Below are positions 1 to 42,225 of a stretch of DNA of 42,225 bases, in pieces. The position numbers and the translations under genes were made by a program. A model generated the notes under the pieces. It was not told the origin of the DNA and did not search any database. It was given only the letters and a program-made list of their open reading frames with translations. Source of the stretch: Yinghuangia seranimata (lineage in GTDB: Bacteria; Actinomycetota; Actinomycetes; Streptomycetales; Streptomycetaceae); NCBI RefSeq assembly GCF_029953285.1, contig NZ_JASAOI010000013.1, positions 1 through 42,225 on the forward strand. The letters are read 5' to 3'. The first letter of the stretch is position 1. Every line of letters starts with the position of its first letter.

Positions 1-71
<71 letters not shown>

Positions 72-86
72 CTCCGCCCGCCCCGA

Positions 87-1492
87 CTACGAGGCCTGGC
101 TCACCGAGCTCATGTTGAAGTCCGGCACCCGCACCGCGGGCATCGCCGCGCGCGAGAAGTAGTCGCCCCACTCGCGCGGCAGGCACCGCTCGGTGCGGCC
201 GGCCTCGGTGATCCTGCCCAGCACGTCGACCGGCGAGTCGTTGAACCGGAAGTTGTTCACCGCACCGGTGACCTCCCCGTTCTCGACGAGGTACACACCG
301 TCCCGGGTGAGCCCGGTCAGCAGCAGCGTCTGCGGGTCCACCTCGCGGATGTACCACAGGCAGGTCAGCAGCAGCCCGCGCTCGGTCGAGGCGATCATCT
401 CGGCGAGCGACCGGTCGTTGCCCTCGCCGCCGTTCTCCAGCACGAGGTTGTCGGTCTCCGGCGCCAGCGGCAGCCCGGTGAGGCCGGCCGTGAACCGGTT
501 GCTCGGCAGCGCGCGCAGCACACCCTCGTCGATCCACGACGTCGGCGCGAGCGCGAGCCCGTTGTCGAACACCGACGAGCCGTCCCCGGACGCCATCGCC
601 GTGGAGAACGGCGTGCACTCCAGGCCCGGGTACGCGGCGTCGCTGCGCAGCGTCAGCGGCAGCGCCGCCAGCTTCTCGCCGACCCGGGTCCCGCCGCCCG
701 GCTTCGAGAACACCGTGCGGCCCTCGTGGGCGTCCCGCGAACCGGCCGACCAGTAGAGGTAGATCATCAGGTCGGCGACCGCCGTCGGGGGCAGCAGCGT
801 CTCGTACCGCCCGGCCGGCAGGTCGATCTGCCGGCGCGCCCACTCCAGGCGCTGGGCGACGTCCGCCTCGGTCGCGGCGACGTCCACGTCGCGGAAGTCG
901 CGCGTCGAGACGCCCGCCCACGCCGAGCGCGCCATGTCGGCGGACTTGGCGTTGAGCTCGAAGCTGCCGGTCGGCTGGTCGTGCCGGGCGCGCAGCCCGG
1001 CGGTGTTGCCGACGTACGTCGACACCACGTCGTGCCGGGCGAAGCCGTACAGCTTCCGGTCGGCCGCGCCGGCCCGCCCGAAGGCCTCGCCGAGCGCGGG
1101 CGCGAAGTCCGCGAACACGTCGATCGAGGTCCGCGCCGGGGCGTCCTCGAAGCCGGCCGCGAACGCGTCGCCCGACACCAGCGGGTTCGCGTCCTCCGCG
1201 GGGCCCGCGTCGCGCGCCGCCGCCTCGGCCGCGCGCACCAGGCCCTCCAGCTGGTCGACGGTGACGCCGCTGCGCGACACCACGCCCGACGCGGTGCCCT
1301 CGGCGCCGCCGACCGTGGCCACCACCGTGATCCGGCGGCCCTGCGTGAGCCCGTTGGTGGTGAGCGCGTTGCCCGCCCAACGGAGGTTGGCGCTGGAGGT
1401 CTCCTCCGCGATGACCACAAGGCCGTCCGCGCGGGACAGCGCGAGCGCGCGCTCGACCGTCTCGCCCGGGCCGGTCACCGTCGTCGTCTGTG

Positions 1493-1496
<4 letters not shown>
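87..1496 (-). CDS. tldE: TldE/PmbA-type metalloprotease subunit
   Basis: 469 aa, the partner subunit of TldD. TldD/TldE form a heteromeric zinc protease that degrades or trims unfolded or modified peptides, including RiPP precursors and antitoxins in other bacteria. As is usual for TldE, the catalytic HExxxH motif is in the partner and not seen here. The end (VPDFNMSSVSQAS, then TAG at 87-89) looks like the family C-terminus, so the gene is complete despite lying beside the homopolymer tract. The ATG at 1496-1494 overlaps the tldD TGA as ATGA, implying translational coupling and near-equal synthesis. No RiPP precursor gene is visible nearby, so a housekeeping role is likely. Confidence 0.9.
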
Positions 1497-3016
<1,520 letters not shown>

Positions 3017-3088
3017 TGGGGTTCTCACCTGTCCTTCATGTCGCGGTGATGTCGCAGTGAGGTCGCGGTGTCCTCGCGGTTCGCGCTT

Positions 3089-3117
3089 ACATCCGGGCAC
3101 ACACGGTTCGCAGTCAA
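3089..3117 (-). promoter_or_regulatory. Candidate tldD-tldE promoter
   Basis: On the minus strand a perfect TTGACT (3117-3112) is followed after 17 nt by GGATGT (3094-3089). The -35 is convincing and the -10 is weak. It lies about 75 nt upstream of the chosen tldD start. The 312-bp divergent gap (3017-3328) otherwise holds only the fabG promoter region; a TACGGT hexamer at 3281-3286 is a possible fabG -10. I see no gene in it. Confidence 0.35.
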
Positions 3118-3289
3118 CCACGCGCGGCCCACGGGCCGGTCCTGCTTTTCCGGCGCGTCGCGCGCCCGCGGGCAGGCCTGTCCGACTACTCCTCCGACTC
3201 CCGGAGCGGTTGGCGAGTTCCCACACGCGTGCGCGGATCTTCTTGTGGGGAGCGATTCCTTCCCGCAGTCACCGGACCGATACGGTTAG

Positions 3290-4033
<744 letters not shown>

Positions 4034-4036
4034 CGC

Positions 4037-4810
4037 ATGGGTGACCTTCTGGTCGGCAAGCGCATTCTCGTCACCGGCGTTCTGACCGACGCCTCGATCG
4101 CCTTCCACGTCGCGCGCCTCGCGCAGGAGGAGGGCGCCGAGGTCGTGCTCACCGGCTTCGGCCGGCTCTCGCTCGTCAACCGCATCGCGGGCCGGCTGCC
4201 CAAGCCCGCCCCGGTCATCGAGCTGGACGTCACCAACCAGGAGCACCTCGACGCGCTCGCCGACAACGTGCGCCAGCACGTCGACGGCATCGACGGCGTC
4301 GTGCACTCCATCGCGTTCGGTCCGCAGGACGCGCTCGGCGGCAACTTCCTCAACACCACGTACGAGGACGTCTCCACCGCCGTGCAGGTCTCCGCCTTCT
4401 CGCTGAAGTCGCTGACCATGGCCGCGCTGCCGCTCAAGCCCGAGGACGGCTCGCTCTCCGTCGTCGGCCTCGACTTCGACGCGCAGGTCGCGTGGCCCGG
4501 CTACGACTGGATGGGCGTCGCGAAGGCCGGCCTGGAGGCCACCTCGCGCTACCTCGCCAAGTACCTCGGCGAGCAGAACGTGCGCGTCAACCTCGTATCG
4601 GCCGGCCCCGTCAAGACCATGGCCGCCCGCTCGATCCCCGGCTTCGACCAGTTCGAGGGCGTGTGGAACGAGAAGGCCCCGCTCGGCTGGGACCTCAACG
4701 ACCCGGAGCCGGCCGCCCGCGGCGTCGTCGGCCTGCTGTCCGACTGGTTCCCCAAGACCACCGGCGAGGTCGTGCACGTCGACGGCGGCCTGCACGCCAT
4801 GGGCGCCTGA
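4037..4810 (+). CDS. fabI: Enoyl-[ACP] reductase, InhA-like
   Basis: 257 aa. It reduces trans-2-enoyl-ACP with NADH, the last step of each elongation round. The N-terminus (GVLTDASIAFHVARLAQEEGAEVVLTG) matches mycobacterial InhA rather than enterobacterial FabI, and the active-site pair is Tyr156 and Lys163 (YDWMGVAK). It starts 3 nt after the fabG stop; the order is the same as mycobacterial mabA-inhA. A strong hairpin terminator follows, closing the operon. InhA is the isoniazid/triclosan target family, but susceptibility cannot be read from the sequence. Confidence 0.95.
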   Translation: MGDLLVGKRILVTGVLTDASIAFHVARLAQEEGAEVVLTGFGRLSLVNRIAGRLPKPAPVIELDVTNQEHLDALADNVRQHVDGIDGVVHSIAFGPQDALGGNFLNTTYEDVSTAVQVSAFSLKSLTMAALPLKPEDGSLSVVGLDFDAQVAWPGYDWMGVAKAGLEATSRYLAKYLGEQNVRVNLVSAGPVKTMAARSIPGFDQFEGVWNEKAPLGWDLNDPEPAARGVVGLLSDWFPKTTGEVVHVDGGLHAMGA

Positions 4811-4833
4811 CCGAGGCACCGCTGTACTCCGCC

Positions 4834-4871
4834 CGCGAGGGCCGGCTCCCACCCGGGAACCGGCCCTCGCG
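4834..4871 (+). terminator. Hairpin terminator of fabG-fabI
   Basis: A perfect 12-bp stem CGCGAGGGCCGG/CCGGCCCTCGCG (4834-4845 with 4860-4871) surrounds a 14-nt loop that can itself form a 4-bp TCCC/GGGA helix. It begins 23 nt after the fabI stop. There is no T tract, as usual in high-GC actinomycetes. Confidence 0.8.
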
Positions 4872-4907
4872 GCGTTCCCACCCCCGGCGTCTGCGAGACT
4901 CGACGTC

Positions 4908-5216
4908 ATGTCCGCAGATCCCACGCCGCAGCCCCAGACCGGCCGGACCGAGACCGCGAAGGAGCGCTACGCCCGCGCGGTCGCCGCCCGCAAGGCCCGC
5001 GAGGACCAGGCGCGCGCCGCCGACCACGACGCCGCCCGCGCCCGGGCCGCCGCCGAGGCCGCCGACCACGCCGCCCAGGGCGAGGACCAGGGCTGGACGC
5101 CGGTCCTCGCGCCGCCGGACCCGGACAAGCCGGCCAGCCGCGCCATGCTCGCCATCCTCGGCGCCATGCTGCTCATCACCGGCGCCATCGCCCTGCTCGC
5201 CACCCTGGTCAGCTGA
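4908..5216 (+). CDS. Small C-terminally anchored membrane protein, unknown function
   Basis: 102 aa. Residues 1-75 are charged, Ala/Arg/Glu-rich and probably helical or coiled-coil. One transmembrane helix (AMLAILGAMLLITGAIALLATLV) ends the protein, so it is a tail-anchored cytoplasmic protein. I do not recognise a family. No Shine-Dalgarno sequence precedes the ATG; a GAGACT hexamer at 4895-4900 ends 7 nt before it, suggesting a leaderless transcript. It lies between the fab terminator and an MMPL gene with its own leader and is probably monocistronic. Codon usage matches its neighbours, supporting a real gene. Confidence 0.75.
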   Translation: MSADPTPQPQTGRTETAKERYARAVAARKAREDQARAADHDAARARAAAEAADHAAQGEDQGWTPVLAPPDPDKPASRAMLAILGAMLLITGAIALLATLVS

Positions 5217-5248
5217 CCGCCGCCGCACCGCGGCATCCCTAGGGGGTA

Positions 5249-5258
5249 GGGCTAGCCC
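5249..5258. promoter_or_regulatory. Palindrome upstream of the MMPL gene
   Basis: GGGCTAGCCC is a perfect 10-bp palindrome inside a GGGGGTAGGGCTAGCCCC block, in the 196-bp gap before the MMPL transporter. A TAGCGT hexamer at 5333-5338 is a possible -10 for that gene. The palindrome could bind a dimeric regulator, but the assignment is an inference from position. Confidence 0.35.
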
Positions 5259-5412
5259 CACCAGCCGACCGGGCGCCCGCACCCCGTCGGACACGGCAGT
5301 TCGCCGGATGGGGCCCGACCACCGCTCGCCCGTAGCGTCGTAGCGACACCAAGGGACCACCGACTCGGGGCGGTTCCTGCGCGTACGCACACGCGACAAG
5401 GAGAGCAGACCC

Positions 5413-7719
5413 ATGGCTAGCAGGCGCAATCTCGCCGCATCAATGGGCGGTTGGAGTGCACGGCACCGCAAGACGGCGGTCTTCGCCTGGCTGGCGTTCG
5501 TCGTCCTCGCCGTCGTCATCGGCGGCATGGTGGGCTCGAAGGAACTGTCCGAAGGGGAGAACACGCCCGGCGAGGCTGGGCGCGCCGAGCGGATCATCGA
5601 GGACGCCGGCGTCGAGTACCCGGCGAGCGAGATGGTCCTCATCAGCAGCACGACCCTCAAGGCCGACGACCCGGCCTTCCACGCCGCCGTCGACGACACC
5701 GTCGCCCGGATCACCGCGGCCAAGGACAAGAGCGGCGCGGTCGCCATGAACGTCCGCGGCCCGTACGGCCCCGGCGGCGCGATCTCCCAGGACCGCGGCT
5801 CGGTCCTCGTCCAGTTCGACATGGCGGGCAAGCACGACGACGCCACGGACCACATCGACCCCGTCATCGACGCGGTCAAGCAGGTCAAGGCCGCCCACCC
5901 GCAGCTCACCTTCGACGAACTCGGCGACGCCACTTCGGAGAAGTGGTTCAAAGAGACCATGGGCAACGACTTCAAGACGGCCGAGTGGACCGCCGTGCCG
6001 CTCGCCCTCGGAATCCTGCTCATCGCGTTCGGCGCCGTCGTCGCGGCCCTGCTGCCCGTCGCGCTCGCCATGACCGCGTTCATCGCGGCCGGCGGCCTGC
6101 TCGCCCTCGGCACCCGGCTCCTCCCGACCACCGACAGCACCATGTCCGTCATGCTGCTCATCGGCCTCGCGGTCGGCGTCGACTACTGCCTCTTCTACAT
6201 CCGCCGTGAGCGGGAGGAGCGCGCGAAGGGCCGCTCCCCGGAGCGCGCCCTGGAGATCGCCGCCGCCACGTCCGGCCGCTCGGTCCTGGTCTCCGGCATC
6301 ACCGTCATGGTCGCCATGGCCGGCATGATGTTCTCCGGCCTCGCCCAGTTCCAGTCCATGGCGTTCGGCACCATCCTGGTCGTCCTGACCGCCATGATCG
6401 GCTCGGTCACCGTGCTGCCGGCGCTGCTGTCGATGCTCCACGACAAGGTCGACGCGGGGAAGATCCCCGGCCTCGGCCGCATGCGCCGCCCGTCGCCCGA
6501 AGGCGGCCGCTTCTGGGGCGCGATCCTGCGCACCGTGCTGCGCCGCCCGGTCGTCTGGGCCGTCGCCTCGGCCGGCCTCCTGGTCGCGCTCGCCCTCCCC
6601 GCGCTCGACATGAAGCTGTCGCTGCTGCCCCTGGACAAGGAACTGCCCAAGGACAGCGCGATCGTGCAGACCTACACGAAGATCGACCAGAAGTTCCCCG
6701 GCGGCCCCGCACCCGCGGACGTCGTCATCAAGACCCGCGACATCAACGCCGCCGACTTCAAGGCCGCCCTGGAGGCGTTCAAGAAGCAGGCCGTCGCGAG
6801 CGGCGTCTCCACCGACCAGATCGAGACGCGCACCTTCCCCGGCAAGACCGACGTCATGACCGTCGAGGTCCCCTTCAAGGACCCCGACCACCAGGTGGCG
6901 GCGCTGCACACCCTCCGCGACACGGTGATCCCCGACACCCTCGGCAAGGTCAAGGGCCTCGACGCGCCCGTCTCCGGCCGGGTAGCCGAAACCGAGGACT
7001 TCAACCACCAGCTCGACAAGACCACGCCCATCGCGTTCGGGTTCGTGCTCCTGTTCGCCTTCCTGCTGATGCTCGTCTCGTTCCGCTCGCTCACCATCGC
7101 GCTCACCGCGATCGTGCTCAACCTGCTGTCGGTCGGCGCCGCGTACGGCGTCCTCGGCCTGGTCTTCCAGCACGGCTACGGCGACAACCTGGTCGGCACC
7201 GACGCGCCGGGCGCGATCACCTCGTGGCTGCCGCTGTTCCTCTTCGTGGTCCTGTTCGGCCTGTCGATGGACTACCACGTCTTCGTCGTCAGCCGGATCC
7301 GCGAGGCCTACGACAAGGGCATGGACACCAAGAGCGCCGTCGCCCACGGCGTGCGCAGCACCGCGGGCGTCGTCACCAGCGCGGCGGTCATCATGGTCGC
7401 GGTGTTCGCGGTCTTCGGCACCCTGTCCATGCAGCAGATGAAGCAGATGGGCGTCGGCCTCGCGGTCGCGGTCCTGCTCGACGCCACCATCATCCGAGCC
7501 GTCCTGCTCCCCGCCGTCATGGGCCTGCTCGGTGAGCGCAACTGGTACCTGCCGAAGTGGCTCGGCTGGCTGCCGCAGCTCGACCACGGCGCCGACGACG
7601 CCGCGCCCCCGGCCCCGGTCCGCGAGCCGGTCCTGGCCGGCGGCCGGCACGCCGCCCCGTACGCCGGGTACGAGGACGTCTCCGGCTCGACGCGCCTGCC
7701 CCGTCCGCCGGTCGGCTGA
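5413..7719 (+). CDS. MMPL/RND-family membrane transporter
   Basis: 768 aa with the RND duplicated architecture: TM1 near residues 20-38, an external loop to about residue 190, TM2-6, a second external loop (about residues 400-535), then TM7-12. Both halves carry the Asp-Tyr pair of MmpL proton relays in TM4 (GVDYCLFYIRREREE) and TM10 (GLSMDYHVFVVSRIREAYD). It should use the proton gradient to export lipids or hydrophobic compounds. The ATG at 5413 has AAGGAGAG about 7 nt upstream. No regulator, polyketide or lipid-synthesis gene adjoins it, so the substrate is unknown. A second, only distantly similar MMPL gene lies at 26964-29291. Confidence 0.92.
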   Translation: MASRRNLAASMGGWSARHRKTAVFAWLAFVVLAVVIGGMVGSKELSEGENTPGEAGRAERIIEDAGVEYPASEMVLISSTTLKADDPAFHAAVDDTVARITAAKDKSGAVAMNVRGPYGPGGAISQDRGSVLVQFDMAGKHDDATDHIDPVIDAVKQVKAAHPQLTFDELGDATSEKWFKETMGNDFKTAEWTAVPLALGILLIAFGAVVAALLPVALAMTAFIAAGGLLALGTRLLPTTDSTMSVMLLIGLAVGVDYCLFYIRREREERAKGRSPERALEIAAATSGRSVLVSGITVMVAMAGMMFSGLAQFQSMAFGTILVVLTAMIGSVTVLPALLSMLHDKVDAGKIPGLGRMRRPSPEGGRFWGAILRTVLRRPVVWAVASAGLLVALALPALDMKLSLLPLDKELPKDSAIVQTYTKIDQKFPGGPAPADVVIKTRDINAADFKAALEAFKKQAVASGVSTDQIETRTFPGKTDVMTVEVPFKDPDHQVAALHTLRDTVIPDTLGKVKGLDAPVSGRVAETEDFNHQLDKTTPIAFGFVLLFAFLLMLVSFRSLTIALTAIVLNLLSVGAAYGVLGLVFQHGYGDNLVGTDAPGAITSWLPLFLFVVLFGLSMDYHVFVVSRIREAYDKGMDTKSAVAHGVRSTAGVVTSAAVIMVAVFAVFGTLSMQQMKQMGVGLAVAVLLDATIIRAVLLPAVMGLLGERNWYLPKWLGWLPQLDHGADDAAPPAPVREPVLAGGRHAAPYAGYEDVSGSTRLPRPPVG

Positions 7720-7771
7720 ACCCGGCCACCGCACCGGACCGCACAGCGCCGCACAACACCGCCCCGAGTAC

Positions 7772-7802
7772 GCGGGTCCCGGCCGTCATGGCCGGGACCC
7801 GC
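7772..7802 (+). terminator. Hairpin terminator after the MMPL gene
   Basis: A perfect 13-bp stem GCGGGTCCCGGCC/GGCCGGGACCCGC (7772-7784 with 7790-7802) has loop GTCAT. It lies 52 nt after the MMPL stop and ends 36 nt before the sixA start, so the sixA promoter must overlap or follow it. Confidence 0.8.
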
Positions 7803-7838
7803 CGCGCGTTATGCGGGAATTCTGAGAGGCTGGATCCC

Positions 7839-8354
7839 ATGGCATCGCACCGACAGCGCACCCTCGTCGTGGTCAGACACGCCAAGGCGGACTGGCCCGA
7901 CGTTCCCGACCACGAGCGCCCCCTGGCCGACAGCGGGCGCCACGACGCCCCCGAGATCGGCAACTGGCTCGTCAACCGCCGTGTCCATCCCGACCACGTC
8001 GTGTGCTCGACCGCCGCGCGCACCCGTGAGACGTGGAAGCTCATGGGCAAGGTCTTCGACCCGAAGCCGCACACCGTCTACGACGACCGGCTCTACGAGG
8101 CGACCGCGCAGTCCCTGCTCTATGTAGCCCAGGAGACCGCCGACGATGTCGACACCCTGGTGATGATCGGCCACAACCCCGGCGTCGCGACCCTCGTGTC
8201 CGTCCTCGCCGGAAGCGCCGACGGCGACGCCCTGGAGCGCGCCCGCGAGAAGTACGCCACCTCGGGTGTGGCCCTGCTGCGCTTCGAGGGCGCGTGGGGC
8301 GACCTCAACGAAAAGGCCGCGCACCTGGCGGCGTTCGCGACGCCGCGCGCCTAG
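7839..8354 (+). CDS. SixA-like histidine phosphatase
   Basis: 171 aa histidine-phosphatase superfamily protein. The motif RHAKADW carries the nucleophilic His14 and a second catalytic His112 is in MIGHNPG. SixA-type enzymes dephosphorylate phosphohistidine on proteins such as HPt domains or PTS components; here the substrate is unknown. The ATG at 7839 was chosen over a much longer upstream reading because GAGAGG lies 9 nt before it and the catalytic RHG-type motif then sits at the expected N-terminal place. Strong hairpins flank it, so it is monocistronic. Confidence 0.88.
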   Translation: MASHRQRTLVVVRHAKADWPDVPDHERPLADSGRHDAPEIGNWLVNRRVHPDHVVCSTAARTRETWKLMGKVFDPKPHTVYDDRLYEATAQSLLYVAQETADDVDTLVMIGHNPGVATLVSVLAGSADGDALERAREKYATSGVALLRFEGAWGDLNEKAAHLAAFATPRA

Positions 8355-8417
8355 GCGCATACGCGGTCCGCAGCCCGCACCCCCGTGGGCCGTGACCGCG
8401 GGCCGTCACACCCGAGC

Positions 8418-8444
8418 GCCCCGCGACACCACGTGTCGCGGGGC
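8418..8444. terminator. Bidirectional terminator between sixA and the anti-sigma gene
   Basis: A perfect 12-bp stem GCCCCGCGACAC/GTGTCGCGGGGC (8418-8429 with 8433-8444) has loop CAC. It lies between convergent genes ending at 8354 (plus) and 8516 (minus) and can serve both. Confidence 0.82.
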
Positions 8445-8515
8445 CTCGCCGTACCCGGTGCCGCGTCCGCCCCACCCGGCGCCCCGTCGGGCGGCTGCGG
8501 CGCGCGGCACCGGAG

Positions 8516-9484
8516 TCACTTGTCAGGCGACCAGTTCTCCATCGTGGGCATCGTGAAAGGCACGTCCCACGGGTTCGGGCAGCTGTCGCGGTTCTGGGCG
8601 ACGTGGCACGACAGCGCCGACGTCTCCGCCGTCCAGGCTCCCGGGCCGTCGACCCTGCCGCCGTCCGCGCGCACGAGGGTGGTGGCCGCCTTGCCCGGCA
8701 TGATCGGCTTCGTCGCGACCATGGTCGCGAACCCGTCGGTGTCCGTCACACCCTGCGCGACGACCTCGCCCGTCGACGTGTCCCGCAGCTCGACCCGCGT
8801 CGCCGGGGTGGCGAACACCGCCCAGTTCCTGCTGCCCAGTTCGGACAGGAGCCAGGGCCCCTGCCGGTGCTCGGCAGGCCAGACGCCGCCGCCGCGCCTC
8901 CCCGGGACGGCGAACTCCTGGATCGTCTCCGTCCCGCGCGTGAAAGCCAGCACGACGCCGTTGCCTCCGGTCGGCATGCCGCCGCTCCACAACAGCCTCA
9001 CGTCCAGGCCCGCGACACCGCCGAACTTGTCGTAGGCGCACACCACCTCGTAGACCAACTGGCGGTCGGCGCTCGACGCCGCCCCGTCGGGGGACTGCCG
9101 GAACGCCTCGTCGTAGGCGTCGGCGGCGGCATCCGCCTTGGCCTTGGCCTCCCCCTTGAGGAGCGTGACCTCCGTGCCCGCGATCTCCTGCCTGCCGCAC
9201 TGCTCGGTCACCTTGTACGGCTCGGCGTCGTCGAACCCCGCGGCCACCCCCGACCGCTCGCCCGCCGCGTAGCCCGCCCACGCGGTGCCGCCGGCCAGTG
9301 CCAGCACGGCGGCCGCGGCCGCCACCGCGACCCGGGCCCGCTGGGCGCGGCGGGCCCGCACCGAGCGGAACCGGGCGTACGGCGTCGCCGACGGTGTGAC
9401 CGCGTCGGCCCGGGCGTGCATCGTGGCGACCATTTCGGCCACCAGCCGGTCTTCGCCGGGCACTTCGTCGTGCGTGTCAGGCAT
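8516..9484 (-). CDS. Membrane protein coupled to the sigma factor, probable anti-sigma
   Basis: 322 aa. A cytoplasmic segment of about 50 residues rich in Arg near the membrane is followed by one transmembrane helix (about 52-72) and a large extracytoplasmic domain containing Cys residues that may pair as disulfides. The ATG at 9484 overlaps the sigma gene by 8 nt and has GAGGAG 7 nt upstream, so it is co-translated with the sigma factor. Position and topology suggest an anti-sigma factor or sensor, but the zinc anti-sigma HxxxCxxC motif is not present in the short N-terminal part. The role is inferred from context only. Confidence 0.75.
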   Translation of the reverse strand: MPDTHDEVPGEDRLVAEMVATMHARADAVTPSATPYARFRSVRARRAQRARVAVAAAAAVLALAGGTAWAGYAAGERSGVAAGFDDAEPYKVTEQCGRQEIAGTEVTLLKGEAKAKADAAADAYDEAFRQSPDGAASSADRQLVYEVVCAYDKFGGVAGLDVRLLWSGGMPTGGNGVVLAFTRGTETIQEFAVPGRRGGGVWPAEHRQGPWLLSELGSRNWAVFATPATRVELRDTSTGEVVAQGVTDTDGFATMVATKPIMPGKAATTLVRADGGRVDGPGAWTAETSALSCHVAQNRDSCPNPWDVPFTMPTMENWSPDK

Positions 9485-10025
9485 GGGCGGACTCCTCACG
9501 GGGGCGCGGGCGCGGGCCGGCCGCGCGCTTCTCCGGGGCCAGCGCGGCGCGCAACTGCGCGAGGCCGCGGGCGTGTTGGCTCTTCACGGTGCCGAGCGGC
9601 CGGTCCAGCAGGCGGGCCACCTCGGTCTCGGGCAGGTCCTCGTAGTAGCGCAGCACCAGCACGGCGCGTACCGCCGGCTTGAGGGTGCCGAGTGCCTTCC
9701 ACATGTCGGCGTGCAGCTCGACCGGGGCGTGCGCGTCGCGCGCGGCGTTGTCCGGGACCTGCGCCCACGTCTGCTCGCGCGAGGCCGCCCGGCGCCACCA
9801 CGAGCTGTTGAGGTTCACCACGACCCGGCGGGTGTACGCCTCGGCGCCCATCGACCGGTCGATCCGCTCCCACCGGCGGTGCACCCGCATCAGCGCGGTC
9901 TGCACCAGGTCCTCGGCGCGGTGGTGGTCACCGGTGAGCAGATACGCGGTGCGCAGCAGTCGGGGCCACGCGCCCTCGACGAACTCCTTGAAGTCTTCCT
10001 CGGGATCCATCACTCCCCGTTCCAC
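9477..10025 (-). CDS. SigE-family ECF RNA polymerase sigma factor
   Basis: 182 aa. Region 2 (DFKEFVEGAWPRLLRTAYLLTG, then HRAEDLVQTALMRVHRRW) recognises the -10 element. Region 4 (LKPAVRAVLVLRYYEDLPETEVARLL, then GTVKSQHARGL) recognises the -35 element. The two are joined by a short linker, and regions 1 and 3 are absent. The GTG at 10025 has AGAGG 9 nt upstream; an ATG at 10010 is a credible alternative. It is the first gene of an operon with the membrane protein above, suggesting envelope stress or signal-responsive control. No autoregulated promoter motif was clear in the 85-bp gap upstream. Confidence 0.93.
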   Translation of the reverse strand: MERGVMDPEEDFKEFVEGAWPRLLRTAYLLTGDHHRAEDLVQTALMRVHRRWERIDRSMGAEAYTRRVVVNLNSSWWRRAASREQTWAQVPDNAARDAHAPVELHADMWKALGTLKPAVRAVLVLRYYEDLPETEVARLLDRPLGTVKSQHARGLAQLRAALAPEKRAAGPRPRPREESAHA

Positions 10026-10110
10026 GGAACCGGACCTCTGTCACGGCTATTAGTCCGTGGCCGGGGCGAAAGGTTCCGTCGGAACGGGGAGCGGTCCGCG
10101 TACGGGCGGA

Positions 10111-11325
10111 TCAGTGCTCGGCGTCGGCGTCGCCCAGGTCGTCGTCGGCGGCGTCGGCCGCCTCGACCTCCTCGCGGGTGAGGCCGAGCAGGAACAGCAC
10201 GGTGTCCAGGAACGGGAAGTTCACGGCGGTGTCCGCCGCTTCGCGGACCACCGGCTTGGCGTTGAACGCCACGCCCAGGCCGGCCGCGTTCAGCATGTCC
10301 AGGTCGTTCGCGCCGTCGCCGATCGCGACGGTCGCGGACAACGGCACGCCCGCGTCCGCGGCGAACCGCGCCAGCATCCGGGCCTTGCCGGGCCGGTCGA
10401 CGATCTCGCCGACGACCTTGCCGGTCAGCTTGCCGTCGACCACCTCGAGCGTGTTCGCCGCCGAGTAGTCCAGTCCGAGCCGCTCCACCAGCACGTCGGT
10501 GACCTGCGTGAAGCCGCCCGACACGATGCCGACCTGGTAGCCGAGCCGCTTGAGGGTGCGCACCAGGGTGCGCGCGCCGGGGGTGAGCTCGACGCGCTCG
10601 CGGACGGCGTCGATCGCGGACGCGTCCAGGCCGGCCAGCAGTGCGACGCGGGCTTCCAACGACTCGGCGAAGTCCAGCTCGCCGCGCATCGCCGCGGCGG
10701 TGACCTCGGCGACCTCGTCCAGACAGCCGGCGTACTCGGCGAGCAGTTCGATGACCTCGCCCTGGATGAGCGTCGAGTCGACGTCCATCACCACGAGGCG
10801 CTTGGCGCGCCGCAGCAGGCCCGAAGGCTGCACCGCGACGTCGACCCGCCGCGCGGCCGCCTCGCCGGCCAGCTCGCCGCGCAGCTTGTCCGTCTCGACG
10901 CCGGAGACCTGCAGCTCGATCGCGGTCACCGGGTACTTCGCGAGCCGGAAGATCCGGTCGATGTTCGCGCCGGTCGCCGCGATCCGGCCCGCTATGGCGG
11001 CGATCGCCGAGGCGGTGAGCGGGTGGCCCAGCACCGTGACGTGCGAGCGGCCCTCGCCGCGCGGACGGTTGTCGCCGCTGCCGGAGATGATCTCGATGTC
11101 GAGGCGCTCGCCCTCGGCCCAGCGGTGCAGCTCTGCGCGCAGCGGCCCGTCGACCGCGGGAGCCGGCACCAGGACGCACAGCGTCAGGCGGCCCCGCGTG
11201 ACGGTCTGCTCGATGTCGACCACGTCGAGTCCGTGCCCGGCCAGCGTCTCGAAGAGCGACGAGGTGATCCCGGGGTGGTCCTTCCCGAAGATCTTGACCA
11301 GGAGAGTGCGGGGCGCGGCGTCCAT
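10111..11325 (-). CDS. serB: Phosphoserine phosphatase SerB
   Basis: 404 aa. It hydrolyses 3-phosphoserine to serine, the last step of serine biosynthesis, in the cytosol. Two N-terminal ACT-like domains (about residues 5-85 and 95-165) give amino-acid-responsive control and are typical of long actinobacterial SerB. The HAD domain follows: nucleophile motif DVDST with Asp181 and Asp183, motif II Ser in GIVSGG, and motif III GDGANDLDML. An acidic tail ends the protein. No Shine-Dalgarno precedes the ATG, and a TACCGT -10 lies 8 nt upstream, pointing to leaderless translation. Confidence 0.95.
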   Translation of the reverse strand: MDAAPRTLLVKIFGKDHPGITSSLFETLAGHGLDVVDIEQTVTRGRLTLCVLVPAPAVDGPLRAELHRWAEGERLDIEIISGSGDNRPRGEGRSHVTVLGHPLTASAIAAIAGRIAATGANIDRIFRLAKYPVTAIELQVSGVETDKLRGELAGEAAARRVDVAVQPSGLLRRAKRLVVMDVDSTLIQGEVIELLAEYAGCLDEVAEVTAAAMRGELDFAESLEARVALLAGLDASAIDAVRERVELTPGARTLVRTLKRLGYQVGIVSGGFTQVTDVLVERLGLDYSAANTLEVVDGKLTGKVVGEIVDRPGKARMLARFAADAGVPLSATVAIGDGANDLDMLNAAGLGVAFNAKPVVREAADTAVNFPFLDTVLFLLGLTREEVEAADAADDDLGDADAEH

Positions 11326-11333
11326 GATTGATC

Positions 11334-11339
11334 ACGGTA
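11334..11339 (-). promoter_or_regulatory. -10 element of serB (leaderless)
   Basis: On the minus strand TACCGT matches TAnnnT and ends 8 nt before the serB ATG. Transcription starting 7-8 nt downstream would begin at or next to the ATG. No good -35 is evident. Confidence 0.5.
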
Positions 11340-11432
11340 CCCGGCGCCGCGACGACGGCGTCGCGCGGTTCCGCTGGGTGGACACGATCACGACCGCGCG
11401 GGTCCGCGGGACGGTTCCCGCACGTCACACGT

Positions 11433-13151
11433 TCAGCGTTGCCCCGGTGGTGGGCCAGGCGGGGGAGGCGGCGGGTAGCCGCCCGGCTGCCCGCCAGGCG
11501 GCTGGGCGCCGGGGCCCGAGGGTCTGCGCGGGGTGAAGCCTCCGGGGCCGCCTGCGTAGCCCCCAGGGCCGCCGGGGGCGGGACCGGGCGCGGGGCCGGG
11601 GGCGGTTCCCGGCGCGGGAGCGCGTCCCGGGCCGGGCGCGGGGGCGGCGCCGTAGCCGCCTGCGGGCTTCGGACGGGGGACCGCGCGCTGGCGCGCGGCC
11701 GGGGCCGGGTTGCGGCTCGCGCGCACCGCTCGGATCCACGCGGCCATCGCGCCGCCGAGCAGGCCCGCGCAGGCGCCCCACAGTGCGCCGAGGCCCGCCG
11801 TCATGGCGTAGTCGGGGTGCAGGTTCACCTGACCGCCGGGCTGCACGCTGTCGCCCAGCACGTCGACGTTCGCCTTCAGCTGGATCTGCGCTATGGCCGC
11901 CGCACACACCGCCGTCACCGCGAACGCCACGGCGAACCGCCACGCGTGTTGGTACAGCTTCACCTGCGCGGGGGAGCGCAGCGCCATCACGGTGCCGCCG
12001 AACAGCAGCAGGATCCCGGACACGACCGGGATCCACCACGCGCGGCTGTCCAGCTCGGCCAGCCGGTTGATCGTGATCGGCAGGCCCTTGCTGCCCGACT
12101 CGTTGAGCAGCTTGCCCAGCGGTCCGGGCAGACCGAAGCTGAACGCGCCGCCGCCGCTGGACTTCCACTCGACGCCCATGCCAAGCGTCAACAACAGCCA
12201 CATGACGTTCGGGATCGCCAGCAGCATGCCGCCGATCATCCGCTTGGGCCCCGGTGCCGCGGCGGCCACGAACGGCGCGCCGATGATCGCGAGCAGCACG
12301 GCGCCCAGGAACACCGCCATCACGCCCGCCACCGGCGGCCGCACGACGTCGCGGTAGCGCAGCCACAGCCGCGGCAGCGGGCCGCGCGCGGACACCGCCA
12401 GCGCCAGCACGAGCGTCAGCACCATCCACAGCAGCCCGAAGCCGAGCGTGGTCGGTGTGTCGGTGGTGAACTTCGCCGTCGCGCCGAGGCTGAAGATGCC
12501 CATCAGCTCGTCGGCCTTCACCTTCGGGACGACGTCCCCGATCGGCAGGTTGTGGGTGCCGAGCACCGCGCACGCGCCCAGCGCGGCCACGGTGAACACC
12601 GCGATCCGGGCCACGTGCGCGAGCAGTTCGTTCACCCCGATGACCAGCCGGTAGCGCAGCGGCCGCAGGAACAGCCAGCCCAGCACCAGCGCGCCGACCA
12701 GTCCGACGCCGAGCATGATCACGTCGACGTGGCCGCTGCCCTCCGCGACGGACAGGTCGTCGATCGGGATCAGGCCCCCGAGCGGGTTGTCGCCGGTCTG
12801 CAGGTTCTCGGCGCCCTTGAGCTCGACCTTCCCGCCGACCGCCAGCGCGATCGTCGCGGCGACCAGCGGTGGCATCGACCCGCCGCCCAGGTCGCCCGCG
12901 CCCAGCAGCCACAGGGCGAGCCACGCCGTGGCCGCCATCGCCGCGAACGACGCGAAGACCGCCACGAACGCGTGGAGCCACGCCTCCAGCCCGCCGAACA
13001 ACCGCACCGCGGGCGCGGCGGGGGGCCGGGCGTTGCGCGGCGGCCCCTGGGGCCCCTGCGGGCCCCGTGGTCCGGGCCCGCCGTGCGGGCCGCGGCCGGC
13101 GCCGGGGCCGGGCCCCGGTCCGGGGGGCTGCGGTGGGTTGTTCCAGGACAC
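11433..13151 (-). CDS. Streptophobe-family multipass membrane protein
   Basis: 572 aa. A Pro/Gly-rich cytoplasmic N-terminus (about 60 residues) is followed by roughly ten or more hydrophobic segments between residues 65 and 480 and a second Gly/Pro/Ala-rich tail of about 90 residues. The topology and repeated low-complexity tails match the streptophobe family of actinomycetes, whose biochemical role is unknown. The GTG at 13151 has AGGGAG about 6 nt upstream and gives a start VSWNNPPQPP; upstream in-frame ATGs have no ribosome-binding site. It is divergent from the FHA-ABC transporter across a 415-bp gap. Confidence 0.8.
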   Translation of the reverse strand: MSWNNPPQPPGPGPGPGAGRGPHGGPGPRGPQGPQGPPRNARPPAAPAVRLFGGLEAWLHAFVAVFASFAAMAATAWLALWLLGAGDLGGGSMPPLVAATIALAVGGKVELKGAENLQTGDNPLGGLIPIDDLSVAEGSGHVDVIMLGVGLVGALVLGWLFLRPLRYRLVIGVNELLAHVARIAVFTVAALGACAVLGTHNLPIGDVVPKVKADELMGIFSLGATAKFTTDTPTTLGFGLLWMVLTLVLALAVSARGPLPRLWLRYRDVVRPPVAGVMAVFLGAVLLAIIGAPFVAAAAPGPKRMIGGMLLAIPNVMWLLLTLGMGVEWKSSGGGAFSFGLPGPLGKLLNESGSKGLPITINRLAELDSRAWWIPVVSGILLLFGGTVMALRSPAQVKLYQHAWRFAVAFAVTAVCAAAIAQIQLKANVDVLGDSVQPGGQVNLHPDYAMTAGLGALWGACAGLLGGAMAAWIRAVRASRNPAPAARQRAVPRPKPAGGYGAAPAPGPGRAPAPGTAPGPAPGPAPGGPGGYAGGPGGFTPRRPSGPGAQPPGGQPGGYPPPPPPGPPPGQR

Positions 13152-13240
13152 GCCCGCTCCCTGCGACTGAGGTGACGAGGGCGCAGTACGGCGAGGTATC
13201 CAGCCCCCCATTCGGACATGAATGACTATCGGACCCGGCG

Positions 13241-13319
13241 TGACGCACGTCAACGGGATCGCTGAGACGGGTGAACGCCTGTTACACGGCCGTTCGGACG
13301 GGTTTCCCACACCCGTCCG
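13241..13319. promoter_or_regulatory. Inverted repeats in the divergent streptophobe/FHA-ABC gap
   Basis: The 415-bp gap 13152-13566 holds no convincing gene. Two dyads stand out: TGACG-CA-CGTCA (13241-13252) and a 9-bp perfect CGGACGGGT/ACCCGTCCG with a 7-nt loop (13295-13319). They lie between divergent genes and could be operators or a short hairpin. Small reading frames here lack ribosome-binding sites. Confidence 0.4.
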
Positions 13320-13552
13320 TGTCGCCGCCGACACACCGGGGCCGCAGCCAACGGGTTTGGCGCACGCCGAAATTCCGGTTGCCCGTAACGCCCCGCCCGC
13401 CCGGATCACGACGGTCTGCGCACACCCCGCGTGACCAGGCCGCACGCATTTGTCCTCAGCCGTCCGGCGCACGGAGCACACCGGCCCCGGGCTCGTACAC
13501 CGATCCGAGTGGAAGCCTGGGCGAACAGGTGCCACACAGGCCCGATGGTCCC

Positions 13553-13558
13553 TAAACT
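13553..13558 (+). promoter_or_regulatory. -10 element of the FHA-ABC gene (leaderless)
   Basis: TAAACT ends 8 nt before the ATG at 13567, and there is no Shine-Dalgarno sequence. A TGCCAC hexamer at 13530-13535 has the correct 17-nt spacing but is a poor -35. Confidence 0.55.
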
Positions 13559-13566
13559 CGCTGGAC

Positions 13567-16155
13567 ATGGGGGGCAGGTATGCATCCGAAGACCCGGCCG
13601 TGCCGAGACTGACGGCGGGCACCGACGCCGGGCAATCCGTCGTGCTCGATCCCGGGCACGACTACATCGTGGGCCGTGACCCGCAGTCGTGCGACGTCGT
13701 CGTCGACGACCGCCGGGTGTCGCGCCGCCATGCCGTCCTGCGCGTGGCCGCCGACGGCTGGGAGCTCGTCGACACCGGAAGTGTGAACGGCACGTACGTG
13801 CGCGGCCAGCGCGTGACCCGGATCGTCGTGGGAGGCGGATGCGAAGTCCGCCTGGGGGACCCCGACGACGGCGGACGCCTCACGCTGAGCCCGGTCGCCG
13901 AGGCCACCGAGCTGGTGCCGGCCCGCGACCGCCAGGCGTACCCGCCGCAGCCGTACGAGGACCGGCCGGACAACAGGCCGCAGGGCCCGTCGGGCGTGCC
14001 GCAGCCGCCGTCCGGCGGTCAGGGCGTCGGCTCGGGCGCGCCCGGACCCGGACCCGGCAGCGGCGGCCCGGGAACGCCTGCGGGCGGCCGCGCAGGCGGC
14101 GCGCTGTGGGAGAACATGGCGCCCGGCCCGTTCGCCGACCGCCGGCCGAGCGTCGACCGGCGGCCCAGCCAGGTCATCCGCATCCCGGTCCGGACGCTGC
14201 GCATCGGCCGCGCGCTCGACAACGACCTGGTCCTCACCGACCTGATGGTGTCGCGGCACCACGCCGAGCTGCGCACCACGCCCGGCGGCCAGCACGAGAT
14301 CGCCGACCTCGGCAGCCACAACGGCACGTACGTCAACGGTGTGCCCGTCGAGCGGCAGGTCCTCGGCGCGAACGACATCGTCGGCATCGGGCACGCGACG
14401 TTCCGCCTCGACGGCAACGAACTGCGCGAGTTCATCGACACCGGCGAGGTCTCGCTCCACATCCAGAACCTGGAAGTGAAGGCCGGCGACAAGACGCTGC
14501 TGCACGAGGTGTCGTTCCCGGTCGGCGAGCGCACGCTGCTCGCCGTCGTCGGTACCTCGGGCGCCGGCAAGTCCACGCTGCTCAAGGCGCTCACCGGGTC
14601 GCTCCCGGTCAGCAGCGGCAACGTGCTGTACGACGGCCGCGACATGTTCGCCCAGTTCGCCGAACTGCGGCAGCGCATCGGCCTCGTCCCGCAGGACGAC
14701 ATCCTGCACAAGCAGCTCACCGTGCGGCAGGCACTGCGCTACGCGGCCCGGCTCCGGTTCCCCGAGGACACCGAGAAGGCCGAGCGCGCCCGCCGCGTCG
14801 AGGAGGTCATCGCCGACCTCGGCCTGACCGAGCGCGCCGAACTGCCCATCCACAAGCTGTCCGGCGGCCAGCGCAAGCGCGTCAGCGTCGCGGTCGAGCT
14901 GCTCACCAAGCCGTCCCTCCTGTATCTGGACGAGCCCACCTCAGGCCTGGACGTCGGCTCCGCCGGCGACCTGATGGACAACCTGCGCAACCTCGCCGAC
15001 GACGGCCGCACCGTCATCACCGTGCTGCACGACCTCGACAGCGCCGAGGTGTGCGACCGCCTGCTGGTGCTGGTCACCGGCGGCTACGTCGCCTACTACG
15101 GGCCGCCCGGCGAGGCGCTGGCGTACTTCGGCAAGGAGAACTGGCGCGCCGCGTTCCAGATGCTCAACAACGAGCGCGGCAAGGTGCTCGCCGAGCGGTT
15201 CCGTGCGTCCGAGCCGCACGCCCGCTACGTCGACACCGGCACGACCCCGGCCGCGACCGCGCAGCCGCAGGCCGACCGCCCGCAGGTCAAGCCGCCGAAG
15301 CCGCAGAGCTGGGGCTCGCAGCTGGCCACGCTGTCGCGCCGCTACCTCTCGGTCATCGCGTCCGACCGCAAGTACCTCATGCTGCTGCTGGCCGCCCCGG
15401 TCTTCCTGGGCGCGCTGTGCCGGGCCATCCCCGGCAAGCTGGTCACCGACCAGGCGGGCAGCAACCCGGACGTGATGACGAAGCTGCTCGTGCTGTTCGT
15501 CATCAGCGGCCTGATGGGCTCGGCGACCGCGGTCAACGAACTCATCAAGGAACGCGCGATCTACCTGCGCGAACGCAGCGCGGGCCTGTCCGTGTCCGCG
15601 TACCTGTGCTCGAAACTGCTGGTCCTCGGCGCCATCGCGGCACTGCAGGGCGCGGCGCTGACGGCGGTCGCGCTGATCGGGGTGAAACTGCCCGACAAGG
15701 GCGTCGTCACCGGCACACCGATCGTCGAGATCGGCATCGCGGTCATCCTGTCCGCGGTCGCCGCCATGGCCCTCGGCCTGGTCATCTCCGCGCTCGTCGG
15801 CACCCCGGAACTGACCATGCCGCTGCTCGTCGTGATCGCGATCATCCAGGTCGTGCTGTGCGGCGCGCTGTTCCCGCTGCACGGGTCGCCGGGCATCGAG
15901 CAACTCGCCTGGATCGCCCCCGCCCGCTGGGCGTTCTCCGCCGCGGCGGGGACCGTCGACGTCATCTTCCAGGCGCCCATGAAGGACTCGGGCAAGGGCC
16001 CCGATCCGCTCTGGAAGCCCGAGGCGTCGGTCTGGTACACGAACGTCGCGATACTCGGCGCCCAGATCATGGTGTACGCGGGCATCGCGATGTTGATGCT
16101 GCGCCGGCTCGACCCGAAGGCGGGCGGCCGCAAGGCCAGGACGAAGAAGAACTGA
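13567..16155 (+). CDS. FHA-FHA-ABC transporter (Rv1747-like)
   Basis: 862 aa. The order is FHA1 (about 33-85: GRDPQSCDVVVDDRRVSRRH, SVNGTYVRG), a Pro/Gly-rich linker, FHA2 (about 211-262: GRALDNDLVLTDLMVSRHH, SHNGTYVNG), an ATPase domain with Walker A GTSGAGKST (329-337), signature LSGGQRKR (from 431) and Walker B LLYLDEPTSGLD, then an ABC2-type membrane domain with about six helices (about 590-850). It is a half-transporter that should dimerise and export, with both FHA domains keeping the residues that bind phosphothreonine. In mycobacteria the homologue Rv1747 is controlled by the Ser/Thr kinase PknF; no kinase gene is in this window. The chosen ATG removes an unsupported 39-residue extension. 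Confidence 0.92.
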   Translation: MGGRYASEDPAVPRLTAGTDAGQSVVLDPGHDYIVGRDPQSCDVVVDDRRVSRRHAVLRVAADGWELVDTGSVNGTYVRGQRVTRIVVGGGCEVRLGDPDDGGRLTLSPVAEATELVPARDRQAYPPQPYEDRPDNRPQGPSGVPQPPSGGQGVGSGAPGPGPGSGGPGTPAGGRAGGALWENMAPGPFADRRPSVDRRPSQVIRIPVRTLRIGRALDNDLVLTDLMVSRHHAELRTTPGGQHEIADLGSHNGTYVNGVPVERQVLGANDIVGIGHATFRLDGNELREFIDTGEVSLHIQNLEVKAGDKTLLHEVSFPVGERTLLAVVGTSGAGKSTLLKALTGSLPVSSGNVLYDGRDMFAQFAELRQRIGLVPQDDILHKQLTVRQALRYAARLRFPEDTEKAERARRVEEVIADLGLTERAELPIHKLSGGQRKRVSVAVELLTKPSLLYLDEPTSGLDVGSAGDLMDNLRNLADDGRTVITVLHDLDSAEVCDRLLVLVTGGYVAYYGPPGEALAYFGKENWRAAFQMLNNERGKVLAERFRASEPHARYVDTGTTPAATAQPQADRPQVKPPKPQSWGSQLATLSRRYLSVIASDRKYLMLLLAAPVFLGALCRAIPGKLVTDQAGSNPDVMTKLLVLFVISGLMGSATAVNELIKERAIYLRERSAGLSVSAYLCSKLLVLGAIAALQGAALTAVALIGVKLPDKGVVTGTPIVEIGIAVILSAVAAMALGLVISALVGTPELTMPLLVVIAIIQVVLCGALFPLHGSPGIEQLAWIAPARWAFSAAAGTVDVIFQAPMKDSGKGPDPLWKPEASVWYTNVAILGAQIMVYAGIAMLMLRRLDPKAGGRKARTKKN

Positions 16156-16160
16156 CGCGC

Positions 16161-16206
16161 CGAACGGGCGCGGACGCCGGGAAGCCCCGGTGTCCGCGCC
16201 CGTTCG
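16161..16206. terminator. Bidirectional terminator
   Basis: A perfect 15-bp stem CGAACGGGCGCGGAC/GTCCGCGCCCGTTCG (16161-16175 with 16192-16206) continues, after one mismatch, with an inner CCGG/CCGG helix. It starts 5 nt after the FHA-ABC stop and separates it from the convergent gene ending at 16254. Between the hairpin and that stop, a short GGCCGGGT-like direct repeat fills 16211-16262. Confidence 0.88.
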
Positions 16207-16253
16207 CGTTTGCCGGTTCGGCCGGGTCGGCCGGTTCCGTCGAGTCGGCCGGG

Positions 16254-17069
16254 TCAGTCGGCGGCCGACGGTTCCAACGCCGCGCCGAAGGCCGCGACCA
16301 GCGCCCGCCGGCAGGCCCGCTCCAACGGCACCAGCGAGTCCGTCCGCGCGCTCATCTCGTACGCGTTCACCGCGGCGCCGTGGTCCTGCCCGGCCAGCTC
16401 CAGGATCGTCGCGACCCGGTAGGCCTGCTCGACCACCCGCACCGCGCGTTGCGGATAGCCGGGCGCCAGCGGCGACTCGTGGCCCCCCGGGCGGGCCCGC
16501 AGCGCCGCGGCGACCGCGCCCGTGCGCGCACCGGTGCCGCCGACGTCCAGACGCATCAGCACGTCGGTGGCCTCCTTGAGCGCGGCCGCCAGCTCCCGGT
16601 CGGCCTCGGCCAGGAACGGCCCCGGGAACGGCCGGTCGGCGGCCTCGTACACCCGCCACAGCACGCGTACCGCCTGGTCGCCGGGCGGGCCGTACACCTC
16701 GCCCTCCGGTACCAGCCCGAGCTGGCCGCCCGGCAGGCCCACCGTGACCGCGGCCTCTCCGGCCTGCAGCGCGGCGTCGTTGAACTCCGGCGGCCCCGGC
16801 AGCCCCAGAGGATCGCCCGGCGCGGGCAGCGCGAGCCGCAGCCCCGTCGCCCCGAGCGCGCGCAGCCGGCCCAGCGCGAGCGACAGCCCCACCGGCCCGG
16901 ACTCGCCCGGGAGGCCCACGACGCGGTGCGGCTCGTCCCCGTGGGTGATCCGGGTGACGGCGTCGTCGGGGCCGACCCGACCGGAGAGCAGGGCGTTGCC
17001 CCAGGCGACCAAGGCACCGGAGCGCGGGACATCAAGCATGCGGTTGAGACTAAGGGGTCGCGGTGTCAT
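16254..17069 (-). CDS. Conserved hypothetical protein, function unknown
   Basis: 271 aa, soluble, no signal peptide or membrane segment. The N-terminal half is rich in Gly, Leu and Pro with a repeated LGLPG-like pattern; the C-terminal half is mostly helical and Ala/Arg-rich. I do not recognise a domain. The ATG at 17069 has GGAG 6 nt upstream and was preferred over an upstream in-frame start at 17105. It is divergent from the ATPase gene at 17174 with 104 bp between them. Third-position G/C bias in this frame supports translation. Confidence 0.72.
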   Translation of the reverse strand: MTPRPLSLNRMLDVPRSGALVAWGNALLSGRVGPDDAVTRITHGDEPHRVVGLPGESGPVGLSLALGRLRALGATGLRLALPAPGDPLGLPGPPEFNDAALQAGEAAVTVGLPGGQLGLVPEGEVYGPPGDQAVRVLWRVYEAADRPFPGPFLAEADRELAAALKEATDVLMRLDVGGTGARTGAVAAALRARPGGHESPLAPGYPQRAVRVVEQAYRVATILELAGQDHGAAVNAYEMSARTDSLVPLERACRRALVAAFGAALEPSAAD

Positions 17070-17173
17070 AGGTTTCTCCACGAGTGGGTGAGTCGACAGC
17101 GGCACCGCACGGACTGCACGCGATGGGGAGCTGGTACGCGAATGGGCGAGCGAATCAACAGCGAGGCGCAGGC

Positions 17174-17968
<795 letters not shown>

Positions 17969-17982
17969 GGCGATGAACCCCC

Positions 17983-18025
17983 GCCGGAGGCGGGGTCGGT
18001 CGACACGACCGGCCCCGCCTCCGGC
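17983..18025 (+). terminator. Strong hairpin terminator
   Basis: A 20-bp stem (17983-18002 with 18006-18025) contains one T-G wobble and the tight loop ACA; outer arms are GCCGGAGGCGGGG/CCCCGCCTCCGGC. It is followed by GTTTCC. It begins 14 nt after the ATPase stop. Confidence 0.9.
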
Positions 18026-18113
18026 GTTTCCGGCGCCCAACCGACCGTGACCGTCGACGACTTCGGCCGATCTTCGTCCCCCCGTACCCCTACGTCACGC
18101 GAATCCGCCGCCC

Positions 18114-18119
18114 TACCAT
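18114..18119 (+). promoter_or_regulatory. -10 element of nfeD (leaderless)
   Basis: TACCAT ends 6 nt before the GTG start at 18126, with no Shine-Dalgarno sequence between. Initiation about 7 nt downstream puts the 5' end at the start codon. Confidence 0.55.
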
Positions 18120-18125
18120 GGCTTT

Positions 18126-18548
18126 GTGAACTCATGGATGTGGTGGCTGGTCGCGTTGGGCGGGCTCGGCATCGTCGGAGTCCTCACGTCCGTCGTCGAG
18201 TTCGGCATGTTCGCGGTGGGCGCGCTCGCCGCCGCGATCGCGGCCGGACTCGGGGCCGGACTGATCGTGCAGTGCATCGTGTTCTCCGCGGTGTCCGTAT
18301 CCCTCCTCGTGTTCGTCCGGCCCATCGCCATACGCCAGTTGCAGGGCGGGCCGCGCACGCGCACCGGCGTCGAGGCGCTGACCGGCAAGACCGCGCTGGT
18401 CCTGGAGCGCGTGGACGAGAACGGCGGGCGCATCAAACTCGCGGGCGAGGTGTGGTCGGCGCGTGCGATGGACGCGACACAGGTGTTCGAGCCCGGCGAG
18501 AAGGTCGACGTCGCGGAGATCGACGGCGCGACCGCCGTCGTCATCTGA
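18126..18548 (+). CDS. NfeD-like membrane protein
   Basis: 140 aa, the short NfeD form: two or three N-terminal transmembrane helices (about residues 4-62) and a C-terminal OB-fold (about 75-140: TGVEALTGKTALVLERVDENGGRIKLAGEVWSARA). NfeD proteins pair with SPFH/stomatin proteins in membrane microdomains; the SPFH gene starts 147 nt downstream. The protease domain of long NfeD forms is absent. The start is GTG, apparently leaderless. Confidence 0.88.
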   Translation: MNSWMWWLVALGGLGIVGVLTSVVEFGMFAVGALAAAIAAGLGAGLIVQCIVFSAVSVSLLVFVRPIAIRQLQGGPRTRTGVEALTGKTALVLERVDENGGRIKLAGEVWSARAMDATQVFEPGEKVDVAEIDGATAVVI

Positions 18549-18650
18549 CCCGACGCGCCCGGGCGTTCGGACGGGGGTCGGCGAACCCTCGTACGGGGTA
18601 AGCGGGTAGGGACCGGTCGTGTTGCGGTCCCAGGCGGCGCCGGCAACCCG

Positions 18651-18656
18651 TAAGGT
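18651..18656 (+). promoter_or_regulatory. Possible -10 of the SPFH gene
   Basis: TAAGGT lies 40 nt before the SPFH start in the 147-nt gap after nfeD. It suggests separate transcription in addition to any read-through from nfeD. The -35 is not clear. Confidence 0.35.
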
Positions 18657-18695
18657 CGACACAGCAACTTCCGAAACGGAATTGGGGGAGGGGTC

Positions 18696-19949
18696 GTGAC
18701 CGTCGTCATCGTCGTGATCGTTCTCGTCCTGCTGGTGATCGTCGCCCTGGTGCGCACGGTCAAAGTCATCCCGCAGGCGAGCGCGGCCATCGTCGAGCGG
18801 TTCGGCCGGTACACGAGGACCCTGCACGCGGGGCTGAACATCCTTGTGCCGTTCATCGACCGCGTACGGCAGATGATCGACCTGCGCGAGCAGGTCGTGC
18901 CGTTCCCGCCGCAACCGGTCATCACCGAGGACAACCTGGTCGTCCAGATCGACACGGTGATCTACTTCCAGGTGACCGACCCGCGCGCGGCGACGTACGA
19001 GATCGCCAACTACATCCAGGCGATCGAGCAGCTGACCATCACCACGCTGCGCAACATCATCGGCGGCATGGACCTGGAGCAGACGCTGACCTCGCGCGAG
19101 GAGGTCAACGCGGGCCTGCGCGGCGTGCTGGACGAGGCGACCGGCCGCTGGGGGATCCGCGTCAACCGCGTGGAGCTGAAGGCGATCGAACCGCCGCCCT
19201 CCATCCAGGAGTCGATGGAGAAGCAGATGCGCGCCGAGCGGGACCGCCGCGCGGCGATCCTGACGGCCGAGGGCACGCAGCGTTCGCAGGTCCTGATCGC
19301 CGAGGGCGAGAAGGAGGCCGCGGTGCTGCGCGCCGAGGGCGACCGCACGGCCGCCGCGCTGCGCGCCGAAGGTGAGGCCAAGGCGATCGAGACGGTGTTC
19401 CGCGCCATCCACGACGGAGACGCGGACCAGAAGCTCATCGCCTACCAGTACCTGCAGATGCTGCCGAAGCTCGCCGAGGGCGACGCGAACAAGCTGTGGA
19501 TCGTGCCGAGCGAGATCGGGCGCGCGCTGGAGGGCATCGGCGGCGTGTTCGGGAACCTGGCCGGCGCCCCGCAGGTCGGCGGGGCCGCGGCGCCGCTGCC
19601 GCCCCCGGTCGCGCCGCCGGCCGCCGACCAGGAGCCGGCCGCGTTCGGCGCCGCGAAGCCGCGGCCGCCCGCCGAGGTGCCGTCCGACATCGACGAGCCG
19701 GGCGCGCCCGCTCAGGCGCCGGCCGAGACGCCCGCGCCGACCATCCCGATGCAGGCGCCGCCGAGCGGCACGCTGCCGGCGCGTCCGGAGGACCCGGACG
19801 CGGACCCGGGCCCGGCCGGGCTGCCGGGGCCCGACGTGGGCCGGCGCGCACCGGGCCGGGGCACGCGGCAGCAGGTGGACCCGCCGCGCATCGAGCGCCC
19901 GACCGCGCCGGGCCGGCGCCAGCCGCGGGACAACGGCCCGCTGGGCTGA
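18696..19949 (+). CDS. SPFH/Band 7 (stomatin-like) protein
   Basis: 417 aa. An N-terminal membrane helix (residues 2-22) is followed by the SPFH domain (about 25-200; ERFGRYTRTLHAGLNILVPFIDRV) and a helical coiled coil with repeated AEGE/AEGD units (about 185-245). These proteins oligomerise and organise membrane microdomains, usually with an NfeD partner, which is the gene upstream. Residues from about 290 to the end are a Pro/Ala-rich disordered tail, longer than in typical stomatins. The GTG at 18696 has GAGGGG just upstream. A 14-bp hairpin follows. Confidence 0.92.
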   Translation: MTVVIVVIVLVLLVIVALVRTVKVIPQASAAIVERFGRYTRTLHAGLNILVPFIDRVRQMIDLREQVVPFPPQPVITEDNLVVQIDTVIYFQVTDPRAATYEIANYIQAIEQLTITTLRNIIGGMDLEQTLTSREEVNAGLRGVLDEATGRWGIRVNRVELKAIEPPPSIQESMEKQMRAERDRRAAILTAEGTQRSQVLIAEGEKEAAVLRAEGDRTAAALRAEGEAKAIETVFRAIHDGDADQKLIAYQYLQMLPKLAEGDANKLWIVPSEIGRALEGIGGVFGNLAGAPQVGGAAAPLPPPVAPPAADQEPAAFGAAKPRPPAEVPSDIDEPGAPAQAPAETPAPTIPMQAPPSGTLPARPEDPDADPGPAGLPGPDVGRRAPGRGTRQQVDPPRIERPTAPGRRQPRDNGPLG

Positions 19950-19969
19950 GTACGGCCTCAGGCCTCCAC

Positions 19970-20002
19970 GGGGCCCGCATCCCGATCCGGGGTGCGGGCC
20001 CC
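19970..20002 (+). terminator. Hairpin terminator after the SPFH gene
   Basis: A 14-bp stem GGGGCCCGCATCCC/GGGGTGCGGGCCCC (19970-19983 with 19989-20002) has one T-G pair and loop GATCC. It starts 20 nt after the SPFH stop. A short tandem repeat of GCCTGTCGTC follows (about 20015-20037). Confidence 0.85.
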
Positions 20003-20174
20003 GCGCTTGTGCGGCGCCTGTCGTCGCCTGTCGTCGCCGTACAGGCCTTCCTGCGTCGCTGTTGTGTCCACATTCCGGAAGGTCCATCTCGTCTCGCGGA
20101 CAGCGGTTAGGGTGCCCCACGAGGAACGTTGGTGCGGGACCCTGGTCGACGGGACGTCAAAGGAACCACCGGAC

Positions 20175-20942
20175 ATGACATGGCTTGAACAGCTGGCGGT
20201 CTTCGGCGCCGGCATCGCCGCGGGCGGCATCAACACGATCGTGGGCTCCGGGACGCTCATCACGTTCCCGGTGCTGCTCGCGATCGGCTACCCGCCGGTG
20301 ACGGCCAACGTGTCCAACACGATCGGCCTCGTGCCTGGATCGCTCAGCGGGGCGATCGGATACCGGCGCGAACTCGCCGGACAGCGAAGCCGGTTGATCA
20401 GACTCGGAATCGCCTCCGTGCTCGGCGGCATCACCGGCGCGGTGCTTCTGCTGACGCTGCCCGCCGGCGCGTTCAAGGCGATCGTGCCGGCGCTCATCAT
20501 CGTGGCGCTGGTCCTGGTCGTCGTGCAGCCCGCACTGTCCCGGCGGCTCCAGGCGCGCCGAGCCGGCAACGGCGGCGGCGTCCCCGCGCACGGAGGGCCG
20601 GTGCTGTTCGGCGCGGTGTACGCGACCGGCATCTACGGCGGCTACTTCGGCGCCGCGCAGGGCGTCATCCTGCTCGCCCTCCTCGGCGTCTTCGTCGCCG
20701 AGGACATCCAGCGGCTCAACGGGGTCAAGAACGTCCTCGCGATGCTCGTGAACGGCGTCGCCGCGATCCTCTTCATGATCGTCGCGGACGTCTCCTGGGC
20801 CGTCGTCGCGCTGATCGCGGTCGGCTCGATCATCGGCGGACAGCTCGGCGCCAAGATCGGCCGCAGCCTGTCGCCGACCGTCCTGCGCGCCGTCATCGTC
20901 GTGGTCGGCACCATCGCCGTGGTGCGCCTCCTCGCCGCCTGA
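20175..20942 (+). CDS. TauE/SafE (TSUP) family permease
   Basis: 255 aa with about eight hydrophobic helices in two halves, each opening with a Gly-rich motif (GGINTIVGSGTLITFP near residue 15, and GIYGGYFGAAQGVILL in the second half), the duplicated signature of the family. Members move sulfur-containing organic anions, sulfite or related solutes; the substrate here is unknown and no sulfonate gene adjoins it. The ATG at 20175 has AGGA about 10 nt upstream. Confidence 0.9.
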   Translation: MTWLEQLAVFGAGIAAGGINTIVGSGTLITFPVLLAIGYPPVTANVSNTIGLVPGSLSGAIGYRRELAGQRSRLIRLGIASVLGGITGAVLLLTLPAGAFKAIVPALIIVALVLVVVQPALSRRLQARRAGNGGGVPAHGGPVLFGAVYATGIYGGYFGAAQGVILLALLGVFVAEDIQRLNGVKNVLAMLVNGVAAILFMIVADVSWAVVALIAVGSIIGGQLGAKIGRSLSPTVLRAVIVVVGTIAVVRLLAA

Positions 20943-20999
20943 CCCTCCGACGGGTCGACCGGGGCGACGGAGTCCGGGGTGTTGCCTCAGGGGGGCGGC

Positions 21000-21481
21000 A
21001 TGGATGAACTTCACGGTCATTACCGCACGTTGTTCGTCATCGCGATCGCCGCGTCCGTGCTCGAGCTGCTGCTGAGCGCGTTGACCCGGCTGCCCGGCGA
21101 ATCGCACGTCTCCAGGCCACTGGTGATCACGCTGGTGCTGCTGGCCTTCCCGTTGTGGTTCGCAGGCCTTGCCGCCATGTTCGTCTCCCGCGCCCACCAC
21201 CTGCTGCGTGGCCGCCGCCTCGTCTCCTACAACCCGCTGCGCACGGTGAAGGCGCTGCTGCGCCCGACGCGCGGGGCTGCTACGCGACGTAGTGGAGCGA
21301 CGAGCAGCGCGCCACGGTGCGCGTAGCGACCAGGAAGGACGAGTACGACGCGGCCACGCGGCAGGGCATGCGCGTGTTCACCGCGGCGCCTGCCCTGTTC
21401 GACGCGGGCGCGGGCGTGATGCTCTTCGTCGCGTCGGGTGTCGCGGCCCGTCGTCGGGGTGGGGCGGGCGCCGTGGTGTGA
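21000..21481 (+). pseudogene. Small membrane-protein gene with an apparent frameshift
   Basis: The ATG at 21000 (GGGGG just upstream) opens a frame with two transmembrane helices (about residues 10-28 and 43-65) that stops at 21326, 108 aa. Its last 15-20 residues are low-complexity ([15 protein letters not shown]). The next frame, open from 21293 to the TGA at 21479-21481, has strong third-position G/C bias and reads [20 protein letters not shown], then a hydrophobic segment ([21 protein letters not shown]) ending just before cobD. One missing base between 21293 and 21323 would join them into one three-helix protein of about 160 aa. It may be a sequencing error, a decaying gene or a -1 frameshift; two separate small proteins (the second from GTG 21317) are also possible. 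Function unknown. Confidence 0.6.
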
Positions 21482-21523
21482 TGGGCCTCCCGCCGCCGCC
21501 AGGCCGACCTCGGAGGATCCGCC

Positions 21524-22474
21524 GTGCCCATACCCGCCCTCGGGCTCGCCCTCGGTGTGGCCGCCGACGCCCTCGTCGGCGACCCGCGTCGCGGGCACCC
21601 CGTCGCGCTGTTCGGCAGCGCGGCGCACCGGCTCGAACAGCGGCTCTACGCCCCGACGCGCGCCCGCGGCGCCGTCTACACCGCGCTGCTGGTCGGCGGC
21701 AGCGCGGCGCTCGGGCAAGCCGCGACGCGGCTGACCCGGCGCAGCCGTGTCGCGCGCACCGCGGTCACCGCCGCGGCGACGTGGGCCGTGCTCGGCGGCA
21801 CGACGCTGTGCCGCGAGGCCCGGGCGATCGGGGCCCCGCTCGCGGCGGGCGACCTGCCCGCCGCGCGGGCCCGCCTGCCGTACCTCGTCGGGCGCGATCC
21901 GTCCGGCCTCGACGAGACCGGCATCGCGCGCGCGGTGGTGGAGTCCGTCGCCGAGAACACCTCCGACGCCGTCGTCGCACCGCTGTTCTGGGGCGCCGTC
22001 GCCGGCGTCCCCGGGCTGCTGGCCTACCGCGCGGCCAACACGCTGGACGCCATGGTCGGGCACCGCACGCCCCGGCACGCCGAGTTCGGCTGGGCCTCGG
22101 CCCGCCTCGACGACGCCGCCAACTGGATCCCGGCGCGCCTGACCGGGCTCCTGACCGTCGCCGCCGCACCGCTGGTCGGTGGCTCTCCCCGCACCACCTG
22201 GACCGTCCTGCGGCGGGACGGCGCGGCGCACCCCAGCCCGAACTCCGGCCGCTGCGAAGCCTCCGCGGCCGGTGCGCTCGGTCTCCGGCTCGGCGGCCGC
22301 AACGTCTACGCCGGGCGCACCGAGGACCGCCCGGAGCTCGGCGACGGCCGCTCCGCCGAGGCCGCCGACATTCCGCGCGCGAACCGCCTGTCGACCGCCG
22401 TCGGGCTGTCCGCGGCCGCGCTCACCATCATGACCCTGGTCGTCCGGAACCGCGGTTCGTCGTCCACAGGTTGA
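21524..22474 (+). CDS. cobD: Adenosylcobinamide-phosphate synthase CobD/CbiB
   Basis: 316 aa integral membrane enzyme that attaches aminopropanol (or its phosphate) to adenosylcobyric acid in cobalamin synthesis. Family signatures are GDPRRGHPV near residue 20, the [16 protein letters not shown] block, [13 protein letters not shown] and [20 protein letters not shown]. The GTG at 21524 has GGAGG 7 nt upstream. cobQ lies 203 bp downstream on the same strand and makes the cobyric acid substrate, so the two act in consecutive steps. Confidence 0.94.
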
Positions 22475-22508
22475 GGCTCACCCGACCCGGAACGCCGAGT
22501 TGTCCACA
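22460..22508 (+). promoter_or_regulatory. Two DnaA-box-like sites
   Basis: TCGTCCACA (22460-22468) and TTGTCCACA (22500-22508) lie in the same orientation 40 bp apart. The second exactly matches the high-GC actinomycete DnaA box form TTGTCCACA. The first overlaps the end of cobD. The rest of the 203-bp gap before cobQ shows only GC-rich sequence. Confidence 0.45.
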
Positions 22509-22677
22509 GATTCGGACCGCGGCTTGCCGACGGCCGGGCGGCCCGGCGAGCATTGCGGGTGTGCGGCGCACCGGGCGCCGCACGGGTGCCCCTGCTGTCC
22601 TCCACCCGCGCGGTGGGATCATCGGACCGCGGCCCTGCGGCCGCACGTCCGCCGACCCCGCCCGAAGGACCGCACTC

Positions 22678-24189
22678 ATGAACGGCGCTCTGCTCGTCGC
22701 CGGAACGACCTCCGACGCCGGCAAGAGCGTCCTCGTCGCCGGGCTGTGCCGGCGACTCGCGCGGGAGAGCGTCAAGGTCGCGCCGTTCAAGGCGCAGAAC
22801 ATGTCGCTCAACTCGATGGTGACCGCCGACGGCGCGGAGATCGGCCGCGCCCAGGCGATGCAGGCAGCCGCCGCCGGCATCGCCCCCGAGGCCGTCATGA
22901 ACCCGGTGCTGCTCAAGCCCGGCGGCGCGATGAGCAGCCAGGTCGTGCTGCTCGGCCGCCCGGTCGCCGAGGTGTCGGCGATGAACTACCGCGACCTCAA
23001 GCCGCGCCTGTTCGAGGCGGTCCTGGAGTCGCTGGCCGACCTGCGCGCCCGCTACGACGTGGTGGTGTGCGAGGGCGCCGGCAGCCCCACCGAGATCAAC
23101 CTGCGCGACCGCGACATCACCAACATGGGCCTCGCGCGCGCCGCGAACCTGCCCGTCCTCGTCGTCGGCGACATCGACCGGGGCGGCGTGTTCGCCCACC
23201 TGTTCGGCACCGTCGCGCTGCTCTCGCCCGAGGACCAGGCGCTGCTGTGCGGGTTCGTCGTCAACAAGTTCCGCGGCGACAAGGCCCTGCTGGAGCCCGG
23301 CCTGGCGCAGATCCGCGCGCTGACCGGCCGCCCGGTGCTCGGCGTGCTGCCGTACCTGCCCGGCCTGTGGCTGGACGTCGAGGACTCGCTCGCGCTCGAT
23401 GCCGACCGCGGCGCGGCCGTGCCGCCGCTCGGCGAGGACATCCTGCGCGTCGCCGTCGTCCGGCTGCCCCGGGTCAGCAACTTCACCGACATCGACGCGC
23501 TGTCCGTGGAACCCGGCGTCGTGGTCCGGTTCGTCACCTCGCCCGCTGAACTCGCCGACGCCGACCTGGTCGTCGTCCCCGGCACCCGCGCGACGGTCGA
23601 GGACCTGGCGTGGCTGCGTGAGCGTGGTCTGGCCGACGCCCTCGCCCGCCGCGTCGCGGAGGGCCGCCCCGTCCTCGGCGTGTGCGGCGGATACCAGCTG
23701 CTCGGCACCGAGATCGACGACGCCGTCGAGTCGCGGCGCGGCCGCGTCCCCGGCCTCGGCCTGCTCCCGGTTCGGGTGCGGTTCGCCGCCGACAAGACCC
23801 TCGCGCGCCCGACCGGGTTCGCCGACGGAGAGCCGGTGTCCGGCTACGAGATCCACCACGGCGTCGTCACCGTCGACGGCGGCGACCCGCTGTTCACGTC
23901 CGCCGACGGCACCCCGTTGGACGGCTGCCGGGTCGGCGCGACCTGGGGCACGCTGTGGCACGGCGCGCTGGAGAACGACGGCTTCCGCCGCGCGTTCCTC
24001 ACCCGGGTGGCGCAATGGACGGGGCGGCGTTTCGCCGTGTCGCCCGACACCTCGTTCGAGGCCGCGCGCCAGGCCCGCCTGGACGCGCTCGGCGACCTCG
24101 TCGCGGACCACCTCGACAACGCCGCCGTCGACCGGCTCATCGAACACGGCGCCCCCGGCGGGCTGCCGTTCCTGCCGCCGGGGGCCTGA
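22678..24189 (+). CDS. cobQ: Adenosylcobyric acid synthase CobQ/CbiP
   Basis: 503 aa. It amidates adenosylcobyrinic acid a,c-diamide at four side chains with glutamine and ATP. The N-terminal P-loop-like synthetase domain has GTTSDAGKS (residues 9-17), [10 protein letters not shown] and the [13 protein letters not shown] block. The C-terminal class I glutamine amidotransferase domain has nucleophile Cys336 in [10 protein letters not shown] and His393/His394 in GYEIHHG. The ATG at 22678 has AAGGA 9 nt upstream. Length and domains are normal for the family. Confidence 0.96.
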
Positions 24190-24315
24190 CCGGCCCGATC
24201 GGCCCAATCGGCCGCGTCGATCGTCGGATTCTCGGGGTTTCGGCCTCAATATGCCGACTGTGGTGATCCGTGTCTCAATGGTGCGTACTTTCGTGTGAAG
24301 GCGAGGGAATCCACC

Positions 24316-24843
24316 ATGCGCTCACCGCTGGGCCGCGCCCTGCTCGCCGTGCTGACCGCGTGCATGCTGGTCCTCGGCACCGCAGGCTGCAACGAGGACA
24401 AGACCTCGGACGCCGTCGAACAGTCCAAGGACCCGGTGAAGTTCGCCAAGACCAAGTTCGTGCTGCACTCCGGGCTCGCCGCGGGAGCGTCGTACCGCTG
24501 GATCGTGAAGCCGTACCGCGAGGGGAAGTTCCAGTCCGGCGCCGACGGCCGCACGTTCGCGCTCGTCAAGGCCGGCCTCGCGGGGGCGTTCACCTACCAC
24601 GAGGTGAAGAAGGCCCTCGACGCCGCACAGGGCGACCCCACGCTGTCCAAGGCGCTGGTCCCGATCACCGCGGTGGCGGACAAACTCAGGGACCTCGGCG
24701 GCAAGCTGTCCGGCGGCAACGCCACCGACGCCGACGTCAACGACGTCGGCTCCGTGATCGACGGCCTCAAGTCCGTCGGCACCCAGAACGGCCTGACGAT
24801 CGAGGACAAGGAGCCCAGCCTCAGCCAGCTCAACAGCGGCTGA
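24316..24843 (+). CDS. Predicted lipoprotein, function unknown
   Basis: 175 aa. A signal peptide with Arg residues near the start and a hydrophobic core ends in lipobox GTAGC; Cys25 should be lipidated, anchoring the protein outside the membrane. The mature part is helical and charged with no family I recognise. The ATG at 24316 has GAGGG 8 nt upstream. TACTTT at 24286-24291 is a plausible -10 giving a leader of about 20 nt. It converges on the DUF2330 gene with only 27 bp between stops. Confidence 0.82.
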   Translation: MRSPLGRALLAVLTACMLVLGTAGCNEDKTSDAVEQSKDPVKFAKTKFVLHSGLAAGASYRWIVKPYREGKFQSGADGRTFALVKAGLAGAFTYHEVKKALDAAQGDPTLSKALVPITAVADKLRDLGGKLSGGNATDADVNDVGSVIDGLKSVGTQNGLTIEDKEPSLSQLNSG

Positions 24844-24870
24844 GACCTCGGCCGGGCCCTCGGCGCGGAC

Positions 24871-26022
24871 CTACAGCGGCCGCAGCGGCGGCGGAGGCGG
24901 ATACGACGCCATCAGGCGCACATGCCGCCGCCGCGCCCGCACCGCCCACCACGCGACGAGCAGCACGACCGGGCCGAGCACCGACATGAGCCACACCGGC
25001 ACACCGCCGACCGTCAGCAGCTCGTCCCGGTACTTCACACGGTGGTACCGGGTGTCCTTCGCGGCCGGCCGGAACTCGAAGTCACCCGTGATCGTCGAGG
25101 GCGCCGACAGGTCCCGTGCCATCGCCGTCAGATAGGGCGCTGCGCCGAGGCCCTCGCCCGGCCAGCGCACGTCGTCGGCGTCGGGCTTCCCGGCGTACAG
25201 CAGCTCGGTCGTGCCGCCCCCGCCGATGTCCGCGACCGCCTCCACACGGTGCGGCGCGAACACGTACAGCCTCAGCTGCTGCGGGTTCTTCGCCCGCTGC
25301 GACAGCCGCATCGGATACACCAGCCGGTCCGACGCGAAGCTGATCCGCAGCGGGTCCATCGGACCGCTCAGCACCTTGCCGCGCGTGTCCGGGGCGAGCT
25401 TCACCGCCACGTACTCCCAGTGCTGGTCGACGTACGGCCGCAGCGACTGGGCGAGCCCGTCCGGCATCGAGAACCCGTTCGCGCCCAGCCAGGACTCCAG
25501 CGCCGCCGGGTCCGTCGCCGCCAACTGCACGAACTCGAACGGCCCCAGCCTCCCCGAGCCGACCACCGACACCGGCGGCGCGCCGGCGGCCTCCCCGCCG
25601 CCGCGCGGCGCCCCGGCGACGGACTCGTGGTCCGGCCGGTCGGTGAACGGCCAGTCGCCCTCGCGGGGCCAGAAGTAGTGCCGGGTCTCCTCGACGGGCT
25701 CCACGACGTGGCCGAGGCGGGAGAACAGCTGGTCGTCCCCGAGCGCGACCGTCGCCCGCGTGGGCACCGGCATGATCCACGCCGCCTTGTCGCTGTTCCC
25801 CGCGACCGTCAGGCGCATCATGATGTCCTCGGCCCGGCCGTCCCACCGCACCGCCGACGTCTCCTCCGTCACCCGGAACGTCGTGTTCGCCGCCGGCACC
25901 GCCGCCCCGCAGCCGCAGGCCCACGCCGGACGGACCAGTCCGCCCAGCTGTATCCCGACGACCAGCAGCAGCACCGTCAGCCACCGCGCGGGTGCCGCCC
26001 CCGTCCATCGCCTGGTCTTCAT
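24871..26022 (-). CDS. DUF2330 family secreted/membrane protein
   Basis: 383 aa. A signal peptide ends near AWACGCGA, leaving two closely spaced Cys (ACGCG) at the mature N-terminus, as in DUF2330 proteins. The external domain has the family features WIMPVPTRATVALGDDQLFSRL, HYFWP and the KLAP...R...DPLRISFASDRLVYPMRLS block. One transmembrane helix near the C-terminus (WLMSVLGPVVLLVAWWAV) is followed by a basic, Pro-rich cytoplasmic tail. Function is unknown. The ATG at 26022 was preferred over an upstream start at 26097 because it gives a proper signal peptide. Confidence 0.85.
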   Translation of the reverse strand: MKTRRWTGAAPARWLTVLLLVVGIQLGGLVRPAWACGCGAAVPAANTTFRVTEETSAVRWDGRAEDIMMRLTVAGNSDKAAWIMPVPTRATVALGDDQLFSRLGHVVEPVEETRHYFWPREGDWPFTDRPDHESVAGAPRGGGEAAGAPPVSVVGSGRLGPFEFVQLAATDPAALESWLGANGFSMPDGLAQSLRPYVDQHWEYVAVKLAPDTRGKVLSGPMDPLRISFASDRLVYPMRLSQRAKNPQQLRLYVFAPHRVEAVADIGGGGTTELLYAGKPDADDVRWPGEGLGAAPYLTAMARDLSAPSTITGDFEFRPAAKDTRYHRVKYRDELLTVGGVPVWLMSVLGPVVLLVAWWAVRARRRHVRLMASYPPPPPLRPL

Positions 26023-26151
26023 GCCCGTGGCCCCGTTCCTCGCTCCGTGCTGTGAACGCGGGTTCGACGCCGCCGCCGCAAATCCGGTTCCGGGCACTCC
26101 GGCAGGCGGCGATCATGGGGGGAGGAGAAACCGACACACGGGGGAACGACG

Positions 26152-27066
26152 ATGCGGATCCTGCTGGCCGGAGACACCCACGGCAACCTCGGGCACCTGC
26201 GGCTGCTGCTCGACGTCGCCGCGGAGGCCGGCGCCGACCGGATCTTCCAGCTCGGCGACTTCGGCTACTGGGAGCACGAACCCGCCGGCGTCCGCTTCCT
26301 CGACGAACTGCACCGCTCCGCCCGCTCCCGCGGCGTCACCGTCTACTTCCTCGACGGCAACCACGACAAGACCGGCCTGCTCCTCGAGCGCTACGGCGAC
26401 CGCGCCGACACCGAGGGCTTCCTCGCCGTCCGCGGCCGCGTCCGCTACGCCCCGCGCGGACACCACTGGACGTGGGACGGCACCACCTTCCTCGCCTTCG
26501 GCGGCGCCCTGTCCCTCGACAAGGACTGGCGCCTCGCCGAGGAGGAACGCCGCCACAAGAAGGCCGCCCGCAAAGAGGGCTTCCGGCAGGCGGCCGGCCG
26601 ACCGCCCGGCGACGTCGCGGACTTCGCCGGCACGCTGTGGTTCCCCGAGGAGGAGGCCACCGACGCCGAGACGGACGCCGTCCTGGCCGCCGCGCGCACC
26701 GCGCTGCCCGACGGCGTCGACGTCCTGCTCACCCACGACAAACCGCGCGCGACGAAGCCCGAGTTCAACCGCAAGGACGACGAACGCTGCTTCCCGAACC
26801 AGGACCGGGTGCAGGCCCTCGTCGACGCCCTGCACCCGGACCTGGTCGCGCACGGCCACCTGCACTACCGCTACACCGAGCAACTCCCCGGCGGACCCGG
26901 CCTCGACCCCGTCCAGGTCGAGGGCCTGGCCGCCGATCCCCAGGTGTCATGGGACGTCCCCGGCTACCGGGTGGCCGACTCGTGGCTGGTGCTCGAGGTC
27001 GAACCCGACGACCCCGACCCCACGCCGGACGGCACCGGCTCCGCGCCTTCGTCCGCCACCGGCTGA
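26152..27066 (+). CDS. Calcineurin-like metallophosphoesterase
   Basis: 304 aa. All metal-binding motifs are present: GDTHGN (residues 7-12), GDFGYWE, GNHD, LLTHDKP and GHLHYRY. It should hydrolyse a phosphomono- or diester using two metal ions in the cytosol; the substrate is unknown. A charged helical insertion lies between the GNHD and THD motifs (about residues 130-180). The last 35 codons overlap the end of the convergent MMPL gene by 103 bp, and this tail is Pro/Asp-rich and not part of the fold. Confidence 0.9.
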   Translation: MRILLAGDTHGNLGHLRLLLDVAAEAGADRIFQLGDFGYWEHEPAGVRFLDELHRSARSRGVTVYFLDGNHDKTGLLLERYGDRADTEGFLAVRGRVRYAPRGHHWTWDGTTFLAFGGALSLDKDWRLAEEERRHKKAARKEGFRQAAGRPPGDVADFAGTLWFPEEEATDAETDAVLAAARTALPDGVDVLLTHDKPRATKPEFNRKDDERCFPNQDRVQALVDALHPDLVAHGHLHYRYTEQLPGGPGLDPVQVEGLAADPQVSWDVPGYRVADSWLVLEVEPDDPDPTPDGTGSAPSSATG

Positions 27067-29291
27067 CGCGCGACCGGAGCCGCACCGCCCTCGGACACGC
27101 CGTACCGCGCGTGGAGGCGCTTCAACGCGGGCGGCGCCCACCACGCCCGCTCGCCGACCATCCCGAGCACCGCGGGAACCAGCAGGCTGCGCACGACGAA
27201 CGCGTCCACGACCACGGCCAGCGCCAGACCGCAGCCCAGCATCATCGTGTTCGTCACCCGTGACGTGCCGATCGCGCCCATGACCACCGCGAGCACGGCC
27301 GCGGCCGCCGTGATGATGCCGCCCGTCCGCGCCAACCCGACCGCGACGGACCGCCGGTGGTCACCCGTCAGGTCGTACTCCTCCTTGACCCGGGACAGCA
27401 GGAACACGCCGTAGTCCATCGACAGCCCGAACGCGATGCAGAACATCAGCACCGGCAGCACCGTCTCGATCGACCCCGTCGGCGTGAACCCGAGCGCGCC
27501 CGCGAAGTGCCCGTCCTGGAACACCCACACCACCGCGCCGAACATCGCCGTCAGGCTCAGCGCCGCGAACACGATCGCCAGCAGCGGCATCACCACACTC
27601 CCGGTCAGCGCGAACACCAGCAGGAACGTCGCCAGCACCACGATCAACCCGGCCGGCACCAGGCGTTCGGCGACCGCCGCCTTGCTGTCCACGACCGTGG
27701 CGCCGAGCCCGCCGACCAGCACCGGCACCGGCGCCGCAGTCGCGCGGACGTCCCGCACCAGGTCCTGGCCGGCCGGCGACAGGTCCTCCACCGACGGCAC
27801 CACCGACAGGTACGCGTAGCCCGCCGCGATCCGCCCGGCCTCCGCGGGCCCCGCCGGTGCGGCGGCCGCGCCGGCCCGGAACACCCCGTCCGGGCCCTCC
27901 ACGCGCGCGACCCCCGGCAGCGCCGACAGCCGGGCCGCGTAGTCCGCGCGCGCCGCCGGGTCCACCGCCGCCCCGCCCCGCGCGACCACCTCGATCGTGC
28001 CCGCCGGACGGCCGTCGACATGTTCCCGGATGACCTGCTGCACCTGACGCGACTCGGCGGACTTCGGCAGCTGCCGGTCGTCGCCGGTCCCGAACCGCAC
28101 GCCCAGGAACGGCAGTCCGAGCAGCACCAGGCCCACCAGCGTCGCGCCGGACACCAGCGGCGCACGGCGCATCACCGCGCGGGCCAGCCGCTCCCAGCCG
28201 GCACCCGGCAGCCGATGCGCGTCCCGCTCCGGGGCGGCGGCCGACCGCGAGCGGCGGCGCACCAGCCGCCGCAGGTCGCCCGCGTCGATGCGGTGCTCCA
28301 GCAGCGCCAGCGCGGCCGGCAGGAACACCAGCGCGCCGACCGCCGCCAGCAGCACGACCGGGATCCCGGCGTACGCGAACGACCGCAGGAAGTACTGCGG
28401 GAACACCAGCATCGAGGCGAGCGACACCGCGAGCGTCAGCGCCGAGATGAGCACCGTCCGGCCCGCGGTGCGCAGCGTCGCCGCGATAGCGTCCGCCGTG
28501 CCCGCGCCGCCGGCCAGTTCCTCGCGGTAGCGGCGTACCACGAACAGGCCGTAGTCGACGGCGAGTCCGAGGCCGAGCACGGTGGTGAGGTTCTGCGCGA
28601 ACACCGACACGTCCGTCTGCCCCGCGACCACGCGCAGCACCGCGTTCGTGCCGAACATCGCGAATATGCCGACGCCGAGCGGCAGCAGCGCCGCGACGGC
28701 GCTGCCGAAGACCAGCACCAGGATCAGCAGCGTGATCGGCAGTGCGATGAATTCGGCACGCATGAGGTCCTCGGACGCGGTGGACTGCATGTCGCGCTGC
28801 ACCGCGACGATGCCGCCGATGCGCACGGTCAGGCCGCCGTGGGTGCCGCGGTAGTGCGGCGCGATCCGCTCCAGCGTGTCCGCGGCGGTCGTCTCACGAC
28901 CCGTCAGGTGCGCGACGACGAGCCCCGAACGCCCGTCGTCGGTACGCAGCGTGGGCGCCCCCGTCGCCCAGTACGACTGCACGCCCGCCACACCGGGCTC
29001 GGCGGCGAGCCGGTCGGCCAACGCCCGTGCGCTCGCGGCGGTGGCGGGCGCGTCCAGCCCGTCGCCCACGGGGGTGACCTGGAGGACCAGGTTGGGGCGG
29101 CCGCCGGGGAAGTCGCGGTCGAGCACCTCGGCGGCGCGCGCCGACGCCGAGCCGGGGTCCTGGTTGCCGCCGCCGAGCAGGTGGTCGGCGGCGTCCCGGC
29201 CGACGAAGCCGGCGAGGGCGAGGAAGAGGAGTGCGGACACCAGGAGCAGCCGTGGCCGTCCGGTGGCGAGGCGTGCGAGGGCAGCGAACAT
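26964..29291 (-). CDS. MMPL-family exporter
   Basis: 775 aa with the two-half MMPL layout: TM1 (about 12-32), an external loop, TM2-6 (about 195-350), a second loop, and TM7-12. Asp-Tyr pairs of the proton relay are in TM4 (LAVDYGLFVVRRYREE) and TM10 (GLSMDYGVFLLSRVKEEYD). GGAAGG lies 7 nt before the ATG at 29291; the long upstream in-frame extension is antisense to marR and not used. It is divergent from marR with two inverted repeats between, so it is probably MarR-repressed and inducible, as for drug or lipid efflux. Its Ser/Gly/Thr-rich tail overlaps the convergent phosphoesterase gene. Confidence 0.92.
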   Translation of the reverse strand: MFAALARLATGRPRLLLVSALLFLALAGFVGRDAADHLLGGGNQDPGSASARAAEVLDRDFPGGRPNLVLQVTPVGDGLDAPATAASARALADRLAAEPGVAGVQSYWATGAPTLRTDDGRSGLVVAHLTGRETTAADTLERIAPHYRGTHGGLTVRIGGIVAVQRDMQSTASEDLMRAEFIALPITLLILVLVFGSAVAALLPLGVGIFAMFGTNAVLRVVAGQTDVSVFAQNLTTVLGLGLAVDYGLFVVRRYREELAGGAGTADAIAATLRTAGRTVLISALTLAVSLASMLVFPQYFLRSFAYAGIPVVLLAAVGALVFLPAALALLEHRIDAGDLRRLVRRRSRSAAAPERDAHRLPGAGWERLARAVMRRAPLVSGATLVGLVLLGLPFLGVRFGTGDDRQLPKSAESRQVQQVIREHVDGRPAGTIEVVARGGAAVDPAARADYAARLSALPGVARVEGPDGVFRAGAAAAPAGPAEAGRIAAGYAYLSVVPSVEDLSPAGQDLVRDVRATAAPVPVLVGGLGATVVDSKAAVAERLVPAGLIVVLATFLLVFALTGSVVMPLLAIVFAALSLTAMFGAVVWVFQDGHFAGALGFTPTGSIETVLPVLMFCIAFGLSMDYGVFLLSRVKEEYDLTGDHRRSVAVGLARTGGIITAAAAVLAVVMGAIGTSRVTNTMMLGCGLALAVVVDAFVVRSLLVPAVLGMVGERAWWAPPALKRLHARYGVSEGGAAPVARQPVADEGAEPVPSGVGSGSSGSTSSTSHESATR

Positions 29292-29314
29292 CGCCCGACC
29301 TTCCGATCGAAGAA

Positions 29315-29335
29315 ATCGTATCGGCAGCATACGAT
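29315..29335. promoter_or_regulatory. Operator candidate 1 (MMPL side)
   Basis: A perfect 7-bp inverted repeat ATCGTAT/ATACGAT with a 7-nt spacer lies 24 nt upstream of the MMPL start. It is AT-rich against a GC-rich background and of the size bound by MarR dimers. Confidence 0.6.
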
Positions 29336-29347
29336 ATGAAGACGAGT

Positions 29348-29366
29348 TCATATGGAGTGCATATGA
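29348..29366. promoter_or_regulatory. Operator candidate 2 (marR side)
   Basis: A perfect inverted repeat TCATATG/CATATGA with a 5-nt spacer lies 25 nt before the likely marR start. Its core differs from operator 1, but both contain an AT-rich ATA/TAT step. It could mediate autorepression. Confidence 0.6.
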
Positions 29367-29390
29367 TTGATGCTCGCTAGAGTTAGGCGC

Positions 29391-29846
29391 ATGGAGCGAC
29401 GGCCGCCGATGGGCGACAGGACCGGATACCGCCTGGTCAAACTGGGTGACGCGATGCTCTCGCTGGCCGAGGAGACGCTCGCTCCGCTCGGCGTGAAGTC
29501 CAAGCACGTCCACGTCATGGAGACCCTCCTGACCTACGACGGGCTCTCGCAGCAGGACGTCAGCCGCATCCTCGGCATCGACCCGAACGTCCTCGTCGGC
29601 GTCATCGACGAACTCGAGGACCGCGGCTTCGCCGAACGGCGCCGCAACCCCGAGGACCGGCGCCGCCACCTCGTGCACGTCACCGACGCCGGACGCGAGG
29701 CCGTCGAGACCAGCCGACGCCTGCTCGGCGCCGCCGAAGAGGCCTTCTTCGCCGTGCTCGACCCCGCCGAGGTCGACACCCTGCGGGACGCCTCCGACCG
29801 CCTCCTCGCCGCCCACCGGCCGGGCTGGCAGTCCGTCGACTGCTGA
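29391..29846 (+). CDS. MarR-family transcriptional regulator
   Basis: 151 aa from the ATG at 29391. The winged helix-turn-helix is at residues about 40-95 (LSQQDVSRILGIDPNVLVGVIDELEDRGFAERRRNPEDRRRHLVHVT), with the DRR wing motif of MarR proteins. Flanking helices form the dimer and ligand pocket. In-frame starts at 29370 and 29409 are alternatives; none has a strong ribosome-binding site, and 29370 would lie only 4 nt from operator 2. It is divergent from the MMPL exporter and most likely represses it and itself. Confidence 0.9.
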   Translation: MERRPPMGDRTGYRLVKLGDAMLSLAEETLAPLGVKSKHVHVMETLLTYDGLSQQDVSRILGIDPNVLVGVIDELEDRGFAERRRNPEDRRRHLVHVTDAGREAVETSRRLLGAAEEAFFAVLDPAEVDTLRDASDRLLAAHRPGWQSVDC

Positions 29847-29871
29847 CCCGCACGGCCCGGGGGCAACCCGC

Positions 29872-29902
29872 TTGACGGTGCGGAGGCAAAGCCCGGTACT
29901 CT
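29872..29902 (+). promoter_or_regulatory. Promoter of the peptidase-paralogue operon
   Basis: TTGACG (29872-29877) and TACTCT (29897-29902) are separated by 19 nt, slightly long but within actinomycete range. It lies 92 nt before the first paralogue gene. Confidence 0.55.
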
Positions 29903-29993
29903 CCGCGAACGCGCTTGCGCGGAACATTGGAACGGCAAGTCCCGGACGACCGCACGGGGGGACGTCGGTCACGGGCACGGGGGAGGCGGCGCG

Positions 29994-31913
29994 ATGGCCG
30001 GGGTTCACGACGACGGCATATCCGCCGACGACCGTCACGACGCCGAACCGGCGGTAGCGCAAGGCGGATCCGAGCCGAAACCGGCCGCCGACAACGACCC
30101 CGCGGACGAGCCGCGCGAGGCCCCGGCGCCGTCACCTGAACGCCCGGCACCCGCCTACTCCGACCCCGCGGCCGAACCCGACGCGTTCGCCCGGCCGCTG
30201 CCCCCCGCCGCGCCGCCGGAGCCCACGGCCGACGTCCTCGCCGACCCGGCCACCGAGCCCGAGGCGTTCGCCTCGCCGCACGGCGCCGCGCAGCCGGGAG
30301 AAAACCTCACGCCCGCGCCGCTCGTCGTCACCGAAGGCCCGAAGGCCGAAGGCACGGCACCGTCCGGCCCCGACGCGGCGGGAGTCGGCGATCCGGCCGC
30401 GGCCGCGCAGTCCGCGGCACCGAACACCGCACCCGACGAACCCTTGCCGGCCACAAGCACCGTCGTCGGCGCGGTCGACGCCGCCTCCGCGCCGCCCGCC
30501 GCCGACGTCCCGGCCGAACCCGCCGCCGTGGCCCCGCCGCGCCGGATGCACCCGGTGCTCGTGCCGCTCATGGTCATCGCCACCGTGCTCGCGGTGCTCA
30601 TCGTCGGCAGCGGCCTCGTCTCACTCCCGGGCGCGGGCGACGTCGTCGCGCCCGCCGCGGCGTCCGGCCCGTCCGCGTCGGCCGGCACACCGCACGGCTC
30701 CGCGAGCGCCTCGCCCTCGCCGTCCGAACCACCGCACACCGAGATCAAGTTCGACGAGGTCCGCGCGCTCGCCACCGCGCAGAGCGCCGCGCTGAGCGGC
30801 GGGAACGTGGACGCCTTCCTCGCGCCGTACGACCAGACCGGGGCCGCCTCCGCCGACCTGCTCGCGGAACGCCGGCGCACGTTCGCGAACCTGCGCCTCA
30901 TCCCGTTCGACCGCGCCGAGTTCCGCTGGGACCGCGTCGCGTCCGGCGCGCTCAGCGGGCGCGACACCGGCCCGGTCGCCGCCGACGTCGAGGTCAGCTT
31001 CGTCCACCAGATCTCCGGCGTCGACGCCGCGCCGGTCGCCGAGGTCTACGTCTGGACCCTCGAACGTGCCGCCATCGGCGCCCCGTTGCGCATCACCAAG
31101 GTGCGCGGCTCGTCCGGGCGCGGCGGCGGCTACCCCGCCGCGTGGGACCTCGCCGAGCTGGTCAAGGCCGACCGCCCGCACGTCATCATGCTCGCCGCGG
31201 CCGCCGACCAGGGCAAGCTCGGCACCTGGGCCGACCGCGCCGAGGGCGCCGCCAAGCGCGACCTCGAGCTGTGGAAGGGCCCCGACGGAATCCGGTCCCG
31301 CTTCATCGTGTTCGCCAGCCCCGACGACGACACGTTCGCCAAGGCGTACGGCCCCGGCATGCCCAAGGGCGTCGTGGCGTTCTGCGCCCCGCTCGTCGGC
31401 GACGGCTCCCGTGGCAGCGGAACGGTCGTCGGCAGCCGCCTCACCTGGAACAGCCGCGCGAAGGGCACCACCAGCGCGGAGGGCCAGAGCGGCGTCATGC
31501 GCCACGAGATGGGCCACGCGCTCATGGACGCGTTCGAGAACACCCGCGGCGCCGAGGCCCCGCTCTGGGTCGTCGAGGGCTTCGCCGAATACCTCGAATG
31601 GGTGGACCGCTTCGGCGAGTACTACGTGCCCGCCGCCCGCGACTACGTCCGCAGCGGCGAGTTCACCGGCAAACTCCCCGGCGACAAGGACCTGTACGGC
31701 GAGGACCCCGAGTCCAGCGGCATCAACTACCACCTGGCCATGACGGCCATCCGGTACATCGCCGACAAGTACGGTGCGGGCAAGGCCTTCGAGTTCGTCG
31801 TCGCCGTCTACCGCGAGCCGACCGCGGTGGAGAGCGCGCTCCAAGCGGCGACCGGCCTCGACATGGCGACGTTCCAGTCGAAGTGGGCGCAGTGGGTCAA
31901 GAGCCACGTGTGA
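29994..31913 (+). CDS. Membrane-anchored HEXXH zincin-like protein, paralogue A
   Basis: 639 aa. A long cytoplasmic tail (1-184) rich in Ala, Pro, Asp and Glu precedes one membrane helix (about 188-212). An NTF2-like region follows (about 250-360; RALATAQSAALSGGNVDAFLAPYD, RRRTFANLRLIPFDRAEFRW, VHQISGVDAAPVAEVYVWTLER). The C-terminal gluzincin-like domain has His504-Glu-x-x-His508 (HEMGH) and a putative third ligand Glu528 (VVEGFAEY, 19 residues later), then the helix AIRYIADKYGAGKAFEFVVAVY. The catalytic domain should be outside the cell. GGGAGG lies 7 nt before the ATG. Its TGA overlaps the next gene as GTGA. Peptidase activity is inferred from the motif; the substrate is unknown. Confidence 0.85.
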   Translation: MAGVHDDGISADDRHDAEPAVAQGGSEPKPAADNDPADEPREAPAPSPERPAPAYSDPAAEPDAFARPLPPAAPPEPTADVLADPATEPEAFASPHGAAQPGENLTPAPLVVTEGPKAEGTAPSGPDAAGVGDPAAAAQSAAPNTAPDEPLPATSTVVGAVDAASAPPAADVPAEPAAVAPPRRMHPVLVPLMVIATVLAVLIVGSGLVSLPGAGDVVAPAAASGPSASAGTPHGSASASPSPSEPPHTEIKFDEVRALATAQSAALSGGNVDAFLAPYDQTGAASADLLAERRRTFANLRLIPFDRAEFRWDRVASGALSGRDTGPVAADVEVSFVHQISGVDAAPVAEVYVWTLERAAIGAPLRITKVRGSSGRGGGYPAAWDLAELVKADRPHVIMLAAAADQGKLGTWADRAEGAAKRDLELWKGPDGIRSRFIVFASPDDDTFAKAYGPGMPKGVVAFCAPLVGDGSRGSGTVVGSRLTWNSRAKGTTSAEGQSGVMRHEMGHALMDAFENTRGAEAPLWVVEGFAEYLEWVDRFGEYYVPAARDYVRSGEFTGKLPGDKDLYGEDPESSGINYHLAMTAIRYIADKYGAGKAFEFVVAVYREPTAVESALQAATGLDMATFQSKWAQWVKSHV

Positions 31914-33589
31914 CGGAAGCCTCCGGGCCCGACGACGCCGACCGCCGCAGCCCTCCGGGCCGGCCCGGCGTACGGCTTGCCGCCGCCATCGCGGTCGCCG
32001 CCGCACTGCTCATCCCCTCCGGCCTCGCCGCCGGACCCTATCTCGCGGAACGCCCCGACGCCGCCCGCTCGGTCGTCGACCACGTGGGCGCCGACGGCCG
32101 CATCCCGGGCGCCGGCGGGCAGCCGGACCGCGAGACCGGCGGACCCGGACGCGCCCGCCCCGCCGACCCCACCCGCGACGAGGTCGCGGCGCTCGTCGCG
32201 ACGCAGAACACCGCACTGCGGACCCGCGACGAGCAGCTGTTCCTGTCCGCCTACGCACCCGACCGGCCCGACCTGCGCGCCGAACGGGTACGGCTGTTCG
32301 GCAACCTGCTCAAGATCCCGTTCAGCCGCGCCGAGTACCGGCTGCAGGACGTCCGGCCGGAACCCCCGCCGGACCGCCCGCCCGGTGGCGGTCCGGGCCC
32401 AGGCCCGGGCGGTCCCGGTCCTGGAGGTCCGGGCCCGGGCGGCGGTCCCGGACGCGGACCCGGCGGCGGCCCTGGAGGCGGCCCAGGTGGCGGTCCCGGC
32501 GCGCCGAGCCGCGGCCCGAACGGCGGTGCGGGGCACGGCCCCGGCGGCCCCGGCGGTGGTCCGGGCGGAGGACCTGGAGGCGGCGGCCCGCCCCCCGGAG
32601 GCCCGCGCGCCAGCTCCGCCACCATCGTCTTCGCCCACCAGATCACCGGCGTCGACGTCGGCGCGATCGCCGAGATGTACCACTGGACGGTCACCCGCGC
32701 CGCGCCGGGCGCGCCCGCGCTGATCACCGCCGTCGACGGCGGCCCCACCGACGCCGCGCGCCGCAACTCGACCTATCCGGCGCCGTGGGACGCGGCCGAA
32801 CTCGTCCTCGTCGACAAGCCGCACGTGCTGCTGCTGGCCGCCCGGCAGCACGAGTCCAAGGCCGCCACCTGGGCCACCCGCGCGGAGACCGCCGCGACCC
32901 GCGACCTGGCCGCCTGGCAGGGTCCCGAGCGCCCGCCCGAGCGCTTCGTCGTCTTCCTGACCCCGGACCACGCGTCGTTCGACGCGGTCCGCGGCGGCGA
33001 CAGCGTCACCTCCAACGCCATCGGCGTGTGCCTGTCCCTGCCCGCCGACCCCGTGCAACGCGCGCCCGACACCCCGGACTTCGCCGGCAGCCGGATCTAC
33101 GTCGACTCCACCTCCGCCGACATCAGCGACGGCGCCGCCGACGGCACCATCGCGATCTTCCGGCACGAGATGGGCCACGCCATGGTCGCGCCGTTCCAGA
33201 AGCGCGTCGTCGGCGCCGCGCCGCCGCTGTGGGTCGCCGAGGGGTTCGCCGGATACCTGGAGTGGGCCGACCGCTCGCTCGACCGCTGGTACGTCCCGCC
33301 CGCCCGCGAACTGGTCCGCTCCGGAGGCTTCTCCGGCCGGCTGCCGACCGACACCGAGATCTACTCGACCGATTCCAAGACGAGCGCGACCGGCTACCAC
33401 TTCGCGATGCTCGCGATCCGTTTCATCGCCGACAAGTACGGCCCCGCCAAGGCCTACTGCTTCGTCGTCGCGGTCTACCGCGACCCCCGCCCGGAAGCCG
33501 TCGACGCCGCGCTCACCGCCGCGACCGGACTGGACCGGACAACCTTCGAAGCCAAATGGGCGCAATACGTCAAGAACAAGGTCGGATGA
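31910..33589 (+). CDS. Membrane-anchored HEXXH zincin-like protein, paralogue B with Gly/Pro insertion
   Basis: 559 aa. The short cytoplasmic tail (1-21) is followed by a membrane helix (about 22-44), an NTF2-like region (from about 85), and the zincin domain with His419-Glu-x-x-His423 (HEMGH) and Glu444 (VAEGFAGY). Residues about 151-234 are an almost pure Gly/Pro segment placed between two strands of the NTF2-like region, where paralogue A has an ordinary loop. The GTG start at 31910 overlaps the stop of A by 4 nt, so translation is coupled and no ribosome-binding site is needed. A gap of 124 bp separates it from paralogue C. Confidence 0.84.
   Translation: MTEASGPDDADRRSPPGRPGVRLAAAIAVAAALLIPSGLAAGPYLAERPDAARSVVDHVGADGRIPGAGGQPDRETGGPGRARPADPTRDEVAALVATQNTALRTRDEQLFLSAYAPDRPDLRAERVRLFGNLLKIPFSRAEYRLQDVRPEPPPDRPPGGGPGPGPGGPGPGGPGPGGGPGRGPGGGPGGGPGGGPGAPSRGPNGGAGHGPGGPGGGPGGGPGGGGPPPGGPRASSATIVFAHQITGVDVGAIAEMYHWTVTRAAPGAPALITAVDGGPTDAARRNSTYPAPWDAAELVLVDKPHVLLLAARQHESKAATWATRAETAATRDLAAWQGPERPPERFVVFLTPDHASFDAVRGGDSVTSNAIGVCLSLPADPVQRAPDTPDFAGSRIYVDSTSADISDGAADGTIAIFRHEMGHAMVAPFQKRVVGAAPPLWVAEGFAGYLEWADRSLDRWYVPPARELVRSGGFSGRLPTDTEIYSTDSKTSATGYHFAMLAIRFIADKYGPAKAYCFVVAVYRDPRPEAVDAALTAATGLDRTTFEAKWAQYVKNKVG
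32361..32610 (+). repeat. Gly/Pro-coding low-complexity repeat
   Basis: About 250 bp of imperfect GGNCCN/GGNGGN units encode runs such as GGGPGPGPGGPGPGG and GGGPGGGPGGGPG within paralogue B. The strand is extremely G-rich in clusters, so quadruplex formation and slippage are possible. The reading frame is kept throughout, suggesting selection for the protein. Confidence 0.85.
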
Positions 33590-33664
33590 GCACACGACAC
33601 CACGCGACGGCCTTGCGCCGACGCCGCATTCGCCCGGTTTTCCCCCGACCCGGGCGCACCCCGA

Positions 33665-33670
33665 TATCCT
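33665..33670 (+). promoter_or_regulatory. Possible -10 of paralogue C
   Basis: TATCCT lies 43 nt before the ATG of C; the same hexamer stands 39 nt before the start of paralogue D (37053-37058). A dyad ACCCG-CA-CGGGT follows at 33679-33690. Similar placement at both genes suggests they share a promoter type. Confidence 0.45.
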
Positions 33671-33713
33671 CACGCTGCACCCGCACGGGTGACGGCACCC
33701 GCGGAGCACAAGG

Positions 33714-35423
33714 ATGACCATGGACGACAGCGCACCTGGCCCCATGGTCGAGGGGGAGTCCTCCGACGCCCCGATATCCGGCGGTATCCCCGGGCAGACC
33801 CGCGGCGCCACCCCGTACCCCGCCCCCGGCACAAACCGGCAGCCCACCCCGTACTGGCCCGCCCCCGTGCCCGGCGCGTGGCAGTGGACGCCCACCGGTT
33901 TCCCGGGACAGCGCCCGCCGTTCGGCCAGATCCCGTACGCGCACCCCGGCGACCCGCAGCGGCTGTGGCCGCACGCCGTCGTCGACCCCCGCCGCGACCA
34001 GCAGACTCCCGCCATCGTCGCGCTGAGCCTGCTCGCCGCCGTCGTCACCCTCATCGCCTACGTCGGCGTCGCGGCCGACCGCGGCGCCGCCCGCTCGGCG
34101 GGTGCCGCCGCCGACTCCGCGCACGGCGAGACCCACCCGTACGCGCCCCAGGCCGGCGACCCGGCGCGGCCCGGCGGCACCAACCCGACCAAGGACCCGG
34201 GGCTCACCGGCCCCACCGCGTCCTCCTCCGCCGAGGCCGCCGTGCTCACCCGCACCCAGGCCCTCGCCGCGACCCGCACCACCGCCCTGCGCGCCAACGA
34301 CGCCGCCGCCTTCACCCGCGGCCTCGACAAGAACGACAAGGCGCTCCTCGACGGCCAGAACCGGCTGTTCGCCAACCTGCGCAAGATCCCGTTCGACGAG
34401 TCCACGTGGAACGCCAAGCGCGTCACCGACGCCCGCACCGACCCCGGCGCCACCGGCGGCTGGCCGGTCACCGCAACCGTCGACGTCGCGTTCCAGCACA
34501 AGATCACCGGCGCCGACGTCGGCGCCGTCGCCGAGCACTACGTGTGGACCGTGCGCTGCGCCACCAGCACCGACCCGTGCGCCGTCACCAAAGTCGTCGG
34601 CGCCGACGACAGCCACGTCACCGGCCCCTCCGGCTACCCGGCGCCGTGGGACCTGTGGGACCTCGCCGTCGAACGCCGCGCGCACGTCGTCACGTTGGGC
34701 GACCGCTCCCTCGGCGACCACCTGCGCATCCGCGCCGACGAGGCCGAAGCGGCCGCCACCTACGACCTCCAGCGCTGGTCCGGACCCACCGGCACCTCGC
34801 CCGGCTTCGTCATCGCGCTCACCCGCGAACGCGCCGACTTCGACAAGATGTACAGCCGCGAGTCCGCCGGCGACTGGGCGGCCGGCTTCGCGCTCCCGCT
34901 GTCCGCCTCCGGCGACAACGACCGCGTCGGCGGCAGCCGCGTCGTCATCGACCTCACCGAGATGGACCGCGACGCGGTCTTCGCCAAGGTCATCCTGCGG
35001 CACGAGATGATGCACGCCCTGCTCGACCCCATCACCCGCGCCGACTTCACCCGCATACCCCTCTGGGCCGCCGAGGGCTTCGCCGACTGGGCCGCACAGG
35101 CCGACCGGTCGATCCGCGGCACCTACGAGGCGCGCGGCGTCGCCGACCTCATCCACAACGGCAAGTTCAAGGGCACCCTGCCCACCGACGCCGACTTCGA
35201 CTCCACCGACGAAGACGTCATCGACGCCGCCTACAACCAGGCCCACCTGGCCATCCGCTACCTCGCCGACACCTACGGCGCCGACCGCGCCTGCGCGTTC
35301 ATAGCGGACGTCTACCAGGGCACCTCCAGCAGCCTCGACGCCGCGATGCGCGCCGCCACCGGCAAGAACCTCAGCGAGTTCGAGAAGGCCTGGGCCGACT
35401 GGACACGCAAGAACTTCGGCTGA
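33714..35423 (+). CDS. Membrane-anchored HEXXH zincin-like protein, paralogue C
   Basis: 569 aa. The cytoplasmic tail (1-97) is rich in Pro, Tyr and Trp (PYWPAPVPGAWQWTPTGFPG). A membrane helix (about 99-121) and a Thr/Ser/Pro linker follow, then the NTF2-like region (about 180-290) and the zincin domain with His430-Glu-x-x-His434 (HEMMH) and Glu454 (AAEGFADW). It ends in the family pattern AIRYLADTYGADRACAFIADVY...FEKAWADWTRKNFG. GGAG lies 7 nt before the ATG. Its last codons and stop form the left arm of a 14-bp hairpin. It probably has its own promoter. Confidence 0.85.
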   Translation: MTMDDSAPGPMVEGESSDAPISGGIPGQTRGATPYPAPGTNRQPTPYWPAPVPGAWQWTPTGFPGQRPPFGQIPYAHPGDPQRLWPHAVVDPRRDQQTPAIVALSLLAAVVTLIAYVGVAADRGAARSAGAAADSAHGETHPYAPQAGDPARPGGTNPTKDPGLTGPTASSSAEAAVLTRTQALAATRTTALRANDAAAFTRGLDKNDKALLDGQNRLFANLRKIPFDESTWNAKRVTDARTDPGATGGWPVTATVDVAFQHKITGADVGAVAEHYVWTVRCATSTDPCAVTKVVGADDSHVTGPSGYPAPWDLWDLAVERRAHVVTLGDRSLGDHLRIRADEAEAAATYDLQRWSGPTGTSPGFVIALTRERADFDKMYSRESAGDWAAGFALPLSASGDNDRVGGSRVVIDLTEMDRDAVFAKVILRHEMMHALLDPITRADFTRIPLWAAEGFADWAAQADRSIRGTYEARGVADLIHNGKFKGTLPTDADFDSTDEDVIDAAYNQAHLAIRYLADTYGADRACAFIADVYQGTSSSLDAAMRAATGKNLSEFEKAWADWTRKNFG

Positions 35424-35443
35424 CCCCACGGGTCAGCCGAAGT
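35413..35443 (+). terminator. Terminator overlapping the stop codon of paralogue C
   Basis: A perfect 14-bp stem ACTTCGGCTGACCC/GGGTCAGCCGAAGT (35413-35426 with 35430-35443) has loop CAC. The left arm contains the last two and a half codons and the TGA stop (35421-35423). Confidence 0.85.
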
Positions 35444-35457
35444 CCTCGCACTCCACA

Positions 35458-35510
35458 CCGGCGTCACACGCCGGGACACCCACCGCCGGACGGCCGCGGC
35501 ACACGCCGCG
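35458..35510. terminator. Two further hairpins between convergent genes
   Basis: CCGGCGT/ACGCCGG with loop CAC (35458-35474) and CGCGGC/GCCGCG with loop ACAC (35495-35510) lie between the ends of paralogue C and the HNH gene. The second abuts the HNH stop and may terminate the minus strand. Confidence 0.5.
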
Positions 35511-36017
35511 TCAGGCCGTCACCGGCTCACCGAACCACGCCTGCTGCTCCGCCCCCGTCACGCCGAACGCCAGCACCAGCGCACGCGACCCGGCGGGCTC
35601 GTACGGCTCGAACAGCAGCCGCATCCCCGCCTCCTCCGGCGTCCGGTCCGCCTTGAGCTGGTTGTCCGCCGCGCAGGCCGCCACCGTGTTCAGCCACGAG
35701 TCCGCGCCACCGCGCGACTTCGGCCGCACGTGGTCCACCGTCGTGGCCCGCCCGCCGCAGTACGCGCACTTGCGGCCGTCCCGCTGCAGCACCCCGCGCT
35801 TCGACCACGCGACCCGTTGTCGGAACGGCACGCGGACGTAGCGGAGCAATCTGATGACCCGGGGAACCGGCAGCTCAAGCGCCGCCGCTCGCACGACCCG
35901 GCCGGGATCGGCGTCCTCGACGACGGCCTTCTCCTGCAACACCAGCACAAGCGCGCGACGGAACGACACCGTCGCGAGCGGCTGGTACGTCGCGTTCAGC
36001 ACCAACGTGTCCCGCAT
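35511..36017 (-). CDS. HNH endonuclease family protein
   Basis: 168 aa. The N-terminus (LVLNATYQPLATVSFRRALVLVLQEKAVV) matches actinobacterial HNH proteins. The zinc/HNH region is CAYCGG (first Cys pair), VDHVRPKSRGG (catalytic His in DH), then NTVAACAADN. The second Cys pair is reduced to a single Cys, with Ala-Ala-Asp-Asn in place of the usual CxxCN. The ATG at 36017 has GGAGG 8 nt upstream. Such proteins are widespread and mostly uncharacterised; DNA nicking is the family expectation. It is not paired with a methylase here. Confidence 0.87.
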   Translation of the reverse strand: MRDTLVLNATYQPLATVSFRRALVLVLQEKAVVEDADPGRVVRAAALELPVPRVIRLLRYVRVPFRQRVAWSKRGVLQRDGRKCAYCGGRATTVDHVRPKSRGGADSWLNTVAACAADNQLKADRTPEEAGMRLLFEPYEPAGSRALVLAFGVTGAEQQAWFGEPVTA

Positions 36018-36221
36018 GCGTCCGCCCTCCTTCCAAGGGGGTGGACCGCCGGGAACCCGGAACGACACCGCGCACCGCCGGGCAGACGCCCGCCGGAACG
36101 CGCCGACACGCTACGCGCGCCGGATCGTCCTCAACAGAGCGGTGGTGCCGCGGTGGCCATGCGCGCCTTTCCGTGAACTCGACGGCCCGGTTCGGGGAAT
36201 TCCGACTCGGCGGCCCGCCGC

Positions 36222-36340
36222 GTCACGGCCGCGGGCCGTGACCACTGTGCCCCCCGCACGATCAGCCGGACAACGCAATTTCGCCGAACACCCGCCGAAC
36301 ACCCCGCGTCGCGCGGGCGCGCACACGACCGCGCGCCCGC
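36222..36340. promoter_or_regulatory. Hairpins in the HNH-PEBP gap
   Basis: The 371-bp gap 36018-36388 contains no supported gene. It holds a 9-bp hairpin GTCACGGCC/GGCCGTGAC, loop GCG (36222-36242), and a 10-bp hairpin GCGGGCGCGC/GCGCGCCCGC (36313-36340). The latter lies 49 nt downstream of the PEBP stop on the minus strand and is a likely terminator; the former may be an operator or a second terminator. Confidence 0.5.
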
Positions 36341-36388
36341 CGCGGAGCAGGGCTCCACGACGGGCGCGCGGTTCGTCGGGGGAAGGCG

Positions 36389-36931
36389 TCAGCGCTGGTA
36401 CACCGGCGTGATGATGGCCCGCGCCAGCGTCTTGAAGAACAGGTTGAAACCGACCACCGCGGGCGTCACGTTCTCGTCCACACCCAGCGTCTCCTCGCCC
36501 ACCGCGTGCACGACGAACGCGTAACGGTGCGCGTGGTGCCCCTCCGGCGGCGCCGCACCCACATAACCCGGCATACCGGCGTCGTTGCGCACATGGAACG
36601 CGCCCGCGGGCAGCCCCTTGCCGTCCGCCGCGCCCGCGCCCCGGGGCAGCTCCGTCACCGACACGGGGACGTCCACCACGGTCCAGTGCCAGAACCCGCT
36701 CGCGGTCGGCGCGTCCGGGTCGAAGCACGTCACCACGAAGCTCTTCGTCTCCGGCGGGAAACCCGCCCACGACAGCTGCGGCGACACGTCCTCGCCACCC
36801 GCGCCCATCACCCCGCTCACGTACGGGTCGGGCAGCGTCACACCGTCCGCCACATCCGTGCTCTCCACCGTGAACCACGGCTTCTCCGGCAGGAATTCAT
36901 ACGGCATCGGGGGCAGCTTCAGGTCCGACAC
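36389..36931 (-). CDS. YbhB/YbcL-type PEBP-like protein
   Basis: 180 aa phosphatidylethanolamine-binding-protein fold. Family motifs are [36 protein letters not shown] and a C-terminal [15 protein letters not shown] (the conserved H-x-Y/F segment). Bacterial members are cytosolic or secreted proteins of unclear function, some inhibiting proteases or kinases. No signal peptide is present. The GTG at 36931 has GAGGAG 5 nt upstream. It lies between zincin paralogues C and D on the opposite strand. Confidence 0.9.
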
Positions 36932-37052
36932 GACCACTCCTCGTCTCCAGGACGGCACCAACCCTCCGACCCTACGCGCTCCCCAGGCGGCATCCCGCCC
37001 ACCACGGACAACGCGAGCACGATCATCTCTCGGCGCCACGCCCACGCCCAGG

Positions 37053-37058
37053 TATCCT
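37053..37058 (+). promoter_or_regulatory. Possible -10 of paralogue D
   Basis: TATCCT lies 39 nt before the GTG start of paralogue D, in a similar position to the hexamer at paralogue C. Confidence 0.4.
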
Positions 37059-37097
37059 CCCGCCACCGGGCGAAGCGAACCGAGGGGAGCGGGCCAC

Positions 37098-38552
37098 GTG
37101 GCGCAAGCGCGACCGATACGGCCCACCACGGGCCGGGCAGGCCGCGTCAACCGCCCCACCGTCGCCCTGATCCTGCTCGTCGTCCTGCTCACGTCGGTCA
37201 TCGCGTACGGCGCCACCCGAAGCCGCGGCGGCACCCCGCACACCCCCGGCCAAGGCGCCCAGCCCGGCGTCCCGAGCGCCACCCAACCGGGCGACGCCAC
37301 CCCGGCCGTCCCCGGCACCGACACCGGCATCACCCCGGCGCAGCTCGACGCCCTCGCCGCCGCCCGCACCCACGCGCTCGCCGCCGGCGACGAAGCCGCC
37401 TTCACCGCGGCACTCGACCCCGCCACCCCCGGCCTCGTCGACGAACAACGCCGGCTCTTCCGCAACCTGCGGCCCATCCCGTTCGACGAAGCCGCCTACC
37501 GCGTCGACAGCAGCCGCCCCGTGCCCGGCGCGGCCGGCACGCTGATCGTCGACGTCTCCTTCGACCACCGCATCACCAACGCCGACGTCGCGACCGTGGG
37601 GGAGGGCTACCGCTGGACCGTCACCCGGCCCGCGCCCGGCGCGCCCCTGCGCATCAGCAGCATCACCGGAACCCCGTACGAAGGCGCCGGATACCGCTAC
37701 GCCCGCGACTACCCCGCACCCTGGGACCGCGCCACACTCACCGTCGTCCGACGCCCCCACACGGTCGTCCTCGCCGACCCCCAGGTCGCCGACCGCGCCG
37801 AATCCCTCGCGGACGCCGCCGAACAGGCCGCCGTCACCGACCTCACCGGCTACGCGGGCCCCCGCGGCACATCTCCCGGCTTCGTCCTCGTCCCCGTCGC
37901 CGACCGCGCCGCCTTCTACGAGCTCTACGGCGGCCGCGCCGACCAGCACGGCGACGAGTCCGGCCTCACCTACGCGCTGCGCACCTCACCCACCGGGACC
38001 ACCGCCACCCAGTCCGCCCCCGGCAGCACCCCCCAGTTCGGCGGCGCCCGCATCGTCGTCGACGTCACCTCCGGCTACTTCACGTCGGGCGACCCCGAAC
38101 GCGCCGCCGTCCTGCTCCGCCACGAGACGGCCCACGCCCTCATCACCCCGCTGCGCAGCGAACTCGCCGGACAGAACCAGCCCGTGTGGCTCGTCGAAGG
38201 CTTCGCCGACTGGCTCGCGCTCCGCCCGCACCACGGACACCTCGAGGGCGACCTCGCCGAAGCACGCACCTACGTCCGCAGCGGCCGCTTCCCCGGCACG
38301 CTGCCCACCGACGCCGACCTCTACCAGGCCGACCCGGTGGGCAACGCCGCCTCGTACGAGCTCGCCCACCTCGTCCTGCTGCGCATCGAACAGACCCGCG
38401 GCAGCGCCGCCGTCTACCGGCTCGTCAGCGCCGTCTACGCGGACCCGTCACCCGCGTCCGTCGACCGCGCCATCAAGGACGCCACCGGACGCGGCCGCGC
38501 CGACTTCGAACGCGACTGGGCGCAGTACGTGAACAGCATGTTCGGCCGCTAG
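37098..38552 (+). CDS. Membrane-anchored HEXXH zincin-like protein, paralogue D
   Basis: 484 aa, the shortest paralogue. A basic 19-residue cytoplasmic tail precedes the membrane helix (about 20-42), a Pro/Gly/Thr linker, the NTF2-like region (about 85-190: [41 protein letters not shown]) and the zincin domain with His342-Glu-x-x-His346 (HETAH) and Glu367 (LVEGFADW). The GTG at 37098 has GGGGAG 8 nt upstream. It is separated from A-C by the HNH and PEBP genes on the other strand but shares the same architecture. It converges on Spo0M with 36 bp between stops and no clear terminator. Confidence 0.84.
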
Positions 38553-38588
38553 CCACTAGCCGCTAGCCGCCGGCGCCGACGGGAACGA

Positions 38589-39374
38589 CTAGAACCAGCC
38601 GCGCCGCGAGCCCACCTCGTGCAGCCAGCCGTGCAGGTACGCCGTCCAGTCCGTCCCCGCCACCGCCGCGTGGTCGACCGTGAAGTGCCGGTACGCGTCG
38701 CTGCCCTCGGTGAGCAGCCCGCCCTTCTTGTCCAGCTCGAGGATGACCTCGGTCGCGTGCTCGTCCGAGATGAACGTCAGCTCGACCTCGTTGATCCCGC
38801 GCGCGTACTGCGCCGACGGCGCGAACTCGATCTCCTGGTAGAAGGGCAGCCGCTGCCGCGTGTTGCGGATGTGCCCCTTCTCCAGGTCGGCGCCCTTGAA
38901 GTGGAACCCGAGGTTCCCGAACGCGTCCAGGATCGCCGCCTGCGCCGGCAGCGGGTGCACCTGGACCGGGTCCAGGTCGCCCTTGTCGATCGCGTTGTCG
39001 ATCTCCAGCTCGGTGCGCACCCCGATGCTCGTGCCGCGCAGCTGAACGCCCCGGAACACCGTCACCGGCGTCTCCCACGGGATGCCGAGCGAGAACGGCA
39101 CGTCGTGCACCGCGCCCTCGCGCAGCTGGAAGCCTCCGCCCACCTGCAGACGCGCGAAGTCCTGGTTGACCTTGTACTCGCCGTCCTCGGTCTCGATCTC
39201 CACCACCGCGCGCAGCTCGACGTACAGGCCCTCGATCACCTGGTCGACCTTGCCGCCCTGGATCCGGATGCGGCCCTCGGCGAAGCCGCCCGGCGTCACA
39301 TTCGGCTGGTAGAGCTCCGTCTCGACGGATGCCCCGCCGGCTCCCAAGCTCGCCATCAGCTTCTTGAACACCAT
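38589..39374 (-). CDS. Spo0M-like sporulation-control protein
   Basis: 261 aa with the arrestin-like Spo0M fold: N-terminus [20 protein letters not shown], then [26 protein letters not shown], and the [15 protein letters not shown] block. In Bacillus Spo0M affects sporulation onset; in actinomycetes the role is unclear. Cytosolic, no signal peptide. The ATG at 39374 has GGGAGG about 4 nt upstream. It is divergent from the DNA glycosylase gene (104 bp). Confidence 0.92.
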
Positions 39375-39465
39375 GGTTCCTCCCCTGCCGGGACCGACCG
39401 CTGCCGGACCGTTTCTCCTGGGACGGGCCCGGAGGCCCCGCACCAGCACCTGACCCCCGTCGCCG

Positions 39466-39471
39466 TAGAGT
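39466..39471 (+). promoter_or_regulatory. -10 element of the glycosylase gene (leaderless)
   Basis: TAGAGT ends 7 nt before the ATG at 39479, and no Shine-Dalgarno sequence intervenes. The transcript should start at the ATG. Confidence 0.55.
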
Positions 39472-39478
39472 CTGGACC

Positions 39479-40150
39479 ATGCCCGCAGCACCGCGTCGAG
39501 CCCTACCCCGGTCGTTCTTCGCCCGGCCCGTTCTGGCCGTCGCCCCCGACCTGCTCGGACGCCTGCTGCGCCACGACACCCCGGACGGGCCGATCGTGCT
39601 CCGCGTCACCGAGGTCGAGGCCTACGACGGACACAACGACCCGGGCTCGCACGCGTTCCGCGGACAGACCCCGCGCAACAGCACCATGTTCGGCCCGCCC
39701 GGACACCTGTACGTCTACTTCACGTACGGCATGCACTACTGCGTCAACGTCGTCTGCGGCCCCGAAGGACGCGCCTCCGCCGTGCTCCTCCGCGCCGGCG
39801 AGATCGTCGAAGGCGCCGACCTCGCCGCCGCGCGACGCCCCAACGCCCGCCGTCCCAGTGAACTGGCGCAGGGCCCCGCCCGGCTCACCCTCGCCCTCGG
39901 CATCGACCGCACCGACGACGGCGCCGACGCCTGCGCACCCGACACCGGCTTCCGCCTTATGTACGGCACACCCCCGCAGGCCGGCGCGGTCCGCACCGGG
40001 CCGCGCACCGGCGTCGGCGGCGACGGCGCCGCCCACCCCTGGCGCTTCCACATCGACGCCGACCCCACCGTCAGCCCCTATCGGGCCCACACCCCGCGCG
40101 TCCGCCGGAATCCGGTTCGCGCCGCGGCGGACCCGTCGGGCACGCTGTAG
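39479..40150 (+). CDS. 3-methyladenine DNA glycosylase (AAG/MPG family)
   Basis: 223 aa. It removes alkylated purines in base excision repair. Family motifs are [18 protein letters not shown], the catalytic Glu in [31 protein letters not shown] (nucleotide-flipping wedge region) and [14 protein letters not shown]. The start appears leaderless. tyrS begins 45 nt after its stop with its own ribosome-binding site, so the two are probably one transcript. Confidence 0.94.
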
Positions 40151-40195
40151 GCCGACCGCATCTTCCTGACCTTCCCACCAAGGAGAAGAACGACC

Positions 40196-41470
40196 GTGAC
40201 GGACATCGTCGAGGACCTCAAGTGGCGCGGGATCATCGCCCAGACCACCGACGAGGACGCCCTGCGCAAATCCCTCGCGGACGGTCCGATCACGGTCTAT
40301 GCGGGCTTCGACCCCACCGCGGCCAGCCTCCACGTCGGACACCTCGTCATCGTGCTCACGCTGCGCCGCCTCCAGCGCGCCGGCCACCGGCCCATCGCCC
40401 TCGTCGGCGGCGCCACCGGCCTCATCGGCGACCCCAAGCCGTCCGCCGAGCGCCAGCTGAACGACACCGACACCGTCCGCGACTGGACCGGGCGCATCCG
40501 CGGCCAGCTCTCCGCCTTCCTCGACTTCGAAGGCGACCGGCCGGACACCGCCATCATGGCCAACAACCTCGACTGGACGGCCGACCTCACCGCCATCGAC
40601 CTGCTCCGCGACCTCGGCAAGCACTTCAGCATCAACCAGATGCTGGCCCGCGACACCGTGAAGTCCCGGCTCGGCGGCGAAGGCATCAGTTACACCGAGT
40701 TCAGCTACGTCATCCTCCAGTCCTTCGACTACCTGGAGCTCTACCGCCGGCACGGCTGCACGCTGCAGATCGGCGGCAGCGACCAGTGGGGCAACATCAC
40801 CGCAGGCCTCGACCTGGTCCGCCGCGTCACCGGCAACACCCCGCACGGCCAGGCGCACGCCCTGACGATGAACCTGCTCACCAAGGCGGACGGCACCAAG
40901 TTCGGCAAGACCGAGGGTGGCGCGGTCTGGCTCGACCCCGAGCTGACCACGCCCTACGCCTTCTACCAGTTCTGGCTGAACTCGGACGACCGCGACGTCG
41001 CCCGCTACCTGCGCACCTTCAGCTTCCGGAGCCACGACGAGATCGAGGCCCTCGAGCGCGAGTCCGCGGAACGCCCGGCCGGCCGCGCCGCCCAGCGTGC
41101 CCTCGCCGAGGAGCTCACCACGCTCGTGCACGGCGCCGACCAGTGCGCCGCCGCCGTCGAGGCCAGCCGCGCACTGTTCGGCCAGGGCGACCTGGCGACG
41201 CTCGACCGCGCGACGCTCAACGCCGCGGTCGCCGAGCTGCCCTCGGCGTCCGTGACCGAGCTGCCGACCGTCGTCGACGCGCTGGTGGCCACCGGTCTGG
41301 TCGCCAGCAAGGGCGCGGCCCGCCGCACCGTCAAGGAAGGCGGCGCCTACGTGAACAACGTGAAGGTGACCGAAGAGGACGCGCTCCTCGGCGCCGACGA
41401 CCTGCTGCACGGCCAGTGGGTGCTGCTCCGCCGGGGCAAGCGCAACCTGGGTGCCGTCAAACTCGGCTGA
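40196..41470 (+). CDS. tyrS: Tyrosyl-tRNA synthetase
   Basis: 424 aa class I synthetase. It charges tRNA-Tyr with tyrosine. The HIGH-type motif is in [13 protein letters not shown] (about residues 38-50), and the KMSKS-type loop is Lys235-Phe-Gly-Lys-Thr239 (KFGKT). The C-terminal S4-like RNA-binding domain is at about 350-424. The GTG at 40196 has AAGGAG (40180-40185) 10 nt upstream. A very strong terminator separates it from the rRNA leader. Confidence 0.97.
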
Positions 41471-41493
41471 CACATAAGGCAGTTCGCGACCCC

Positions 41494-41543
41494 GTCAAGC
41501 CGGGCGGGGGCACCTCCGACGAGGTTCCCCCGCCCGGCTTGAC
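41494..41543 (+). terminator. Very strong terminator of tyrS
   Basis: A perfect 17-bp stem (41494-41510 with 41527-41543; GTCAAGCCGGGCGGGGG on the left) has an inner ACCTC/GAGGT helix extending it to about 22 bp. Its right arm contains the first bases of an rRNA promoter -35. Confidence 0.93.
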
Positions 41544-41567
41544 TCGTCCCGGGCGTTGGTCTAATGT
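41539..41567 (+). promoter_or_regulatory. rRNA operon promoter P1
   Basis: TTGACT (41539-41544), a 17-nt spacer and TAATGT (41562-41567) form a near-ideal vegetative promoter. The first five bases of the -35 are inside the right arm of the tyrS terminator. Confidence 0.75.
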
Positions 41568-41808
41568 CGTCCGAGTCGCTAGTTCGGGAGGCCCGGACAG
41601 GCGCGCCCATCCGTGAACCCCCTTCCAGAGCAGCGCGATTCGTCGTGCGCCTGAAGCAGGTCCGCGTCCGTGGCGCGATGGCCGGTCCCGCAGCGACCAA
41701 CACATCGAAGCGAATCGAACGGAATCGTTCCCATGCGATTTCCGGGAGTCGTTATTTGTGCTGTCCGAATTTGCTTTCGGCGGTGTTCGCACCGGAAAAC
41801 GGAAGTGG

Positions 41809-41837
41809 TTCGGAGCCCCGCAGAAACCTGCTAAGGT
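41809..41837 (+). promoter_or_regulatory. rRNA operon promoter P2 candidate
   Basis: TTCGGA (41809-41814) is separated by 17 nt from TAAGGT (41832-41837). The -10 is good and the -35 is weak. A small hairpin CGGTG-TTCG-CACCG lies just upstream (41781-41794). Confidence 0.5.
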
Positions 41838-41871
41838 TGATGCATCGAGAACGCCAGGTGCGCGGCTTGTG

Positions 41872-41918
41872 TTCAACTCGGAAGCGAGTTGAAAACGAGA
41901 AAACGGATCTGGTAAGCT
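41872..41918 (+). promoter_or_regulatory. rRNA operon promoter P3 with overlapping inverted repeat
   Basis: TTGAAA (41889-41894) and TAAGCT (41913-41918) are 18 nt apart. A perfect 9-bp inverted repeat TTCAACTCG/CGAGTTGAA with loop GAAG (41872-41893) covers most of the -35, so it may act as an operator or as a hairpin in transcripts from P1 and P2. Confidence 0.6.
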
Positions 41919-42225
41919 CGAAGAGCAGAAAGAAAAGAAACAAAACGAAACACAAAAGAAGCGAAACGCCCGGAGAGACCGGTGAAAGGGTCTCAAAGGA
42001 AGCGTCCGTTCCTTGAGAACTCAACAGCGTGCCAAAAGTCAACGCCAAATAACAACCCCGGCGTTCACTACAGGATCGACCGTCCGGTCGTCTCCTGGGT
42101 GTTCGTAGGGATTCCTTTGGTACAAAATCCTCCGGCCATGTCAGCGGCCGGGGGTCACAGCAAGGACGCATGCGCTGGTCGGACTATTCCTCCGACGGAG
42201 CGCGGCTCCTTCGTATGTGTTGACC
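41919..42225 (+). other. Pre-16S rRNA leader
   Basis: An A/G-rich, low-structure tract (about 41919-41970) is followed by GAGACC/GGTCTC (41975-41994), an AAGGAA/TTCCTT hairpin (41996-42014), and the TTGAGAACTCAACAG element (from 42013) that is characteristic of actinobacterial 16S leaders. Further hairpins are CGACCG-TC-CGGTCG within a CAGGA/TCCTG outer stem (42071-42097) and CCGGCC/GGCCGG (42132-42151). The mature 16S start (AGAGTTTGATC-type) is not reached, so the gene should begin just past 42225. Confidence 0.8.

Follow-up and report, generated by a model that had tools for sequence, protein, structure and literature searches.

Four paralogous genes in the window (the whole analysed stretch of 42,225 nucleotides from the soil actinomycete Yinghuangia seranimata, contig NZ_JASAOI010000013.1) probably encode active gluzincins of the cell envelope, anchored in the membrane with the enzyme domain facing outwards and an NTF2-like domain acting as spacer or gate, and duplicated within one branch (branch B) of a larger family. 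Homology, predicted folds, conservation of the motif, synteny and dN/dS values below 1 form the observed basis of this view, while the topology, zinc binding, catalysis and substrates are predicted from them.

All four genes were found where an earlier note on this DNA had placed them (Table 1). Genes 1 and 2 share 4 nt, the GTG start of the second overlapping the stop of the first, and a spacer of 124 nt leads to gene 3, for which reason genes 1–3 may form one operon, while gene 4 is separated from gene 3 by two genes on the minus strand, HNH-like and PEBP-like. The reading frame of gene 4 is open further upstream of its GTG. The cluster is flanked by a MarR-like gene on one side and by SpoOM/Mpg/TyrS genes on the other. 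Here and below the names EccC, WXG, EspG-like, AsnC, FadD15, HNH, PEBP, SpoOM, Mpg, MarR and CobQ were given by sight only, and the neighbour identities tested against Pfam are NlpC/P60, M48, S8 and PQQ_2, on selected proteins. When gene 3 was used as sole query it recovered the other three in the genome with E values of 1e-68, 3e-57 and 6e-53, and their identity to the gene 3 ectodomain is 36–40%, in agreement with the proposed paralogy of diverged genes; with these values the homology is far above chance, and a chance occurrence of the motif could be ruled out. The alignment revealed a single common ectodomain in which HExxH, EGFA, WD and other residues are invariant in the four proteins. 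A weak sixth match in the same genome (C112, E 8.9e-4) was rejected, as it falls at two genes that by eye resemble M1 aminopeptidases.

Table 1. Coordinates of the four paralogues and their features in the window
Feature	Position	Strand	Description	Basis or value
Gene 1	29994..31913	+	639 aa, predicted membrane-anchored NTF2-like and gluzincin protein	ORF, alignment, PF13485, branch B tree position
Gene 1 membrane helix	30555..30626	+	about aa 188–211, after Pro/Ala-rich tail	hydropathy 2.71
Gene 1 HEMGH	31503..31517	+	aa 504; Glu528 at 31575–31577	
Gene 2	31910..33589	+	559 aa, GTG start	ORF, alignment, PF13485
Gene 2 hydrophobic segment	31976..32041	+	about aa 23–44, membrane helix or signal peptide	hydropathy 2.20
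Gene 2 Gly/Pro-rich insert	32360..32605 (ends approximate)	+	about 75 residues, in NTF2-like part	alignment
Gene 2 HEMGH	33164..33178	+	aa 419; Glu444 at 33239–33241	
Gene 3	33714..35423	+	569 aa	ORF, PF13485, AlphaFold ectodomain model
Gene 3 membrane helix	34014..34082	+	about aa 101–123	hydropathy 2.59
Gene 3 NTF2-like domain	34206..34631	+		
Gene 3 gluzincin domain	34632..35420	+		
Gene 3 HEMMH	35001..35015	+	aa 430; Glu454 at 35073–35075	
Gene 4	37098..38552	+	484 aa, GTG start at 37098 (plausible only)	ORF, alignment
Gene 4 membrane helix	37158..37214	+		hydropathy 2.44
Gene 4 HETAH	38121..38135	+	aa 342; Glu367 at 38196–38198	

The proposed design of tail, single membrane helix, NTF2-like region and gluzincin was found to be common to all four proteins, the hydrophobic segment being seen by hydropathy and both domains being supported by AlphaFold and fold searches. 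The gene 3 ectodomain was modelled with a mean pLDDT of 95.2, and fold searches matched its C-terminal domain to M30, M9 and M1 peptidases and the region before it to the alpha-beta cone of NTF2/ketosteroid-isomerase folds, so that the NTF2-like region, earlier guessed from sequence, is upheld by fold comparison; the Foldseek TM-scores on the query are modest (0.35–0.43). The gluzincin assignment is borne out by the zincin matches together with HEXXH and the downstream Glu, and an aminopeptidase N profile matches over HEXXH...EGFA with an E value of 3.8e-6. Against Pfam PF13485 (Peptidase_MA_2, gathering score 32.4 bits) gene 3 scores above gathering (36.0 bits, E 8.1e-9) and genes 1 (30.8 bits, E 3.3e-7) and 2 (25.4 bits, E 1.5e-5) below it, while gene 4 on its own gave no Pfam match; the match spans model positions 66–201 of 201, the second two thirds, and covers the C-terminal domain only. 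The AIRYIADKYG-type C-terminal helix said to persist in all four is clear in genes 1–3 and strongly diverged in gene 4. The Gly/Pro-rich insert of gene 2 is missing in its Y. soli orthologue.

Gluzincins (clan MA) carry HEXXH and have as third ligand a Glu downstream on the next helix. All four window proteins contain HEXXH in the forms reported earlier, each followed by EGFA with the Glu 19, 20, 19 and 20 residues after the last His (genes 1–4), and in the model of gene 3 HEXXH lies on helix 257–276 and Glu290 on helix 286–298. HEXXH and Glu are retained in 91 of 96 homologues, which speaks against homologues routinely lacking the motif. Two profile matches (L057 and L058) that look like other HEXXH peptidases were rejected as family members and removed before this count, in which two others (L094 and L099) score as motif-retaining under the wider pattern used. 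All 20 loci chosen from the phylum-wide matches have HEXXH, and in a 67-row set His266 is conserved in 63 rows, Glu267 in 64, His270 in 63, Glu290 in 65 and Tyr343 in 65.

Hydropathy revealed one strongly hydrophobic segment near the N-terminus of each protein. In every one of them it is preceded by basic residues, but such residues also come after it in genes 2–4, which blurs the positive-inside argument; the sequences suggest, as a prediction, an N-in/C-out arrangement with an outward-facing C-terminal domain. Many relatives in the family's other branch (branch A) begin with an apparent lipobox signal peptide (by eye, e.g. L040 and L106), which also points to an outward location. The N-terminus of gene 2 could possibly be a cleaved signal peptide.

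Searches with a profile of the four ectodomains gave matches in 36 of 41 genomes among relatives and in 173 of 394 genomes of the class (four candidates scored per genome), and a second profile (A3) matched 67 of 296 genomes across the phylum at E 1e-10 (six candidates scored). Gene calls in the relatives' DNA came from a home-made GC3 scorer, so their gene starts are approximate, and nothing was called in the low-GC loci L096–L098. A tree of 91 members (L054, L055, L057, L058, L094, L099 and L105 omitted) separates branch A (43 rows) from branch B (48 rows) with a split support of 100/97; it carries a long-branch warning and the placement of L100 is unsure. Branch A is present as one gene in each of the 25 Streptomycetaceae genomes (family f1) among the 41 surveyed, 23 assigned by the tree and two (L054 and L055) by gene order, and in the class-wide survey one genome of that family (G271) gave no family match among the four candidates scored. 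Judged from these comparisons, the family is old and found through much of Actinomycetota, with two branches, and the window genes are lineage-specific duplicates within branch B.

The locus of branch A was analysed in 46 cases (the 43 tree rows with L054, L055 and L105) with a reach of 6 kb and NlpC/P60 domain queries; since the genomes are related these loci are not independent. On the same strand, an NlpC/P60 (RipC-like) gene is located upstream in 32 of the 46, at no more than 0.33 kb in 31 and at 2.2 kb in L104; 40 have a pimB-like gene downstream and at least 20 an M48 gene, likewise downstream, the last number being a lower bound because matches overlapping the zincin gene were discarded (L031 has M48). 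No upstream NlpC/P60 gene was found in 14 of the 46, namely L033, L034, L100, L101 and every one of the ten loci from family f3, of which three offer an upstream stretch of less than 0.8 kb. One locus from a different class of the phylum, L147, shows the full order NlpC-zincin-M48-pimB, and even genomes as small as about 1.4–1.7 Mb (G043 and G070) have branch A next to NlpC/P60 and pimB-like genes. The linkage is not phylum-wide, as both M48 and an adjacent pimB-like gene were missing from 17 of 20 loci (L141–L160, some of them short), and the adjacency may mean little because unrelated conserved genes (AsnC-like, exonuclease, FadD15) share the locus. A fifth copy in the window's genome (C85 of G000, 6841–8232 in L076) belongs to branch A; it is located between NlpC/P60 (Pfam E 1.6e-24) and pimB-like genes and flanked also by M48 (E 8.5e-28), and its protein gave no PF13485 match at E 0.1. 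No NlpC/P60, M48 or pimB match was found near the window genes, whose link to wall hydrolases is thus by descent only.

In family f6, which is probably Mycobacteriaceae, 14 of 15 genomes match the family profile, all 14 with HELxH...EGxA, and in nine matches of genus g24 the match begins at model position 137–158, so the NTF2-like domain seems to be lost there. In one f6 genome beyond these 15 (G144, L105) the family gene is situated between NlpC/P60 and pimB-like genes, and its protein scores above gathering for PF13485 (37.7 against 32.4) and just below for eCIS_core (20.5 against 22), as DUF4157 is now named. Matched by locus description, the branch A locus is the place of mycobacterial Rv2189c, with ripC on one side and pimB on the other. 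In a 2025 review, Rv2189c is a hypothetical HExxH protein called DUF4157-like, beside ripC and then pimB, and its interaction with RipC is described as unexplored (PMC12067865). PMC11895460 includes it in a gene list, and PMC3229680 names Rv2190c together with Rv2188c. Unlike the Rv2189c type, the window genes belong to branch B, lie elsewhere in the genome and are clustered. The stand-alone undescribed system proposed earlier is thus unsupported, because the genes are lineage-specific duplicates of a family found through much of Actinomycetota, partly caught by PF13485, whose single-copy member sits at a ripC-pimB'-like locus noted in print.

Branch B is multiplied in Yinghuangia and Embleya. 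Y. soli holds one orthologue for each of the window genes, genome G001 holds orthologues of genes 1 and 3, and in Embleya this same locus, ahead of SpoOM/Mpg/TyrS-like genes, carries copies of the gene 1/2, gene 3 and gene 4 types. In the tree gene 1 groups with Embleya copies (96/81) and gene 2 falls outside, which gives four lineages older than the split of Yinghuangia and Embleya by this tree, and three as a minimum. All ten dN/dS comparisons gave values below 1; those of the window genes against Y. soli (0.35–0.76) indicate moderate constraint only.

Several other explanations were weighed against the reading of anchored envelope peptidases. Branch B could act in type VII secretion, with the zincin and a PQQ-type beta-propeller processing or folding WXG-type effectors and the window as a moved offshoot; among 13 Streptomyces branch B loci (12 genomes) a propeller gene lies downstream in 11, and EccC, WXG/ESX, EspG-like or S8 relatives occur in the fetched stretch of nine (in L086 and L136 through an S8 match alone), and of the 48 branch B genes overall ten have a propeller downstream, two of these propellers matching Pfam PQQ_2 (E 8e-16 and 3e-19). 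However, the window contains no EccC, S8 or ESX match at E 1e-8 and no propeller gene beside the four genes, a search without positive control found no propeller relative in the window's genome, the propeller-paired loci outside Streptomyces gave no match to the type VII queries and only 12 of 295 Streptomyces genomes have a branch-B-like match at E 1e-30 (five candidates scored), which makes this origin improbable. We hold it just as improbable that the proteins are broad-substrate surface peptidases for nutrient scavenging, duplicated for dose: the fold relatives M1, M9 and M30 are general peptidases and the copies stand in tandem, but the duplicates are older than the genus split and keep one conserved locus, unlike recent dosage copies, and the position of branch A beside NlpC/P60 and pimB-like genes in the 1.4–1.7 Mb genomes mentioned above also argues against it.

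A signal-responsive enzyme set, in which each protein couples its own cytoplasmic input tail to a similar external peptidase, had been suggested from the tails. Their lengths do all differ, as claimed, although re-measurement gave about 187, 22, 100 and 20 residues instead of 184, 21, 97 and 19 (gene 4 counted from its GTG), and in the gene 3 lineage, and only there, a juxtamembrane LWPxxVxPRR-like stretch is kept from Yinghuangia to Embleya (by eye). Against this, the tails are Pro/Ala/Gly-rich, gave no Pfam match in any of the four at E 1 and are the least conserved part of the proteins, with 23–59% identity to the Y. soli orthologues, compared with 60–72% for the NTF2-like and 68–80% for the zincin domain, and 28–42% to those of G001, compared with 63–69% for the zincin domain, the tail figures being inflated by composition bias. 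As the shared stretch is recognisable in one lineage only, the claim of distinct inputs rests on little, and such a set appears very unlikely. The idea that the copies are mainly non-catalytic binders, pseudoenzyme scaffolds with a residual motif, is also very unlikely. In two lineages, five members (an Embleya copy represented by two genomes, and a tandem of three Y. soli genes) have lost both His while their reading frames stay open, and the motif-less Embleya copy has a dN/dS of 0.34 (0.14–0.29 in its motif-bearing sisters), so that a pseudoenzyme role is possible for these copies; the four window copies, in contrast, all keep HEXXH and Glu, as do nearly all homologues, and Tyr343 is similarly conserved.

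According to the preferred reading of active envelope gluzincins, the tail and one helix would anchor each protein, the NTF2-like domain next to the membrane would act as spacer or gate, HEXXH...Glu would form a zinc site and the C-terminal domain would cut envelope-space peptides or proteins. Duplication would have occurred mostly before the Yinghuangia/Embleya split, within branch B, with single-copy branch A often remaining between NlpC/P60 (RipC-like) and pimB-like genes, in many cases with M48 between. The family role could then be proteolysis in the cell envelope, perhaps the trimming or activation of secreted proteins such as NlpC/P60 hydrolases. Because of the ancestral link to the NlpC/P60 locus, envelope-protein processing is the leading guess; it would be akin to the activation of a RipA homologue, which according to PMC12067865 is thought to follow from proteolysis by a MarP orthologue, and adjacency is no proof. 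Rather unlikely, in our estimate, is the more specific proposal of a widespread actinobacterial module for envelope proteolysis in which an NTF2-gated, membrane-anchored gluzincin targets the adjacent NlpC/P60 (RipC-like) hydrolase or its partners, is present four-fold in the window, and has sisters that became pseudoenzyme regulators or were coupled to propellers at secretion loci. The analysis connects the HExxH gene next to ripC, so far unstudied, with a family of two-domain proteins found across much of Actinomycetota, and the confident model, the set of conserved catalytic residues and the naturally active-site-dead variants can serve for testing; if the family controls NlpC/P60 hydrolases, wall remodelling in a major bacterial phylum would have a further, hitherto unrecognised layer.

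Comparison with known systems excluded flagellinolysin (NF033876), with best scores of 48.1 and 29.9 bits against a curated cut-off of 205, and anti-phage defence, none of the four proteins matching PADLOC models at E 0.01. The fold and the motif are known, while in the literature searched the combination of gluzincin and NTF2-like domain was not found in any paper, nor were the anchored architecture and its spread found described. M30 lugdulysin and M9 collagenases, which are secreted and not anchored, show 9–13% identity and have no NTF2-like domain named in their titles. In enterococcal PBP5 (8f3h), the enzyme of which is a transpeptidase, an NTF2-like fold likewise lies N-terminally, ahead of the enzyme.

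Three family members lie in tandem in Yinghuangia soli (L074:6556-10875, contig C1 of genome G002) and the HEXXH motif is absent from all three. Inspection by eye revealed lipobox-like signal peptides on these proteins, which may be natural pseudoenzymes that have undergone conversion to lipoproteins. On contig C78 of the same genome (locus L075), a group of genes is situated close to a solitary zincin gene of branch B, the branch of the window genes and their relatives, and is possibly a peptide-maturation cluster, the genes having been named by sight only.

Locations of features in Yinghuangia soli and in gene 2 of the window
Feature	Location	Remark
ORF, 115 aa, repeated GFSSYxE units	within L075:9188-11825	Y. 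soli, by sight
Radical SAM-like gene (CNLACDYCYLYE)	within L075:9188-11825	Y. soli, named by sight
AAC(3)-like gene	within L075:9188-11825	Y. soli, named by sight
Gly/Pro-rich insert, NTF2-like part of gene 2	window 32360-32605	missing from Y. soli orthologue

In several families the branch B zincin gene is directly followed by a gene for a PQQ_2-type beta-propeller (L088:6760-8790 and its kin), a membrane-anchored protein with a long Pro/Gly/Gln tail.

In the single-copy branch A, the gene in family f3 adjoins GT87-like and pimB-like genes (L052 together with L042-L044, L046-L048, L050, L051 and L053). No NlpC/P60 gene was seen upstream of it in ten f3 loci, three of these stretches being too short to judge, and the f3 loci are a possible natural case of zincin and NlpC/P60 being unlinked. 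Among the branch A proteins of genus g24 in family f6 (L110-L117 and L119) the NTF2-like domain has apparently been lost while the zinc motif is retained.
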